Assembly (NCBI RefSeq): GCF_000722635.1
Contig: NZ_JOKH01000001.1
Span: forward strand, 351,845 to 415,844
Direction: 5' to 3'
Length of the DNA stretch: 64,000 bases
Origin: Endozoicomonas numazuensis
GTDB lineage: Bacteria > Pseudomonadota > Gammaproteobacteria > Pseudomonadales > Endozoicomonadaceae
The notes beneath the pieces are model-generated. The model had not been told where the DNA came from, made no database searches, and saw nothing but the letters and a program-made list of their open reading frames with translations. A program made the translations under genes and the position numbers. Shown here in pieces: positions 1 to 64,000 of this stretch; within the stretch, counting starts at the first letter, position 1; the number at the start of each line of letters is the position of its first letter.

Positions 1-131
1 ATAAATACTCAAACCAATACAAGCTGTACTGCCGAACGTATCCTGAACAGGAAAAAAGGCATAACAGGTCGTTAATCTCACCAACCAGTCTCTAATTTTC
101 GGCTTCTGATACTTGTACCTCCCACTGAAAC

Positions 132-326
132 TCATCGGTAAAGACTGCATTTCACCAGTAATCCTTGACACCACGGGTCAATACCGCTCGATACCTTTTT
201 CCTGCTACCAGAGTTTCTGGCTTCGTCGGTCATATTGGCATGAGTAATATTCCACGCTGCAATGACTGAACTACTCCAGAAAATAAACAGCAATGCAATC
301 AAAGTCCTTTTCATAAACCTATCCAT
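132..326 (-). CDS. Small secreted protein, probably the 5' part of a decaying gene
   Basis: The frame encodes about 60 residues with an N-terminal signal peptide (basic MKR start, a leucine/phenylalanine-rich core, cleavage likely after VIAA). The better start is the internal ATG at 314. I recognise no family. Downstream on the same strand (1-130) another frame reads protein-like sequence (about AVFTDEFQWEVQV, then after one stop RLVGEINDLLCLF), so a longer secreted protein may have been broken by a frameshift and a nonsense change. The gene starts only a few bases from a palindromic repeat, which may have cut off its promoter. Whether it is a real short gene or a remnant cannot be decided here. 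Confidence 0.35.
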   Translation of the reverse strand: MDRFMKRTLIALLFIFWSSSVIAAWNITHANMTDEARNSGSRKKVSSGIDPWCQGLLVKCSLYR

Positions 327-332
327 GAATTT

Positions 333-528
333 ATACCAATCAAACTTTCAAACCCCGTTATGAGCAAGCCATTTGAGTCCAATAGGCAATACCCACAGGG
401 CATAAAGGCGGGGTGAGGAGTCATAGCCGTAGCTATGGCGACGATCCCCAACGCAGAATATTGGACTCAAATGGCTGCACAATAGGGGATTTAGGGGATT
501 TAGGGGATTTTGAAAGTGCGATTGGTAT
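333..528. repeat. Miniature inverted-repeat element, about 196 bp
   Basis: The ends are imperfect inverted repeats: ataccaatcaaactttcaaa on the left and its near complement tttgaaagtgcgattggtat on the right. An inner inverted repeat (agccatttgagtccaata at 367-384 against 459-476) lets the whole element fold into one long hairpin. Just inside the right end is a short tandem array of the 9-mer aggggattt (three units). There is no coding capacity. This is the structure of a MITE or large REP-like element. Confidence 0.75.
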
Positions 529-584
529 TAAAGGCTGATACCAGCATTCATTCTTTTCAATATCAAGCCGACCGTGACGAAGAT

Positions 585-1637
585 TTAATCTTTAGTGAAA
601 TACAAGATGCCTTCAATGGGATAATGATCAGAAAGAACACCTAAGCGTGAGCGGGTTTGGTTGGCGTGGAGGATTTTCATGTAGCCCGTAATCGGGCAGA
701 CATTTCTCCTATCACAAAGAATATTGTCCAATGTACCCAACGGGGTTTTTCCTTTTGCCATTTCATTGCCATAAATGTCAAAGGAATAGGGCAGAGAAGT
801 ATTGGCAAAATCGGCAGCTTGCTGACTGTCAAGGGTTTCCAGCATGAGCTGAAAATATTCATCCCCCTGAGCCATTCCGTCCTGCCGACCCGCATCAGAA
901 TTAAAATCCCCAAGATAGATGACGGCTTCGCGCTTGGGAATATTCAGTGCACTCTTAACTTTATTAAGGTAGTCATAATGTCTGATCAGGCTCTTGTACT
1001 CTGCCTCAGAGTCACTTTGAACCGTTTGCAAATGGAGACCAAAAACATGGAGATTACCACTATGACTTCGCACCTTTATGTACCAGGTACCTATCGCGCA
1101 CCATCCCTGTTGCCCAACCGGAGCCGGAAATACAAACTCTTGCATCTCAACAATCGGAGCCTTGCTATACAACACGACCCCGCCATTAAAAAGCCTGCCA
1201 GATAACAACCACTTCCAATCCTGTCCCAAAACAGGCGTCATATAATAGCCCGCTCTTTTCATCTCCTCATTAACGACACTTCTCAGATACTCATCAGCAA
1301 TTTCCTGAAGTGCCACAATATGATAATCCTTCTTGATAATATACTGAGCAATCTCTCTTGCCCTCAATTCCGGATCATTCATATCCTGATTACCAAACAA
1401 CCAGATCAAAAGCTCGAAGAAGTCATTAGAAGTCATCAGGTTCACATTCCAGGTTAACAACTTCAGAGGCAAACACTGATCACAAGCCTTTAAAGGGCAG
1501 GTCATTAGTGGGCTAGTGTTAACAGGAATGGCTTCCATACTTTGTCGATGAACAGAAACACTCTGTATACCTGAATCGGCAGCTAAGGACATATTCATAA
1601 AAAACAGTAAAGCCAGAAGGGAACGACACTCTTTCAT
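585..1637 (-). CDS. Secreted endonuclease/exonuclease/phosphatase-superfamily hydrolase
   Basis: About 350 residues starting at the ATG at 1637; the TTG one codon upstream is less likely. A signal peptide (residues about 1-20, ending SLAA) points to export. The EEP-fold signature blocks are in order: LLTWNVN near residue 60, ALQE near 110, LHLQ near 200, YLGDFNSD near 245 and SDHYPIEG near the C terminus; these give the metal-binding Asn/Glu and the catalytic Asp/His pair. The superfamily includes neutral sphingomyelinases, DNase I-like nucleases and inositol phosphatases. Secretion and overall size resemble bacterial sphingomyelinase-like phosphodiesterases, but substrate cannot be read from sequence. 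It is transcribed alone. Confidence 0.85.
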   Translation of the reverse strand: MKECRSLLALLFFMNMSLAADSGIQSVSVHRQSMEAIPVNTSPLMTCPLKACDQCLPLKLLTWNVNLMTSNDFFELLIWLFGNQDMNDPELRAREIAQYIIKKDYHIVALQEIADEYLRSVVNEEMKRAGYYMTPVLGQDWKWLLSGRLFNGGVVLYSKAPIVEMQEFVFPAPVGQQGWCAIGTWYIKVRSHSGNLHVFGLHLQTVQSDSEAEYKSLIRHYDYLNKVKSALNIPKREAVIYLGDFNSDAGRQDGMAQGDEYFQLMLETLDSQQAADFANTSLPYSFDIYGNEMAKGKTPLGTLDNILCDRRNVCPITGYMKILHANQTRSRLGVLSDHYPIEGILYFTKD

Positions 1638-1802
1638 CAAGCCTGCTCATGGACTAAAAAATCAAACTTACAGGATAGAAGCTTTCAGAAAAAACAGAGG
1701 ATAGAATCAGAAAATACCGCCCGAAAGACAAGCCTTCAGACAGTAGTATCAAAATGCAGTAGTATCAAAATGGAATCATTAAAAATAGAGAGTGGAATAA
1801 AC

Positions 1803-3194
1803 TCAACCATTGCTGTTTTGAGCCTTCTTCATATCATTCGCTTGCTCGAAGAACTCATCGAAACCTTCCTGAATGCTTTTTAGCTCTTTATGAATGAATG
1901 CTTGATGCCTGCCACTGAAACCTTCTGAAGCAATCAGTCGCTCTAAATCATCAAAACGAGCCTGAAGATCTACACTCTCACTGATCAGCTTTGTAGTTGT
2001 ATCATTTCTTTTCTTATAATTTTCCCAGAATCTCTCACAGGTTAGATTGGTATACTTAACACTGTTAAAAAGTCGCTTCGTCTCACTCACATCCACTTTT
2101 TCTTCTTCAACGGCTTTTTGTTCAGGCCACACCCAGCCGCTCATCCAGCTGCCTACAGTTTTGACAGCTCCCGCAAGCTTAGGCACCGCATACTTACCCG
2201 CAACCGCCGCCAACATCAACGTTCCACCTATTGTAGGCTTGGCCATAGGATGATAGAGGGCTGCATAGGCTGTCGCATACCCCATACTGGGCTCAAGGAG
2301 CTTGGGGGTAAAATATTCAATATAATGTCCGGGATAGCCGGTTTTAGAGAAAGCTTCCTGGGCAAAATCAACACAGTTGAAGCCCAAGCCACTGTAGACG
2401 CAACTGGCTTCCTTTTTATGACAGGCATCTGAATATTCAGTTATGTACTGCTCTACTGCCATGGCCTCTTGCTGGGAAATAAAAAACGTCACTTTAGGGA
2501 TATGATCAATGCCATTGTAATCTTCATAGCTGCTGACTTCGTCCATTACATCGCCCAGTTCAACCCCAAATTCCTCACGAAAAAGTTTGCTCACGCCAAT
2601 AGTTGATGAAACGATCCCCAGTGGTTTACCAACCGATGACTTCACCCCTCCAGCGGCCACAACCGAACCCAAATAACGCTCAGAATCAGCGCCAATCGAT
2701 GTTACAAAAGAACCACCTTCCGGTTCTTCGCACTCAACTTCAGGAACAGCACACTGATCACTAGTTGCACCCGACCAAGGTGTTCTTAAAGGTACTTCGC
2801 ACATAGGATCCGGTACTTTGGGTTGTGGCAACAAGGGGTTGGCAGGGCAGGTGTCAGATTGAAAGATTGCATCCAGTTCAACCTCTGGATGATGACAGCC
2901 TTCCGTATCTATTGATGGCATTTCCTGCCCCAGGGCAGGATGATATCCGTCTGGATAGAGCCCCCGGGCAATATCTACATTTCTCTCTTTGTTTTCCAGC
3001 CGGACAAAACTGTGACCATAATCAAGGTAAACCGTCAATTTACAGGGAGCGTTATCTTCTCTTGTAACATTTCGAGTATTGAATTCTGCACGACCGGCTA
3101 CCGCAATCCTGGATTGAGTTGTACTACCTGCATCCATCGGTCTGGGAGGTTGAGGTTGAGTTTGTGTCTGAGGTTTACTACGCCCGGCGTCCAT
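1803..3194 (-). CDS. Uncharacterised 463-aa protein with possible papain/LRAT-like fold
   Basis: The start is supported by aggagtgc seven bases upstream of ATG. The N terminus is low-complexity Pro/Gln (residues 5-20, with MDAG repeated at 1 and 20) and there is no signal peptide. Residues about 52-66 read LTVYLDYGHSFVRL, then RGLYPDGYHP; residues about 235-285 read KVTFFISQQEAM and later GFNCVDFAQEAF. A GHxxV histidine followed far downstream by an NCxxF cysteine is the layout of permuted papain-like (NlpC/LRAT-type) domains, making His61 and Cys274 the candidate catalytic pair. A Gly/Ala-rich hydrophobic stretch follows (about 310-345), then a helical C terminus. Membership is inferred from motifs only. 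A secreted effector is possible given the lineage, but unproven. Confidence 0.6.
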   Translation of the reverse strand: MDAGRSKPQTQTQPQPPRPMDAGSTTQSRIAVAGRAEFNTRNVTREDNAPCKLTVYLDYGHSFVRLENKERNVDIARGLYPDGYHPALGQEMPSIDTEGCHHPEVELDAIFQSDTCPANPLLPQPKVPDPMCEVPLRTPWSGATSDQCAVPEVECEEPEGGSFVTSIGADSERYLGSVVAAGGVKSSVGKPLGIVSSTIGVSKLFREEFGVELGDVMDEVSSYEDYNGIDHIPKVTFFISQQEAMAVEQYITEYSDACHKKEASCVYSGLGFNCVDFAQEAFSKTGYPGHYIEYFTPKLLEPSMGYATAYAALYHPMAKPTIGGTLMLAAVAGKYAVPKLAGAVKTVGSWMSGWVWPEQKAVEEEKVDVSETKRLFNSVKYTNLTCERFWENYKKRNDTTTKLISESVDLQARFDDLERLIASEGFSGRHQAFIHKELKSIQEGFDEFFEQANDMKKAQNSNG

Positions 3195-3309
3195 GCCAGC
3201 ACTCCTTATCTACAAAAATCACATTCTAAGTATAATTAAAGGCTTATAGTTACCGGCCATTCATCGACCAAGTGCATCTCCCCACGATTAACAGTGCTAT
3301 GTGAGCATC

Positions 3310-3360
3310 CCCACTTTTCACAACATTCCCACTTTTCACAACATTCCCACTTTTCACAAG
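3310..3360. repeat. Tandem repeat, 18-bp unit, 2.8 copies
   Basis: The unit cccacttttcacaacatt occurs twice exactly and a third time in part, in the gap between enolase and the 463-aa protein. It is too short and lacks spacers, so it is not CRISPR. Confidence 0.85.
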
Positions 3361-3376
3361 AGGGATTTAAAAAGTC

Positions 3377-4672
3377 TTACCATTCTATGGGCCTTACAAA
3401 CGCGTCCCTTCCAGCAAATTCAGCCATATCTCCCAGCTCATCTTCAATACGCATCAGCTGGTTGTACTTTTCTACTCGCTCTCCTCGACAAGGGGCCCCT
3501 GCTTTCAGATGACCGGTTCCCAGAGCTACGGTCATATCCGCAATAAAGCTGTCTATGGTCTCGCCACTACGATGTGAAACAAAAGCACCCCAGCCACAAC
3601 TTTGACACAAGTGCACAGCATCGACAGTCTCTGTCAGAGTGCCAATCTGATTCAATTTAATCAGTGCTGAATTGGCCAGATTCTCTTCGATTCCACGGGC
3701 AATGTATTCCACATTGGTGACAAAAATATCGTCGCCTACTATCTCGATAGCATCACCCAGCTCATTATTCAGGGCAGCCCAGCCTCCCCAGTCTGATTCA
3801 GAAAGACCATCTTCCAGTAGACAAATCGGATAATTCTTAACCAGTTGTGCGTAATAACTCACCATTTCAGCGGAAGACAGTACTTTTTTTTCTGTTCTTA
3901 AGTGATATTTCTCATCCTTAAAGAATTCACTGGAAGCCGGATCCATGCATATGCCTACATCTTTTCCGGGTGAGAGTCCTACCTTCTCAATAGCTGCAAG
4001 AATAAGATCCAGTGGTTCCTGATTAGAAGACACTGACGGTGCAAAACCTCCCTCATCGCCGACAGCGCAATGGTAATGCTTCTCCAACAAAATAGATTTG
4101 AGGGCCTGATAGATCTCACTCCCCCAGCGCACAGCATCCCGGAAGGTATCGGCTCCATAGGGAGCAATCATGAACTCCTGAAAATCAGCGCCCTGCCAGC
4201 GAGCATGAACACCGCCATTGATAATGTTCATACAGGGCACGGGCAAACGGTTGGCACTGATGCCACCGATATACTGGTAGAGTGGTAACTTTACCGACAT
4301 GGCAGCAGCTCTGCAGACTGCCATAGAAACACCCAGCATTGCATTAGCCCCAAGCCTGGACTTATCTGGGGTACCATCCAATTCAATCATTCTGTTATCG
4401 ATGCCAGCCTGATCCCTGACATCCGCTTCGAACAACAGAATAGCCAATTCACCGTTGACTGAATCAATGGCTTTTTCGACTCCCAGCCCTGAGTATCGCC
4501 CTGTTTCGCCATCTCTCAGCTCCATCGCCTCCCTCGTCCCTTTACTGGCCCCCGAAGGCACCGAGGCACGAGCAACGATACCACAGGACAATGAGCACTC
4601 GACTTCAAGGGTAGGATGACCCCGGGAGTCCAGAATTTCGTGCGCAAGAAGGCTGGTGATAGCGAAATCCAT
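3377..4672 (-). CDS. eno: Enolase (phosphopyruvate hydratase)
   Basis: Interconverts 2-phosphoglycerate and phosphoenolpyruvate in glycolysis/gluconeogenesis. The start is the ATG at 4672 (MDFAIT), preceded by ggagg; this gives 431 residues, normal for the family. Visible signatures: ILDSRGHPTLEVE, PSGASKG in the mobile loop, the general-acid loop VGDEGGFAP, Mg ligands in MDPASSEF and LLEDGLSESDW, the catalytic lysine in ALIKLNQIGT, and SHRSGET. The region after the active-site NGGVHA is unusual: it reads RWQGADFQEF where most enolases have a six-residue DNNVDxQEF-type spacer, one residue shorter. It is not beside pyrG, the usual gammaproteobacterial partner, so it may be a second or divergent copy. 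Confidence 0.92.
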   Translation of the reverse strand: MDFAITSLLAHEILDSRGHPTLEVECSLSCGIVARASVPSGASKGTREAMELRDGETGRYSGLGVEKAIDSVNGELAILLFEADVRDQAGIDNRMIELDGTPDKSRLGANAMLGVSMAVCRAAAMSVKLPLYQYIGGISANRLPVPCMNIINGGVHARWQGADFQEFMIAPYGADTFRDAVRWGSEIYQALKSILLEKHYHCAVGDEGGFAPSVSSNQEPLDLILAAIEKVGLSPGKDVGICMDPASSEFFKDEKYHLRTEKKVLSSAEMVSYYAQLVKNYPICLLEDGLSESDWGGWAALNNELGDAIEIVGDDIFVTNVEYIARGIEENLANSALIKLNQIGTLTETVDAVHLCQSCGWGAFVSHRSGETIDSFIADMTVALGTGHLKAGAPCRGERVEKYNQLMRIEDELGDMAEFAGRDAFVRPIEW

Positions 4673-5334
4673 AGGATATGACCTCCGGTTAAACTGGATT
4701 AAATATAGAGGCAATCCTCAAGACAAACCTGTCAGAAAGGTTATCTCCAATTCGGTTTAAATAACCTGAAAGACAGAAGACTTCTATAGAAGCACCTGCT
4801 TATCCGGAACTTTTACTTAAAGAACACACCCAGCCCTTCAATTAACGGGCAATCACTAACCCTTCTATTGTAAAGAATTATTTATTCATCCTTTCACTCA
4901 CATCAATTTTTTTGAATCCAAGTTTACAAATGAGCTAAAAACGAGCGTTAAAAGACTTTTTTTAAGTGCTCTTTCCCAAGCAAAGCTTAATCCTTTAACC
5001 ATCCTTCTCACCTTTTTACACAAGGGCACCACCCTTTTTATTTATTCGACAAATGTCTTTTAGGAGGAAATCTAAATCGAATAAAAATTAAATTTTTATA
5101 GCTAAATTTGTAAAAAAATTCTGTTTCAGGGTATTATTCCGCCCGATTTGCTGGGAATGTACTCCAGCGTATCTTTTTGTCAGGGTCATTTGCCTGACTT
5201 ATCCGTCACACTTATTCGCTAAACGACCACGATCTTTTAATGAATAAGTGTTACTCATGACCTGTGGCCAGACTGTCAAAACCAAAAGTAAAGACGTCGG
5301 CTAAAAACCAGCTAAAACTGTTTGGAGCGGAAGT
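4673..5334. other. Intergenic region between divergent eno and the AbgT transporter
   Basis: It is AT-rich, especially 4860-5130, and holds the promoters of two divergent genes. I see no ORF, tRNA or recognisable riboswitch. The AbgT gene has a ribosome site ttggagcggaagt before its ATG. Confidence 0.5.
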
Positions 5335-6945
5335 ATGTCGTACCAGTCCGAAGTTCTCCCAACAGGTGATGCACATAACACCAATAAAAATCGCACCGCC
5401 TTTGATCGTTTCCTTGCTACCGTAGAGTGGCTGGGTAACCTGTTACCCCACCCTATTACCCTGTTTGCCCTGTTTGCTGTTGGTATTGTTGTCATCAGTG
5501 GTATCGCCTCATGGGCCGGACTGAGCGTGATCGACCCACGTCCGGAAGGTACTGCAGGCCGGGCAGCTGATGGCATGATTCATGTCGTCAACCTGTTCAC
5601 AGGTGAAGGCCTTAGAATGATTGTGACCAACCTGGTCAGTAACTTCACCGGGTTTGCTCCTCTGGGAACCGTTCTCGTCGCCCTTATGGGTGTCAGCATT
5701 GCTGAGCACTCTGGCCTGCTGAGCGCTCTGGTTCGTTCACTGGTCATGAAGGCGTCACGCAACACTGTGACCCTGATCGTCGTGTTTGCCGGTATTCTTT
5801 CCAACACAGCCTCTGAACTGGGCTACGTGGTGGTTATCCCTCTGGCTGCAATGATCTTCCACTCTTTGGGCAGACACCCTCTGGCCGGACTGGCAGCAGC
5901 CTTTGCCGGTGTATCCGGTGGTTATAGCGCCAACCTGTTACTGGGTACTGTTGACCCTCTGCTGTCCGGCATTACAGAAACAGCAGCACGAATGATTGAC
6001 CCGGCTTATGTCGTAGGCCCTGAAGCCAACTGGTACTTCATGTCAGTCAGCGTCTTCCTGATTACCTTTGTAGGCACCTGGGTCACCAACAAGATCATTG
6101 AACCTCGCCTGGGTAAATACAATGAATCTGAAGCAGCTGTCGATCTTTCTGAAGATAAAATGGAAGAAGTCACTGCTCTTGAGAAACGTGGTCTGAAACT
6201 GGCAGGATTGGCTTTGCTGGCAGTAGTTGGAGTTATGGCTCTGACCATTGTTCCTGAGTGGGGCGTACTCAGACATCCCGAGACAGGTGCTGTTTCAGGC
6301 TCTCCATTCCTGAAAGGCATTGTTGCCATGATTCTGATTTTCTTTGCGATTCCAGGCTTCGTCTACGGTAAAACGGTAGGCACGGTCAAGAACGACAAAG
6401 ATGTCATTGACTGCATGTCCAAGAGCATGAGTACCATGGGCATGTATATTGTTCTGGTATTCTTTGCTGCCCAATTTGTAGCTTTCTTTGGCATGACCAA
6501 TCTGGGCACTATCTTTGCGGTACTCGGTGCTGAATTCCTTCAGAACATCGGCCTGACCGGTCCACTGCTGTTCATCGTTTTCATCATGATGTGTGGCTTT
6601 GTGAACCTGATGATTGGCTCAGCGTCTGCACAATGGGCTGTCACTGCTCCCATCTTTGTACCCATGCTGATGCTGGTTGGCTACGCTCCTGAAGTCATTC
6701 AGGCTGCCTACCGTATCGGCGACTCTGTAACAAACATCATCACACCTATGATGAGCTATTTTGGCCTGATCGTTGCCTTTGCTTCTCGATACAAGAAAGA
6801 CCTGGGTATTGGCACACTGATCTCCATGATGCTGCCTTACTCTATGTTCTTCGTCATTGGCTGGAGCGTTCTGTTCTTCGTATGGGTCTTTGTACTGGGT
6901 CTGCCCGTTGGACCTGGCTCTGCCACCTTCTACAGTGCTGGCTAA
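5335..6945 (+). CDS. AbgT-family transporter
   Basis: A 536-residue inner-membrane protein with about 12 hydrophobic segments. It belongs to the AbgT family, whose founding member imports p-aminobenzoyl-glutamate and whose other members export sulfonamides. Supporting stretches are the N-terminal NLLPHPITLFALFA, the repeated hairpin-type segments around ILSNTASELGYVV and GGYSANLLLG, and the C-terminal GSASAQWAVTAPIFVPMLM followed by RIGDSVTNIITPMMSYF. The start is supported by gga(g)cggaag. It is a single-gene unit closed by a terminator. No peptidase genes of the abg type are nearby, so substrate is uncertain. Confidence 0.9.
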   Translation: MSYQSEVLPTGDAHNTNKNRTAFDRFLATVEWLGNLLPHPITLFALFAVGIVVISGIASWAGLSVIDPRPEGTAGRAADGMIHVVNLFTGEGLRMIVTNLVSNFTGFAPLGTVLVALMGVSIAEHSGLLSALVRSLVMKASRNTVTLIVVFAGILSNTASELGYVVVIPLAAMIFHSLGRHPLAGLAAAFAGVSGGYSANLLLGTVDPLLSGITETAARMIDPAYVVGPEANWYFMSVSVFLITFVGTWVTNKIIEPRLGKYNESEAAVDLSEDKMEEVTALEKRGLKLAGLALLAVVGVMALTIVPEWGVLRHPETGAVSGSPFLKGIVAMILIFFAIPGFVYGKTVGTVKNDKDVIDCMSKSMSTMGMYIVLVFFAAQFVAFFGMTNLGTIFAVLGAEFLQNIGLTGPLLFIVFIMMCGFVNLMIGSASAQWAVTAPIFVPMLMLVGYAPEVIQAAYRIGDSVTNIITPMMSYFGLIVAFASRYKKDLGIGTLISMMLPYSMFFVIGWSVLFFVWVFVLGLPVGPGSATFYSAG

Positions 6946-6963
6946 CAGCGCCGCTTAACGATT

Positions 6964-6993
6964 AAAAAGGGGTGAGAATTCACCCTTTTTTTT
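6964..6993 (+). terminator. Rho-independent terminator of the AbgT gene
   Basis: A hairpin of aaggggtga and tcaccctt around a gaat loop is followed by a run of Ts, 20 bp after the stop codon. Confidence 0.85.
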
Positions 6994-7028
6994 ATAGCAT
7001 TACCCTATTCAGGAGCATCTAAGGAAAG

Positions 7029-7139
7029 TCATCGGGTGTTAACAACTTCTTGCGCCATTGGAGAAGCCGTATCCACAAAAAGATCGGCTAGCAAAATGAC
7101 GGAAAGAAAAAAGAGAAGAACAATAAGAGAGCTGATCAT
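7029..7139 (-). CDS. Putative 36-aa single-pass membrane microprotein
   Basis: The frame begins MISSLIVLLFFLSVILLAD and ends with a short polar tail (DTASPMAQEVVNTR). One strongly hydrophobic helix (residues about 4-19) followed by acidic residues suggests a single-span inner-membrane peptide. The ATG at 7139 is preceded by aaaggag at about nine bases; an alternative ATG at 7145 would be too close to it. The ISL3 element lies about 80 bp upstream and may have separated it from its promoter. I do not recognise a family, and the case rests on the ribosome site and composition only. Confidence 0.45.
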   Translation of the reverse strand: MISSLIVLLFFLSVILLADLFVDTASPMAQEVVNTR

Positions 7140-7226
7140 AACCATTGACTCCTTTGACTATGGTTTTTTTTTATTGAGGGCCCAGTTTCTGAAAGCAGAT
7201 CTGCCCCATTAATTATTTATATTCTT

Positions 7227-8601
7227 GGCTCTTCAGGGATAACTGTGGGTAAAAATGAACAGATTTTGAGATAAAAGCATCAGTAGCAAACTTTTGATAG
7301 TTTTTTGTTGATGGACAAAAAAACAACAAAAGTGACCACTGATGCTGATTAAAACTATCCTCAATAAAGTTCATAAACTCAAGTCATTTGTTTATCAAGA
7401 TGTAAAGCTCGGCTTCTATCAAGGTTCTGAAGTATTCAATGTAACCGTTGTTCCACGAAAGAACAGTCACGCTATCTGCTCAGGATGCCAGAAGCCTGCT
7501 CCTGGCTATGATCATCTTGCTGAACGTCGCTTCGAGTTTATCCCTCTCTGGGGCATCAGGGTTTTCCTGCTCTACATAATGCGACGGGTGGAATACAATT
7601 CATGTGGTGTAAAGGTTGAACAGGTTCCATGGGCTGATGGCAAGAAGGAGCTGACCAAAGTTTACATGCAGTTCCTCGCACATTGGGCAAAAAAGTTATC
7701 GTGGAAAGAGGTTGCCAGTAGTTTCAGTACTTCATGGGAGAAAGTCTTTCATGCTGTTGAGTACGTTGTTGAATGGGGAAAGGCCCACCGTACACTCGAT
7801 AACGTCAGGGCTATTGGCGTTGATGAGGTTGCCTACCAGACAGGCCATAAATACCTGACTGTCGTTTACCAGATTGATCGCGGTTGCACACGATTATTGT
7901 GGGTTAGTCAGGAGCGTACAGAGGCTACGATTCGAAGCTTCTTCGCTTTCTTTGGTACGGAGCGTAGTCAGCGATTGGAGTATGTCTGCTCTGATATGTG
8001 GAAGCCCTACGTAAAAGCCATCGCGGAATGTGCCAGTCAGGCACTGCACATCCTGGATAGCTTCCACATCGTGGCCATGTTGAACAAGGCTATTGATGAA
8101 GTCCGGGCATCTGAACATAAGCAGCTACAGGCCGATGGTTATGAGCCTGTTTTGAAAAAAACACGCTGGTGCCTACTCAAGCGCAAAGAAAACCTCACAG
8201 AGAAAGAAGAGATAAAGCTGAACACCGTGCTTCAGTACAACCTGAAAAGCGTCAGAGCCTACCTGCTCATAGAAGAATTTCAGGCATTCTGGGAGTACAT
8301 TTCACCACATTGGGCGGAAAAATATCTGGATCGTTGGTGTACAAGAGTCATGCGATCAAAGATAGAGCCGATGAAAAAAGTTGCTAAAACTGTTCGACGA
8401 CACAAGCCTCTCATCCTGAACTGGTTCCGGGCAAAAAAGGCGTATTCCAGCGGTATTGTTGAGGGTCTGAATACCAAGATAAAACTCACTACGAGAAAAT
8501 CATACGGATTCAGAACTTATAAATGCGCAGAAATCGCTTTATATCATGCACTCGGCAAGCTGCCTGAACCGGAAATGACCCACAGATTTTACTGACGAGG
8601 C
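7227..8601 (+). mobile_element. Complete ISL3-family insertion sequence, 1375 bp
   Basis: The left end begins ggctcttcagggataactg, typical of ISL3 ends. The right end is its imperfect inverted repeat (gcctcgtcagtaaaatctg on the other strand); both repeats close with tgtgggt about 24 bp in. An 8-bp direct repeat, atattctt, flanks it exactly (7219-7226 and 8602-8609), the duplication length known for this family. It carries one transposase gene whose stop lies inside the right inverted repeat. Intact ends, duplication and gene point to a recent insertion. Confidence 0.93.
7342..8595 (+). CDS. ISL3-family transposase
   Basis: A 417-residue DDE transposase. The N-terminal part has a zinc-ribbon-like region (AICSGCQ near residue 45, and Cys88), then a helix-turn-helix zone (WKEVASSFSTSWEKVF). 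The catalytic core shows IGVDEVA (first Asp, about 154), CSDMWKPY (second Asp, about 215) and GIVEGLNTKIK (Glu, about 375). The frame is uninterrupted and of normal family length, so the element may still be active. The ATG lies 115 bp inside the left end. Confidence 0.95.
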   Translation: MLIKTILNKVHKLKSFVYQDVKLGFYQGSEVFNVTVVPRKNSHAICSGCQKPAPGYDHLAERRFEFIPLWGIRVFLLYIMRRVEYNSCGVKVEQVPWADGKKELTKVYMQFLAHWAKKLSWKEVASSFSTSWEKVFHAVEYVVEWGKAHRTLDNVRAIGVDEVAYQTGHKYLTVVYQIDRGCTRLLWVSQERTEATIRSFFAFFGTERSQRLEYVCSDMWKPYVKAIAECASQALHILDSFHIVAMLNKAIDEVRASEHKQLQADGYEPVLKKTRWCLLKRKENLTEKEEIKLNTVLQYNLKSVRAYLLIEEFQAFWEYISPHWAEKYLDRWCTRVMRSKIEPMKKVAKTVRRHKPLILNWFRAKKAYSSGIVEGLNTKIKLTTRKSYGFRTYKCAEIALYHALGKLPEPEMTHRFY

Positions 8602-8834
8602 ATATTCTTCAGTCAGTGGTGCAGTCAGAAGAAAACATTGACAAATGTCACCTGAATGACAAAAAACAAGACGATCGACTCATACCTGAAAGCCGGTACT
8701 TATCTTGTCTATTAATTAATCTTATTTATTTCAATCAAAACAAGCGTTATGAGCACCTCAATTTAAATTAATCAACTCACTTAAAAGCAATCGTCTTTTT
8801 TATAGAGTGATTGTCACCTATTTTACACTCACTT

Positions 8835-9521
8835 CTATTCATGCATTGCCTGCTTGATCGTTATCAACTTTAACAGCGACTCTTTTGAACGAATACAATA
8901 AAAGCCTTTGTTCTTATGCATAACATCTTCTTTCACAAGCTCTCTAAAGACTTTATTAACAACCTGTCTTGAAACACAAACCAGCTGCGCAATGTCTTCC
9001 TGTGTAATACTGAGATCAAGCCCAAAACCATGCGTGCAAGCTACAGCGTGCTCACGGCAGAGGTTAACCATGGTTTCAATTATGCGGGTTCTGGCATCTT
9101 TAAAAATCAGGCTGTCGAGCCTTGCCTGCAAGATTCCCTGCCGCTCTTCGAGCTTCTGCATTACCTCCAGATACAGCCTGGGATTGGTCATATCATCAAG
9201 AAACTTCTCCTTCTCAATCAACAGAATGGTCGCAGCCTGAATAGGAACCAGTTCATAAGATACCTCACCACCGTGTATACCACCGAACAAGTCACCCACC
9301 TCAAGCACAGAATCCAACATTCTGACCGAGTCATTAACCTGCCGATACAGTTTGATACGCCCGGTTAAAACCAGATAAACCCCCTGCTGACGAATCGCCA
9401 ATGGAGACCGGTGATCAATTTTTACCTGGTGAGCTTCACGAGTCAGTGACTCAACGTCTTCTTTAGAAAAACGTTTAAAAAAGTCCAGAGACCTTAAATA
9501 CCAAAGGTTAATATCACTCAT
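8835..9521 (-). CDS. Crp/Fnr-family transcriptional regulator
   Basis: A 228-residue two-domain protein. Residues about 15-125 form the cyclic-nucleotide-binding-type beta-roll (VYLVLTGRIKLYRQ, then VLEVGDLFGG). After the dimerisation helix, residues about 170-215 form the winged helix (ITQEDIAQLVCVSRQVVNKVFREL). The four N-terminal cysteines of Fnr are absent and the cAMP-binding Arg motif of Crp is not clear, so the ligand is unknown. It is monocistronic. Its neighbours are an insertion sequence and a broken aldehyde dehydrogenase, which give no clear hint about its targets. Confidence 0.88.
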   Translation of the reverse strand: MSDINLWYLRSLDFFKRFSKEDVESLTREAHQVKIDHRSPLAIRQQGVYLVLTGRIKLYRQVNDSVRMLDSVLEVGDLFGGIHGGEVSYELVPIQAATILLIEKEKFLDDMTNPRLYLEVMQKLEERQGILQARLDSLIFKDARTRIIETMVNLCREHAVACTHGFGLDLSITQEDIAQLVCVSRQVVNKVFRELVKEDVMHKNKGFYCIRSKESLLKLITIKQAMHE

Positions 9522-9738
9522 CTAAGACCTACAACAAAATTGTTATTTTGTATTTTTATATACGACTCTTATTTTCAAGTAACCAATATACGACAATTTA
9601 TTTTAAAAATTATTTGCTAGCACAACTTAGCACAGTGAAGCTATTTTTGTTAACTATAAGACTTATATCGTGATTGATTATTAAAGAAACAGGCGAAAGA
9701 AAACGGTGATCGTTCACGTTTTTTTCGCCTCCACTCAT

Positions 9739-11235
9739 TTATTGAAGATACATAATGGTTGATTTTATCTCAATAAACTTATCAAAGGCATACAGCGATT
9801 TATCACGGCCATTTCCTGACTGTTTAAACCCGCCAAACGGCACCGACATGTCACCCCCCAGATAACCATTCACATAAACAGTACCTGCCCTGATTTTTCC
9901 GGCAACGCGGTGTGCCCTTTTTAGATTATCGGTCCAGAGACCTGCAGCCAAACCATAGTGGGTGTCGTTGGCAATTCGTATCGCTTCGTCTTCATGACTG
10001 AACCGAATGACAGAAACGACCGGACCAAAGATCTCTTCACGAGCAATCGTCATGGTATTACTCACTCCTTCAAACAGAGTCGGTTCAATATAAAAACCTC
10101 CAGTATCCTCCATCACTCTCTGCCCACCCGAGCTCAGCCTGGCCCCTTCTTCCTGACCTGTGGAAATATAATCAAGGATGGTACGAACCTGAACCTCATC
10201 GACAATAGCACCTGCCCGGCTTTCCGGATCGAGAGGATGCCCTGGCTGCCAGGTCTGTATATGCTTTTGCAGTAGTGGCATGAATTCATCGTAAACGGCT
10301 TCATCTACCAACAACCTTGAGCCGGCAACACATACTTCGCCCTGGTTATAGCCAATGCCCATTGCTGCCCCTTTAGCTGCAGCTTCAAGGTCCTGACAAT
10401 CACCAAAAATAATGTGTGGACTCTTGCCTCCAGCTTCGAGCCAGATGCGCTTCATATTTGACTCACCGGCATAAACCATTAACTGTCATGCAGTGCGAGT
10501 TGAGCCCGTGAATGCCAAACAATCAACATCATTATGTAATGCCAGAGCCTTGCCAACGGTATGACCATATCCTGGTAATACCTGTAGTACCCCCTTGGGC
10601 AAACCGGCTTCTTCTGCCAATTGCGCCAGGCGAATCGCTGTTAGCGATGATTTTTCAGAGGGTTTGAGAATGACACTGTTTCCCGTTGCCAGAGCAGGAC
10701 CCAATTTCAGACTGGCCATACTCATAGGAAAGTTCCAGGGAACGATGGCAGCCACCACACCAACGGGCTCACGAGTAATCAATGCCAGGCGAGCAGGATC
10801 TACAGGAGCGATCTCACCATAAATTTTATCGATAGCTTCTGCACACCAGCGCAATGAATGAGCACTGCCAGGAATATCATCATTCAGAGAAAAACGGATA
10901 GCTTTGCCCATATCCATAGTTTCCAGCAAAGCCAGTTCTTCGATATGCTCCAGTATCAAGTCAGACAACTTGAATAAAACAGCCTTTCGATCGGCTGGAG
11001 CCGCTCTGGACCAATCTCCTGACTCAAAGACTGAGCGTGCACAGGCCACCGCTTTGTCAGCATCTTCCTGAGAGCAGCTGGCTATTTTACCAAGAGTCCG
11101 TCCGTCAACAGGAGAGATGCAATCAAACGTCTCTCCGGAGGCGGCATCACAATACTCGCCGTTAATCCAAGCTTTACCATTGATGATTAGCTCTTCAGCC
11201 TTGGTCTCCCAGTAAGCTTTATTCTGGCTGGACAT
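9739..11235 (-). pseudogene. PuuC-like aldehyde dehydrogenase interrupted by one in-frame TGA
   Basis: The two halves (11235-10486 and 10479-9739) are in the same frame and together give about 498 codons, the normal length of gamma-glutamyl-gamma-aminobutyraldehyde dehydrogenase-type enzymes. The break is a single TGA at 10486-10488, inside the segment FTGSTRTA-stop-QLMVYAGESN. Homologues have Lys or Arg there, so CGA-to-TGA is the simplest change. The cofactor motif PWNFPM is in the N-terminal part; the catalytic Glu (WLEAGGK, codon about 267) and Cys (GEVCVAG, codon about 302) follow the stop. A restart at ATG 10479 would give an inactive half lacking most of the cofactor domain. Everything else is well preserved, so the mutation is recent, or a sequencing error. 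Confidence 0.85.
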
Positions 11236-11418
11236 GGTGACTCCACTTTTCAGTATCGGTTAATGAAACACTACTGCTCGGGGAGCACTCATTATTGAGA
11301 GTTTTTCTGCCAGAGCCAAGTCAAATGTCAGCATTACTATCAACCTTGTTATGCAACTGACTCTATAGGCGCTCTAGGATGTGCTGACAACAAAACAGCC
11401 ATTTAAAGGAGTAATACC

Positions 11419-11793
11419 ATGGCTTTATCCATCAATCTGGAAGATCACTACAACTACACACTGCTGGAAGTCCAGGGCAAAGTAGACGCTGTCACCTCTC
11501 CAATACTGGATCATGCTATCGAAGCCGCTACTTTTGAAGGCAACCGACATCTAATTCTCGATTGCTCACAGCTGTTTAGCATAAGCAGTGAAGGTTTGAG
11601 AGTATTGCTCAACACCCGAAATACATTGACTCTGCTTCATAGCCTGACGTTGTGTAATGTGTCCAGATCTATTCGTGCATTATTGGAACTGAGCGGTATT
11701 TCACGCTACGTAAGCATTGCCAGCGACCTGGAAGAAGCCGAATCCATGCTGTTTGAATCAGATGCCCAGTTGGGTAGAATCAACATGAACTAA
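11419..11793 (+). CDS. STAS-domain anti-sigma-factor-antagonist-like protein
   Basis: 124 residues forming a single STAS domain. The conserved phosphoacceptor region is present as DCSQLFSISSEGLRVLL (residues about 49-66), where the serines of SISSEG align with the phosphorylated Ser of SpoIIAA-type antagonists. Such proteins bind anti-sigma kinases and release when phosphorylated. The start has a strong ribosome site (aaaggag, eight bases). No kinase or phosphatase partner is adjacent, so its partner is encoded elsewhere. Confidence 0.88.
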   Translation: MALSINLEDHYNYTLLEVQGKVDAVTSPILDHAIEAATFEGNRHLILDCSQLFSISSEGLRVLLNTRNTLTLLHSLTLCNVSRSIRALLELSGISRYVSIASDLEEAESMLFESDAQLGRINMN

Positions 11794-12108
11794 GCCTGCT
11801 CTAACAACGATGAATCCAGTATCACCTAACGTACCCTCAATCCCTGCAGCTTCTGTCAGTCAGGGAGACTGAGAGAGTTCAATATTTCTCCCCGGCAGAT
11901 GTAAGACAACGATTACTTCTATCCTGTCGATCAAACAGAGCTCTGTCTTCATACCAGATTCATCACCCTAAGAAAACAAGCGTTTTGGAAGCAGCAAAGC
12001 TCTTCAAGCAAGCCAATATTTCATTCTCCGACCCTCAATTGAAGACAACTGGTGGAAAACCAACCAGCCGCGTCACACTTATCACTGGACACAGTAAGTC
12101 AGGTAACA
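11794..12108. other. Intergenic region between convergent STAS gene and uraA
   Basis: No supported gene is visible. A weak inverted repeat (cagtc/gactg near 11855-11875) may act in termination. Confidence 0.4.
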
Positions 12109-13368
12109 CTAAACATCCGTTGACTGATATTTATCTTCCTGATCCGCATGGGGAAGGATGGCATTAAGCAGTACCGCAGTGATGGCACAAAGGCTGATCC
12201 CTTTAAGGGTAAACTCACCAAACGACAAAGCCAGGTTACCAATACCAAACACCAGAACAACCGACACTATTACCAGGTTGCGCGGCTTAGCCAGATCCAC
12301 TTGAGCCTTGATCATGGTACTGAGACCCACTACGGCAATAGAGCCGAACAACAGCATCATAATCCCCCCCATCACAGGGGTCGGAATGGTTGCCAGAAAA
12401 CCGCCTACTTTACCGATAAAAGCCACCACAATGGCAATGATCGCAGCCCAGGTCATAATCTTTGGGTTAAAGGCCTTGGTCAGCATGACCGCACCCGTCA
12501 CTTCTGAATAGGTAGTATTAGGTGGACCACCCAACATAGCTGCAGCAGAAGTGGCCAGACCGTCTCCCATCAGGGTGTTTTTCAGACCTGGCTTTTCCAG
12601 ATACTTTTTACCCGTCACCGAACTAATCGCCAGCATATCACCAATATGCTCAATAGCAGGTGCAATGGCGACAGGCATCATGAAAAGAATGGCATTCCAG
12701 TTAAATTCTGGAGCAGTGAACGAAGGAATAGCCAGCCATGGACGCTCGGCTATCGGCTGAAAATCAACCACACCCATGAACAAAGCTGCCAGATACCCGG
12801 TAGTGATACCACAAATAATGGGGATCAATTTAAGAATCCCCCCGGCCAGAGTAGCCACCACCAAAGTAGTCATCAGCGCGATTCCCGCCAACAACAATGA
12901 AGTATCCGGATCTATTGCCGGGTTGGCTCCACCACTGGCCATGTTTACCGCAACGGGAGCCAGACCCAGTCCAATAACCATGATGACAGGCCCTACCACC
13001 ACTGGCGGAAAGAGGCGATACAAAATCCCGCTTCCCCTCAGGCGGATGATAAAACTCAGCAGTACATAAAAAATACCTGCAGCCATCATCCCTCCTAATG
13101 TTGCAGGGATACCCCAGCTTTCAACACTAAAAGTAATGGGAGCAATAAATGCGAAGGAAGACGCCAGAAAGATGGGCACTTGACGTCGGGTACATAGCTG
13201 AAAGATCAGTGTGCCAATGCCCGCTGTAAAAAAGGCCACATTAGGGTCCAGCCCGGTCAACAAAGGTACCAGCACCAGAGCTCCAAAGGCGACAAACAGC
13301 ATCTGTCCCCCCATCAGCATCTGACGCCAAACCGGCATGTCTTCACCGTTCAGATTTGCATCAGTCAT
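12109..13368 (-). CDS. uraA: Uracil permease (NCS2 family)
   Basis: Proton-coupled uracil importer of the inner membrane. The chosen start is the ATG at 13368 (MTDANLNG), preceded by aaggga; the longer frame runs into the upstream small gene. It has 419 residues, usual for UraA, with about 14 hydrophobic segments. Typical NCS2 stretches include QMLFVAFGALVLVPLLTGLD at the N terminus, the helix-8/10 motifs around AIEHIGDMLAIS and the GGPPNTTYSEVTGAV loop. It follows upp and a small membrane gene on the same strand, forming an uptake-and-salvage operon for uracil. Confidence 0.93.
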   Translation of the reverse strand: MTDANLNGEDMPVWRQMLMGGQMLFVAFGALVLVPLLTGLDPNVAFFTAGIGTLIFQLCTRRQVPIFLASSFAFIAPITFSVESWGIPATLGGMMAAGIFYVLLSFIIRLRGSGILYRLFPPVVVGPVIMVIGLGLAPVAVNMASGGANPAIDPDTSLLLAGIALMTTLVVATLAGGILKLIPIICGITTGYLAALFMGVVDFQPIAERPWLAIPSFTAPEFNWNAILFMMPVAIAPAIEHIGDMLAISSVTGKKYLEKPGLKNTLMGDGLATSAAAMLGGPPNTTYSEVTGAVMLTKAFNPKIMTWAAIIAIVVAFIGKVGGFLATIPTPVMGGIMMLLFGSIAVVGLSTMIKAQVDLAKPRNLVIVSVVLVFGIGNLALSFGEFTLKGISLCAITAVLLNAILPHADQEDKYQSTDV

Positions 13369-13378
13369 AATCAGTCCC

Positions 13379-13650
13379 TTATAGATAGACGCCCACAAAT
13401 AACCAGTAGCCACCCAGTAATATCCAGGTAAACACTATGAAAAAGTAAACGACAGGGTAATCTTTTTTTGCTACAGGTATGGCTAGCCAGGTAGTTCCCC
13501 TTGCCAGATCAAACAGCCCCCAGAGCAACAGAATGCCCCCCAGAGCCAGTACCATTCCAGCAGAAATGCTACATAAACCACAACCAGACAGATAACGGCC
13601 GGTCGTGGTAGTATTGATACTGTAGACCAGACTTTTTCAGATAGTTTCAT
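13379..13650 (-). pseudogene. Small membrane protein gene between upp and uraA, with a one-base frameshift
   Basis: From the ATG at 13650 the frame reads MKLSEKVWSTVSILPRPAV, then a hydrophobic helix ending LLEWYWLW, then goes out of frame at a run of six G (on the coding strand, near 13530-13540). Adding one G restores a frame that continues GGILLLWGLFDLARGTTWL, then IPVAKKDYPVVYFF and ILLGGYWLFVGVYL, and stops at 13379, ten bases before uraA. The restored protein has about 90 residues and three membrane spans. The organisation upp-small membrane gene-uraA suggests a function linked to uracil uptake, but I do not recognise the family. Either a real loss-of-function frameshift or a homopolymer sequencing error explains it. 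Confidence 0.55.
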
Positions 13651-13709
13651 CTTGAAGTCGGTACTCAGGTAACTGAAAACTTACAAGGTTCCTGGAAGCT
13701 TTCCCTGCG

Positions 13710-14336
13710 TTATTTAGTTCCGAAGATTTTATCTCCGGCATCGCCCAGGCCTGGCATGATATAACCGTGCTCATTCAGGCAGTCATCCACGGATGCTGTG
13801 AAAATAGTGACATCAGGATGAGCCTCAAGCACCTTCTCAATACCTTCCGGAGCCGCTACCAAAACCAGGCAGCGAATTTCCTTGCAACCGGCTTTTTTAA
13901 GCATATCGATGGTTGCAATCATAGAGCCACCGGTTGCCAGCATAGGATCCAGTACCAGAGCAATTCGCTCATCGATATCCTTAACCAGCTTTTCAAAGTA
14001 AGGAACAGGCTCCAGGGTTACTTCATCCCGATACAAGCCAACCACACTGACACGGGCACTCGGTACCAGGTCAAGTACACCATCCATCATACCCAGACCG
14101 GCTCTGAGGATAGGTACAATCGTAATTTTTTTACCTTTAATTTGCTTGACGGTGACATCTCCTGCCCATCCATCAATAACATGATCTTCCAATTCAAAAT
14201 CTTTGGTCGCTTCATAGGTCAGCAGCGAGCCAACTTCATTAGCCAGTGTCCGAAACCCTTTCGTACTGATATCCTTGGTGCGCATAATGCCCAGCTTGTG
14301 CTGTACCAGAGGGTGTTTGATTTCCTGTACACTCAT
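13710..14336 (-). CDS. upp: Uracil phosphoribosyltransferase
   Basis: Makes UMP from uracil and PRPP. The proper start is the ATG at 14336 ([14 protein letters not shown]), giving the usual 208 residues; 25 upstream codons look non-conserved. The PRPP-binding loop is [13 protein letters not shown] (residues about 127-140) and the uracil-binding end is the conserved [13 protein letters not shown]. It leads the uracil operon with the small membrane gene and uraA downstream, and is divergent from hpt, the arrangement seen in Pseudomonas. Confidence 0.95.
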
Positions 14337-14637
14337 GTCAGATCCCGATGCCTTCCGCGTATTACTAAGCCAGCCCATTTCACGGGCGTAAACCTTTTTA
14401 TTTTTACACACCCCTTACTATTCACCTATAAGTTTTTCTCACATCAAACCGCCGTGAAGCTACAACTTGCTGTTAACCTCTAATAAAGGTATTTTTGCTC
14501 TCTTTTTTTGCTACGGTTCAACTTTTGCCTACACTGCCTGGTACCCTGTGGTTCTGCTTGGATGTTAAGCAGAGTCAAAAGACGCCAGACGTTAGCCAAT
14601 GACCCGTTACCTGTTATTACAACGAGGTTCCAAACCC
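14337..14637. promoter_or_regulatory. Divergent promoter region between upp and hpt
   Basis: About 300 bp must hold both promoters. I see AT-rich stretches near 14395-14440 and 14485-14510 but no motif that I can name with confidence. Confidence 0.35.
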
Positions 14638-15195
14638 ATGTCTGTTGATCTCGACCATATCCAGCAAGTCCTCGACGAAGCTGACTGCCTGTATAATGAA
14701 CAGCAGATAGAAGAAGCCATCAAGAGCATGGGCAGTGCCATTACTGAACAGCTCTCTAACAGTAACCCACTGGTTTACTGTGTAATGAATGGTGGAATGG
14801 TCATTACTGGTAAGCTGCTCACTCACTTGCAGTTTCCTCTAGAAGCCTCTTACGTGCACGCCACTCGCTATCGTGATCAGTTGACCGGTGGTCGTCTGGA
14901 CTGGAGAGTGCGCCCTTCACAGGACATGAAAGGCAGAACAGTTCTGATCGTTGATGATATTCTGGACGAAGGCCATACCCTGGATGCCATCGTTGATTTC
15001 TGCAAGGAACAAGGTGCCGAGCAGGTTATGACGGCAGTGCTTGTTGACAAACTGCACAACAGAAAAGCCCGCCCAGATCTTAAAGCTGACTTCTATGGTC
15101 TTGAAATTGAAGATCGTTATATCTTTGGTTATGGACTGGACTATCAGGGCTACTGGAGAAATGCCAACGGCATTTTCGCCTTGAAAGGCCACTGA
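14638..15195 (+). CDS. hpt: Hypoxanthine phosphoribosyltransferase
   Basis: Salvages hypoxanthine (and perhaps guanine) to the nucleotide with PRPP. The start is the ATG at 14638 (MSVDLDHIQQ), preceded by gagg at ten bases; the ATG 13 codons upstream is less likely. The 185-residue product has the PRPP loop VLIVDDILDEGHTLDAI (residues about 102-118) and the metal/PPi-binding MNGGMV near residue 48. The sequence matches the Pseudomonas-type HPRT that neighbours upp and uraA. A hairpin follows the gene. Confidence 0.92.
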   Translation: MSVDLDHIQQVLDEADCLYNEQQIEEAIKSMGSAITEQLSNSNPLVYCVMNGGMVITGKLLTHLQFPLEASYVHATRYRDQLTGGRLDWRVRPSQDMKGRTVLIVDDILDEGHTLDAIVDFCKEQGAEQVMTAVLVDKLHNRKARPDLKADFYGLEIEDRYIFGYGLDYQGYWRNANGIFALKGH

Positions 15196-15209
15196 GCCAA
15201 ACCGTCAAT

Positions 15210-15240
15210 TGAACCAGACTGCTTCAAACAGTCTGGTTCA
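15210..15240. terminator. Hairpin between convergent hpt and the coiled-coil gene
   Basis: A perfect 12-bp stem (tgaaccagactg / cagtctggttca) encloses a seven-base loop. There is no T-run on either side, so termination strength is uncertain. It overlaps the stop of the opposing gene. Confidence 0.6.
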
Positions 15241-16683
15241 ATGACCTTTAATTCCGGTAGAGTTCATTCTTCCCTGCAGCCCCTTCCTTATAGCAGCACG
15301 CTCCTGCTCAACCTCCTTGGGAACAGCCTTGTGCTTTTTAAGCGCACTCTTTTCTTCTTTTACCTGTTGCTCGCGAACTTCTTCTACTCCTTTTCTGAAA
15401 TCCTTTCCCTTGCTGGCCTTGGCCTGAGCATCAACGGCTTGATGATATTCTTTCTTGAGTGCCTTTCTGTCACTGGAATGAGCCTCCACCTTGCTTTCCA
15501 TGCGCTCCAACTGCCCCTCCAGGTTCGCTCTCAGCTTTTTGAATGACACCTCTACCCTGGCTTTAGCCTGTTGCTTATGTTCAGGACTCAGGCGTTTGTT
15601 GTCATTAATTTCAGCCAACCGCTGTCGTCTCATTTTCTTAATCCCTTTCAACTTGGCTTTCAAAGCCGGGATCTCATAATCTTTTCTTTGCTCATGCTCC
15701 ATTTTCTGGACAGCCAACGCTTCCTTTTTGGCACCTACCGCTTCTCCGAGTGCTTTTAACTCCGTCCGATACTCTGTCCATTTTTGTCGAACTTCAGCAT
15801 CAGCCTTACGCTGCACACTCTCTACTTCACGATCGACTTTTGTATGACGGAACTCAGCTTCTTTTGCTACTGCAGCATCTATTCTTGGCTTCAGAGTCTG
15901 GCTGAGCGCTCTGATCTCTTGCTTAAGTTCAGCTCGCTTGCCGGGCTCATCTTCAGTTCCACGAATTCTTCTTAACTCTCTTCGATCTGCATCATAACTT
16001 TGGAAACCTGCATCTTTGTCAAAAGCGGCTCTGAACTTCGCCATCATCTCTTTTCTATCGCCAAACAGTTCCGCCTTTGAAAAATCATAGGTTTTTCCAT
16101 CAGGAGCGGGGAACTTACCTCTTTTTGGGGGAGCGCCCACCGTTTCATAGAGTTCAAGCGACTTGCTGAATTTTTTATCAAAATCCACCAGTTTTTTCTC
16201 AAGTCCATTGCCTTTTTCTTTCAGTTCTGCCAGCGCTTCTACTTTCTCATTTCTGGCAGTGAGATCTCTTTTCAGACTTGTACTGTGAACACCATCAATC
16301 AGTTCCCGGGGAACAGGCTTCCAGTTTTCATGCTTAAAAAAGCGCTTTAACTCGCCAAAGACGTGAGCTACTTTTTGCTTAAGAGTTCGTTCTGTTGTTT
16401 CTTTAGCTGGACTGGTGGAACCGGAGGACTCGGTACCTACCTGCTTTTTGCCTTCGACCACTTCACTCTTTCGATCATGAACGGATGTGTCTGGAGGGAC
16501 GGACTGCTGCGACCTGCCATGCGAAGGGGGAGGTGGAGGCAAATAATTGGGATGATTGCGCGCTTCGATACTGCGATTCAGACCCTGAGCTTTCGGTCTG
16601 GGTTTCTCTACAATACCATGAGAGCCCAGCTGATCCGTCTGTATCGGACTTTGCCCCCCTACTGACCCCGCTCCTGTCGACAT
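15238..16683 (-). CDS. Highly charged coiled-coil protein with proline-rich N terminus
   Basis: 481 residues, no signal peptide and no membrane span. Residues 1-100 are low-complexity and disordered-looking (Gly/Ser/Pro-rich, with a PPPPPP run near residue 50). From about 105 to the C terminus the sequence is almost continuous Lys/Glu/Arg/Ala heptads, predicted as long coiled coils (for example KKLVDFDKKFSKSLELYE and KKLRANLEGQLERMESKVEA). I recognise no enzyme motif. Such architecture is common among secreted effectors and cytoskeleton-interacting proteins of host-associated gammaproteobacteria, but no secretion signal can be read directly. It is transcribed alone, with gaggaagcaggg just before the ATG. 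Confidence 0.7.
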   Translation of the reverse strand: MSTGAGSVGGQSPIQTDQLGSHGIVEKPRPKAQGLNRSIEARNHPNYLPPPPPSHGRSQQSVPPDTSVHDRKSEVVEGKKQVGTESSGSTSPAKETTERTLKQKVAHVFGELKRFFKHENWKPVPRELIDGVHSTSLKRDLTARNEKVEALAELKEKGNGLEKKLVDFDKKFSKSLELYETVGAPPKRGKFPAPDGKTYDFSKAELFGDRKEMMAKFRAAFDKDAGFQSYDADRRELRRIRGTEDEPGKRAELKQEIRALSQTLKPRIDAAVAKEAEFRHTKVDREVESVQRKADAEVRQKWTEYRTELKALGEAVGAKKEALAVQKMEHEQRKDYEIPALKAKLKGIKKMRRQRLAEINDNKRLSPEHKQQAKARVEVSFKKLRANLEGQLERMESKVEAHSSDRKALKKEYHQAVDAQAKASKGKDFRKGVEEVREQQVKEEKSALKKHKAVPKEVEQERAAIRKGLQGRMNSTGIKGH

Positions 16684-16785
16684 CCCTGCTTCCTCTGCGA
16701 TCTTTTCAGTCTATTCCGTTATATATTTAAGTATCATCTATAGCAGGGAGGCTTATTCAAAGAATTTATATCATTTCGGAATAAT

Positions 16786-18087
16786 TCAGAGCACCTGATC
16801 CACTATGAATGCTGTAATCGCCACAATTCCGACAATCGTCGTAAAAGTATCCAGATATATGTTCCTGAAGCGTCTAAGATCAGGCACTCTATACAGAGCA
16901 TAAACAGGCATAAGGTATAAAATGGTTGCCAGAATAGGCACCACCACAATCTCAACCATTCCGATCACATTCCAGTTAGCATTACCTGCCAGCCAACAAG
17001 TAATGAGAGCAAAAGCAAGCGTGCCCCTACGCAGCGCAATCGGATTTAATGGCTTGTGACCATTGTATTTATGCCATTGCTGAATCACCAGCCCCTGCAT
17101 CCCCTCTAAAGTGCCCAGATAAACTCCGAAAAAGGAACTGGCGATGGCCAAAAACGCGATGGCTGAAGCAATCACCGCAAAGACCGGATTCCCGGAACGA
17201 TTGGCTAACACAGAGAGAACAGGAAGGTTGGCTTCTTTGGCCTGCAAAAGATCTTCCGGAGTCAGACTCAGTACACAAGAAAATACAAATAGTAGAATAA
17301 CGACCAGTAACAGCTGGGTATTTCGCTTCAGAATAAGACTGGTTTTCTGCGCGCAGGCCTCTCTATCAGGTATGGTCAGACGATAGGCCTGTGCAAAGGC
17401 TGAACAGGCCGGAGAATGATTGAAAGAAAAGACCAGCAACGGGGTCGAAAGAAACAGAGTCAACAGCATGTCATGAATATTAAAGGGCTGATCAAATGCT
17501 GCCAAATTCCAATGGGGAATCAAATAAATTGAGATGCCCAGTAAGATAACCACCAGCGGATAACAAAGAAATTTGACAGATCTTAGCATCCATTTTTCGC
17601 CAATATGCATGATGGCAACAAGACAGGATACAAGCCCGAGACTTAAGAGAATTCTGGGGGGAGGCTCCATCTGCAGTTGATACTCCATAAAACTGATGAC
17701 GACATTGGTCACCCCAATGCCATACAGCAGAAATATCGGATAGATTGAAAGAAAATACGCCAAAGTCAGCACTCTACCGGCGGTTGTTCCAAAGTGCTCA
17801 TTGACGGTGCTGGTAATATTTGAGGCAGGATCAGAGGAAGAGAGACAGAATCGAACCAGATTTCTATGGGCGAGCCAAACCATTGGACCCGCCAGGAAAG
17901 CCATCACGACCAGAGGCCATATACCACCGGCTCCTGCATTGATAGGCAGGTACAATATGCCGGCACCAATCGCAGTGCCGAACAGATTCATCATCCAGCC
18001 ACTGTCTCTGGCGCTCCAAGTCTTTCCCTGCCTGAATTTATGCCGCGTAACGTCTTCTAGTTCCGTTTCCACGGTGCTGTCAGACAT
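16786..18087 (-). CDS. Aromatic/hydroxy-amino-acid permease (HAAAP family, SdaC/TdcC-like)
   Basis: A 433-residue inner-membrane symporter with about 11 spans. The N-terminal DSGWMMNLFGTAIGAGILYLP motif region (residues about 27-50) and the SFNHSPACSAFAQAYR segment (about 220-235) are characteristic of serine/threonine transporters SdaC and TdcC, which import with protons or sodium. FFGVYLGTLEG near residue 320 also fits. No serine or threonine deaminase is adjacent, so the exact amino acid is open. Confidence 0.88.
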   Translation of the reverse strand: MSDSTVETELEDVTRHKFRQGKTWSARDSGWMMNLFGTAIGAGILYLPINAGAGGIWPLVVMAFLAGPMVWLAHRNLVRFCLSSSDPASNITSTVNEHFGTTAGRVLTLAYFLSIYPIFLLYGIGVTNVVISFMEYQLQMEPPPRILLSLGLVSCLVAIMHIGEKWMLRSVKFLCYPLVVILLGISIYLIPHWNLAAFDQPFNIHDMLLTLFLSTPLLVFSFNHSPACSAFAQAYRLTIPDREACAQKTSLILKRNTQLLLVVILLFVFSCVLSLTPEDLLQAKEANLPVLSVLANRSGNPVFAVIASAIAFLAIASSFFGVYLGTLEGMQGLVIQQWHKYNGHKPLNPIALRRGTLAFALITCWLAGNANWNVIGMVEIVVVPILATILYLMPVYALYRVPDLRRFRNIYLDTFTTIVGIVAITAFIVDQVL

Positions 18088-18257
18088 ACTACCCCCGCAG
18101 AATGTGTGTATGAATAGGAAATTCAGAGTTCAGCAAAGCATAAATTGAAATCCAGAGAGCAGTATAGACACCGAAAACGTGAGCAAGCCGTAGACTTACA
18201 GTTTGAAACACATCGTGTACAATGCCGCTAAACTGCCATGATCGATCAGGAATAACA

Positions 18258-18548
18258 ATGAAGAAAGACAAGCAGAAAGTCATTGGTGAAGTACTGAATG
18301 ACGAGCGAATCAAAGAACTGCTTACCCTTCAACCACCTATGGGCGAAGACCGGGCCTTACACATTCTGACCCGTGCATACCGGGCCCTCAGGGCAGACGA
18401 CTTTGAACGTTTTCTACGTTTCTATACAGAAACGGGTCTGGCTATTAATCCGGCTACTCCAGAGGGTGGCTCATTTTTGTCCACTCTGGAACAACATCAA
18501 CATGCGTCACCTTATATCCAAGCTTTAAAGAACTGTGGTGCCAACTAA
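18258..18548 (+). CDS. PA4642-family protein
   Basis: A 96-residue soluble protein starting at the ATG at 18258 (MKKDKQKVIGEVL), with agga eight bases upstream. The segments DERIKELLTLQPP, RAYRALRADDFERFLRFYTETGL and HASPYIQALKNCGA match the small PA4642 family of Pseudomonas and relatives. Function is unknown. In Pseudomonas it lies close to the hpt-upp-uraA block, and it does so here, which supports the assignment. Confidence 0.82.
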   Translation: MKKDKQKVIGEVLNDERIKELLTLQPPMGEDRALHILTRAYRALRADDFERFLRFYTETGLAINPATPEGGSFLSTLEQHQHASPYIQALKNCGAN

Positions 18549-18607
18549 CACCGTTTCTTTATTTGCCATCTATACTTCTGGTCTTTAGCTTACTCAGGAG
18601 AGTCACC

Positions 18608-19054
18608 ATGTTTGGCACATGGTTCAAAGACCCCCGTATGATGGCCTGCGCGCTGATTATGTTTAGCGCTACTGCGCTAGCCTGTGACGACGCTTCAATG
18701 GGAGACAGGCTGGCAGCCTACAATCAGCATTACCCGGCCATTTCTTACCCTGCTCTCAGAAAAGCAATGGATGCGGGCGAAGTTTTTATTATCGACAGTA
18801 ATAAGGCAGAAACCTTCAGCAATGGCCACCTGCCAGGCGCTTACTCATTAGTAGACAGAGATAACCTGAAGAACAAACTTCCTACCCTTAAGAACTATCC
18901 CATTGTTGTTTATTGTGGTGGCCCACAATGCCCATCCTGGTTTGCCGGTGCTGATTTTGCTGTGGCACAGGGTTACACCAATATCATGCATTACAAAGGC
19001 GGCCTGAAAGACTGGAAAGAACAGGGGGACACCCTGGCATCGGGCAAAAACTGA
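18608..19054 (+). CDS. Exported rhodanese-like protein
   Basis: 148 residues from the ATG at 18608, which has caggaga six bases upstream. A signal peptide covers about residues 1-25 (ending TALA before Cys). The rhodanese fold is visible as VFIIDSNKAETFSNGHLPGAYSL (about 58-80) and the active-site loop VVYCGGPQCPSWF (about 112-124), with Cys as the sulfur or phosphate acceptor. Likely a periplasmic sulfurtransferase or redox protein. Partners are not evident. Confidence 0.85.
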   Translation: MFGTWFKDPRMMACALIMFSATALACDDASMGDRLAAYNQHYPAISYPALRKAMDAGEVFIIDSNKAETFSNGHLPGAYSLVDRDNLKNKLPTLKNYPIVVYCGGPQCPSWFAGADFAVAQGYTNIMHYKGGLKDWKEQGDTLASGKN

Positions 19055-19118
19055 TCGTATTTCAACTGAAGCGAAACGACTTCCCAACATCAGTCTGCAC
19101 AACAGACTCTTCACAAAA

Positions 19119-19136
19119 GTGTCACTGATTCGTCAT
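19119..19136 (+). promoter_or_regulatory. Possible PHO box upstream of alkaline phosphatase
   Basis: gtgtcac-tgat-tcgtcat has the 7-4-7 layout of the PhoB site (consensus ctgtcat, four bases, ctgtcac), matching about five of seven bases in each half. Further gtca copies follow. It lies about 120 bp before the gene. Confidence 0.35.
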
Positions 19137-19258
19137 TCGTCACTGTCATTCTATATACGACATAAACGCAAGCCGTTTGCAAAACACTCTCAGGGGTTGA
19201 TGGATCTGATAGAACCCCTGAAGCAAAACAATAAAAAGCCAATAGAAAGGAAACCTTC

Positions 19259-20794
19259 ATGGAAAAAGGAAGTCTGCTTCTGGCAGCCAGTCTGGGTCTG
19301 ACTCTGGCCGGGGCCACCTCTGCCAATAGCGAGTCACCGGAACATTGGGTGTATCAGGGCAAAAAGGCTCTTGCCGACGAGTTGAGAAGTTACCCCAATA
19401 TGCGCTCAGCCAAAAACATTATTCTGTTTGTAGGCGACGGCATGGGTATGTCTACGGTGACAGCGGCCAGAATTCTTGAAGGACAGCAGCGTGGGCAAAA
19501 CGGTGAAGAAAACGAACTGTCTTTCGAGCAGCTCCCCCACATGTCTTTATCAAAAACCTATACGACTAATTTTCAGGTTCCTGACTCGGCAGGCACGATG
19601 ACCGCTATGATGACCGGTGTAAAAACCCGTAGCGGTGTCATTAATCTGGATCAGAGTGTCGATCGTGGCGCCTGTGATTTTTCAGAGAGTAATGTTCTGA
19701 CCACTTTCCTGCAAACAGCAGAAGATGCAGGCCAATCGACAGGCGTTGTCTCTACAGCCCGACTGACCCATGCCACTCCGGCAGCAACTTACTCTGTCAG
19801 CCCTGATCGCGGTTGGGAAGATGATAAGGATATGCCTCAGGAGGCAAAGAATGCAGGCTGTGTTGATATCGCCAGCCAGCTGATTGATTTTGAGTATGGC
19901 AACGGTATTGAAGTCGCCATGGGGGGAGGTCGTCGCAGCTTTATTCCTGCCACCATGAACGATCCTGAAGATACTGACAGAACCGGTGAGCGCCAGGATA
20001 ATAGGAACCTGACTGAAGAGTGGATGAATAACTACTCGAACTCAGCTTATGTCTGGAACAAGGAACAGTTCGACAACATTAATCCTCAGGAAACGGATCA
20101 CCTGCTGGGACTGTTCAATCGCTCTCATATGGAATACGAAGCAGACCGTGAAGAAGACACGGCTGGCGAACCTTCCATTGCTGACATGACCGATAAGGCC
20201 ATTGATATCCTCTCTAAAAACCGCAAAGGCTATTTCCTGATGGTCGAAGCCGGTCGTATTGATCATGGTCATCACAGTGGCAATGCTTACCGAGCCCTCC
20301 ATGACACCATAGCTTTTTCCAATGCAGTAAAAACAGCTATGGAAAAAACCGATCCTCGTGAAACCCTGATTATTGTTACCGCAGACCATAGCCATGTTAT
20401 GACCATTGCCGGTTATCCACAGCGCGGTAACTCGATTCTGGGCAAAGTTGTCACAACTGATTCTCAAGGCAATCCATCTGACAATGTATTGTTGGCGGCT
20501 GATGGCTTGCCCTATACCACTCTGGGATACGCCAATGGTCCTGGCACCAATGGTCGTGAAAGCTCTGAACGCAGGGTCGACCTGAATAATATGGATACCG
20601 AAGCCAGAGATTTCCGTCAGGAATCACTGATTCCTCTCTACTCTGAAACCCATGCCGGTGAAGATGTTGCGGTTTATGCTGGCGGACCATGGGCTCACCT
20701 GTTCAACAAGACTCAGGAACAGAGTTACGTGTTCTACGTTATGAATCATGCATCACGTATCAACAAGCGTAAATGGTGGAACTGGGGCCAATAA
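19259..20794 (+). CDS. Periplasmic alkaline phosphatase
   Basis: 511 residues with a signal peptide (about 1-22). Hydrolyses phosphomonoesters to release phosphate. Signatures: metal site FVGDGMGMSTVTAAR (about 55-70), nucleophile serine in VPDSAGTMTAMMTG (about 109), DHGHHSGN with metal-binding His/Asp (about 335), TADHSHVM (about 377), and the final metal-binding His in ETHAGEDVAVYAGGPWAHLF (about 465). The ribosome site is aaagga. A possible PHO box upstream and a terminator downstream make it a phosphate-starvation monocistron. Confidence 0.93.
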   Translation: MEKGSLLLAASLGLTLAGATSANSESPEHWVYQGKKALADELRSYPNMRSAKNIILFVGDGMGMSTVTAARILEGQQRGQNGEENELSFEQLPHMSLSKTYTTNFQVPDSAGTMTAMMTGVKTRSGVINLDQSVDRGACDFSESNVLTTFLQTAEDAGQSTGVVSTARLTHATPAATYSVSPDRGWEDDKDMPQEAKNAGCVDIASQLIDFEYGNGIEVAMGGGRRSFIPATMNDPEDTDRTGERQDNRNLTEEWMNNYSNSAYVWNKEQFDNINPQETDHLLGLFNRSHMEYEADREEDTAGEPSIADMTDKAIDILSKNRKGYFLMVEAGRIDHGHHSGNAYRALHDTIAFSNAVKTAMEKTDPRETLIIVTADHSHVMTIAGYPQRGNSILGKVVTTDSQGNPSDNVLLAADGLPYTTLGYANGPGTNGRESSERRVDLNNMDTEARDFRQESLIPLYSETHAGEDVAVYAGGPWAHLFNKTQEQSYVFYVMNHASRINKRKWWNWGQ

Positions 20795-20805
20795 GCCTCT
20801 GAAAA

Positions 20806-20840
20806 GCCAGAGGCGTCAAGATTGACACCTCTGGCCTTTC
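20806..20840 (+). terminator. Terminator of the alkaline phosphatase gene
   Basis: gccagaggcgtcaa and its near complement ttgacacctctggc form a long stem, followed by ctttc. Confidence 0.65.
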
Positions 20841-21091
20841 AGCCAATTCCCATATCGAGCAGCCACACCTCCTAATCCAGTCAAGCTAATAGTCCACCTG
20901 TATTGACATAGACAGTAACGGTTAATGGCTTTGCCATATTCTGTTGGCGCTTCGTTTTTCGGCCAGATAAATGTCGTTATTTCCCTTCACCACTTCGCTC
21001 TGATGCAGACATATGAACCCCATTGACAATGTTTAGGGTGAGTGGGAGCATCTAAAGTGCTCCCTCATTTATGCTGTAGAGAATAAGAGCC

Positions 21092-22243
21092 ATGGAAAAC
21101 CAACCTGTTATTCAAGGTGTCATTGCCAAAAACTGTCAGCCAGAGGGTTGCCGGGAAGCCGTCAGACAGCAAATCAATGCTGTTCAGCGTTCGTCGTTTG
21201 CAAACGCACCGGCAAAAAACATACTGATCCTTGGCGCCTCTTCCGGTTTTGGGCTGGCAACACGAATCGTGGCCAATTTTGGCCTCCTGGCTAATACTCT
21301 GAACCTATCGTTTGAAAAGCCTCCTTCCGAAAAAGGAACAGGCTCTGCCGGCTGGCACAACAATCAGGCCTGTCAGGCATTTGCCGAAGAGCAGGGACTC
21401 ACCTCAATAAACAAGGTGGGTGATGCCTTCTCAGCAGAATTCAGGAAAGAAGTCAGAGAGATCATCAAGGAGCACTTCGATGGACACATCGACCTACTGA
21501 TCTACAGTTTGGCCACAGGGGGTCGTCCCGACCCTGAATCTGGAGAATTGATTCGCTCTGCCATCAAACCCATTGACGAGCCTTATCAGGGATATACGCT
21601 GGACCTTGAGCACGAAGCCCTTCAATCAGTCACACTGCAACCGGCAACTCCTGCAGAAATAACCGACACTGTTAAAGTAATGGGTGGCGAGGACTGGTAC
21701 AACTGGGTTCAGGAGCTGCAGGAAGAACACCTGCTTTCTAATGGATTTAGAACCATGGCCTATTCCTACATAGGCCCGGAAATCACCCATGCCATCTATC
21801 ATCATGGAACTCTCGGAAGGGCCAAACAGGATCTTCAGCAGTACACCGATCGATTGAATGAACTGTTGGCAATACAGGGCGGAGGAGCCTGGCTGGTAGT
21901 GTGTAAAGCCTTGGTAACCAAAGCAAGCGTGTTCATTCCCGGTTTTGGCCCTTACCTCATGGCTCTGTACAAAGTCATGAAACAGCAGGGAGTGCATGAA
22001 GGCTGCATAGAACAGATGATCAGGCTTTTTTCAGAGAAAAATGCTCTGGCAAACCCGACAACAGACGATCAACGTATGATCAGACTGGATGATTGGGAAC
22101 TGAGAGGCTCAGTGCAGGGAGAGGTCTCTGAACTATTGCAGCAGGCAACCCCTGAAAACTTCAGAACATTACTGGATTATGATGGGGTCAGACAGGACTT
22201 CTTGAATCTGAATGGCTTCGATCTGATGTCAGCGACTGAATAA
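21092..22243 (+). CDS. fabV: Enoyl-ACP reductase FabV (trans-2-enoyl reductase)
   Basis: Reduces enoyl-ACP with NADH in the last step of fatty-acid elongation; FabV is naturally resistant to triclosan. 383 residues, close to the family length of about 400. The N-terminal dinucleotide fold shows LILGASSGFGLATRI (about 46-60). VMGGEDWYNWVQ near residue 200 is typical, and the active site Tyr-x8-Lys is in AIYHHGTLGRAK (about 235-245). The C-terminal GVHEGCIEQMIRLF also fits FabV. It is a single-gene unit. Confidence 0.93.
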   Translation: MENQPVIQGVIAKNCQPEGCREAVRQQINAVQRSSFANAPAKNILILGASSGFGLATRIVANFGLLANTLNLSFEKPPSEKGTGSAGWHNNQACQAFAEEQGLTSINKVGDAFSAEFRKEVREIIKEHFDGHIDLLIYSLATGGRPDPESGELIRSAIKPIDEPYQGYTLDLEHEALQSVTLQPATPAEITDTVKVMGGEDWYNWVQELQEEHLLSNGFRTMAYSYIGPEITHAIYHHGTLGRAKQDLQQYTDRLNELLAIQGGGAWLVVCKALVTKASVFIPGFGPYLMALYKVMKQQGVHEGCIEQMIRLFSEKNALANPTTDDQRMIRLDDWELRGSVQGEVSELLQQATPENFRTLLDYDGVRQDFLNLNGFDLMSATE

Positions 22244-22251
22244 GTTTGGAT

Positions 22252-22614
22252 TCAAAAATTGAAAGTAGTCAGTCCTCTGTTTTTCTGGCAGCAAAGAGCC
22301 ATAAATAGAACATCTGACACCACTTTAACTCCGGCCTTTTTTAGCATGGCAGCGGTGACATCCTCTCCTTTTTCTGTGACGACTTTTGCCTGGTGGTTTA
22401 AGACATCATTGCCATCGGCACTGCAACCCTCTCCAACAATTCTTGCTCTTGGCCTTGGAGTGGCCAAGTCGCCAATTTCCTCAGGACATAGCGGAATTAT
22501 TTCCCATTCTTCAAAGGCTTTTATGACTTTGGAATGTGTACAGGCACCACCATCAAATCTGCATTTTTTACCCAGAAGGCAAGCACTGATTACAACAGCT
22601 CTGGTCTTCGGCAT
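22252..22614 (-). pseudogene. DUF523-family protein with probable internal deletion
   Basis: The first 80 residues are a normal DUF523 start (ISACLLGKKCRFDGGAC, then IPLCPEEIGDLATPRPRA). Family members are about 150 residues and have, between a VTEKGEDVT-like and a GEGVTAALL-like segment, about 50 residues carrying a conserved SPSCG motif. Here VVTEKGEDVTAAMLKKAGV joins those two segments directly, so the middle and the SPSCG cysteine are gone, and the tail after VVSD is non-conserved. Recombination between the two similar DVTAA-type sequences would explain it. Function of the intact family is not established. Confidence 0.65.
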
Positions 22615-22773
22615 GAATAATCACCCGTGACTTCAACAAAAATCAGGTGGCTCGATTATAGTAAAATTCCTGTAGAGGATGGCGCCTGTGAAGCATTCAC
22701 TCCAGACCTGATCAAACATCACTTGTCGTCAGAACAGGTCTGGAAGTTATCTGCAGAAACAGACTGGCGTATA

Positions 22774-23847
22774 TTAATGCTGTAACTCAGGGTAGTCGGT
22801 ATAACCTTCAGCGCCGCCCATATAAAAATACTCCGGCTTCGCTTCATTCAGACTGGCATTCACTTTGAAACGCGCCACCAGATCCGGATTGGAAATAAAC
22901 GGAACACCAAAGGCCACGGCATCCAGCTGTTGTGAGTCAATAGCACCCGATGCTTCTTCTTTGCTATAACCCATATTGCCGATCAGATTCCCTTTGTAGA
23001 GTGCTCTCGCAGGGGACATGATATCGGCCTGCTGCTCTCCGGCAAAATCACTGCGCATCAGATGCCAGTAAGCAAGCTGATAATCATTCAGTTCTTCAGC
23101 TAGCCACTCAGTCAGACCAACAGGATCACTGTCCTTCATACTGTTGAAACCGTTCAGAGGCGAAGTTCTCAGTCCCACTTTACCGCCGCCCCACACATCT
23201 ACGACAGCATCCAGAACTTCAAACATTAAACGTGAACGGTTTTCAAGCGAGCCTCCGTAGGCGTCTGTCCGCTGGTTACTGCCATCCCGGAGGAAGTTAT
23301 CCAGCAAATAACCGTTCGCCCCATGTACCTCTACCCCATCAAAACCGGCTTCTTTCGCATTCAAAGCGCCTTGCCTGAAGGCAGATACAATAGAAGGAAT
23401 CTCATTCAGTTCCAGAGAACGGGGCGTGGTATAGGGCAGCTTGCCTTCCGGTGTATGAACAACATCATCAATAGCAATGGGGCTGGCTGCAACCGGTGTT
23501 TCTCCATCATTGAGAACAGGATGATTGGCACGCCCTCCGTGCCATAGCTGCAAAAAGATCTTGCCTCCTTTCTCGTGGACCGCGTCTGTGACCTTTTTCC
23601 AACCCTCAATTTGTTCTTGTGAGTAGATGCCCGGTTCATTAACAAAAGCAGAGGTTCCTTCTGCGACCATTGTCGCCTCGGCAATGATCAAACCGGCTCC
23701 GGCACGCTGTGCATAATACTCTGACATTATCTCGGTAGGCACATGGTCTTCTGCACGGGTTCGGGTCAGTGGCGCCATGATGATTCGATTAGACAGTTCA
23801 ACTTCACCCAGCCGAATCTCTGAAAACAGATCATGAGTCGAAGACAT
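22774..23847 (-). CDS. nemA: Alkene reductase, Old Yellow Enzyme family (NemA-like)
   Basis: A 357-residue FMN-dependent TIM-barrel enzyme that reduces activated C=C bonds and nitro compounds such as N-ethylmaleimide. Motifs: NRIIMAPLTRTRAED at the N terminus (FMN contact), FLQLWHGGRANHP near residue 97-110, VEVHGANGYLLDNFLRDG with NQRTDAYGGSLENR (about 172-205), and AVAFGVPFISNPDLV near 310 for phosphate binding. It diverges from a truncated LysR gene that was probably its regulator. Confidence 0.92.
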   Translation of the reverse strand: MSSTHDLFSEIRLGEVELSNRIIMAPLTRTRAEDHVPTEIMSEYYAQRAGAGLIIAEATMVAEGTSAFVNEPGIYSQEQIEGWKKVTDAVHEKGGKIFLQLWHGGRANHPVLNDGETPVAASPIAIDDVVHTPEGKLPYTTPRSLELNEIPSIVSAFRQGALNAKEAGFDGVEVHGANGYLLDNFLRDGSNQRTDAYGGSLENRSRLMFEVLDAVVDVWGGGKVGLRTSPLNGFNSMKDSDPVGLTEWLAEELNDYQLAYWHLMRSDFAGEQQADIMSPARALYKGNLIGNMGYSKEEASGAIDSQQLDAVAFGVPFISNPDLVARFKVNASLNEAKPEYFYMGGAEGYTDYPELQH

Positions 23848-23866
23848 TTCAATCCCTCAAATAGTT

Positions 23867-24608
23867 TTGTTTCTTCATGGTATAGAGATTAAGATTCTTA
23901 CAACAAAGAAACAATTGGAGTTTTTGAAATTGATTGTTCGCGATTTGGAAACCATAGACTTCAGAACACTGTCTATTTTTGTCACAACTTGCCGGCTGAT
24001 GAGCCTGACACGCTGCGCAGATGAGATGAGCCTCCCAAAGTCCACTGTGAGTAAGGCAATTTCAAAGCTTGAAGAACATCTCCAGACCAGATTACTGGAG
24101 CGCTCTACCCGAAGCATTCAAATGACTGAAGCCGGACAAGTTATTCTCGGAAGAGCTCATAAATCATAACTGTCTCAAGTTTCAATACACTTCCGAAACC
24201 ATGCCCTGGACGCTTGTCAGTGAAGTAAAAACAGAAGCTATCGATGTTTCAGGCAACTTTATCTGCTCAAACATAGAAGCCGTTAAACAAGCTGTTGCAG
24301 CCGGTTTAGGCATTGGCCAGATTCCAGTCAACAATATGGTTTGCGAATTAAAGAAACATGAATTGATTCGGGTGTTGCCAGACTGGCACGGCGCCCCCAT
24401 GCCTATTTATCTGGTCTACCGCCCTGGAGTGAACAAGCTAAAACGTGTAGAAGCTATCCTCGAATATTTGCTCAGCATTCAGGAACAATTCGAGTTCACT
24501 CCAGATCTTCATCTTTGTCAGCCTGCTGCTTTTGATAGAAGCGAAATGACATCGAATCAGGAAAGAAAGAAAAGATCACACTGGCCGACTCTCTGCTATC
24601 CGTCTTGA
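23867..24608 (+). pseudogene. LysR-family regulator with internal deletion
   Basis: The first piece (to 24169) contains the complete winged helix of a LysR regulator (LETIDFRTLSIFVTTCRLM, then LPKSTVSKAISKLEEHLQTRLLERSTR) and stops just after the domain. The second piece (from about 24171, frame through 24608) carries only the end of the effector domain (FICSNIEAVKQAVAAGLGIGQIP, then LIRVLPDWHG). About 110-130 residues of linker and first effector subdomain are missing and the two parts are out of frame. Divergent placement against nemA is the classic position of a LysR regulator for that gene, so nemA may have lost its specific control. Confidence 0.78.
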
Positions 24609-24964
24609 TTCAAACCCAGCTCTTTTTGCTTTTTCTTGGTCAGCCCCAGCGAAACCAGACGATAAGACTCAGTAATGTAGTATTTCAGCTCTTCATCCTC
24701 ATCACCAGGGACATCAAACTGCTGTATCCACTTCATCCCCCGTGATGCAAGATAAGGAGCCGGTTGATAGCCCGATTTTTCTGAAAGGAAATGATAGTTG
24801 GATTCGGATGTCTTGAAGGTAAAGGCTGGCTTTTCTGCTTTTCCCCAACCTCCTATTGCAAATACCTTGCCTCCCACTTTCCATACGTGAGAGTCACCCC
24901 ATTGAACCACATGAGAAGTAACCTTGAAGCTGCCGCAAAAATCATTGAATTCTTCGTAAGTCAT
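24596..24964 (-). CDS. MmcQ/YjbR-family protein
   Basis: 122 residues. MTYEEFNDFCGSFKVTSHVVQWGD, KVGGKVFAIGGW and FKTSESNYHFL followed by QPAPYLASRGMKWIQ fit the small alpha-beta MmcQ/YjbR (CyaY-like fold) family, proposed to bind DNA. Physiological role is unknown. The 3' end overlaps the degraded LysR gene by 13 bases on the other strand. Confidence 0.85.
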   Translation of the reverse strand: MTYEEFNDFCGSFKVTSHVVQWGDSHVWKVGGKVFAIGGWGKAEKPAFTFKTSESNYHFLSEKSGYQPAPYLASRGMKWIQQFDVPGDEDEELKYYITESYRLVSLGLTKKKQKELGLNQDG

Positions 24965-25174
24965 AAGGTATCTCGTAAGAGACGAAATAACCTTATCTAT
25001 ACCATATAACTGTTATGGATTGGCAGCTGAGTAGAGAGGACATCGACAGGTTATAGATGGTGCTTCAGAGGTGTTGCTGGAACTGCATTTTGGCCATTCG
25101 CTCTTGCATGAGCTATAAACCGGATCATCGCAGCACACCTTGAAGGTAGTTTTTTTCTCAAACTGTCATCGGTA

Positions 25175-26287
25175 CTAACTGCACTGATACAGGGTTGATA
25201 TTTGTCCCAATGATTCTTTCAAACTGACAGTCACACTGCTTTCCTGATCAAACCAGGCATGCCTGCCACTCAGCTTTCTCTCAGCATACCCCAGTACTGA
25301 ACATGAGAGGTTGCTGTTCACAGACTGTAATCTGATAGCCAGCTGCAAGGTGTGACTGAACCATCTCAGTCTCATATTATTTACCCAGGGAGAACGCGAG
25401 GTCATATCCCCTCCCCTGGCAGTATCGATCACAGTACCATCAGGTAAACGGGGTGGCTGATCTGTTAGACCGGTTACCAGCTCTTTGGGAATATTCCTGG
25501 TTTCCAACTGCTCAAGCTGCTGTTCAAGCTGTGCAACTTGCGCTTCAAACTCATCCAACTGTTGAGACAGTTCACCGGAGAGCTGATTCTCTGAATTTAA
25601 CAGGTCATAACTATTCAGGGTTTGAAGAGTCAACAAGTCTGAATTTTTCAAAGAACCGGCTATATTAACAACCCGTCGTAGAAGTGTTTCAGTTCCGACA
25701 GAAACAGCCCCTTCAGCAATCGTAGACCGATAACCTATAGCACTGCCTGCTGAAAAATTGGGTTGACCTTCTTTAGCCATTTTCAGTACAGAAGCAGTGG
25801 AATAATCCGGAGTTTCAGAACAGGTATATTCACAAAACTGATAATCTGGAAAGGGCGCACATGTTCCGGGAACAGGATCAATTCTTATGACAGGTTCACC
25901 CAAGGGTATAAAGCCAAAATCAGCCTTGGTAGGATCAAAGGGCGCAGAACAGTCATAAGCTTTGGCTGAACCATCACTCAAAGAGACTGAATCTTTGGTG
26001 ATTGATTTGACCATAAAATCAAAATAGTTTTGCCCGCCATTGTTCGAAGCATTGGCTTCAAGATTCCAGCTCTGACCGAATCCATCGACAAGAGCTGTAT
26101 CATGAAATCGGATACGAATGTTGTTTTCTTTGAGTTTAACGGTATCAGAACCAAAGTTCTCACCATTAACGCAATCAAGACCAACACACTTGCTGCCCTG
26201 AATGATAAGATCATCATTCTTGATAATATCAGCGGATATCCCAAGAGGTATCAATAAACCCAAATACGCAATCTTTTTTGGTAACAT
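25175..26287 (-). CDS. Secreted protein with YadA-stalk-like motif, paralogue 1
   Basis: 370 residues with a signal peptide (about 1-19). The N-terminal block DDLIIQGSKCVGLDCVNGE plus DTVKLKENNIRIRFHDTA is a recognisable secreted module of many gammaproteobacteria, shared with the next gene. Residues about 190-225 (EGAVSVGTETLLRRVVNIAG) resemble the head/stalk repeats of trimeric autotransporters, and a coiled coil follows (about 240-270, rich in EQQLEQLE). There is no obvious outer-membrane anchor. Paired Cys residues suggest disulfides. Likely an extracellular or surface protein. Confidence 0.7.
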   Translation of the reverse strand: MLPKKIAYLGLLIPLGISADIIKNDDLIIQGSKCVGLDCVNGENFGSDTVKLKENNIRIRFHDTALVDGFGQSWNLEANASNNGGQNYFDFMVKSITKDSVSLSDGSAKAYDCSAPFDPTKADFGFIPLGEPVIRIDPVPGTCAPFPDYQFCEYTCSETPDYSTASVLKMAKEGQPNFSAGSAIGYRSTIAEGAVSVGTETLLRRVVNIAGSLKNSDLLTLQTLNSYDLLNSENQLSGELSQQLDEFEAQVAQLEQQLEQLETRNIPKELVTGLTDQPPRLPDGTVIDTARGGDMTSRSPWVNNMRLRWFSHTLQLAIRLQSVNSNLSCSVLGYAERKLSGRHAWFDQESSVTVSLKESLGQISTLYQCS

Positions 26288-26347
26288 AAAATTCTCGAAT
26301 GGTTATAGCTGTTATTCATTCCAAGTCAGGATAACGATCGTTAAACT

Positions 26348-26971
26348 TTACTGACCCAGAGCATCCAGCCTTTCAGCAATACTCTCGAGACGACTACCAA
26401 GATTATCCAGACGACTTTGTAAACTACTCAGCTCTCCATTCAATGCATCAATACCAGACTGGTTCTGGGCTTGCGCTGTCGCTTCAAACGCTTTGAACTG
26501 CTCTAAATTCACGGCATCTGTTTCGTTAATACCCTGGGCAACATGAGCTACTCGCTTTTCATTACCAACCGCCCCTACTGAAACAGCACTTTCAACCAGC
26601 TCAGCACCTGCACCTATAGCTACACCACCTTCAGGTGTAGAAGATAACTGCAATACTTTGTTCTGATTATCAGCATCTTCTATATAAAAAATACTGTCAC
26701 TGGTTTGCACCTGTCCAGACATTCCCATTCGCCAGTCATTCGTAGGAAATGCTGCAGAGACACTGGTATCCTGAAACAGAATGGCAGGGTTTTCTGATTT
26801 CAATTTAAGCGTATCAAAATCAAAGATTTCTCCATCGACACAACTGGCACCAACACACTCTGATCCGTTAATAATATGATCATCAACAACGACAACATCA
26901 GCAGATACTTGTGATACCAGTACAGCAATAGCAAGGCAACTTCCTGCAAACAGTTGGTTTTTATTATTCAA
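26348..26971 (-). CDS. Secreted protein with YadA-stalk-like motif, paralogue 2
   Basis: 207 residues with a signal peptide (about 1-24). The module VDDHIINGSECVGASCVDGE, DTLKLKSENPAILFQDTS and NDWRMG is paralogous to that of the downstream gene. Residues about 120-155 (ESAVSVGAVGNEKRVAHVA, then INETDAVNLEQF) match the YadA stalk consensus, and the C terminus is a coiled coil with leucine heptads (LNGELSSLQSRLDNLGSRL). It lacks a membrane anchor. The 60-bp gap suggests co-transcription with paralogue 1. Confidence 0.75.
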   Translation of the reverse strand: MNNKNQLFAGSCLAIAVLVSQVSADVVVVDDHIINGSECVGASCVDGEIFDFDTLKLKSENPAILFQDTSVSAAFPTNDWRMGMSGQVQTSDSIFYIEDADNQNKVLQLSSTPEGGVAIGAGAELVESAVSVGAVGNEKRVAHVAQGINETDAVNLEQFKAFEATAQAQNQSGIDALNGELSSLQSRLDNLGSRLESIAERLDALGQ

Positions 26972-27325
26972 TGTATTCTTTCCTTGTATTAATAAACTGT
27001 TAGCTCGTATGAATGCACTTCAACCTAAGAGCTTGAAATGCATAGCTGTAAGTTATCAGAGAACGGTTTCAAAAAAAAAGATATTATCTATAAACAGTCG
27101 TATTACTTTAAACAATCCCTATATCAATTAAAGTTACTTCCTTATAACAATAAGGCAGGTTCTATAGAAACATAGCAGAGACCGTTCTCAAGACTTTCAA
27201 TACTTAAGTTATTCATAAAAACCCTTAAGTTGAAAGACCTGAGAATAAAGAAGAGAAAATTAGAGCTAAAAAATAAAACCTGAAAATCAATAAACTTAAA
27301 GGCTCTAAACTAAGCTTCAGTCAGG
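26972..27325. other. AT-rich intergenic region upstream of the YadA-like pair
   Basis: About 350 bp of AT-rich sequence, likely with the promoter of the pair. I see no gene or named motif. Confidence 0.4.
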
Positions 27326-27904
27326 TTACTCTCCTCCATCATTAACGAGTTGCTTATCAGAGAGTTTCTCATACAAGAATCCTAACAGCACTCCATATAC
27401 ACCATTAGCAACGAAGAAATAGATCAGCCCTACACTGTCAAGTACTTCAGATCCTGCAAACCCTTTACCCAGCAAAGGCAATACTAAAATGCTGTTAATC
27501 AACCAGGACAACAGAGCAAACACAGCCCCCTTTTTTATCCCGGAACCTGCCAGGTATTTCTCGACAGAATAGACATACAGTCCAGCCATTAAGAGACCGA
27601 TGAGAGAGTGGAAAAACACATAGAACCCAAGCGACCCTGGCTGAGGTAATACTGTCGCGCTCCAGACTGCAGAAAACCCCAGGTCATGAAAGATTCCGCC
27701 AAAGTACATTTGCAAGAGCCCGAATAATCCTCCGGCCCCAACCTCTATGTCCATCAATGGCGCTGTCTTCAACAACACGGTGTTAACTCCGGTCGCGACT
27801 ACTGTCGCGAAAAGCATTACCTTAAAACACTCTACCCCGTGCAACCTCACCAGCTTGCCGCGCTCTGCTATAGGCCTGATATCTATATTTTTTCCTTTAA
27901 TCAT
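27326..27904 (-). CDS. Uncharacterised multi-span membrane protein
   Basis: 192 residues with about four or five hydrophobic segments (roughly 27-47, 60-80, 93-113, 125-145 and 155-178), separated by short loops, and a charged C terminus. It resembles small integral proteins with no assigned function. No signal peptide or catalytic motif is visible. It is monocistronic. Confidence 0.6.
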   Translation of the reverse strand: MIKGKNIDIRPIAERGKLVRLHGVECFKVMLFATVVATGVNTVLLKTAPLMDIEVGAGGLFGLLQMYFGGIFHDLGFSAVWSATVLPQPGSLGFYVFFHSLIGLLMAGLYVYSVEKYLAGSGIKKGAVFALLSWLINSILVLPLLGKGFAGSEVLDSVGLIYFFVANGVYGVLLGFLYEKLSDKQLVNDGGE

Positions 27905-28193
27905 CCACTCTTTCCACTACTCATGATCACTCACTCGGCCTCCGACAGTGCTTTGCTGCCTAATTTTTGTTCTATTGTGCCATCAGCTATAGATAAGTGT
28001 AAACGCCTATCCATAGCCGTATACCTTTCCCAAGATAGCCGTCACAAAGCATTGAATTGCCTGAGGCGGGGGTTACATTTCAGACCTCAGCCAGACTAAG
28101 CCTTTGGATCAAAAAGTTTTATGCAACCAGTCTTCTTATTTCATTCTTATGTGTTTAAGATGCGCAAGCGAAATAATTTATTCAGGTAGTTCT

Positions 28194-28589
28194 ATGAAAT
28201 CGCTCGCCAAAGCCCTCTTTATTCCTCTGGCCTTTTCCGCCACTGTTATGGCGTCTATGCCTGCATCTGCTCATCATCAACCAGGTCATTCCGATGAGCT
28301 GAATACCGAAATGAAAAAAATGGGCTTCAACTTCAAGCGTTCTGGCTCAGCTAAAACCATTGAAGATCTGCAAAACTACGTGACTGAATTCCGTACTCAT
28401 GCAGAAAATGCCAAAAAAACCGGTTACGCTGACGCCCCTGAAGCATTCCAGAAAGGTATTGACCAACTGCTGACCGGTCTGGCTGGTGTACAGGCGGCAC
28501 TGGATCAACAAGACCTGGACCTGGCCAAGCAGAGAATGAAAAAACTGAACGACATCAGGAAGAAATACCACAGTGAGTTCGACGTCTAA
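28194..28589 (+). CDS. Cytochrome b562-family periplasmic haem protein
   Basis: 131 residues from the ATG at 28194; a signal peptide ends near ASAHH. The mature four-helix bundle has the expected axial ligand positions, a Met in the first helix (EMKKMGFNFKRS) and a His near the C terminus (DIRKKYHSEF). There is no CxxCH, so haem is non-covalent. It overlaps the following cytochrome b561 gene by 17 bases, implying translational coupling and a joint electron-transfer role. Confidence 0.86.
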   Translation: MKSLAKALFIPLAFSATVMASMPASAHHQPGHSDELNTEMKKMGFNFKRSGSAKTIEDLQNYVTEFRTHAENAKKTGYADAPEAFQKGIDQLLTGLAGVQAALDQQDLDLAKQRMKKLNDIRKKYHSEFDV

Positions 28590-29076
28590 GCAATTTCGAT
28601 GGCCACGTATCGTCCAGTTGATTCACTGGACGGTTGCCGCCCTCTTTCTCAGTAACCATTTTCTGGTTGAAGGCGGCGATCAGTACCATGAATATTTTGG
28701 CTGGAGCATTCTTGCTCTGGTAGGCCTTAGGTTGCTCTATGGATTAACTCTGGCACCCAAGCCTGCCCGCCTGAAGGACATTCGACCTTCTTTCTCGGGT
28801 ATCAAGCAGCATCTTCATGAGCTGAAAACACGGCAACATGGAGAAGAGGGTCACAACCCTCTTGGAGCAATGGCTGTCTGGCTGATGTGGATCACCTTGG
28901 CTCTGGCAGCGTTTACCGGCTGGTTGCAGGATACCGACTTTGGCTTTGAACATGGTGTCTATGAGTGGCATGCCCAACTGGTTAATGGCCTCTATTATTT
29001 TGTCGGCCTGCACCTGCTGGCAGTATTCATTACCTCCTGGCTGACACGCCGCAATCTGATTAAAACCATGATCTAA
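28573..29076 (+). CDS. Cytochrome b561-family membrane protein
   Basis: 167 residues, GTG start overlapping the b562 gene. Four membrane helices carry the conserved haem-b histidines: RIVQLIHWTVAALFL (about 12-26), DQYHEYFGWS (about 38), GVYEWHAQLVNGLYY and FVGLHLLAVF. Likely an inner-membrane di-haem b protein passing electrons to the periplasmic b562 partner encoded upstream. Confidence 0.87.
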   Translation: MSSTSKQFRWPRIVQLIHWTVAALFLSNHFLVEGGDQYHEYFGWSILALVGLRLLYGLTLAPKPARLKDIRPSFSGIKQHLHELKTRQHGEEGHNPLGAMAVWLMWITLALAAFTGWLQDTDFGFEHGVYEWHAQLVNGLYYFVGLHLLAVFITSWLTRRNLIKTMI

Positions 29077-29179
29077 CGGCCGACATTAGCTTAAGCTGTA
29101 GAAAACTTTCTCAGTCATTGTCGCCCTGATTACATTTATCGGATCATGCAGTATCAACGGTTCAAAGGATGGAACCCTG

Positions 29180-29953
29180 ATGCCCCAAACAGCCAGACGC
29201 TACGGCTTCTATTTTTTGGATGCCCTGTTGTTGCTAGCCATTATTCACTGGCTTCACAGCAGTGCCATTCATCTTCTTGATCAATCGTCAAACAACTCAA
29301 CACTACAAGCCAGCGCTGACACGCCCGCTGAAAAACAGACTGTTGCTACCCATTTACTGGGTATCGATGTCTCTCATTATCAGGGCAACGTAGATTGGAA
29401 AGAGGTCTCCGAATCCTTCCATTTTGCTTTTGTGAAGGCCACAGAAGGCACCGATTATATTGACCCGGATTTCACCCAGAACATCAGCCGGGTGGATGAC
29501 ACCGACCTGGCTTATGGCGCTTATCACTTCTACTCACCCGATGAAGATGGCTTGAAACAGGCCAAGCATTTTGTTTCAACGATCCATAACCTGAATTTCT
29601 CTCTGCCCCCGGTTCTGGATGTAGAGGTGGCTCCTGACAGTGACAGTGATATTGCCAATTTCCAACAATCCGTAAAAAGCTGGCTGGTTTATGTTGAGAA
29701 CACCATGGGCTGCCGCCCCATTATTTATTCCGACAAAAGCTTCTGGGATGAATACCTGAAAGAGACTTTCAGTCATTACACCGTCTGGATCAGTGACTAC
29801 ACAACCCATACAACAGACGTAGCCAATATCAATTGGGCCTTCTGGCAGTTTACTGATCAAGGAAAAGCCGAAGGTGTTTCCGGTTTTGTCGATCAAAGCC
29901 GATTCAAAGGCAGTGAGCAATCATTATATGCACTGGGAGACTGCCAGATATGA
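29180..29953 (+). CDS. GH25-family lysozyme-like glycoside hydrolase
   Basis: 257 residues with an N-terminal hydrophobic anchor (about 8-30). The GH25 domain starts at LLGIDVSHYQGNVDWKEV (about 56) and shows FAFVKATEGTDYIDPDF, AYGAYHFYSP, the catalytic LDVEVAP (DxE, about 153), IIYSDKSFWDEYL, VWISDYTTH and AFWQFTDQG. The family cleaves the MurNAc-GlcNAc bond of peptidoglycan. Its stop overlaps the next start by four bases (ATGA), so it is coupled to the membrane protein that follows. Confidence 0.9.
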   Translation: MPQTARRYGFYFLDALLLLAIIHWLHSSAIHLLDQSSNNSTLQASADTPAEKQTVATHLLGIDVSHYQGNVDWKEVSESFHFAFVKATEGTDYIDPDFTQNISRVDDTDLAYGAYHFYSPDEDGLKQAKHFVSTIHNLNFSLPPVLDVEVAPDSDSDIANFQQSVKSWLVYVENTMGCRPIIYSDKSFWDEYLKETFSHYTVWISDYTTHTTDVANINWAFWQFTDQGKAEGVSGFVDQSRFKGSEQSLYALGDCQI

Positions 29954-30846
29954 CCAGCCCGACTCATACACTGACTGCCAACAAATGCTCTGTGTTGTTC
30001 AAATACTTTTTACTGCTGTTAATGCTGGTACTTTCTATTTTCACTTCCTGGCTGGCCAGTACTGGTCAGCTCACTTCCCTGGATGAACGGCTTCTGGGTA
30101 ACCTTTTTCATTCAAACGATGCTTTTATTGACAGTGCTGAAGATCGCGCTGAATCCATGACGCTCACCCTGTCTGAACTCCATGCCGGGCTTCTGGTTTT
30201 ACAGAGCAGTGAATTTGGCATCAGCTTTATTGTTGACGCCAACATCCAGCTGGGCAATATCGTTGCCCAGGCAACCGATCTGGTGGCTTACGGCAGAAAC
30301 TTTGCCCTGTTCAATCTGGTGGCGCTTCATGTGATCGACAATACCCTGAAGCTGGTTCAGTGGCTAACCCCCTGGCTGATTCTTGTTGCCGAAGCAGGCC
30401 TTCTGTCAATTCTGATTGCCGATACCTGGCTTTCAGCCAAAAACCGCTGGCATATGTCACTGATTCGCTTTGGTGAAGGTGCCGTGATTACCGTGTTGCT
30501 GCTGGTAATTATTTTTCCCTTCTCAATCAACCTGGTCAGGCAATCCAGTGAAGCTGTCACCGAATCCCTTTATCATGAAAGCTATCAGGCTCTTCTGAAT
30601 ACCCAAGAACACATTCTGAGCAGTTCGAACGCTGCATCGATCAAAGATGATGCCAGTGAAACGTTAGCACTGTTCAAAAATGCCCGGGTTAAACTCTCCG
30701 AAAAGTCCAGTTACCTGGCCAGCAATCTGACGCGCTACGTGGCAGTGACCATGATGGAAGTCTTTCTTCTACCCATGCTGTTCACCCTGTTTCTGCTCTG
30801 GCTGACCCGTTCTATTATCAGAAGGCATACACACTGGAATCATTGA
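29950..30846 (+). CDS. Uncharacterised membrane protein coupled to the GH25 lysozyme
   Basis: 298 residues. There are hydrophobic helices near 18-36, 120-155 and 168-185 and again at 255-285 (LLPMLFTLFLLWL), with a long polar helix-rich stretch between 35 and 110. I recognise no family. Translational coupling to a membrane-anchored lysozyme suggests a shared cell-wall task; this is inference. Confidence 0.6.
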   Translation: MTSPTHTLTANKCSVLFKYFLLLLMLVLSIFTSWLASTGQLTSLDERLLGNLFHSNDAFIDSAEDRAESMTLTLSELHAGLLVLQSSEFGISFIVDANIQLGNIVAQATDLVAYGRNFALFNLVALHVIDNTLKLVQWLTPWLILVAEAGLLSILIADTWLSAKNRWHMSLIRFGEGAVITVLLLVIIFPFSINLVRQSSEAVTESLYHESYQALLNTQEHILSSSNAASIKDDASETLALFKNARVKLSEKSSYLASNLTRYVAVTMMEVFLLPMLFTLFLLWLTRSIIRRHTHWNH

Positions 30847-31003
30847 GGCTATAAAGTGATCTATCTCCTCAGATGAAAACGTAAGCGATTTCACTTGTAC
30901 TACCACGGTCAATCAGACTGCACACTTCTTGAAAGTCACCTTGTCCGGAGGTATCACTGAACGCCTTGCTCTTAACAATTAAGTGCTCCAATCACTAAAA
31001 AAA

Positions 31004-31801
31004 TCATCCTGAACTGTTCAAAAACTGCAGAACAGCCTGATTAAATGCCTCTGCTCTAACCTGCGGATGAAAATGTCCACCTTTGGAAAACAGTTTGATT
31101 CGGGCATCAGGAATGTACTCAACCAGTTCTTCCTGCATAGAAATGGGAGTAACCATATCGTCGTCAGCCCCCATAACCAGAGTTTGCGACTGAATAGACG
31201 ACAATGACTCAAAAATCTCAAACTCAGACAACACTTTCATTCTGGCCAGAGTTGCTGCCTGATCCGGCATGAGCCTGGAGACATCCTGCTCAGTAATATC
31301 CAGTAACTCAGGATGCTGGCGCAACCACCAGGCAGGATAAAGAAAAAGGGGATTTGTTTTCAGATAAGCAAACGCTCCAAACGCCTGCAAATAAGCCGAG
31401 CGTAGTTCATAGAGCCGAAGAAACCTGAGATCAGGTCTTGACCAGGTTGAACTCAGAACCAACCGTTTAACACGATCGGGATTGGCAAGAGCCAGAGTTT
31501 GAGCAATGGCCCCACCTAATGAATGGCCCAAAATATCAGCAACCTCAATGTCCAATGAGTCCATCAAGCCCAGTAAATCCATCGTCATTCGCTTTATGGA
31601 AGCCCCTCCCCGCCCCATAAGGCTTTGTCCTGCCCCCCGCTGATCATAAACAATCACTTGCTGAGTACCGGAAAAAGTCTGGCTTTGAGCCCTCCAAAAA
31701 GAAGCATTGCCATTGAGTCCGCTCACCATAATCAGCGGCCTCCCTTTCCCGGATAGCTCATAATAAAGTGGGGGCTCATTATTGATAGAGGCAAAAGGCA
31801 T
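31004..31801 (-). CDS. Alpha/beta-hydrolase
   Basis: 265 residues from the ATG at 31801, preceded by gagggag. The nucleophile elbow is LGHSLGGA (Ser near residue 92), the oxyanion strand is IMVSGLNGNASFW, and the acid and His are in MGADDDMVTPIS and KGGHFHPQ. Overall similarity is to 3-oxoadipate enol-lactonase and RutD-type hydrolases; the substrate is unknown. It follows a cupin gene by ten bases, so the two are co-transcribed. Confidence 0.85.
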   Translation of the reverse strand: MPFASINNEPPLYYELSGKGRPLIMVSGLNGNASFWRAQSQTFSGTQQVIVYDQRGAGQSLMGRGGASIKRMTMDLLGLMDSLDIEVADILGHSLGGAIAQTLALANPDRVKRLVLSSTWSRPDLRFLRLYELRSAYLQAFGAFAYLKTNPLFLYPAWWLRQHPELLDITEQDVSRLMPDQAATLARMKVLSEFEIFESLSSIQSQTLVMGADDDMVTPISMQEELVEYIPDARIKLFSKGGHFHPQVRAEAFNQAVLQFLNSSG

Positions 31802-31811
31802 CGTTGCTCCC

Positions 31812-32291
31812 TCAGTCTCCAAAGACCGTTTCCCGCTCAACCGCCTTTACGCTTGCAGGCCGAGGGAAATGATCAGGCGCTGAATCTCCCGGCTGTTTGC
31901 TACGACCAATACGTGCAAAAAACTCGGCCAACCCTTTCGGCATAAAGACCCAGAAAAACTTTAACGGCCCTTCACCCGTGTTAGTGAACTTATGTCGACT
32001 ATGAGGAACCAAATAAACAGTTGTGCCATTGCACATGGGGTACTCTTTTCCCTCCAACAAGGCAACGCCCTCTCCTTCGAAGACCAGAATGAGCTCCTCT
32101 TGATCATTGTGCTGGTGCTCTCTGACAAACCCTCCGGGAGCAACGACCTGAATTCCGGTTTCGAATCGACTGGAAGCAACGGCACTGTGCTCAGAAACCC
32201 TGAGTTCTACATAGCCATTAGCGGGTTCCGGTTGCCAGAAAGCTATTGCCTCGCCCGCTGAAAAAACACGGGACTGCGTACTCTCACTCAT
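31812..32291 (-). CDS. Cupin-domain protein
   Basis: 159 residues from the ATG at 32291. Cupin motif 1 is HQHNDQEELILVFEGEG (about 75-92) with the metal-binding His/His/Glu set, and motif 2 is PHSRHKFTNTGEGPLKFF (about 112-130). Such small single cupins act as dioxygenases, isomerases or sensors. It is paired with an alpha/beta hydrolase downstream, suggesting a short catabolic step of unknown substrate. Confidence 0.85.
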   Translation of the reverse strand: MSESTQSRVFSAGEAIAFWQPEPANGYVELRVSEHSAVASSRFETGIQVVAPGGFVREHQHNDQEELILVFEGEGVALLEGKEYPMCNGTTVYLVPHSRHKFTNTGEGPLKFFWVFMPKGLAEFFARIGRSKQPGDSAPDHFPRPASVKAVERETVFGD

Positions 32292-32524
32292 ACAACCAAC
32301 TCCAGAAGACGTTCTACACAGAGCCACAGTATAGGCAGTGCCCTGGTTTTACCGTTATAAACCTGTCAGCTTCATGAATTACGAATGATCACTTCGCTCC
32401 CCCCCCACTGAAGTAGATAGCGGTTCGACTAAACGCAAATGATTTCATGTTATAGCATTGCTTTTTACCAGTGCTTTGGAGAATAATTCGGGCAAGTCAA
32501 ACATACGTGCAATTACACGACTGA

Positions 32525-32899
32525 ATGCTAACTATAAGCCTAATAAAAACTGCCCGAAAAAACAGACAGAACCCTCTCTGGTTCTGCCTGCAGGCTGTCG
32601 TTTATTTATGGGTTATCCAGTATTCTGTCAGCCACACTCACGACGTCCACAAAGATTTCAGCGCCAAAGCTTCCAGCTTCTTTTCTGAGCTGTCTCTGAA
32701 TGATCATGCCGAACACTGGCACTCTGACCAACATCATTCAGCAGCCTGTCAGCTGACATCACAGGCACCACCTTCACTGAATTTTTTTGCTTCTGAGCAT
32801 GCATTCTGTTCACCCTACAATGGGGTTCAGCACATCAGGAGCTCCACTTCAGAAACACCGACCAAAAGACTGACTCGCGCCCCACCTGCCTTCGTCTGA
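32525..32899 (+). CDS. Small His-rich protein upstream of zrgA
   Basis: 124 residues. One hydrophobic N-terminal segment (about 17-33) is followed by a His-rich periplasmic-looking region (SHTHDVHKDF, then HAEHWHSDQHHSAACQL). It lies 51 bases before a zinc-uptake protein gene. Composition and position suggest metal binding in the same operon; I know no characterised homologue. Confidence 0.55.
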   Translation: MLTISLIKTARKNRQNPLWFCLQAVVYLWVIQYSVSHTHDVHKDFSAKASSFFSELSLNDHAEHWHSDQHHSAACQLTSQAPPSLNFFASEHAFCSPYNGVQHIRSSTSETPTKRLTRAPPAFV

Positions 32900-32950
32900 T
32901 GTTTTCCATTAAAACAAGAAAATCTTTTACATAATCAGACGAGTGAAATT

Positions 32951-33547
32951 ATGAGTCCTTTTACCAAACTGGCCGTCGGTATTGCCTGGGGTGCCCTGTC
33001 CCTGACTGTTTCTGCCCAGGAAACCGCAGCACATGATACGCCACGCCATGTGGACGCCCATGTGCACGGTCATGGCGAACTGAATTTTGCCGTCGAAGGC
33101 TCAGAAGTTCATCTGGAATTGAAGATGCCAGCCAATGATGTACTGGGCTTTGAGAGCATCACGAATGATAACCAGCGCCATCAGCTCCATGAAGCCCTGG
33201 AAAAGCTTGAAGCATCCAGCCTCTGGAGTATGTCACCGGCAGCCTCCTGCAAGCTGATCAGTGCCAAGGCCACATCAGGCTCAGAAGATCACGATCACGG
33301 CCATGAAAAAAATCATCATAACGATCACGATGAACATGGCCATGAAGGACATAAGGATGAAGGCGGGCATATGGATATTTCCGCTACTTATGTCTTTGAA
33401 TGTGGAAAGACCAGTGAGCTGGATACCATCAGCACCTCAATCTTTGAGGTATTTGAGCGCAGTCAATCTCTGAGCGTACAAGGCTTTACCCAGAAAGGTC
33501 AGGCAGCCGCCGAAATGACCAAGAGTAAGCCAGAGGTTCGCTTCTAA
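32951..33547 (+). CDS. zrgA: Zinc-uptake periplasmic protein ZrgA-like (DUF2796)
   Basis: 198 residues with a signal peptide (about 1-22). The domain begins VDAHVHGHGELNFAVEG (about 35), characteristic of DUF2796/ZrgA, and includes LELKMPANDVLGFE. In the middle (about 113-140) is a His/Asp/Glu-rich linker (EDHDHGHEKNHHNDHDEHGH), a typical zinc-binding loop. In Vibrio cholerae the ZrgABCDE system imports zinc. Here the ATPase gene follows one base after the stop, so they are translationally linked. Confidence 0.88.
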   Translation: MSPFTKLAVGIAWGALSLTVSAQETAAHDTPRHVDAHVHGHGELNFAVEGSEVHLELKMPANDVLGFESITNDNQRHQLHEALEKLEASSLWSMSPAASCKLISAKATSGSEDHDHGHEKNHHNDHDEHGHEGHKDEGGHMDISATYVFECGKTSELDTISTSIFEVFERSQSLSVQGFTQKGQAAAEMTKSKPEVRF

Positions 33548-33548
33548 G

Positions 33549-34298
33549 ATGACTGATTCCCGCTCTCATATTATTGAGCTCAGTGCCATTGAGTTCAGCT
33601 GGAAAGCAGGATTACCTGTTCTGGATATTCCTGAACTGACTGTTTCCAGAGGCGAAAAGGTCTTTGTTCGGGGGCCATCAGGCTCAGGCAAAACCACTCT
33701 ATTGGGACTGCTTGGCGGCGTGATTACACCGCAGCGGGGACAGGTCAAGGTACTGGGAAGCGACATTAGTCGCTTTTCCCCGGTGCAGCGCGACCGCTTC
33801 CGCGCTGACCATATTGGTTTTATTTTTCAGATGTTTAATCTGATTCCTTATCTTTCAGTAATAGAGAATGTCACCCTGCCCTTGAGTTTTGCCAAGGAAC
33901 GTAAAAGCAACCTTGCTGGCAGCGCCCGCAGCGAGCAGGATGAAGCCAGACGATTGTTAAAACATCTGGAGCTGGACGATTCCTTACTGCACCGACCTGT
34001 CACAGAACTGAGTATTGGTCAGCAGCAGCGGGTGGCCGCTGCCAGAGCATTAATCGGCAAGCCTGACCTTATCATTGCCGATGAACCCACTTCAGCTCTG
34101 GACACCGATACCCGGGAAGCGTTCATTAATCTGTTGTTTGCAGAATGTCAGGCAGCGGGTAATACCCTGTTGTTTGTCAGCCATGACCAGGGACTTGAAA
34201 CACTGTTTGATCGCAGTATTGCACTGAATGAGATCAATCGGGCCAGTCAGTGTAGAACCACGGCTACTCCTGTCAGCAAAGCAATGGAGGTGGCCTGA
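33549..34298 (+). CDS. ABC transporter ATP-binding protein (LolD/MacB type) of the zrg locus
   Basis: 249 residues. Walker A GPSGSGKTTLLG (about 39-50), Q-loop FQMFNLIPY, signature ELSIGQQQRVAAARAL (about 156-170) and Walker B LIIADEPTSALD. It belongs to the MacB/LolD subfamily, which works with FtsX-like permeases and usually drives mechanical release rather than classical transport. Its stop overlaps the permease start by one base. Confidence 0.9.
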   Translation: MTDSRSHIIELSAIEFSWKAGLPVLDIPELTVSRGEKVFVRGPSGSGKTTLLGLLGGVITPQRGQVKVLGSDISRFSPVQRDRFRADHIGFIFQMFNLIPYLSVIENVTLPLSFAKERKSNLAGSARSEQDEARRLLKHLELDDSLLHRPVTELSIGQQQRVAAARALIGKPDLIIADEPTSALDTDTREAFINLLFAECQAAGNTLLFVSHDQGLETLFDRSIALNEINRASQCRTTATPVSKAMEVA

Positions 34299-35560
34299 TG
34301 TCAATCTTAAGCCTGGCCCTGAAGAGTCTCAAGAATCGTAAAACCACCGCTCTGCTGACGATATTCTCTATTGCTGTCAGCGTTGCTCTGCTGCTGGGGG
34401 TTGAGCGTATACGGGTTGAGGCTAAAAACAGCTTTACCAATACAGTGTCCGGTACAGACCTGATCGTTGGAGCCAGAAGCAGCTCTTTAAACCTGCTCCT
34501 GTACTCTGTTTTCCATATTGGTAATGCCACTAACAATGTTACCTGGAAGACTTATCAGGACCTGACGTCAGATCCTGCTGTTGCCTGGTCAGTACCTATT
34601 GCTCTGGGTGATTCTCATCATGGCTATCGAGTTGTTGGCACTACCCATGGCATGTTCAGTCATTTCAGATACGGTGATAACGAATCACTGAATCTCACTG
34701 AAGGCAAACCCCTCAATGCCTTGTACGACGCCGTACTTGGATCTGAAGTAGCTGCCAGCCTGGGTTACGAAATCGGTGAGAAAATCGCTCTGAGTCATGG
34801 TGTAGAAAGGAAAAGTCTGCAATCTCACGATGATAAGCCATTCACAGTAACAGGGATTCTCAAACCTACCGGGACCCCTATGGACAGGGTCATCATGATT
34901 TCCCTGCAGGGTATTGAAGCTCTGCACATTGACTGGGCTAATGGTGCTCCGCCTATTTCTGCTTTCTCGGTTTCAGCCGAACAAGCTGAAGCTATGAACC
35001 TGAGCCCCACCAGTGTCACTGCCTATTTTGTGGGTTTGAAATCACGAATTGCTGCTTTTCGTTACCAGCGCAAGGTCAATGAGTACCGTCAGGAAGCCAT
35101 GACCGCCATTCTCCCCGGTGTTGCACTGCAGGAACTCTGGCAACTGGTAGGCACTGCCGAGAAGGCATTACTGGTTGTTTCAGTCATGGTTGTACTGGCT
35201 GGTTTGATGGGAATGCTTACCACTATTCTCACCTCTCTGAACGAAAGACGACGTGAAATGGCAATTCTCCGCTCCGCCGGAGCGAGGCCTGTGCATATTT
35301 TCACACTTATGATCACTGAATCCGTCGTCTATGCAATAGCCGGAACCCTGCTGGGCTTCCTCATACTTTATGGATTGCTGTTTGCTGTTCAGCCCGTAGT
35401 GCAACAAATGCTGGGGCTTCATCTGGCCATCAGTGCTCCGGGCACTTTTGAAGCGTCTCTGGCTGGAATGATCATTGTTTGCGCCATTGTTCTGGGCATG
35501 ATTCCAGCCTGGCGCGCTTATAAGAACTCACTCGCCGATGGTCTGACCATAAGAGTCTAA
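34298..35560 (+). CDS. FtsX-like ABC permease of the zrg locus
   Basis: 420 residues: one N-terminal membrane helix (about 15-36), a large periplasmic domain, then three C-terminal helices (about 285-310, 335-360 and 385-405), the MacB/LolC topology. The segment LNERRREMAILRSAGARP is typical of the coupling region in this family. It works with the upstream ATPase. A link to zinc is inferred from the ZrgA neighbour. Confidence 0.9.
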   Translation: MSILSLALKSLKNRKTTALLTIFSIAVSVALLLGVERIRVEAKNSFTNTVSGTDLIVGARSSSLNLLLYSVFHIGNATNNVTWKTYQDLTSDPAVAWSVPIALGDSHHGYRVVGTTHGMFSHFRYGDNESLNLTEGKPLNALYDAVLGSEVAASLGYEIGEKIALSHGVERKSLQSHDDKPFTVTGILKPTGTPMDRVIMISLQGIEALHIDWANGAPPISAFSVSAEQAEAMNLSPTSVTAYFVGLKSRIAAFRYQRKVNEYRQEAMTAILPGVALQELWQLVGTAEKALLVVSVMVVLAGLMGMLTTILTSLNERRREMAILRSAGARPVHIFTLMITESVVYAIAGTLLGFLILYGLLFAVQPVVQQMLGLHLAISAPGTFEASLAGMIIVCAIVLGMIPAWRAYKNSLADGLTIRV

Positions 35561-35573
35561 GAAGGAAATACTT

Positions 35574-36110
35574 ATGAAAATAGGAAAATCGCTGATATTG
35601 ACGACACTACTGGCCTTGTTGCCAGCGGTAAGCGTCCAGGCCAAACCCGTTGAAAAGCCGGCGGCCAAAGCAGAAGCCAAAGAAATCACCTGGGACGAGC
35701 TGATGCCAGCTCCAGATCAGAAAGTCATTGATCGCTACCAGGCAGGCAAAATGGAACGAGCTGACGTAATCACCTATCTGGACAAACTGGGCCAAACCCC
35801 AGTTGAAAAACTGGATAAGATCACCGTAAAAATTCCCGGATACCTGGTTCCTCTGAACCTGAATAAAGACCAGAAGGCAACCGAATTACTGCTGGTTCCG
35901 ACTATGGGTGCTTGTGTACACGTACCGCCACCGCCGCCTAACCAGACGATTTATGTGAAATTCAAAAAAGGTGAGGAAGGCATAAAAGTAGAAGAAGCAG
36001 GTTACACCCCTTATTGGCTGGTCGGCACGTTGCATGTTGAGACCAATCAGTCAGAGTACACAGAAACCCTGTACGCCATGACCGTTGATTCTTTGGAAGT
36101 TTACAAATAA
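35574..36110 (+). CDS. DUF3299-family exported protein
   Basis: 178 residues with a signal peptide (about 1-23) and an Ala/Lys-rich spacer. The core ITVKIPGYLVPLN followed by LLVPTMGACVHVPPPPPNQTIY (quoted in part) is the hallmark of DUF3299, with a Cys-x-His in ACVH that could bind metal. It is the last gene of the zrg operon (ribosome site aagga, then a hairpin after the stop), so a periplasmic metal role is likely. Confidence 0.88.
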   Translation: MKIGKSLILTTLLALLPAVSVQAKPVEKPAAKAEAKEITWDELMPAPDQKVIDRYQAGKMERADVITYLDKLGQTPVEKLDKITVKIPGYLVPLNLNKDQKATELLLVPTMGACVHVPPPPPNQTIYVKFKKGEEGIKVEEAGYTPYWLVGTLHVETNQSEYTETLYAMTVDSLEVYK

Positions 36111-36123
36111 GACGGATAGCTTT

Positions 36124-36156
36124 GGTTAAGAGCCCGGATTTCAAGGGCTCTTAACC
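36124..36156. terminator. Hairpin at the end of the zrg operon
   Basis: A perfect 12-bp stem, ggttaagagccc and gggctcttaacc, around a nine-base loop; no T-run. It lies between convergent genes and may serve both. Confidence 0.6.
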
Positions 36157-36161
36157 AGAAT

Positions 36162-36455
36162 TCACTTCTCAAAGGAAAAAACCCATTTCAAATAACCCAA
36201 AAAGTGCATGGCAGAAAGCACCAAAAGAATTGAAGCCAGTAAACAGACCAAACCGGATATGCCAAAATAGTCAGATCCAAAAAGCCAATAAAGACCAAAC
36301 AGGGGCACTGGATAACCCACCATAATCAAAAGCAACAGGACTTGTTTTTTATCATCTCCATAGGGGTTATCAAAAGCTACAGGAGACATCATTAAAATTA
36401 TTGGCCATCCCAAAAGCAAAATTGTGACCAATATATCTGCGAGTATTCCCATCAT
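36162..36455 (-). CDS. Small three-span membrane protein
   Basis: 97 residues with hydrophobic segments near 5-25, 37-60 and 65-90 and a short basic tail. No family is recognised. It is probably a stand-alone gene; its 3' end borders the zrg operon hairpin. Confidence 0.5.
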   Translation of the reverse strand: MMGILADILVTILLLGWPIILMMSPVAFDNPYGDDKKQVLLLLIMVGYPVPLFGLYWLFGSDYFGISGLVCLLASILLVLSAMHFLGYLKWVFSFEK

Positions 36456-36563
36456 TGTATTTATTATCCGCTGATATGTACTCCGATCTTATTTCAACCA
36501 TCACGGCCTGTATAGCGAATTCAGAAATCACCAGGTACTGCTATTTCCTGGTGTTTTGTCAGC

Positions 36564-37250
36564 TTACTTGTAAACCCGACGAACAGTCACATTCGCAACA
36601 GACTCTCTCCAGTCGTATGCAGAACGAGCAAGGTCAGCTTCGCCATGAATACCGGCACTGATGTGAACAAAACCTTCGCCAGATTCACCCGCTGAGACAC
36701 CACTGCCTCCACAGACAGGTCCTGGAATATTGGCACACAGCTCATCGTTGGGCTCTGAGCCTGCATCATAGGCCGAAGCACGGTAAGTCTTTGAGCCATA
36801 TTTCGGCAACTTCACGCCAGACAGAGACACAAAAGTATCGTTGGTAGGAATCAGCATGGCAGCAAAACTGAGACGCTTAACCCCATGGCCCGCCTGAATT
36901 TCGAAGGTCGTAGACTGCCCCGGATTCAATAAGCCCGCTGTAGAAGCGGTGCTGCTGACACTTCTATAAGAAGAATCCAGCAATGCTTTCAGTGGGTTAA
37001 TATCTCCCCCTTCAGCCAGTTGCGATAATTCATCGGACGCGGGCTGCCCCAGCTGGAACAGACGAAAACTGTTTCTGTGAGTCGCTGCAAGCACCGGAGT
37101 AAACGACTGACCTCTGGTAATATTAGTCACTGTCACTTCATAAGTTGCTGCAGCATGAGGGTAGTAACCTTTAAAGTGATCCTCTTCCGCCAGAACCGGC
37201 TGAGAACTCAGAAGCACACCTGCAGTAACAGCCAGAATTGTTTTTTTCAT
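36564..37250 (-). CDS. Spondin-domain exported protein
   Basis: 228 residues with a signal peptide (about 1-21). The spondin-type domain is recognised by YEVTVTNITRGQSFTPVLAATH (in part), LGQPASDELSQLAEGG, LSFAAMLIPTNDTFVSL, YDAGSEPNDELC and GEGFVHISAGIHGEADL. Its two Cys residues (near 175-185) may form a disulfide. Bacterial spondin proteins are extracytoplasmic and often metal-binding; role unknown. Confidence 0.87.
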   Translation of the reverse strand: MKKTILAVTAGVLLSSQPVLAEEDHFKGYYPHAAATYEVTVTNITRGQSFTPVLAATHRNSFRLFQLGQPASDELSQLAEGGDINPLKALLDSSYRSVSSTASTAGLLNPGQSTTFEIQAGHGVKRLSFAAMLIPTNDTFVSLSGVKLPKYGSKTYRASAYDAGSEPNDELCANIPGPVCGGSGVSAGESGEGFVHISAGIHGEADLARSAYDWRESVANVTVRRVYK

Positions 37251-37385
37251 GATGTTTTATTCTCGTCTTCCCTAAAGTTTTTGGTGAAAGCAATGGCCTT
37301 CATCTATAAATACGAGAAGAACACCAAAAAAGTTTCGCTGTCATAAAAACTTAACAGAGTGTCAGTTTGCAGACTGTAAAGCTGA

Positions 37386-38852
37386 TTACAGTAGAGGACT
37401 TAATAATTGAAAAAGACTTTCCATGAATCGCTTAGTCACAGATCTTCGACTCCACTCAGATAAACGAACGCGTTCTGAGCTTTGCATGTATTGATCCAGC
37501 AACGTTGCCATGATCTGACCAAATGCTCTGTCATAGATAATCATGGTCACTTCATAATTAAGCCAGACACTACGCATATCCAGATTTACCGTACCAAAAA
37601 GAATGGTTGAACGATCCACCAGCACGCACTTGGTATGTAATAGTCCACCTTTGAATTGCAGTATTTTAACACCGGCATTCAACAGGTCTTCATAGTAGGA
37701 ACGACTGGCATAGTGCACCATTCTGGAGTCATTCCTGTGTGGCACCAATAGCTGAACATCGACGCCTCTCATGGCAGCCGACTTTAAAGCGGTCAGCAAT
37801 GCGTCATCGGGAACAAAATAGGGCGTAGAGATCAACAGCTCGTCGTTACTTTCATAGATAGCTGTGAGCAGAACCTGATGAAGCCTTTCCCTGTCTACCC
37901 CCGGACCGGATGGCAACACGTGAACATCCGCTCCGATATAACAGCTCAGATAAGAAGGAGTGAATTCGTAGGTGGCATTAAACGACGAATGCTTTTCACC
38001 CGTTTCAAGAGCTTTATCCCAATGAGCAATCACTGCCATGACATGAGCAGGTATTCCCTCAACCCTGACCATGGCATCCACCCATTGTCCGACATTTGCT
38101 CCCTGACGAAAGTGAACGGGATCAACCAGGTTAAAACTGCCACTCCAGGCAATCTCATCATCAATCACCAGAATCTTGCGATGGTTGCGAATATCTACCC
38201 GCTCAAATAACATCCTTATCAGACCCACCGGCATAGACTCTGTGACACTGATGCCTTCCAGACGAAATCGTCTTGCCCACTCGCCCCGAAGAAATTGACG
38301 ACTGCCCACTGCATCGAGTATCACCATACAATCGACACCACGTCGGGCGGCTCGAATCAGGGCTTCTGTCAGGACCTTTATTCGCCCTTGAGGCTCACAG
38401 ATATAGAACTCAAGTACAATACTGTGTTTGGCTCTCTCTATATCCTGTAGCAGTCCATGGAGAATCGTATCGGTTTCATGAAACAATTGAAGCTTGCTGC
38501 AGGGCAGAACTGGAATACCCAGAGTCTGCTCAGCCAGTTTATAGATACCGGTGTGAGGGGTGTTGGAGGGACACTCAACCTGCCTCTGGGTGATCACTCT
38601 GGATAGATGACTCGACCACTCTTCGTAATCAGGGTATAGATGCTCCAAACGCTTGAGCCTTCTGGACCCCAACCGCCTGGAACCAAAAAGAAGATAAAAG
38701 AAGAAACCAGCTACCGGTAGAATAAACAGCAATAAAATCCAGGCCAGAGTCACCCCTACCGGCCTGCGCTGCATAATGACGTGTATTCCAAAGGCGATGA
38801 TCAGGGCAAGATAGACCCCCCCGAACAATGCACTGAGCCAACTGCTGTCCAT
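37386..38852 (-). CDS. Cardiolipin synthase (phospholipase D family)
   Basis: 488 residues. Two N-terminal membrane helices (about 5-25 and 35-55) precede two phosphodiesterase HKD motifs: NHRKILVIDDEIAWSG (about 226) and LLHTKCVLVDRSTILFG (about 405). Catalyses condensation of two phosphatidylglycerols to cardiolipin. Length and topology match ClsA-type enzymes. It is monocistronic. Confidence 0.92.
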   Translation of the reverse strand: MDSSWLSALFGGVYLALIIAFGIHVIMQRRPVGVTLAWILLLFILPVAGFFFYLLFGSRRLGSRRLKRLEHLYPDYEEWSSHLSRVITQRQVECPSNTPHTGIYKLAEQTLGIPVLPCSKLQLFHETDTILHGLLQDIERAKHSIVLEFYICEPQGRIKVLTEALIRAARRGVDCMVILDAVGSRQFLRGEWARRFRLEGISVTESMPVGLIRMLFERVDIRNHRKILVIDDEIAWSGSFNLVDPVHFRQGANVGQWVDAMVRVEGIPAHVMAVIAHWDKALETGEKHSSFNATYEFTPSYLSCYIGADVHVLPSGPGVDRERLHQVLLTAIYESNDELLISTPYFVPDDALLTALKSAAMRGVDVQLLVPHRNDSRMVHYASRSYYEDLLNAGVKILQFKGGLLHTKCVLVDRSTILFGTVNLDMRSVWLNYEVTMIIYDRAFGQIMATLLDQYMQSSERVRLSEWSRRSVTKRFMESLFQLLSPLL

Positions 38853-38969
38853 TCAAACACTTGAGTGACGTTATTCTTGATTAAATCAGCCATGGGGCAG
38901 TAAGACTGACCACCCATGGCTACGGATAATGAATAATAACGCTAAACAGGGGAAAGCGCAGAAAAACGA

Positions 38970-39749
38970 TTAAAACAACAGGTAAGAGTACTCATCCCAC
39001 ATGAGCTTGCCGGTCATAACCAGAGAAATAACGACAATCATGGGACGAATGATCTGTTGCCCACGCTTTACGACCATTCTGGAACCGAGCCGGGCACCTA
39101 AAAACTGACCAATCAGCATGATCCCACCTACAGCCCATACGACCTGCCCACCCAGTATGAAGAACAACAGAGAAGCTACATTGCTGGTACAGTTCAGAAC
39201 TTTGGTGTGCGCCGTTGCCTTAGTCAGGGAGTAACCGAGGAGGCTGACAAAAGCAATGGCGAAGAAGGACCCTGTGCCAGGGCCAAAGAAACCATCATAA
39301 AAGCCCACGCCCAAAGCGGCTGTGCCAGCAAAAGCCGCCAGACTCATTCGGGCAGTCGTAGCCTTCTCATTTCGGGCACTGGGAGAAAGAATAAAATAAG
39401 CGGCAATACCCAATAACAGAAAAGGAATGATTTGCTTCAATACCGAAGCATCCATCATTTGAACCAGAACAGTACCGACGGCACTCCCAAAAAAGGTCAT
39501 TATGATGGCAAAGCGCATTTCCTTGAGATTTACCAGGCCCCTGCGGACAAAATAAACACTGGCAGAGAAAGTACCCCCTGTCCCCTGTAGCTTATTGGTC
39601 GCCAAAGCCTGTGCCGGCGAAAGCCCCACCGCCAAAAGGGCAGGCACTGTTATTAAGCCACCGCCTCCGGCAATAGAGTCGACAAAGCCAGCCAAAGCCG
39701 CCACAAAAAACAGCAAAATAGCCCAATCAAGGGTGAGCACAAAATCCAA
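38970..39749 (-). CDS. TSUP-family permease (TauE/SafE, YfcA-like)
   Basis: 259 residues, about eight membrane spans in two halves. The family repeats are GFVDSIAGGGGLITVPALL (about 22-40) and GVGFYDGFFGPGTGSFFAIAFV (about 152-170, quoted in part). Members export sulfite, sulfoacetate or other organosulfur anions; the substrate is unknown here. A single gene. Confidence 0.9.
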   Translation of the reverse strand: MDFVLTLDWAILLFFVAALAGFVDSIAGGGGLITVPALLAVGLSPAQALATNKLQGTGGTFSASVYFVRRGLVNLKEMRFAIIMTFFGSAVGTVLVQMMDASVLKQIIPFLLLGIAAYFILSPSARNEKATTARMSLAAFAGTAALGVGFYDGFFGPGTGSFFAIAFVSLLGYSLTKATAHTKVLNCTSNVASLLFFILGGQVVWAVGGIMLIGQFLGARLGSRMVVKRGQQIIRPMIVVISLVMTGKLMWDEYSYLLF

Positions 39750-40189
39750 AACAAACCTCAGATAACTGGAGTTTCAGGTCAGTAGACTATGGGTTACCCC
39801 AACTCATCTATCCATATATGCGCAGGTTTGAAGACAAATAAGTAACCCTGATCCACTTTCTCCAATGAAATAATCAGCAGCAATAAGCCCTCATAAAATC
39901 ATTGTCACGTTAAACCCTCAAAGTCACAACAATCACTTTTAGAAAGTGATCACTATGAATCTCTTTGATAACTGAACGGTATTTTTTGGGTTCGCCTCTG
40001 CACAACGAGGGAATTATCTTAATGTTTCGGGTCGTTGACCATCCGCAATTTCAACAGACGAAACTTTAGATTAAATTATCTCTTCGGTGGATATCAGTGG
40101 ACCTGGATAAATCAAACCTTCTTGATCAAAACAAGTCAGGCATCATCCGGAAAAAGAAAGGATTGTTATTTTCAATAGTATTGAAATAA
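39750..40189. other. Intergenic stretch before the tRNA cluster
   Basis: About 440 bp with no supported gene or repeat, somewhat AT-rich. Confidence 0.4.
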
Positions 40190-40222
40190 AAAAAAGCCCA
40201 ACTGAAATCAGTCGGGCTTTTT
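40190..40222 (-). terminator. Terminator of the tRNA operon
   Basis: A-rich flank, stem agccc-actga / tcagt-gggct and T-run flank; symmetric enough to work in both directions. It lies six bases beyond the last tRNA. Confidence 0.8.
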
Positions 40223-40227
40223 AATAA

Positions 40228-40302
40228 TGGCTGGGGTGGAGGGATTCGAACCCCCGCATGTCAGGATCAAAACCTGATGCCTTACCGCTTGGCGACACCC
40301 CA
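40228..40302 (-). tRNA. tRNA-Gln (anticodon TTG), copy 2
   Basis: 75 nt including encoded CCA. The T-arm ggttcgaatccc, the anticodon loop ttttgat (TTG) and acceptor tggggtg/caccccagccA pair as expected. Identical to the copy at 40478. Confidence 0.95.
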
Positions 40303-40324
40303 AACTCTTTTTTACGATATATGA

Positions 40325-40401
40325 TGGTAGCTAGGGGCAGATTCGAACTGCCGACCCCAGCATTATGAGTGCTGTGCTCTAACCAACTGAGCTACCTAGC
40401 C
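40325..40401 (-). tRNA. tRNA-Met (CAT, elongator), copy 2
   Basis: 77 nt with CCA. The acceptor ggctagg pairs with cctagct, the anticodon loop is ctcataa (CAT), and the D and T arms fold normally. The first base pair is intact, which argues against initiator tRNA. Confidence 0.94.
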
Positions 40402-40477
40402 ATCAATTTGGTTCGTCATTCTGTTGATTTATCCAGTCATTGTCAACCGGTTTAAATCATTAAGAAGTGACAGAAAA

Positions 40478-40552
40478 TGGCTGGGGTGGAGGGATTCGAA
40501 CCCCCGCATGTCAGGATCAAAACCTGATGCCTTACCGCTTGGCGACACCCCA
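40478..40552 (-). tRNA. tRNA-Gln (anticodon TTG), copy 1
   Basis: Same sequence as the copy at 40228. Anticodon TTG, CCA encoded. Confidence 0.95.
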
Positions 40553-40627
40553 GCTGCTGTCTCTTTGAGACGTTTTCGACATTACCATGTTACTGCATTG
40601 TGTCAATTGGCTGATTGACATTAAACA

Positions 40628-40704
40628 TGGTAGCTAGGGGCAGATTCGAACTGCCGACCCCAGCATTATGAGTGCTGTGCTCTAACCAACTGAGCTACCT
40701 AGCC
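40628..40704 (-). tRNA. tRNA-Met (CAT, elongator), copy 1
   Basis: Same sequence as the copy at 40325. It is the first gene of the four-tRNA operon in the direction of transcription. Confidence 0.94.
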
Positions 40705-40991
40705 GCCGAAAGATGGTGCGCATTTTCAGGATTTAACGCTGCTCTGTCAACTGTTTAGGCGGCTTTTTTAGGAACTTTCAGAAAACCCCTGGCCCTGTTT
40801 CGTATTTCTGCAGAGACAGACATCAAACTACGGATTAAAAGTCTTTTCGCTTTCACACCGCTGGTTGTTACTTCATTCATCAACCCCTGATAGATAAGAC
40901 CAATGTCTACAATGATTCAATGACCTTCTCCAGAACTTAATGGCCCGGCATTAATCCAATGTCCAGATTCAAGAATTTCACGGAGAAAAAA

Positions 40992-41553
40992 ATGACGTTT
41001 GAACATCACCCCTTAAAAAAGAGCGCCTCTTTATTGCCGCTCATGCTTCTATCAGCATCGAGCGCTTCTGCAGATCAGCATGAATGGGTTAGTAGTAGGT
41101 GATCAGGGTGAGCGAACGCTGGCAACAACGTAGCATCTTGAAAGGCGATGGGTATATAGCCTGAAGGCCCCCTACCCTCACAGCTCTTCTGAGGTTGCTG
41201 CAGTCATTGATCCACCACCGCCCTATGACGCTGGTACAGCAATCGCTGAAGCACCATCAGCGGCGTATGACACTGTAGAGCCCATTGTCCGCTTGTTAAC
41301 CGGACAGATAACCGACAGTGATACAAGTATTAATCTGAAAGAAACTCAGATCAGCACTGAAAAGTTCACATTTGAATGGACTTATGGCAGACAGGGACGC
41401 GCTCTTAAAGGTTACGCGGCAGCAAAACGCAGCATCCGAGAATCTGCAGAAGAATTAATCAGTACCAAGGGAGAACAACTCAGAGTGGCAGAAGAGTTTA
41501 AAGTTATGCAACTGCTTAACAGATATCAACAGGCTGAAGTCGCAGCCCGGTAA
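40992..41553 (+). pseudogene. Secreted protein gene broken by a truncated repeat
   Basis: From the ATG at 40992 the frame gives a signal peptide (ending SASSASADQHEW) and stops at a TGA supplied by the repeat. After the repeat, from about 41158, a different frame reads on without stop (about 131 codons) through EVAAVIDPPPPYDAG, then ISTEKFTFEWTYGRQGRALKG, to the stop at 41551. The two parts look like the start and the remainder of one exported protein separated by the 67-bp insertion 41091-41157, with possible loss of some bases. Function is unknown. Confidence 0.7.
41091..41157 (+). repeat. Truncated copy (right half) of the MITE also at 59947
   Basis: Its 67 bases are identical to 60020-60086, including the end agcatcttgaaaggcgatgg gtata. 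The left half and left inverted repeat are absent. It lies inside a secreted-protein gene. Confidence 0.85.
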
Positions 41554-41593
41554 ATGAAGTGGCTGCCTGATGGATTCAGGCAGCCTTCTGGAA

Positions 41594-42685
41594 TCAGACG
41601 TTGAAACGGAAGTGCATAACATCGCCATCTTTAACGATGTATTCTTTACCTTCCACTCTCAGACGACCCGCTTCCTTGGCACCCTGCTCACCGTTGTACT
41701 GAACAAACTCGTCGTAAGCGGTTACTTCTGCACGAATAAAGCCACGTTCAAAGTCAGTGTGAATCACGCCTGCAGCCTGAGGAGCCGTTGCACCGATTTT
41801 CACGGTCCAGGCACGAACCTCTTTGACGCCAGCAGTGAAGTAAGTCTGCAGCCCCAGAAGTTCATAACCACCACGAATAACACGATCCAGGCCCGGCTCT
41901 TCCATACCCAGGTCTGCCAGAAACTCATCGCGCTCTTCATCTTCCAGCTCAGCGATTTCAGCTTCCAGCTTATTGCAGACAGTAACGACGATAGAGCCTT
42001 CACTTTCGGCAATGCCACGGACAACGTCCAGATAGGGGTTATCTTCAAAACCATCTTCATCGACATTAGCGATGTACATAGTCGGCTTGGTCGTCAACAG
42101 ATGAAGTGTTTTAGCCAGCTTCTGCTCTTCATCATTCAGTTCCAGAGAACGAACCGGATGACCTTCTTCCAGATGAGGAACAATTTTCTCCAACAACGCT
42201 TTTTGAGCTTTGGCTTCCTTATCACCACTTTTAGCCACCCGGGCAACACGCTGTAACTGTTTTTCACAGCTTTCCAGATCAGCCAATGCCAGCTCAATAT
42301 TGATAATGCCGATATCTGCTTCAGGATCAATCTTGTTAGCGACATGGATCACATTGTCGTTTTCAAAGCAACGCACCACGTGGGCGATGGCATCCGTTTC
42401 ACGAATATTGGCCAGGAACTTGTTACCCAGCCCTTCACCCTTGGAAGCACCTTCTACCAGACCTGCAATATCGACAAATTCCATAGTAGTGGGCAATACA
42501 CGCTCAGGCTTGACGATATCAGCCAGCTTGTTCAGACGGGGATCAGGCATCGCCACCACACCCGAATTTGGTTCGATAGTACAGAAAGGGAAGTTTTCTG
42601 CATCAATCCCTGCCTTGGTCAAAGCATTGAACAGTGTTGACTTACCGACGTTGGGCAAACCAACGATGCCACATTTAAAGCCCAT
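41594..42685 (-). CDS. ychF: Ribosome-associated GTPase/ATPase YchF (Obg family)
   Basis: 363 residues, full length. G1 GLPNVGKST (about 9-17), G3 [17 protein letters not shown], and the NVDE near residue 200 that replaces NKxD and gives YchF its preference for ATP. The C-terminal TGS domain starts around [11 protein letters not shown] and ends [17 protein letters not shown]. It binds ribosomes and acts in stress responses. Usually next to pth; here the arsenosugar operon separates them. Confidence 0.96.
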
Positions 42686-43000
42686 AAAAAGTTACCAGGG
42701 GAAATTCAAGAAAATTTGGGGGGGATTATAAAGCCCGACCTGTGTTGACACCAGCATTATGCCCGACTGCTCTCCCCGGGTTTATACCGACCCTAACCAC
42801 AACATCAGGATAACAGACCACATGTTGCCTCCTAGACAATCAGACACATAAGTTTGAGAAAAAGATTTTGCCAGAACGGAAAAGATGAAAAAATAACCAG
42901 CGTATGAATCCAAATAACGATTTCAGCAGTATAAGTATGCAATAGTGGGCCTGAATCTCTTTCACCCACTTATATCAGTCAAATAAAAAAAAGAAAAACC
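42686..43000. promoter_or_regulatory. Divergent control region between ychF and the arsenosugar operon
   Basis: 315 bp, AT-rich towards the operon. I see no clear ArsR site. The first operon gene starts after a run aaaaaaagaaaaacc, with no good ribosome site. Confidence 0.35.
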
Positions 43001-43705
43001 ATGGGCCAAGGACTTAGCCACACGACCAACACAACTCTGGTGTTAGTTTGCAAAAAACCCGCCTTACATCAAGGCAAACAGCGCCTTGCTGCCGACATAG
43101 GCGCCGAGCAAGCATTAGCTGTGGCTCAATTACTGCTGTCTTGTGCTCTGGAAGACCTTTCAGATTGGCCAGGCAAGATTGCCATCGCGCCCGCCCACCC
43201 AGAAGACGATCAATGGGCGAGTCAGCTTCTGAAACACAGAAACTGCCTGGTAGTCCCCCAGGGCTCAGGCAACCTCGGTGAGCGTCTGAACCACATCGAC
43301 AATGAACTGAGACTTCGGGGAAAAGAAAACCTCATCTATATAGGCAGTGACTCCCCCACCCTCAGTTTCAAACAGCTCTCAGACACAGCACAAAAACTCC
43401 AGACATACGACACAGTATTTAGCAAGGCCCGTGATGGCGGCGTCACCGTCATGGCTAACCGAACTCCCTGGCCTGACCTTTCAAAACTGCCATGGAGCAC
43501 TGATTCTCTGGGAGCGTCACTGACTGACCTCTGTCGTCAATCCCATTTATCCGTTGGATATGCCCCTTCTGGTCAGGATGTTGATCACCTGAAAGATTTG
43601 CTTGGGGCGCTTCCAGAACTGAACAGTGACGACAGACCTGCCCGTATAGCACTGACAAAACATATTAAAACTGTTTTCAAACAAGGAATAACCTCTCATG
43701 CATGA
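43001..43705 (+). CDS. TIGR04282-type (DUF2064) glycosyltransferase of arsenosugar synthesis
   Basis: 234 residues. The N-terminal nucleotidyl/glycosyl-transferase-like fold shows VLVCKKPALHQGKQRLAADIG (in part), VVPQGSGNLGERLNHID, then LIYIGSDSPTLSFKQL (the DSP-type metal site, about 108-123) and DGGVTVMA. This family is named in NCBI/TIGRFAM models for arsenosugar biosynthesis and is almost always near ArsM and radical SAM genes, as here. It overlaps ArsM by eight bases. Exact donor and acceptor are unknown. Confidence 0.82.
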   Translation: MGQGLSHTTNTTLVLVCKKPALHQGKQRLAADIGAEQALAVAQLLLSCALEDLSDWPGKIAIAPAHPEDDQWASQLLKHRNCLVVPQGSGNLGERLNHIDNELRLRGKENLIYIGSDSPTLSFKQLSDTAQKLQTYDTVFSKARDGGVTVMANRTPWPDLSKLPWSTDSLGASLTDLCRQSHLSVGYAPSGQDVDHLKDLLGALPELNSDDRPARIALTKHIKTVFKQGITSHA

Positions 43706-44750
43706 AGCGGTACAGGATTACTACGGCAAGACTCTTCAGGGCAGCGATGATCTCCAGACCAATGCCTGCTGCACAGATACAGCCATGCCACGCTACCTGA
43801 AAAGTACCCTCTCCAACATTCATGATGAGGTTCTGAGCCATTACTACGGCTGCGGGCTGGTCTACCCCGAACAACTGCAAGGCGCCAGAATACTCGACCT
43901 TGGTTCGGGGTCGGGTCGAGACTGCTATGCCCTGGCACAAATGGTAGGAGAAGAAGGTTATGTTGTAGGCGTCGATATGACGGACGAACAGCTCGCCATA
44001 GCCAACCGACATGTAGAATATCACCGGGAAAAGTTCGGCTATTCAAACGCCAATACCGAATTCCATAAAGGCTATATCGAAAAGCTGGATCAACTGGATC
44101 TTGAAGAAAACAGCTTTGACATGATCATTTCTAACTGCGTGATCAACCTTTCTCCGGACAAAGAAGCGGTATTGAGAGAAGCCTGGCGCCTGCTGAAACC
44201 AGGTGGCGAATTTTATTTCTCTGACGTCTATTCCGATCGCCGTATTCCCGCCGAACTGGTCGATGACCCTGTACTGTACGGGGAATGTCTGAGTGGAGCC
44301 CTTTACTGGAATGATTTTTTAAATCTGGCTAAAAAAGCCGGTTTCACCGACCCCAGACTGGTAGAAGACAAACCCATCACTATCAACAACAGTGAGATAG
44401 AAGCCAAAGTCGGCGACATTCAGTTTTTCTCTGCCACTTATCGACTGTTTAAACTGCCAGAGCTGGAAAGTCATTGCGAAGATTATGGGCAGGCTGTCAT
44501 CTATAAAGGCACGATTGATCACCATCCCAGCACATTCAATCTGGATGGGCACCATCCCATCACCAAAGGCAAGGTTTTCCCGGTTTGCGGTAACACCTGG
44601 AGAATGCTGCACGATACGAGATTCCGGGAACATTTTGAGTTTATTGGGGATTTCAGCACCCATTACGGCATTTTTGATGGCTGCGGAACCGCACTCCCCT
44701 TCTCTTCTTCCACCGATAAAAACACAGGAAGTGATGGATCATGCTGCTGA
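43698..44750 (+). CDS. arsM: Arsenite S-adenosylmethionine methyltransferase
   Basis: 350 residues. The SAM-binding fold begins ARILDLGSGSGRDCYALA (about 66-82) and VVGVDMTDEQL. Cysteines expected to bind As(III) are in NACCTD (about 24-25), SNCVINLS (about 152) and YGECLSG (about 196), the ArsM pattern. The C terminus ends in a Gly-Ser-CC tail. It converts arsenite stepwise to methylarsenicals, giving dimethylarsenite for the radical SAM step. Its stop overlaps the next start by ten bases. Confidence 0.93.
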   Translation: MHEAVQDYYGKTLQGSDDLQTNACCTDTAMPRYLKSTLSNIHDEVLSHYYGCGLVYPEQLQGARILDLGSGSGRDCYALAQMVGEEGYVVGVDMTDEQLAIANRHVEYHREKFGYSNANTEFHKGYIEKLDQLDLEENSFDMIISNCVINLSPDKEAVLREAWRLLKPGGEFYFSDVYSDRRIPAELVDDPVLYGECLSGALYWNDFLNLAKKAGFTDPRLVEDKPITINNSEIEAKVGDIQFFSATYRLFKLPELESHCEDYGQAVIYKGTIDHHPSTFNLDGHHPITKGKVFPVCGNTWRMLHDTRFREHFEFIGDFSTHYGIFDGCGTALPFSSSTDKNTGSDGSCC

Positions 44751-45670
44751 CAGGAGCGCCTGAGAGTAACAAAAGCCAGGACTGGCACTTAACGCCAGAT
44801 GGCAGCCCCAGAGGCTACATCAAGCCCCACCAACTAAAAGAGCTCTGGTTTCACACTGGAACCCGCTGCAATCTTTCCTGCAGCTTTTGCCTGGAAGGTT
44901 CGAGTCCGGCCAGCAAAAGGCTGGACGCCCCCAGTCTTAACGAAATAAAACCCTACATTGATGAAGCCCTTGAACTCGATGTAGAACAGTTCTCGTTTAC
45001 AGGTGGCGAACCTTTTGTCATTAAAGACATTATCCGGATTCTGGATTACGCCTCCCAACATCGTCCCTGCCTGGTTTTGACCAATGGCACAACGCCCATG
45101 ATCAAAAGGCTGGATGAGCTGGCTCAGTTGAGCAATAACCCATACCCCATTTCCCTGAGAGTCAGCCTGGATCATCCAAACGCTGAACAGCATGATGCAG
45201 GACGTGGTGAGGACAGTTTTGCTACCGCACTTTCCGGACTGAAACTACTGCATGAAAAGGGCTTTAACATCTCCGTTGCAAGACATATGGAGAAGGACGA
45301 AAACACGGCAATGATTGAACAGGCCTTCAGGGATCTGTTTGAACTGAATGGTTTGCCCGTCAATTTAAAACAGGTGGCCTTTCCCGACTTTCTGCCACCC
45401 GGTTCTTTACCGGATGTTCCCCATGTCAGCACAGATTGCATGACCCGCTACCAGACAGAAGAGAGTCGTCGTCAATTCATGTGTGCTTTTTCCAAAATGA
45501 TGGTCAAACAGAATGGGGAAATGCAGGTTTATGCCTGCACACTGGTGGATGACGATACCGAGTACAACCTGGGCAGTAATTTACGAACGAGCCTGAATAA
45601 AAGCATCAGCATGAAACACCACCGCTGCTACAGCTGTTTTGCTTTTGGCTCTTCATGCAGCGAGCTGTAA
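44741..45670 (+). CDS. Radical SAM protein, probable arsenosugar step (ArsS role)
   Basis: 309 residues. The 4Fe-4S motif is TRCNLSCSFCLEGSS (C-x3-C-x2-C, about 43-50), followed by the SAM-contact FTGGEP (about 87). In the C terminus Cys occur at FMCAFSK, VYACTL, and RCYSCFAFGSSCSEL, a pattern that could hold a second iron-sulfur cluster (SPASM-like). In cyanobacteria ArsS adds a 5'-deoxyadenosyl group to dimethylarsenite; position next to ArsM suggests the same job. The sequence does not look to me like the canonical ArsS family, so it may be a different subfamily. Confidence 0.8.
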   Translation: MLLTGAPESNKSQDWHLTPDGSPRGYIKPHQLKELWFHTGTRCNLSCSFCLEGSSPASKRLDAPSLNEIKPYIDEALELDVEQFSFTGGEPFVIKDIIRILDYASQHRPCLVLTNGTTPMIKRLDELAQLSNNPYPISLRVSLDHPNAEQHDAGRGEDSFATALSGLKLLHEKGFNISVARHMEKDENTAMIEQAFRDLFELNGLPVNLKQVAFPDFLPPGSLPDVPHVSTDCMTRYQTEESRRQFMCAFSKMMVKQNGEMQVYACTLVDDDTEYNLGSNLRTSLNKSISMKHHRCYSCFAFGSSCSEL

Positions 45671-45697
45671 TCATCCGTTTGATAAAAGGAATTTTTG

Positions 45698-46135
45698 ATG
45701 GATACCACCCGGATACTGTTTCTTTGCACGGGCAACTCCTGTCGCAGCCAGATGGCGGAAGGCTGGGCCAGACACATATTGCCTTCAGACTATGAAACCT
45801 TCTCAGCCGGTATTGAAGCCCATGGACTGAATCCTTCAGCGGTCAAGGTGATGCAGGAAGCCGGTATCGATATCAGCCGGCAGCAGTCACAAACTCTAAA
45901 TGACCTGGATCAGAAACAGTTCGATTTTATTATTACCGTGTGTGATCACGCCCATAAAACCTGTCCAACACCCGAACAGGGGCAGATCATCCTCAAACGT
46001 TTTGATGACCCTCCCCGACTGGCTGAGTCGGTAAAAACAGAAGAAGAATCATTAGCAATCTATCGTCGTGTAAGGGACGAGATCAGAGTCTGGGTGAATC
46101 AGCTTCCCAGTCAGATCCAACAGATGTCTAATTAA
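45698..46135 (+). CDS. arsC: Arsenate reductase, low-molecular-weight phosphatase type
   Basis: 145 residues from the ATG at 45698, with aaaagga seven bases upstream. The P-loop is LCTGNSCRSQMAEG (nucleophile Cys about residue 11), and two more cysteines in TVCDHAHKTCPT (about 83 and 90) give the three-cysteine relay of thioredoxin-coupled ArsC. It reduces arsenate to arsenite, supplying the substrate for ArsM. 27 bases separate it from genes on either side. Confidence 0.9.
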   Translation: MDTTRILFLCTGNSCRSQMAEGWARHILPSDYETFSAGIEAHGLNPSAVKVMQEAGIDISRQQSQTLNDLDQKQFDFIITVCDHAHKTCPTPEQGQIILKRFDDPPRLAESVKTEEESLAIYRRVRDEIRVWVNQLPSQIQQMSN

Positions 46136-46162
46136 TCAGAAGAACAATTATAAGGAAATCCA

Positions 46163-47023
46163 ATGCTGGCAGTGATTGGTGGAACAGGCATTTATAGCCT
46201 GGATGGACTTGAAGTATTAGATGAGCAGACGATTGAAACGCCCTTTGGCCCTCACTCAGGTCCAATAACGACAGGTCTCTTCAATCAACAGAAGCTGTTG
46301 TTTTTACCCCGACACGGGAGCGGCCATGAACTTCTGCCCCATGAAATCAATTACCGAGCCAATATCTGGGCGTTAAAAAGTCTGGGCGCTACCCGGATGA
46401 TAGGCCTTTCTGCGGTAGGCAGCCTGCAAGAGGAAATTGCGCCAGGAGAGTTATCTCTGGTCAGTCAGTACTTCGATTTCGTAAAAGGACATCGAGAAAA
46501 AAGCTTTTTTGGTCAGGGTCTGGTCGCTCATGTTTCCACCGCTCTGCCAAGCTGTGATCATCAGGCAAAACAACTTATTAATGCCGCCAATTCTGCTGAC
46601 ATTAGCTTACATCAGGAGAAAACCTATGCCTGTGTCGATGGACCCAGGCTAGGCAGTCGGGCAGAAAGCCTGTTCCTGAAAAATGCTGCTCAGTGCGATG
46701 TTGTGGGCATGACCAATGTACCTGAAGCCTTTCTCGCCCGAGAAGCTCAGCTTTGTTATACAACCATCGCGATTGCTACTGACTACGACTGCTGGAAGGA
46801 AGATCCTTCAGCTCATGCCACCGTTGAGCAGATCATTGCCAGATACGACAGAAGCCTGGCATTGTCCAAAGCGCTTTTAGGGCAGTATCTGAAACAGCAG
46901 GAAGAGACACCTCACGACAACACTCAATGCAACTGCAGGAATGCCTTGAAATCAGCGGTACTCTCTTCTGAGAACAACCTGAGTCAAGAGCAGAAAGCAT
47001 TGCTGGAAGTCCTTCAAAATTAA
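46163..47023 (+). CDS. MTA-phosphorylase-family enzyme (arsenosugar adenine removal)
   Basis: 286 residues. Motifs of the S-methyl-5'-thioadenosine/thioinosine phosphorylase family: VIGGTGIYSLDGLEVL, the phosphate-binding LPRHGSGHELLPHEINYRAN (about 50-70), VDGPRLGSRAE and VGMTNVPEAFLAREAQLCYTT (in part) with ATDYDCW. In this operon the natural substrate is likely the adenosylated dimethylarsenical, releasing adenine and a ribose-1-phosphate. The last 40 residues extend beyond the typical family end. Confidence 0.87.
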   Translation: MLAVIGGTGIYSLDGLEVLDEQTIETPFGPHSGPITTGLFNQQKLLFLPRHGSGHELLPHEINYRANIWALKSLGATRMIGLSAVGSLQEEIAPGELSLVSQYFDFVKGHREKSFFGQGLVAHVSTALPSCDHQAKQLINAANSADISLHQEKTYACVDGPRLGSRAESLFLKNAAQCDVVGMTNVPEAFLAREAQLCYTTIAIATDYDCWKEDPSAHATVEQIIARYDRSLALSKALLGQYLKQQEETPHDNTQCNCRNALKSAVLSSENNLSQEQKALLEVLQN

Positions 47024-47025
47024 CC

Positions 47026-47754
47026 ATGTCCAGCTTATGTGACCCTCTCCTGTCAATCGTTGTGCCACTCGGCCCCAGTGAACCCGAGTGGCCACTCCTT
47101 CTTGACCAATTGAACCCTCTTCCTGCCGGCAGCGAAGTTATCCTTGTTGGCTATCAGGACGAGCAGCGCCCAGCCAAACTGGATGAACTTCCAGCTTCTT
47201 TGATTCACCTCGAGTGGACTTGGTGTACCACTGAACAAGGACGCGCCTATCAGCTCAATACAGGAGCAGAGAGAGCCACAGGAGATTACGTCTGGTTTCT
47301 GCATGCAGACACAATACTGAACAGAGAAAATGTTCAGAGCTTACTGAATGCCATTGATCAATATCCAGAACGATTGTTCTATTTCAATCTCTGGTTTCAT
47401 GACAAAGAAACTCTTTGGCTATCCATTAACGAGTGGGGAGCCCGATTCCGCTCCGATGTTCTCGGATGCCCATACGGAGATCAAGGATTTTGCATCAGCA
47501 GAACACAGTTTCTCGACTTGAAAGGTTATCCCACCCAATCGCTATACGGTGAGGACCACGTATTCGTCTGGAAAGCCCGGCAAAACAAAATCCACCTGCA
47601 CACCTGTGGCACCAGGCTGGGCACCAGCGCAAGAAAGTACCATGATGCAGGCTGGCTAAATCTGACCCTGAAATACCAGCACCTCTGGCTCAAGCAGGCA
47701 GCACCAGAATTTTTTAAATGGCTCAGGATAAAACTGAATAGAAACAGGGTCTAA
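47026..47754 (+). CDS. TIGR04283-type family 2 glycosyltransferase
   Basis: 242 residues. The GT-A fold begins LSIVVPLGPSEPEWP; QGRAYQLNTGAERATGDYVW (about 72-91) and the FLHADTIL metal site (about 92-99), then GDQGFCISRTQF (about 150) and GEDHVFVWKAR (about 175) match TIGR04283, the second glycosyltransferase associated with arsenosugar clusters. It starts two bases after the phosphorylase stop. It would transfer a sugar to or from the arsenoribose. Confidence 0.85.
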   Translation: MSSLCDPLLSIVVPLGPSEPEWPLLLDQLNPLPAGSEVILVGYQDEQRPAKLDELPASLIHLEWTWCTTEQGRAYQLNTGAERATGDYVWFLHADTILNRENVQSLLNAIDQYPERLFYFNLWFHDKETLWLSINEWGARFRSDVLGCPYGDQGFCISRTQFLDLKGYPTQSLYGEDHVFVWKARQNKIHLHTCGTRLGTSARKYHDAGWLNLTLKYQHLWLKQAAPEFFKWLRIKLNRNRV

Positions 47755-47814
47755 ACAGCTCCTATTACCTCCACTGGTCAGATCCTGCCTATGTACTAGG
47801 CTTGTCTGATCATA

Positions 47815-48843
47815 GTGCAAACTGAAGCCAGTAGCCGAATGCCCGACAAAAGTAAAACCATTGCCGTTATTTGCGGCGGCCTGTCCCCTGAAGCCGATGT
47901 CTCCAGACTTTCTGCAAGCCGCATTACCCCCTGCCTGGAAGAGCATTATGGAAATGTTGTCCATCTGGAACTGGACGCAACGCTTGGAGAACAACTCATA
48001 GCTCACCAGGTTGATGTTGCCTTTCCTGTAGCCCACGGCCCCTATGGCGAAGATGGCCGCCTGCAGGGATTACTCGATATTATGGGCGTCCCCTACGTAG
48101 GCTCTGGCGCTCTGGCCAGCGCCTGCTCTCTGGATAAAGTGGTGACCAAGCGTTTGCTGCAGCCCTCAGGGATAACCATGGCAAAAGACAGGGTCGTCTA
48201 TCGTAACGAAAGCCATGAAGACGCCGCCCTCGACTGCATAGAAACCCTGGGACATAAAGTCATCATTAAGCCCTCGGGACAAGGTTCCGGCATTGGCGTA
48301 CAGTTTGCCATGGGTTACGAAGACCTGATGGGCAAACTGAAAACCGGCCTGCAAATGGACGATAAACTGTTGGTTGAAGAGTTCATTACTGGTAGGGAAA
48401 TCACCGCCGGCGTTTTACACATGGATGATTATCAGGTTTTGCCCGTCACCGAAATCACCACGCCAGATGGCGCCTGGTATGACTATGTCCACCGTTATAC
48501 ACCGGGTCTGAGCGACCACGTTATTCCTGCCAGAATCTCTGACGAACAGTATCGAAAAGTGCAGGAAATAGCACTTAAAGCTCACCAGACCCTGGGCTGT
48601 CAAGACCTCAGCCGTTCTGACTTTATTGTGCCTGAAACAGGTGAGCCTGTTTTCGCAGAACTCAATAACTTACCCGGAATGACTCCAACCAGTTTATTTC
48701 CAGACGGAGCGAGACACGCAGGAATCCCCTTTGATGCCCTGATTTGCAAACTGGTGGATCAAGCTTTAAAACGGGGAGAGAATATGCGTAATGGCAGGGA
48801 ATACTGGCCGATCCCCAAGCTGGATATCCACCAACCGCTCTAG
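47815..48843 (+). CDS. D-Ala-D-Ala-ligase-like ATP-grasp enzyme
   Basis: 342 residues (GTG at 47815) or 334 from the ATG at 47839; neither has a strong ribosome site. ATP-grasp motifs: VICGGLSPEADVS, AHGPYGEDGRLQGLLDIMGV (about 73-93), VIIKPSGQGSGIGVQF (about 150-165) and the Mg-binding ELNNLPGMTPTSLFPD. It is close to Ddl but GPYGEDG and SGQGSGIGV differ from the usual HGxxGEDG/REGSSVGV. A 60-84 bp gap from the glycosyltransferase suggests the same operon. It could be a second Ddl or a ligase that joins an amino acid to the arsenical. Confidence 0.78.
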   Translation: MQTEASSRMPDKSKTIAVICGGLSPEADVSRLSASRITPCLEEHYGNVVHLELDATLGEQLIAHQVDVAFPVAHGPYGEDGRLQGLLDIMGVPYVGSGALASACSLDKVVTKRLLQPSGITMAKDRVVYRNESHEDAALDCIETLGHKVIIKPSGQGSGIGVQFAMGYEDLMGKLKTGLQMDDKLLVEEFITGREITAGVLHMDDYQVLPVTEITTPDGAWYDYVHRYTPGLSDHVIPARISDEQYRKVQEIALKAHQTLGCQDLSRSDFIVPETGEPVFAELNNLPGMTPTSLFPDGARHAGIPFDALICKLVDQALKRGENMRNGREYWPIPKLDIHQPL

Positions 48844-48868
48844 CACAGTCAAGCATTGCTATACGTGC

Positions 48869-48929
48869 CGTTCGTGCTGAGCCTGTTGAAGTGCATCAAC
48901 CGCATCCTTCGACAGGCTCAGGATGAACG
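48869..48929. repeat. Palindromic repeat with cctgagcctgtcgaag-type core
   Basis: Left arm cgttcgtgctgagcctgttg and right arm caggctcaggatgaacg are inverted repeats around a short centre. The core gacaggctcaggatgaacg is a dispersed palindrome found in many proteobacteria. It lies just after the arsenosugar operon. Confidence 0.8.
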
Positions 48930-49380
48930 AGGTGTGTACTGTAATTAATACATGACTGCACTAGCGCGATTTTTTGCGATAAAAATACACTCTCTCTCCA
49001 CTTATTAGTGGAGGAGTGTAATAAAGGCGTTTTGCTCTATCGTCAATGATCTGAATTTCATATTTAGAAAAAGCAGCCAAACATCACTTAATGATTGCAG
49101 GTAGGGCTCAAGCAATTGAATAGCCTCGGATAAAATCATCTATTGAATAACGAAAGGGGGGGAATCTTATCTATATCAGAAGGATCTTCGCTGCAATGAC
49201 GGCTAAATAGCGTAGCTGGCGCTTGATCTGGATGAAACTACGCGTTTCAAACTTTCATCATTTAAGAAGAGTGAAATCGAGCCTGTATTTGTATTATAAG
49301 GCGTCGAGACGTAATCCATATTTTTCCTTATGAAAGCTTCCTTGACCGTTCTTCAGGACTCACGAAAGTTCCGGCATGAT
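48930..49380. other. Intergenic region between the arsenosugar operon and pth
   Basis: About 450 bp without a supported gene. A hairpin-forming stretch at about 48987-49019 (acactctctctccac / gtggaggagtgt) may be a terminator. The rest is AT-rich with no known motif. Confidence 0.4.
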
Positions 49381-49974
49381 TCAGGGTTTAAAGGTGTGGA
49401 GCTCCTGAACCGCCTTGGCACGAGCGCCATTAAAGGCTTCTGGAGAGATACGAATAGCTTCGTCGATCACTGAATCAATCTTCTGACGATCCGCTACAGA
49501 AGGCTTGTTCAGCACATAATTGACCACTTCCTTGCTGTCGCCCGGGTGACCAATACCCAGTCGCAAACGCAGAAAGTCCTTATTATTGCCTAATGCTGAA
49601 ATAATATCCCGAAGACCGTTATGCCCACCGTGACCACCGCCTTGCTTCAGGCGACCAACACCTGCAGGCAGGTCCAGCTCATCGTGAACAACCAAAATGG
49701 ATTGGGGGGGAATTTTGAAGAAGGTACTGATAGCACCTACTGCCTGACCACTTCGATTCATGAATGTAGTCGGGTTTAGCAGACGGACATCCTGTCCATC
49801 GATGGTAATGCGAGCAGCCAGACCAAAGAATTTCTTCTCAGGCTGAAGGCTTGCGCCATAAGCCCGGGCGAGCTGCTCCACATACCAGAAGCCGGCATTA
49901 TGGCGAGTATCATCGTATTGAGCTCCAGGGTTACCGAGTCCGACAACCAGCTTAATCGAGTGATCCTTCGCCAT
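49381..49974 (-). CDS. pth: Peptidyl-tRNA hydrolase
   Basis: 197 residues from the ATG at 49974, with ggagg before it; the longer frame overlaps rplY. Motifs: [21 protein letters not shown] (in part, with catalytic His in RHN), [23 protein letters not shown] and [12 protein letters not shown]. It frees tRNA from stalled peptidyl-tRNA. The operon is prs, rplY, pth. Confidence 0.96.
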
Positions 49975-50011
49975 AATATCCTCCACAGCTATAAGCTGCG
50001 CTAAGAGCTTA

Positions 50012-50641
50012 TTACTCTTCGCCGCCTTCTTCAGAAGCTTCTTCAGCTTCGTCTTCCTTAGCACCACGTACAGTCTGTACAGACGCTACGTCCAGGTCGT
50101 GACCTTCGCCCTGAAGCAGAGCAACCAGTTCAACACCCTTAGGCATAGTCAGGTCGGTCAGGTGGATGTGACCACCCAGATCAACATTAGCCATGTCTAC
50201 TTCGATGAACTCAGGCAGGTCAGCAGGCAGACACTTAACTTCTACTTCTACACGAGCATGAGTGATTGCGCCACCTGCTTTCACACCCACACAGCTTTCT
50301 TCGTTCAGGAAGTGCAGTGGGATGTGAGTAGTTACAGCATGAGTAGCGTCAACACGCAGGAAATCCAGGTGCATAGCAAACTCTTTTGCCGGATGACGCT
50401 GAATATCCTTCAGGATAACCTGCTGGGCAGCACCTTCTACGTCCAGAGTAATGATCTGGGAGTAAAAAGACTCGGATTCCAGTGCTTTACGAATAGCACG
50501 AGATTCCAGAGTGATTTGAGCAGGCTCCTGCTCACCACCGTAGATTACGGCAGGGATCAGTTCTGCACGACGCAGGCGGCGGCTCGCACCTTTCCCTACG
50601 TCTTTACGTGCAACAGCGCTCAGAGCGATAGCTTCAGACAT
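50012..50641 (-). CDS. rplY: Ribosomal protein bL25 (CTC form)
   Basis: 209 residues: the N-terminal 5S-rRNA-binding bL25 domain ([26 protein letters not shown] in part), then the CTC beta domain, and an acidic tail ([14 protein letters not shown]). The long TL5/CTC type is usual outside enteric bacteria. It binds 5S rRNA in the large subunit. It lies 37 bases before pth. Confidence 0.95.
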
Positions 50642-50801
50642 TTTCTTTCTCCAAAGGAATATCCCCGGTATCTTGCGACCAGATACCGGGGCTTTAATAA
50701 AGGCGCCATATCATACCGGCAATGAAGTCAATTGCAAAACAAAAGCTTCATTTTTACGGCAAATACTGCGCTTAACAAACAACCAGAAACGGCAGGAACA
50801 G

Positions 50802-50832
50802 AAAGGGCGCAGCCGCTATGGCTACGCCCTTT
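50802..50832 (-). terminator. Terminator downstream of prs
   Basis: aaagggcg-agcc pairs with ggct-cgcccttt around a short loop; on the transcribed strand it ends in a short T/C-rich run, 20 bases after the prs stop. Confidence 0.75.
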
Positions 50833-50851
50833 GATAGATCAGGCGAACTGT

Positions 50852-51793
50852 TTACTGAAACATAGCGCTGATGGATTCAGCGTTACTGATTCTGCGTACT
50901 GACTCAGCCAGCAGAGGAGACATATCCAGCTGACGAATACGGCCCAGAGCCTGAGCCGCAGGGCTCAGCGGAATAGTATTGGTAACTACCAGCTCATCCA
51001 GCTCGGAGTTAGACACATTCTCCAGAGCACGGCCAGAAAGAATGGGGTGAGTACAATAAGCAATCACTTTGGTAGCGCCCTTGGCCTTCAGTGCAGCAGC
51101 TGCAGCGCAAAGAGTACCGGCAGTGTCGACCATATCATCAACCAGCACACAGGTACGCCCGGTAACATCACCAATAATATTCATGACTTCAGACTTGTTC
51201 GCTTCAGGGCGACGCTTGTCGATGATAGCCAGATCAGTATTCAGACGCTTGGCCACAGCACGGGCACGCACCACACCACCGTGATCAGGAGAGACTACCA
51301 TCAGGTTTTCATAGCCCTGACGCTCCATATCATCCAGCAGGATAGGTGAGCCGTATACGTTATCCACAGGGATGTCGAAGAAGCCCTGAATCTGGTCAGC
51401 ATGCAGATCGACAGTAAGAACACGATCCACACCCACACCCGCAATCATGTCAGCCACCACTTTGGCACTGATAGGCACACGGGAAGAACGCGGACGCCGA
51501 TCCTGACGAGCGTAACCAAAGTAAGGCAGTACCGCTGTGATACGAACCGCAGAAGAACGACGCATGGCATCTGCCATTACCAGCAGTTCCATCAGGTTGT
51601 CGTTGGTAGGCGCACAGGTGGACTGGATGATAAATACATCACGTCCACGTACGTTTTCCTGGATTTCCACTGCAATTTCACCATCGCTGAAGCGGCCAAC
51701 ATAGGCCTTGCCCAGGGGGATATGCAGGTGATTGACAACCTTGTGCACCAGCTCCGGATTTGAGTTGCCGGCAAACACCATCATTTTCGACAC
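50852..51793 (-). CDS. prs: Ribose-phosphate pyrophosphokinase (PRPP synthase)
   Basis: 313 residues, full length. Makes PRPP from ribose-5-phosphate and ATP for nucleotide, His and Trp synthesis and for the phosphoribosyltransferases encoded in this window. Motifs: [18 protein letters not shown] (in part), [20 protein letters not shown] flexible loop and PRPP loop [14 protein letters not shown]. tRNA-Gln and ispE lie upstream. Confidence 0.97.
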
Positions 51794-52027
51794 GGATAAG
51801 TACCTTGCTCTGGTCGTAGTCTTGGGTGGATGTAGCTCTTCGCCAAACGAGCAGAACCCTCATCACGTAGCTCAATAGAGAGTGCAATGAAAGTTACATC
51901 ATTCTGTTTTGGGCTGCTTGGATTGGAAGCATTACCTTCGAAAGGTTCGAAGGAGAATGTTTTTTCCTGCGCGTTACGTCTCGTAAGGCAGTAGAGAGAG
52001 CTATCGGTAAGATAGGAATCGAAACAT

Positions 52028-52102
52028 TGGCTGGGGTGGAGGGATTCGAACCCCCGCATGGCAGGATCAAAACCTGCTGCCTTACCGCTTGGCGACACCC
52101 CA
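52028..52102 (-). tRNA. tRNA-Gln (anticodon TTG), third copy
   Basis: 75 nt with CCA. It differs from the 40 kb copies by a G-C pair in the anticodon stem (gcagg/cctgc in place of tcagg/cctga). Placement between ispE and prs is standard in gammaproteobacteria. Confidence 0.95.
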
Positions 52103-52142
52103 GTAACATAATTTGCAGTCACTGAACGCGGGATAATGGATT

Positions 52143-53027
52143 TTAATTCACGCATGATTGAAGCTGACTGATCGAGTTGTGAAGCGGAGATGTATTGACA
52201 CCGCGGGCAACAAAACCATTAACTTCTGAGTAGATTCCTGCCAGAGTCGCTTCCGCCTGTTCACGACTGGCAAACGGTACAAATACACATGCACCCGAAC
52301 CGCTCATCATAGCCTGCCCCATGCTCGAATTTCCGGAATTATCCAACAGCATTAAACATTTATCAACTTCCGGATAAAGCCTGCGAACCAATGGCTGAAA
52401 GTCATTGGTCAGCTCATTTCCATGCAGCCCGTTCAATGCGGCGCAAACTTTAATGGGACGAGTATCTCTTGTCAATTCCTGATGACGGAACATTTCTGTG
52501 GTATTGACGTGACAGTCAGGCTTAAGCACCAGATACCAGTACTCCTCAGGCGTTACGGGAGTAAGCCTCTCGCCTACTCCTTCAGCAAAAGCCGCATACC
52601 CACGTACAAACACCGGTACATCAGCTCCGAGCTGCAATCCCAACTCTGCCAGAGTATCTTCATCAAGCTGCAAGCCCCATAAAATATTCAGACCACGAAG
52701 TGCAGTAGCGGCATCAGAACTGCCGCCTCCGACACCACCACCCATTGGCAAGCGCTTAACAAGGTTAATTCTGGCACCTTTGACACAGCCTGTATGAGCC
52801 TGCAAAAGCCTCGCAGCCTTCAGTATAAGATTGTCGTTATTAACCAGTTCAGGAACATCACACATCAGCTGCAATTCATCATGGGCTTCAAAAGTCAGCT
52901 CATCACCAAAATCGAGAAACTGAAAAACAGTCTGAAGCTGGTGATAACCGTCTTCGCGCCGTCCGACTATATGCAAGAAGAGATTTAGCTTGGCCGGAGC
53001 AGGCAGAACCAGAGCTGAAGACGACAT
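52143..53027 (-). CDS. ispE: 4-diphosphocytidyl-2-C-methyl-D-erythritol kinase
   Basis: 294 residues from the ATG at 53027 (a TTG lies one codon upstream). A GHMP kinase of the MEP isoprenoid pathway. Motifs: PAPAKLNLFLHIVGRREDGYH (in part), the phosphate-binding LPMGGGVGGGSSDAATAL (about 95-112) and GSGACVFVPF. It is followed by tRNA-Gln and prs. Confidence 0.94.
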   Translation of the reverse strand: MSSSALVLPAPAKLNLFLHIVGRREDGYHQLQTVFQFLDFGDELTFEAHDELQLMCDVPELVNNDNLILKAARLLQAHTGCVKGARINLVKRLPMGGGVGGGSSDAATALRGLNILWGLQLDEDTLAELGLQLGADVPVFVRGYAAFAEGVGERLTPVTPEEYWYLVLKPDCHVNTTEMFRHQELTRDTRPIKVCAALNGLHGNELTNDFQPLVRRLYPEVDKCLMLLDNSGNSSMGQAMMSGSGACVFVPFASREQAEATLAGIYSEVNGFVARGVNTSPLHNSISQLQSCVN

Positions 53028-53197
53028 CAATAAACCATCCTGAAATAAACAATCATGAGCGATTAAACCATTTTCAGCCCATAGACAAAAATGACTTTCT
53101 CAACATAAACAGCCATGAGCGGGAAATGCGGCTCGCCCTGAAACAAAAATGGCTACAGGGTCTGATAGAGCTGCATTTTTATAGTAAAGAAGAGCGT

Positions 53198-53845
53198 TTA
53201 TTTTAGCTCCCAGCTTCTGGCAAACAGTGTTGCCTGCACCTCTCCCTGACGCACCTTGATTCTGGCAGGAAGGGTTACACCAGAAAAATCCTTGTACTGC
53301 AGGTATTCAACCTGCCAGCCCTGCTGACTGATCAGAGCCGGATAACCCTGATTATTCAATTGAATATTGGAGTCACTCTCGGGACTGGGCAACCCTACCA
53401 CCCAATAGCGCAGCAGACTGACGGGCAAATCCCAACCCGTTAGCTCAAACAACAAACCTTCCGGGCTTACACCGCTATAACGCTGGCCAGAAGCCTCCAG
53501 CTCTACCGCGCCAGATTGCCCCTTAATTTTCGCCACGGACTGCCCCAGAGGCCCGTCCAGGTAAATAAGATATTGCCCGTTATTCTGTTGCCACTCCAGT
53601 GACAGAGAACCTGACTGCCCAGGCACCCTCAGGCCAAGACGCCCCTTGAGACTCCAGTCATCAAGCGCTTTCAGCTGCTGTTGATGCGTTTTCCACAAAG
53701 ACTGTCGCTGAGACTCCGAATGAGCGGCCTCTGGCTTTGGAGCGGTAACACAACCGGATAGCCATAAGGTTAAAAGCATCAGTACAGTCAGCTTCAACCT
53801 TGAGCAATTATGAGATAGGTATGGAGTAGAAAACGGTGTTTGCAT
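53198..53845 (-). CDS. lolB: Outer-membrane lipoprotein insertion protein LolB
   Basis: 215 residues from the ATG at 53845 (ribosome site caggcag), chosen because the ATG at 53866 sits directly after a terminator T-run. A lipobox LWLSGC (Cys about 31) makes it a lipoprotein. The body WSLKGRLGLRVPGQSGSLSLEW and following beta strands match LolB, which receives lipoproteins from LolA at the outer membrane. Confidence 0.9.
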   Translation of the reverse strand: MQTPFSTPYLSHNCSRLKLTVLMLLTLWLSGCVTAPKPEAAHSESQRQSLWKTHQQQLKALDDWSLKGRLGLRVPGQSGSLSLEWQQNNGQYLIYLDGPLGQSVAKIKGQSGAVELEASGQRYSGVSPEGLLFELTGWDLPVSLLRYWVVGLPSPESDSNIQLNNQGYPALISQQGWQVEYLQYKDFSGVTLPARIKVRQGEVQATLFARSWELK

Positions 53846-53868
53846 ACTGCCTGTCTGGTTTTGCATGT

Positions 53869-53895
53869 AAAAAAGCGGGTCTTCTCAGACCCGTC
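53869..53895 (-). terminator. Terminator between the TPR lipoprotein gene and lolB
   Basis: cgggtct / agacccg around a four-base loop, followed on the transcribed strand by six Ts. A strong intrinsic terminator form, which implies lolB also has its own promoter or depends on read-through. Confidence 0.85.
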
Positions 53896-53914
53896 ACTTT
53901 TGATTACTCAGCCA

Positions 53915-55690
53915 TTATTCAGCGATGGAGACTTTAGACTCAGGTGACACACCTGCCTCTTTGAGCGACTGTTTTTCCAATCGTTCACGAGTCTCTTTTA
54001 AAACATCACTGTCCGGAGATTTTTGCAAAGCCTCATCCCAAAGGGCTTTAGCGTCTTCTTTGCGCCCCAGAGCCCATAGCACCTCACCCAGGTGAGCCGC
54101 CACTTCATGGTCTGGATACTTTGCATAGGCGCTCTTCAAATAACCCAAAGCAGCCTGATAGTTTCCGAGTCGATAGTAAATCCAACCCATGCTATCCATA
54201 ATGGCAGGGTCTTCCTTATCCAGGGCATAGGCTTTCTCAATCAATGCCCTTGCTTCTTCAAAGCGATCAGTTCGATCAGCCAGGGTATATCCCAGGGCAT
54301 TCAAGGCAGCTGCATTTTCTGGCTGAGCCTTGATAATGGCACGCAGATCCTTTTCAAGATCATCAATACGTCCCATTTTTTCATACACCATAGCCCGACC
54401 ATACAGCAGATTAACACTGTCCGGATAGCGCAACACGGCGCCTGTAAACAACTTTAATGCGTCATCCAACTCTGAGGCATTCACCAGAATTTCTGTTTCA
54501 AGCAAATACAGCTGCACAGCGTGTGCAGGAAAACGGTTACGGTCTTCATCCAGCTGCTGCCTGGCCTCTGCGACTTTACCCTGCCTTAGCTGCATCTGAA
54601 TCAGAGCAACCCGTGACATCATAAATTCTTTGCCTGGCATAACGTTCAGAAAGTATTTTCTAGCCTGATCATACTGACCTCTCTGCTCCGCTATTCGACC
54701 CAGATAGTAGTTGGCCGTGCTTTTCCTCTGCCCCAGTGCTATCAGCTGCTTAAAGTACTCTTCAGACTCGTCAACCATATCATTCTCAAGCGCAATCAAC
54801 GCCAGAGACAGTATGATCTCGACATCATGGGGTGACTGTTTCAGCAGAACCTGAAACTGATCCCTGGCTTCTCCCAATTTATCCAGATGCACCAGCACTC
54901 GAGCATAAATCAGACGTAACCTGGGGATTTCAGGGTGTTTTCTGACGGCATCAGCCAGCATTTTCTCAGCCTCGCCGCCTTTACCCATCTTGTTGAGGAT
55001 TCGCCCCTTAAGAATGATGGCTTTGACATAACCCGAGTCTTTGGAAAGAAGCTGATCGCACAGTTTGATCGCTTCATTCAGCTGGTTGTCCTGCAGAAGA
55101 AGAATGGCTTTACCCAGTTTCAGTGACCGATGATCCGGGTAATCCTTAAGGATGCTGTCAAATGTGACCAGTAACTGCACCCGCTCATCTTCCGAAAGCT
55201 CCGATGCGCTGGCTGCGAGGAAATCAAAACTAGCTTCACCTTCAAGAGCCAGCACCTTTCTCATCTGCTCAACAGCACGATCCAGCTGACCCGCCCTTAT
55301 CAACTCAATGGCACTGGCCTGCAAGGCTGCAGCATTGTCCTCATCCAGCTTTGCCCAAAGCACAGCGGCATCCAGAGAAGCCTGTCGGGCACCAATCAGT
55401 TGACTGATCTGATAGGCTCTTTTGGCAATACCTTTATCCTGAGTTTTATGAGCTTGCTTGAGATAATTGCCCAACGCCAGATCGTAGCGCTTGCGCTGAC
55501 CACCCAGCTCAGCAACCAGCAAGTCATAAAGAGTGTCGGGCTCAAATGAAGCAACTGGTTCTTCTGGTTTGTTATTGACCGCAGGGGCTGACTCAGAATT
55601 CACTTCTGACTGCCCGGAATACTGAATTGAAGAACAACCTGACACCAGAATGGCTGCCAGCAATAAAGAGAAACCATTAAGTTTCTTCAT
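53915..55690 (-). CDS. TPR-repeat lipoprotein
   Basis: 591 residues from the ATG at 55690 (MKKLNGF), with a lipobox VSGC (Cys about 19). The rest is a series of tetratricopeptide repeats, for example LDRAVEQMRKVLALEG, LNEAIKLCDQLLSKDS, YDQARKYFLNVMPG and YQAALGYLKSAYAKYPDHEVAAH (in part). It is orthologous by position to the TPR lipoprotein found next to lolB-ispE in Pseudomonas. It likely assembles envelope protein complexes. Confidence 0.9.
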   Translation of the reverse strand: MKKLNGFSLLLAAILVSGCSSIQYSGQSEVNSESAPAVNNKPEEPVASFEPDTLYDLLVAELGGQRKRYDLALGNYLKQAHKTQDKGIAKRAYQISQLIGARQASLDAAVLWAKLDEDNAAALQASAIELIRAGQLDRAVEQMRKVLALEGEASFDFLAASASELSEDERVQLLVTFDSILKDYPDHRSLKLGKAILLLQDNQLNEAIKLCDQLLSKDSGYVKAIILKGRILNKMGKGGEAEKMLADAVRKHPEIPRLRLIYARVLVHLDKLGEARDQFQVLLKQSPHDVEIILSLALIALENDMVDESEEYFKQLIALGQRKSTANYYLGRIAEQRGQYDQARKYFLNVMPGKEFMMSRVALIQMQLRQGKVAEARQQLDEDRNRFPAHAVQLYLLETEILVNASELDDALKLFTGAVLRYPDSVNLLYGRAMVYEKMGRIDDLEKDLRAIIKAQPENAAALNALGYTLADRTDRFEEARALIEKAYALDKEDPAIMDSMGWIYYRLGNYQAALGYLKSAYAKYPDHEVAAHLGEVLWALGRKEDAKALWDEALQKSPDSDVLKETRERLEKQSLKEAGVSPESKVSIAE

Positions 55691-56558
55691 GAATGGTATG
55701 CCTTTACCCGTTGGAAATAATGTCTGCACTGAATCCTGCTCCCAGGAGGCCGTTTATTCTCGGCCAGCCTCCTTTAGCCAGCAGTCCCGGATGGATCCGT
55801 TTTCAACTGCAGTCTTCTTTATCATGACATACGCCATTTATCGTGGAAAACACTTTGCTGCAGAGTCTGTGTCAGAAGACCGCACAAAATATTTTTCTTT
55901 CATATGGGTATGACTGGATACATCCGGGTTTGCAGTTGTTGCCGTTCCATAGGAGAATTGATCGGCCAAAAGAGCTGTTAAAACAGAGCAAAGATCAAGA
56001 TTCTTTGTCTGTCTGATCACGCAACCTCTTGTTGATTGACGCCTGAGAGCTGCGCAAAAGGCAGGTCATTAACAGGGGCCTGACAACAAGTTGCAAACGA
56101 TCAGGCATAAACAATCTGTCTGACATGACAGGAATTCACTCTGTTTTCGTTGCAATAAACACGGACAGGCTAACAGCCAGCGCTTGGCAACTGAATGTCC
56201 AGAATAGACTTTTCAGTCCGCTTCAGGCGGAAGAATCCAGGGCGAAAGACCAGCCAGCCGTCCAGTGTTGTAGAATAATGTACGGTCAATAATAGCAGTG
56301 AGATTCAAAAATACAGTCCAATCCTCTGTTTACATAACTATGTACTGGACTGAACAAACATACAATCTTCCCAAAGCTCGGTAATCGTTATCATTGAGCC
56401 GGGAGAGTACGAAGAGTTATGGCATGCGCTGCGATAAACAGAAAAACAGCCATGAGTCATTGAAACAATATGTCATCACCGCAGGAGATGAACAATTTTT
56501 CACAGTAAAAGTACAGCCATGTGGCTGACTAGAGCGTAAGAAAAGGCAACAGGACTTT
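55691..56558. promoter_or_regulatory. Divergent region between the TPR lipoprotein gene and hemA
   Basis: About 870 bp without a supported gene. It must carry both promoters. The stretch ggtaatcgttatcattgagc near 56381 weakly resembles a Fur half-site, not enough to call. I see no tRNA or large repeat. Confidence 0.4.
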
Positions 56559-57845
56559 ATGGGGTATCTTACCGCCGGTATTAATCACAGAACTGCACCC
56601 ATAGCCCTCAGGGAACAGGTTGCTTTTTCACCTGAGCAGCTGCCTGAGGCGCTTCAGGACGCCCGCCATTTCATGGGCACTGACGAAGTGGCGATACTGT
56701 CTACCTGTAACCGGACTGAGCTTTACTGCGCCAGTAACGCAGATTATCACAAGGCCCTTGAATGGCTGACTGGCTATCACAACCTGGATCATAAGCTGCT
56801 CGCAGAGCATAGTTACATTCATCACGAAAAGGCAGCAGTCCGCCACATGATGAGAGTGGCCTGCGGCCTCGACTCCATGGTTCTGGGTGAGCCACAGATT
56901 CTCGGCCAGCTCAAATCAGCCTATGCCCAGGCTCAGGAAGCCGGAACCATCGGCTCCCTGCTGTCGAGACTGTTCCAATACTGCTTTACCACGGCCAAAC
57001 AGGTGCGTACCCATACTGCCATTGGCAGGCAGCCCGTTTCTATCGCTTATGCAGCTACCACTCTGGCGCGACAAATCTTTGCCGACCTGTCCGACAACAC
57101 TGCACTGTTAATTGGCGCAGGTGAAACCATTGAACTGGTAGCCAGACACCTGCATCAACAAGGCCTCAGAAAAATCATTGTCGCTAACCGGACAATGAGC
57201 CGTGCTAAATTGCTGGCCGACAAATTTGATGGTAAACCCGCTCTTCTTTCAGACATTCCACACCTCTTGCCTGAAGCGGACATTGTTGTTGCATCAACAG
57301 CCAGCCCTGTTCCCGTGCTTGGCAAGGGCAGTGCAGAAAGAGCCATTAAAAAGCGCAAGCACCGCCCCATGTTTATGGTAGATATTGCCGTACCCCGAGA
57401 CATTGAGCCTGAAGTAGCTGACCTGCCGGACATTTTCCTTTACACCGTTGATGACCTGCATGGCGTTATCCAAGACAACATGCAACAGCGACAGGATGCG
57501 GCAAAAGAAGCCGAATCACTGATTGAAACTGGCGCCTTCGAGTTCATGAGTCAGCTGCGCTCGCTGGACGCTGTCAATGTTTTGCGCAGCTACCGTCAGA
57601 ATACCGAAGCCTTGAGAGATCTCGAGCTGGAAAAGGCCATACTGTCTTTAGCCAACGGCCTGCCTGCTGAACAGGTTCTGACCCAGTTTGCCCGCTCTCT
57701 GACTAACAAGCTCATGCACACACCCAGTGTACAGCTGAAAAAAGCCGCCGCAGAAGGCCAGAACAATCGACTGGAATGGGCCGAAGAGCTACTGGGGATT
57801 CACCGCCGTTACGAAAACCGTGCTAAAGAACCAACCCACTCTTAG
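56559..57845 (+). CDS. hemA: Glutamyl-tRNA reductase
   Basis: 428 residues. Reduces Glu-tRNA to glutamate-1-semialdehyde, first step of haem synthesis. Motifs: ILSTCNRTELY with catalytic Cys (about 50), GLDSMVLGEPQILGQLK (about 104-120), ALLIGAGETIELVARHL (about 188-204) for NADPH and MFMVDIAVPRDIEPEV (about 275). The prfA and prmC genes follow, the standard gammaproteobacterial order. Confidence 0.96.
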   Translation: MGYLTAGINHRTAPIALREQVAFSPEQLPEALQDARHFMGTDEVAILSTCNRTELYCASNADYHKALEWLTGYHNLDHKLLAEHSYIHHEKAAVRHMMRVACGLDSMVLGEPQILGQLKSAYAQAQEAGTIGSLLSRLFQYCFTTAKQVRTHTAIGRQPVSIAYAATTLARQIFADLSDNTALLIGAGETIELVARHLHQQGLRKIIVANRTMSRAKLLADKFDGKPALLSDIPHLLPEADIVVASTASPVPVLGKGSAERAIKKRKHRPMFMVDIAVPRDIEPEVADLPDIFLYTVDDLHGVIQDNMQQRQDAAKEAESLIETGAFEFMSQLRSLDAVNVLRSYRQNTEALRDLELEKAILSLANGLPAEQVLTQFARSLTNKLMHTPSVQLKKAAAEGQNNRLEWAEELLGIHRRYENRAKEPTHS

Positions 57846-57951
57846 CTCTGCAAGACATCACCTCCGTCCGACTAAAGAACAGTCGGAAGTAACCGGCTTT
57901 TTCTGTTTAACCCATCAGGTCCACTCCTGACATAGAATCGATTAAACCCAC

Positions 57952-59043
57952 ATGAAAAATCCAAACCTGGCCAGTCTAAGTGCCAAACTTGAAACCCTGC
58001 TGGAGCGTTTTGAGGAAATCGGCGCTCTGCTCAGCGACCCCGAAGTCATTGGCAATCAGGATAAGTTCCGCAAGCTATCCAAGGAGTATGCCGAGCTCGA
58101 GCCTGTCGTCAACGCATACCGTGAGTACGACCAGATTCAGAAAGACCTGGAAGATGCTAAAGCCATGCTGGACGACCCTGAAATGGCCGACCTGGCTGAG
58201 GAAGAGATCCAGAGCTGCGAAGAACAGCTACCCCCTCTGGCTCAAGAGTTACAACTATTACTTTTGCCTAAAGACCCCAGAGACACCAACAACACTTTTC
58301 TGGAAATTCGCGCGGGCACGGGCGGTGATGAAGCTGCCATTTTCGCCGGAGACCTTTTCCGGATGTACTCCCGCTATGCCGAGAAACGCGGCTGGAAAAT
58401 CGAAGTGATCAGTGCCAATGACGGCGAACATGGTGGCTACAAAGAAATCATTTCCCGCATTGTTGGCAACAATGTGTTTGGTCAACTGAAGTTTGAATCT
58501 GGTGCTCACCGGGTACAGAGAGTCCCTGAAACAGAATCCCAGGGACGTATACATACTTCAGCCTGTACCGTTGCCATTATGGCCGAACCAGACGAGCAGG
58601 AAGCCATCGAGATCAAAAAGGAAGACTTGAGAGTCGACACCTATCGTTCATCCGGTGCCGGTGGACAGCACGTAAACACCACCGACTCAGCCATTCGACT
58701 GACTCACCTGCCCACTGGCATTGTGGTTGAATGCCAGGACGAACGCTCGCAACATAAAAACCGGGCCAAGGCCATGACTCTGCTTTCTGCAAAGCTGCAA
58801 GACGCCCAGGAAATGGCGGCTGCCAAAGAGATCAGTGATACCCGCAAAAGCCTGGTCGGTAGCGGTGATCGCTCAGAGCGCATCAGGACCTATAACTACC
58901 CTCAGGGTCGAGTAACGGATCACCGTATCAATCTGACCCTGTATAAGCTGCCTGAAATTATCGAAGGCGATCTGGATCCTGTGATTAATCCTCTTCTTCA
59001 GCAACACCAGGCCGACCTGCTGACAGGCTTATCGGATGAGTAG
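57952..59043 (+). CDS. prfA: Peptide chain release factor 1
   Basis: 363 residues. The GGQ motif is in [20 protein letters not shown] (about 228-247, GGQ at about 233-235), and the stop-codon recognition zone contains a PxT-type segment. It ends translation at UAA and UAG. prmC, which methylates its GGQ glutamine, overlaps it by eight bases. Confidence 0.97.
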
Positions 59044-59905
59044 CCCAATGAGCAGGATTGACCGAACCCTCAGTGAGGCGACCCAGCGCCTCACTGACAG
59101 CCACTCTGCTCGGAGGGAACAAAGCAACACAGCTCGCCTGGACGCTGAAGTTCTGCTTTGCCATGTATTGGATAAACCATACAGTTATCTGTTTACCTGG
59201 CCTGAAAGAGAACTGACACCAGAACAACTCAAACAGTTTGAGTCACTGCTGGCACAACGAATAAAAGGCACACCTGTCGCTTATATCACAGGTGAAAAAG
59301 AGTTCTGGAGCCTGAAACTTAAAGTTTCTCCCTCTGTATTGATCCCCAGACCTGATACTGAGCTATTGGTTGAACTGGCACTCTCCATGCCGCTTTCAAA
59401 TCAGGCAATCGTTGCTGATCTCGGGACCGGCAGTGGCGCCATTGCTTTGGCCATGGCTATTGAGAGACCAGAATGGACTGTCATTGGCGTTGACCGACTG
59501 CCCGAACCAGTGTCTTCGGCAAAAGAAAATGCAATTCTGAACCGGATTAACAATGCGACTTTTACTGAAGGGAACTGGTGCGCCCCATTGCCCGACCAGC
59601 TCGACATGATCGTGAGCAACCCGCCGTATATTCGAGAGGATGACGAGCATCTTTCTCAGGGCGATGTACAGTTTGAACCCAGATCGGCACTGACCGCTGG
59701 CAAAGACGGTCTTGATGATATTCGAATCATCAGTCAGCAGGCTATCCAGAAACTTCGCTCAGGTGGTTGGTTACTCTTTGAGCACGGCTATGATCAAGGC
59801 ATGGATATACGCGTTATATTAGAGGCTGAAGGATTTACCCACACCAGTACAAGACAAGACCTGTCTAAGAAGGATCGCGTTACTCTGGCGCAGAAACCCC
59901 TGTGA
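59036..59905 (+). CDS. prmC: Release factor glutamine methyltransferase
   Basis: 289 residues from the ATG inside the prfA stop region. SAM site [16 protein letters not shown] (about 122-137) and substrate motif [13 protein letters not shown] (about 192-204, NPPY). Methylates the GGQ glutamine of release factors 1 and 2. Confidence 0.95.
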
Positions 59906-59946
59906 ATTCTTATTGATGAGAACAATAGCTCCATCTTGCACACAAC

Positions 59947-60084
59947 TATACCCATTGGATTTCAAGATGCTACTAGTAGGTAGTAGGCGACAAGTGAGCG
60001 AAGCCCTGTAAGCCTACAAGTAGTAGGTGATCAGGGTGAGCGAACGCTGGCAACAACGTAGCATCTTGAAAGGCGATGGGTATA
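59947..60084. repeat. MITE with tatacccat...gatttcaagatgct ends, full copy, 138 bp
   Basis: Terminal inverted repeats tatacccattggatttcaag at the left and its complement-like cttgaaaggcgatgggtata at the right. The inner part has repeated gtaggtagtagg and a gtgagcgaa segment. A truncated copy is at 41091 and a diverged copy at 61841. No coding capacity. Confidence 0.85.
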
Positions 60085-60273
60085 TCAGTCAAACCACCAA
60101 AAACTCAGTATAATCTCAGATAATACTGTAAATTAATCATCTGCAGATTGGCGAACTGCATACAATTTCGATAAGCTTCCGCCCATTCAACCGCTCTCAA
60201 AAAAATCCTACAGGAGTCCGCCTGACTTTTGCCTATGACATTGTCTTAAGCACGGTGGCCTCTGGATGAGGGT

Positions 60274-60439
60274 GCGTTGACAATTAATCATGAATGCTCC
60301 GTGAAGGGCCCTCCGGGTGCTCCACATACTGGTCATTTACTGCGTCAGCGCTTGTTTGATGTAGAGAAACTACACCAGCATAAGCCTTTCCTGCACCTCC
60401 TTTACGGCAGCACTGAGCCCATGAATTAATTGTCAACGC
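60274..60439. repeat. Second inverted-repeat element, 166 bp, upstream of nhaA
   Basis: Perfect 15-bp ends gcgttgacaattaat / attaattgtcaacgc, continued by catg on both sides with a one-base shift. The interior (gggccctccgggtgctcc and so on) has no convincing gene. It is unrelated in sequence to the other two repeat families. It sits 48 bp before the nhaA start. Confidence 0.75.
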
Positions 60440-60486
60440 GCCCTGGTAGAGTCTGCTCGTCCATTTGAATTTCTTCGGAAGAATCC

Positions 60487-61665
60487 ATGCACCTAAGAAG
60501 GTTCCAGCAATTTTTGTATCAGGAGTATGCCGTTGGCGTGCTGTTGATAATTGCTGCTGCACTGGCGATGTTTGCCGCCAACTCCCCTCTTGCAGGCCTT
60601 TACGACCTGTTTCTCCAAACCCCTGTTCGCTTTGCAGTGGGCCCACTGGATATCCACAAACCCATGTTATTGTGGATAAACGACGGGCTCATGGCCATTT
60701 TCTTCCTGTTAATCGGGCTGGAAGTGAAATATGAAGTCATGAAAGGAGACCTGAGCACGCCCGCCCAGATAGCTCTTCCCGGTTTTGCGGCTGTAGGCGG
60801 CATGGTGATTCCTGCCCTGATTTATGCTGCTCTCAACTTTACCGATCCTGCAGCTCTCAAAGGCTGGGCCATTCCTGCAGCAACAGATATTGCTTTTGCT
60901 GTTGGTGTGCTGGCACTGCTGGGTAAAAGGGTTCCACCCGCCCTGAAAATTTTCTTGCTGGCACTGGCCATTCTTGATGATCTGGGTGCCATTATCATTA
61001 TTGCCTTGTTTTACACCAGTGACCTGTCTATTACATCAATGATTCTGGGCTCCATTTTTGTGGGTATGCTGGCTATCATGAACCGAATGGGGGTCACCAA
61101 GACCACACCCTACCTAATCATTGGTGCGCTGCTCTGGATATGCGTCTTGAAATCGGGCGTTCATGCCACACTGGCAGGTGTCATTCTGGCGCTAACCATT
61201 CCTCTGGACCTTAGAGACAGTCGTGGACGCTCTCCTTTGAAAAAGCTTCAGCATCAGCTCCACGGCAAAGTGAACTATTTTATTCTCCCCATCTTCGCAT
61301 TTGCTAATGCCGGGCTGGAACTGTCACCTGAGCAAGTGGCAACATTAGCAGACCCTATTCCTCTGGGTATTATGCTAGGCCTGTTTGTAGGCAAGCAGCT
61401 CGGTGTTTTCAGCTTTTGCTGGCTGGCTATCAAAACCGGAATAGCCAAAATGCCAACTGATACCAACTGGATTCAACTTTATGGACTCGCCATGCTCTGC
61501 GGTATTGGCTTTACCATGAGTTTATTCATTGGCTCACTGGCCTTTGAAAATGATCCACAGTTCCTGTCGACCGATCGGATAGGTATTCTTGCTGGCTCAT
61601 TCCTTTCTGCTGTTGTCGGCTATCTCGTACTGTTTAAAGCAGGCGGAAAAAAGCAGGCATCCTGA
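60487..61665 (+). CDS. nhaA: Na+/H+ antiporter NhaA
   Basis: 392 residues, about 12 spans. Exchanges protons for sodium to keep internal pH and sodium low, fitting a marine habitat. Motifs: NDGLMAIFFLLIGLEVKYEV (about 70-89), the ion-binding AIPAATDIAFAVGVLALLG (in part) and ALAILDDLGAIIIIALFY (two Asp, about 163-164). The ribosome site is cggaag. The 166-bp repeat element is close upstream and could carry the promoter. Confidence 0.95.
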   Translation: MHLRRFQQFLYQEYAVGVLLIIAAALAMFAANSPLAGLYDLFLQTPVRFAVGPLDIHKPMLLWINDGLMAIFFLLIGLEVKYEVMKGDLSTPAQIALPGFAAVGGMVIPALIYAALNFTDPAALKGWAIPAATDIAFAVGVLALLGKRVPPALKIFLLALAILDDLGAIIIIALFYTSDLSITSMILGSIFVGMLAIMNRMGVTKTTPYLIIGALLWICVLKSGVHATLAGVILALTIPLDLRDSRGRSPLKKLQHQLHGKVNYFILPIFAFANAGLELSPEQVATLADPIPLGIMLGLFVGKQLGVFSFCWLAIKTGIAKMPTDTNWIQLYGLAMLCGIGFTMSLFIGSLAFENDPQFLSTDRIGILAGSFLSAVVGYLVLFKAGGKKQAS

Positions 61666-61840
61666 GATCACTTGCAGCTTTCTCATACTGGAAAGCTGCA
61701 TTCCCCCGATGCTCTCGTTTGGTTATACTCCCGTAGCTCTAACCTAAACTCAAACGACCATAGGCGATAGAAAAATACTTCATCGTCTATGGCAATGAAA
61801 AATTTCCAGGAGCCGGTCGGATCTAAGCTTCAATTTTGTA

Positions 61841-61957
61841 ACCCCGTGGATTTCAAGATGCTACCTTCAGTCGCCCAGACACAGGAGCTTATAAAGAGTA
61901 AGTGGCCGGAGTGAACGTGCGATGACCAGAACAGGGCATCTTGAAAAACAATGGGGA
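61841..61957. repeat. Diverged copy of the gatttcaagatgc MITE family
   Basis: Left end accccgtggatttcaagatgc and right end gcatcttgaaaaacaatgggg are inverted repeats of the same type as the copy at 59947. The interior (cagtcgcccagacacagg...) differs. It ends 46 bp before the hemH start. Confidence 0.75.
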
Positions 61958-62003
61958 TCGCTGTCTTAAATCCGACCAACTCCAGGGTAGACAGGAAGTA
62001 GGG

Positions 62004-63026
62004 ATGAAAAATACCGGAGCATTGCTGGTTAATCTGGGGTCACCCGATAGCCCCCATGAACATGATGTACGAAACTATCTGAATGATTTTTTGATGGATG
62101 GCCACGTCATCGACATGCCCTGGCTGGTTCGACGTCTGATTGTCAGCTTGTTTGTTCTGCCCAAAAGACCGGCCCAGTCTGCCAAAGCCTATGCGTCTGT
62201 CTGGACTGAAAAAGGCTCCCCCCTGATCAGTATCAGTAAAGACCTGCAAGAAGAAGTGCAAAAGCTAACCACTATGCCAGTTGAGCTGGCCATGAGGTAC
62301 GGCAAACCCGATATGGAAAGCGCACTGGTCAGGCTGGCCAGCAAACCTGAAATCAAGGAAGTTTTGCTATTCCCTCTCTACCCTCATTACGCCATGTCTA
62401 CTGTCAAAACAGTGGTTGAGAGAGCTGAAAAAATCATAAGCACACACAAACTCCCGGTAACTTTAAAAGTACACCCGGTGTTTTATGATCACAATGCCTA
62501 TATTGAAGCACTGGTTGAAAGCGCCAAAGATTATCTGGAAAAAGAATTTGATCACATCGTTTTCAGCTACCATGGAGTGCCAGAAAGGCATATTCGCAAA
62601 GATGATTGCACGGGCTCACACTGCTTACAATCAGACGACTGTTGTCAGAAAGCTTCTCCTGCACACCAGACCTGCTATCGACATCAGGTCTATAGAACCA
62701 CTGCCTGCTTTGTAGAAAAAGCCGATATTCCCGTAGACAAATACACTGTCGCCTTCCAGTCCAGATTAGGAAGAGATAAGTGGTTGGAGCCATCCACCAG
62801 CAGCATTATAAAATCACTGGCACAGCAAGGAATAAAAAAGGTTCTGGTGATCTGTCCAGCATTTGTTGCTGACTGTCTGGAAACTCTGGAAGAAATTGGA
62901 ATGGAGGCCAAAGAAGATTTCATAACCGCTGGCGGTGAATCTCTGGAGTTAATCCCCTGTCTGAACACTCACCCTGCCTGGACAAAGCTTGTCACCCACT
63001 GGCTGGAGAAGCCGCTTCAGAACTAA
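62004..63026 (+). CDS. hemH: Ferrochelatase
   Basis: 340 residues from the ATG at 62004, with aggaag upstream; the longer frame starts inside a repeat element. Inserts ferrous iron into protoporphyrin IX. Motifs: GALLVNLGSPDSPHEHDVRN (about 5-24), LLFPLYPHYAMST, FSYHGVPERHIRKDD with catalytic His (about 190), and VAFQSRLGRDKWLEPST. Cysteines DCTGSHCLQSDDCC could be a surface cluster. The end-product enzyme of the haem pathway begun by hemA in this window. Confidence 0.95.
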   Translation: MKNTGALLVNLGSPDSPHEHDVRNYLNDFLMDGHVIDMPWLVRRLIVSLFVLPKRPAQSAKAYASVWTEKGSPLISISKDLQEEVQKLTTMPVELAMRYGKPDMESALVRLASKPEIKEVLLFPLYPHYAMSTVKTVVERAEKIISTHKLPVTLKVHPVFYDHNAYIEALVESAKDYLEKEFDHIVFSYHGVPERHIRKDDCTGSHCLQSDDCCQKASPAHQTCYRHQVYRTTACFVEKADIPVDKYTVAFQSRLGRDKWLEPSTSSIIKSLAQQGIKKVLVICPAFVADCLETLEEIGMEAKEDFITAGGESLELIPCLNTHPAWTKLVTHWLEKPLQN

Positions 63027-63035
63027 CTTTTGAGT

Positions 63036-63069
63036 GAACCCGGCTCCTGTTCTAAAGAGTGCCGGGTTC
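63036..63069. terminator. Hairpin between convergent hemH and the YajG-like gene
   Basis: gaacccggc pairs with gccgggttc around a 16-base loop; no T-run. Confidence 0.55.
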
Positions 63070-63075
63070 GCCAAT

Positions 63076-63645
63076 TCACCCCTGATTCAGAAAGCTAGTT
63101 AGTCCAGGATCTGCCAGCGACCGACTCAAAACATCACTCAGCACTTTATCAATCAGCTCTTCATTTTTATCATCAGAAGGCGCTTTGGGTACACGCTCAC
63201 TGATTTCACTGGAGTATACCCCCTCAAAACTCTGACCATTCTTTATAACCCTGGCCCGAATTTTTGCACTCAGATCAACCTGAGTAATGTAACTGCCTTC
63301 AGGAACACGGTACTCCAAGCTATCCAGGTACACCTGGAATTGGGGCACTTCCTCAGACTCTGTAACTCTTAACCCCATTTCACGCAAGCCCAACTCTACA
63401 GAAGAGCGAATAGCCAGAGCTAACCGATCATTAGTGGTGATCGCATTGGTACTCGAGTAGACTCCCCCCCTATTGCCAAGAGACCGGGACAACCTTTCAT
63501 CATAAACAGTGACACTGACCGTTCCCTGCAACTGCTTAATGGGCTTTTCCACGGCGATTCTGGGGTTTACATCCACTTCCTGAGGGCTCAGGGCGCACCC
63601 GCCCAGCGCAAGGGCTCCCAGCAAAATGACTGACGCTTTTTTCAT
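63076..63645 (-). CDS. YajG-family lipoprotein
   Basis: 189 residues with a lipobox LGGC (Cys about 17). The segments VSVTVYDERLSRSLGNRGG (about 46), AIRSSVELGLREMGLRV and LDSLEYRVPEGSYITQVDLSAKI (in part) match the YajG lipoprotein family, outer-membrane associated and of unknown function. It converges on hemH. Confidence 0.85.
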   Translation of the reverse strand: MKKASVILLGALALGGCALSPQEVDVNPRIAVEKPIKQLQGTVSVTVYDERLSRSLGNRGGVYSSTNAITTNDRLALAIRSSVELGLREMGLRVTESEEVPQFQVYLDSLEYRVPEGSYITQVDLSAKIRARVIKNGQSFEGVYSSEISERVPKAPSDDKNEELIDKVLSDVLSRSLADPGLTSFLNQG

Positions 63646-64000
63646 GAGTCCGGCTATCCTTTGATGGGTAAGATACCCATGACGAAAGAAAAGAATGATA
63701 CGTAGTTAATCAGCCGAGGCCGTTAATTAAAATATTTTCATAAGAATTCTCGACCTGAATCCTATCCAGTCTCGAAAACTGGATCAACCAACTTGGCAAA
63801 GCGGTTCATAGAAGATATAGTGCGATCTACAGAATCCATAAAATAACTTTTACGTTGATTCAGAAAGATGAATGTGGTCACGAAACACCAGCCCGGACAC
63901 ATCCAGGCCTCTGACAATAGCAACAGCAATATGCGGGTAACCACTTCCCGTAGTACTGTAGTGTTCACTCCCAAATCTATCTTTCGCCCTGCCCTTCTAC
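63646..64000. other. Window end, no supported gene
   Basis: Open frames here (for example 63762-63974, minus) have no ribosome site or recognisable family. A partial gene may continue beyond the window. Confidence 0.35.

Follow-up and report, generated by a model that had tools for sequence, protein, structure and literature searches.

A six-gene cassette of Endozoicomonas numazuensis that likely encodes an arsenosugar-type pathway

In the window, meaning the whole 64,000-nucleotide stretch of Endozoicomonas numazuensis DNA that was analysed, six genes form a cassette at 43001-47754. They encode a TIGR04282-like protein, ArsM, a radical SAM protein, ArsC, an MTA phosphorylase-like protein (MTAP) and a TIGR04283-like protein. 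We give a probability of about 0.6 to the reading that this cassette makes an arsenosugar from arsenate. An arsenosugar-type pathway is likely and is the best reading because of gene linkage across species, which was observed directly, as were the gene content and order, the cassette limits and the conserved residues. The earlier note on this DNA had proposed an arsenosugar synthesis operon; by this linkage the pathway remains likely, but the ATP-grasp gene is not a member, the radical SAM protein is not a catalogued ArsS, and the glycosyltransferase label of the TIGR04282-like protein is probably wrong.

In the proposed route, ArsC would convert arsenate to arsenite, and ArsM arsenite to dimethylarsenite. 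The radical SAM protein would then place the 5'-deoxyadenosyl group from SAM on the arsenic, giving an adenosyl-arsenical, from which MTAP would remove adenine with phosphate to yield 5-deoxy-5-(dimethylarsino)ribose-1-phosphate. The TIGR04282-like protein may couple this arsenic-ribose-1-phosphate to a nucleotide, producing a nucleotide sugar, and the TIGR04283-like glycosyltransferase would pass the arsenic-ribose to an acceptor, perhaps glycerol or glycerol phosphate. The role of the cassette would most likely be detoxification by conversion.

Gene content and limits of the cassette

Seven ORFs follow one another on the + strand (Table 1), the arsC ORF having an in-frame TTG at 45695 and an in-frame ATG at 45698. 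Neighbouring ORFs overlap by 8 and 10 bases or are separated by 27, 27 and 2 bases, and arsM overlaps the genes on either side. The same-strand row with these overlaps and gaps had been described correctly, except for the membership of the seventh gene.

Table 1 Features of the cassette and its downstream neighbour
Feature	Position	Strand	Basis or proposed role
TIGR04282/DUF2064-like protein	43001..43705	+	TIGR04282, PF09837, predicted fold; read as sugar-phosphate nucleotidyltransferase
ArsM, arsenite methyltransferase	43698..44750	+	PDB match 5evj, conserved Cys
Type A radical SAM protein	44741..45670	+	PF04055, CX3CX2C; dimethylarsenite adenosylation proposed
ArsC, thioredoxin-coupled arsenate reductase	45698..46135	+	TIGR02691, Cys residues
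MTA phosphorylase-like (MTAP)	46163..47023	+	TIGR01694; proposed maker of arsenic-ribose-1-phosphate
TIGR04283-like family 2 glycosyltransferase	47026..47754	+	TIGR04283, PF00535
D-alanine--D-alanine ligase	47815..48843	+	NF002378; neighbour, outside cassette
Cassette, approximate extent against the near-empty G026 site	42764..47769	+	alignment read by eye

The seventh gene, taken earlier for an ATP-grasp member of the pathway, passes the D-alanine--D-alanine ligase model NF002378 (295.8 bits, cut-off 243). Its orthologue, at 60% identity or more, is found in 11/11 genomes of the genus, seven of which lack the cassette. In the congener G026, none of the six cassette genes accompanies the ligase gene and just 170 bases separate it from ychF; this spacer of a near-empty site matches the window on either flank of the cassette. 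A seven-gene operon was therefore rejected, as the ligase keeps its place independently of the cassette. Four of the 11 genomes (source genome included) carry the six genes at one shared site and in one gene order, which is beyond chance.

In base composition the cassette does not look foreign, with a GC content of 49.1% against 47.2% for the remaining window. A promoter scan was uninformative (2 found, 7.3 expected). The upstream regions of the four cassette carriers align partly, and no operator was recognised in that alignment. PADLOC gave weak viperin-type matches only. The absence of an ars regulator and efflux pump from the window, reported earlier, was borne out for ACR3 and ArsB pumps and ArsR-type regulators: neither ACR3 nor ArsB was found genome-wide, which favours the arsenosugar reading, and the four ArsR-type HTH_5 matches of the genome all lie outside the window.

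The radical SAM protein and its gene partners

The radical SAM protein belongs to a separate family, here called type A, and is not ArsS as catalogued. It is a 309-residue protein with a CX3CX2C motif at C43-C50 and an AF2 model of pLDDT 90. It scores 50.5 bits for TIGR04167 (ArsS) against a cut-off of 300, none of 38 family genomes has a TIGR04167 match above cut-off, and it forms a group apart from ArsS. Its identity as a catalogued ArsS was thus rejected on score. The best NCBIfam match, NF049973, reaches 117.1 bits against a cut-off of 380.

Sequence alone ties this enzyme to ArsS no more than to MoaA. The core profile is no nearer ArsS (1.2e-11) than MoaA (1.9e-12). A full-length profile of a mixed set of types A and B matches ArsS at 5.1e-21, but this was not accepted as proof of kinship, as MoaA matches equally well when type A is used by itself. 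In the C-terminal region five cysteines align in order with those of ArsS, in a weak match (E 0.0032, probability 10%; 0.13 for the MoaA control). Our custom radical SAM HMM serves only to place genes and cannot separate families, because it scores MoaA at 107-119 and ArsS at 130-156 bits. Equivalence to ArsS is suggested instead by shared partners.

Among 80 named type A loci, mostly in Proteobacteria, 68 have at least one of arsM, TIGR04282-like, TIGR04283-like and MTAP genes nearby, and 12 have none of the four. By partner, the counts are 53 for TIGR04282-like, 48 for TIGR04283-like, 33 for ArsM, 16 for MTAP and 6 for ArsC. Only 6 of 18 type B loci have a partner. As controls, 10 loci around MoaA, 6 around ddl and the remainder of the window contained no such partners. 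The earlier note would have been refuted by radical SAM and glycosyltransferase families unrelated to arsenic clusters; the counts did not refute it, since type A relatives adjoin arsM and both transferase genes, with arsM near only 33 of the 80.

The counts also bear on whether the pathway ends at, or branches before, free or phosphorylated arsenic-ribose, in which case the TIGR04282- and TIGR04283-like proteins would make a different glycoconjugate, for instance the head group of an arsenolipid. The low MTAP count and the loci with neither transferase would fit such an ending, but both transferase genes are the commonest partners, and we regard it as improbable.

Some catalogued ArsS clusters of the same order share these partners, so the radical enzyme seems exchangeable between type A and ArsS clusters. 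At L155, a catalogued ArsS (462.5 bits, cut-off 300) is accompanied by TIGR04282 (206.9, cut-off 134), TIGR04283 (234.6, cut-off 182) and MTAP (314.2, cut-off 274.85), and its ArsM is 65% identical to that of the window. At L159, ArsS (447.6, cut-off 300) is accompanied by a TIGR04282-like protein 48% identical to that of the window. A protein of type A or B occurs in 39/398 genomes and TIGR04167 in 116/396, with no genome having both, a non-overlap that is confounded by relatedness.

It is unlikely that the cassette comprises two modules, with arsC-arsM for plain detoxification and the radical SAM, MTAP and transferase genes for an arsenic-free modified sugar. The modest share of type A loci with ArsM and the indifference of the core to ArsS or MoaA would suit such a division, but arsM overlaps both flanking genes, and catalogued ArsS is surrounded by this set too, together with a closely related ArsM.

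An ArsL-like enzyme by which arsenic would receive the 3-amino-3-carboxypropyl group from SAM, with MTAP clearing MTA and an arsinothricin-like, perhaps glycosylated, arsenical as the product, is also a poor prospect: in its favour, arsQML likewise pairs ArsM with a radical SAM gene, such transfer would leave MTA usable by MTAP, and the genome has no MTA nucleosidase above cut-off, but the TIGR04282 and TIGR04283 partners belong to catalogued ArsS clusters, ArsL is absent among the best 25 of 52 NCBIfam matches of the radical SAM protein, and, by the available part of its description, ArsL has 428 residues with CX3CX2C cysteines at 194-201 (PMC8552651), unlike the protein here in length and motif position.

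The remaining cassette proteins

The superfamily names given earlier are correct, but all six pathway proteins score below curated NCBIfam cut-offs. For ArsM, the best PDB sequence match is the arsenite methyltransferase 5evj (E 7e-109), and C24, C52, C147 and C197 are present in 45/45 alignment rows, so that both the conserved cysteines and the match to solved arsenite methyltransferases are in place; the arsenic-binding residues are presumably among these cysteines. ArsM scores 97.2 bits for the arsenosugar model NF038099 (cut-off 400), its best ArsM match being NF008823 (184.9, cut-off 263). The ArsM of L155, adjoining catalogued ArsS, also has only 91.7 bits for NF038099. ArsC scores 143.3 bits for TIGR02691 (cut-off 174.3) and has Cys 11, 16, 83 and 90, which we take to be the expected thioredoxin-type cysteine pattern, with the corresponding roles.

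MTAP scores 248.5 bits for TIGR01694 (cut-off 274.85) and is the sole match of its kind in the genome at E <= 1e-10. Within the genus it is found in the same four genomes as the radical SAM gene and is absent from the other seven of 11. Because the best MTA nucleosidase match in the genome has 58 bits against a cut-off of 73.8, MTAP may simply salvage MTA.

The TIGR04283-like protein (157.8 bits, cut-off 182) matches PF00535, and relatives score 188.5 (L204) and 157.4 (L181); a PDB sequence search with it gave nothing useful.

Judging from its predicted fold and conserved residues, the TIGR04282-like protein is better read as a nucleotidyltransferase than as a glycosyltransferase, and its glycosyltransferase label, used in the earlier note and in databases, is probably a mislabel. 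It scores 112.8 bits for TIGR04282 (cut-off 134), as two type A relatives do at 114.8 and 117.9, and matches PF09837. In its AF2 model (pLDDT 95.7) the fold is CofC-like, the PDB matches being nucleotidyltransferases and the best one, 3cgx, uncharacterised. Conserved basic and acidic residues are present, with K26, R28, D117, D193 and D195 invariant in 35 alignment rows.

Wider meaning and comparison with known systems

Marine algae and animals have arsenosugars among their chief organic arsenic compounds, and the source bacterium is probably marine, judged from named relatives. We tentatively suggest, at slightly less than even odds, that a second arsenic-adenosylating radical SAM family without its own NCBIfam model replaces ArsS in many bacteria, bringing a full later route that consists of a specialised phosphorylase, a glycosyltransferase and a sugar-phosphate nucleotidyltransferase that currently bears a glycosyltransferase label. 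If so, the range of possible arsenosugar producers would widen to include the many bacteria in which this radical SAM gene is at present labelled only generically. In the open-licence literature searched, the named enzymes cover arsenic methylation and adenosylation only, and no paper assigns enzymes to post-adenosylation steps or describes the type A family. By offering a candidate enzyme for every later step in a heterotrophic bacterium, the short cassette would make these steps testable singly.

Compared with CofC/FbiD-type nucleotidyltransferases, the TIGR04282-like protein has Rv2983 and 3-phosphoglycerate guanylyltransferase among its best PDB fold matches, but its identity is 16-18% and its CofC match weak (TIGR03552, 20.5 bits, cut-off 105). 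MTAP resembles MTA phosphorylase in its full-length match to solved enzymes (E 2.5e-63) and retained TDYD motif, but HxSTA and GPRLG replace HVSMADP and GPxFS, and the MTAPs of such clusters form their own group (SH-aLRT 92). The arsQML cluster, as far as its available description goes (PMC8552651), is likewise small and has ArsM adjoining a radical SAM gene, whereas the cassette has transferases and MTAP without arsQ.

The ArsM-ArsS pathway (Synechocystis; TIGR04167, TIGR04282, TIGR04283) similarly has ArsM and a radical SAM protein. The window differs from it in the low TIGR04167 score and separate grouping of the radical SAM protein, and in the packing of six genes with arsC in one unit. 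With the catalogued ArsS loci L155 and L156, the transferase and MTAP partners are held in common.

Extent of the cassette

Seven open reading frames on one strand had been assigned to an arsenosugar pathway, and all seven lie where the earlier note placed them, with the overlaps and gaps it stated; its family names agree with the family scans at superfamily level. The NCBIfam scores of six pathway proteins are all below the curated cut-offs. The seventh gene, proposed as an ATP-grasp member of the pathway, passes as D-Ala-D-Ala ligase (ddl).

Features of the gene row, with NCBIfam bit scores over curated cut-offs
Feature	Position	Family	Score/cut-off
Six-gene unit (approximate)	42764-47769		
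TIGR04282-like protein		TIGR04282	112.8/134
ArsM		NF038099	97.2/400
ArsM C-terminal Cys-Cys pair	44742-44747		
Radical SAM protein		TIGR04167	50.5/300
ArsC		TIGR02691	143.3/174.3
MTA phosphorylase-like enzyme (MTAP)		TIGR01694	248.5/274.85
TIGR04283-like protein		TIGR04283	157.8/182
ddl	47815-48843	D-Ala-D-Ala ligase	295.8/243
Inverted repeat	48869-48929		

The window's genome comprises 6.34 Mb in 31 contigs. Orthologues of ddl (at least 60% identity) occur in 11/11 genomes of the genus, and the cassette is missing from seven of these. Six cassette-free stretches (L115-L120) were compared, from G026, G025, G024 and G020 of the genus and G004 and G008 of the family. The distance from pth to the ligase is 20 bases to 3.3 kb in all six, ychF lies within 3.5 kb on the ligase's other side in five (it was not found in L119), and an HMM search found cassette genes in none of the six. 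In G026, only 170 bases separate ychF from ddl, and this spacer matches the window sequence that flanks the six genes at either end. Because the ligase is kept in cassette-free relatives and this spacer matches both flanks, the unit is six genes. Their order and position are shared by 4/11 genomes of the genus (the window's own, G000, and G019, G027 and G028).

The inverted repeat just 3′ of the ligase gene has 23-base arms, 87% complementary, and a 15-base loop. One stop codon was counted within the matched ddl stretch of G003, G006, G007, G009, G010, G014, G016, G017 and G026, which may be just each gene's own end.

The radical SAM protein and its gene partners

Among 38 genomes of the family, none has a match over the cut-off to TIGR04167, the catalogued ArsS family. 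Relatives of the window's radical SAM protein split into type A (at least 51% identity) and type B (about 33-37%). At E ≤ 1e-20, matches were found in 8/369 genomes drawn from the class and 39/398 drawn from the phylum (2 of the 39 over half the protein only), both counts including the window's own genome. Types A and B and ArsS form separate groups (SH-aLRT 99, 83 and 99, respectively) in a tree built from 53 rows after thinning, made by a short search and with long branches flagged. Five proteins, three of type A and two of type B, were compared with NCBIfam, and none was over the cut-off among the families shown.

The predicted structure (pLDDT 90, pTM 0.89) is closest to SPASM/twitch enzymes (SkfB, BlsE, SuiB, EpeE) and MoaA, neighbours that say little about substrate. 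The type A core matches ArsS at 1.2e-11 and MoaA at 1.9e-12; its C-terminal part matches them at 0.0032 and 0.13, and that of type B matches ArsS at 0.046. Sequence does not show the protein to be a stand-in for ArsS; it is taken as one mainly because gene partners are common to both.

Partners were searched with HMMs built on the proteins of the window plus a single VTT/FAD protein. At the named type A loci, the best 80 of 553 relatives returned by the genome scan (52-68% identical), partners were TIGR04282-like (53), TIGR04283-like (48), VTT/FAD (41), ArsM (33), MTAP (16) and ArsC (6), all lower bounds because many contigs end close to the locus. At least one of TIGR04282-like, TIGR04283-like, ArsM and MTAP is present at 68 of these 80 and none of the four at 12; at 69, one of the four or VTT/FAD lies no more than 400 bases away in the same orientation. 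Titles among these best 80 include Marinobacterium, Neptuniibacter, Amphritea, Motiliproteus, Colwellia, Marinobacter, Nitrosomonas, Nitrosospira and Methylotenera, along with a few MAGs whose titles name other phyla. Partners occur at 12/17 unnamed type A loci and at 6/18 type B loci (L035, L036, L037, L096, L097 and L098, with TIGR04282-like, TIGR04283-like and mostly MTAP, the radical SAM protein being about 35% identical). No partners were found at the control loci, namely 10 MoaA loci (only 3.2-3.4 kb each), six ddl loci (17 kb each) and the rest of the window.

The VTT/FAD neighbour, frequent among those 80 loci, is a VTT-domain protein fused or adjacent to a pyridine nucleotide-disulphide oxidoreductase (e.g. 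L055:9491-11647). It is absent at the window's cassette, and may transport an arsenical or act on it.

TIGR04167 occurs at E ≤ 1e-60 in 116/396 genomes of a phylum sample, from which 20 ArsS loci were picked by choice, not at random. Their partners were TIGR04282-like (8), TIGR04283-like (7), ArsM (7, two over 300 bits), MTAP (3) and VTT/FAD (9). One locus, L155, comes from the same taxonomic order as the window and holds ArsS (462.5/300), TIGR04282 (206.9/134), TIGR04283 (234.6/182) and MTAP (314.2/274.85), and its ArsM, 4 kb off, is 65% identical to the window's. At L159, ArsS (447.6/300) is followed 3.6 kb on by a TIGR04282-like protein that shares 48% identity with its counterpart in the window. 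In three family genomes (G010, G011, G015), a type B protein is paired with an MTAP that groups with the window's. An A/B-type protein and TIGR04167 never occur together in one genome of the two phylum samples (39/398 vs 116/396); the chance of this is 6e-7 if the two are independent, a figure that is too strong because relatives are not.

Candidate enzymes for the later and earlier steps

MTAP has one match in the window's genome at E ≤ 1e-10. It co-occurs with the radical SAM gene in the same 4/11 genomes of the window's genus and the same 3/12 of the genus of G007-G018, which amounts to few independent events because the genes form one cassette. Among readable MTAP rows, those of type A clusters other than L238 and those of G010, G011 and G015 carry GPRLG and mostly H(V/I)STA; the archaeal MTAP, the MTAPs at catalogued ArsS loci and three at alpha-type B loci carry GPxFS and HV(S/A)(M/L)A. 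These segments lie close to the base and to the 5′ pocket, and the variant might suit a bulkier 5′ group. In the tree, the 27 cluster rows, which include some duplicates and fragments, group together (SH-aLRT 92). MTAP-type matches of G003, G030 and G031, on contigs other than the radical SAM gene's, presumably are of the thioinosine type.

MTAP could instead serve ordinary MTA salvage, which would count against its specialisation. This is possible because no MTA nucleosidase in the window's genome is over the cut-off (best 58 bits; 9/38 family genomes pass), although five cassette-free congeners (G020-G023, G026) show no match to MTAP and no MTA nucleosidase that passes.

The TIGR04282-like protein matches CofC weakly (20.5/105) and one PDB sequence, 3cgx, a putative nucleotide-diphospho-sugar transferase according to its depositors. 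Its predicted structure is confident (pLDDT 95.7), and after 3cgx the PDB fold matches, among the best 50 of 1,589, are nucleotidyltransferases or presumed such, including Rv2983, 3-phosphoglycerate guanylyltransferase, CMP-Kdo synthetase, TarI, IspD and GlmU. Invariant residues in an alignment of 35 rows include K26, R28, D117, D193 and D195. Activation of a sugar 1-phosphate by this protein would fit between MTAP and the family 2 glycosyltransferase. A TIGR04282 gene is already named fbiD in PMC8801600.

The cysteines expected of ArsM and ArsC are present in both. The ArsM C-terminal Cys-Cys pair, kept in 45/45 rows, hints at a thiol-relay role. As the pumps ACR3 and ArsB are both absent from the window's genome, conversion may be its way of handling arsenic.

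Relation to known arsenosugar pathways

The six genes are a genuine cassette and a conserved one; its product is most likely of the arsenosugar type (probability roughly 0.6), and its radical SAM protein falls outside ArsS as catalogued. The fuller reading, in which a second arsenic-adenosylating radical SAM family replaces ArsS and a specialised phosphorylase, a nucleotidyltransferase and a glycosyltransferase complete the later route, is tentative and falls a little short of even odds, lowered by the type B figures and by the lack of an MTA nucleosidase over the cut-off.

Synechocystis ArsS and ArsM are reported to start arsenosugar synthesis, the radical SAM step adenosylating arsenic (PMC8552651, PMC12159101); a nucleosidase step is proposed for an algal arsenolipid (PMC10456119), a Modicisalibacter has two 'arsenosugar biosynthesis glycosyltransferase' genes (PMC13077682), and Endozoicomonas numazuensis stands in an AS3MT tree (PMC5398495). 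The kind of pathway is already known; what is new is the family of the radical SAM enzyme, the succession of phosphorylase, nucleotidyltransferase and glycosyltransferase, and how compactly the genes are laid out.
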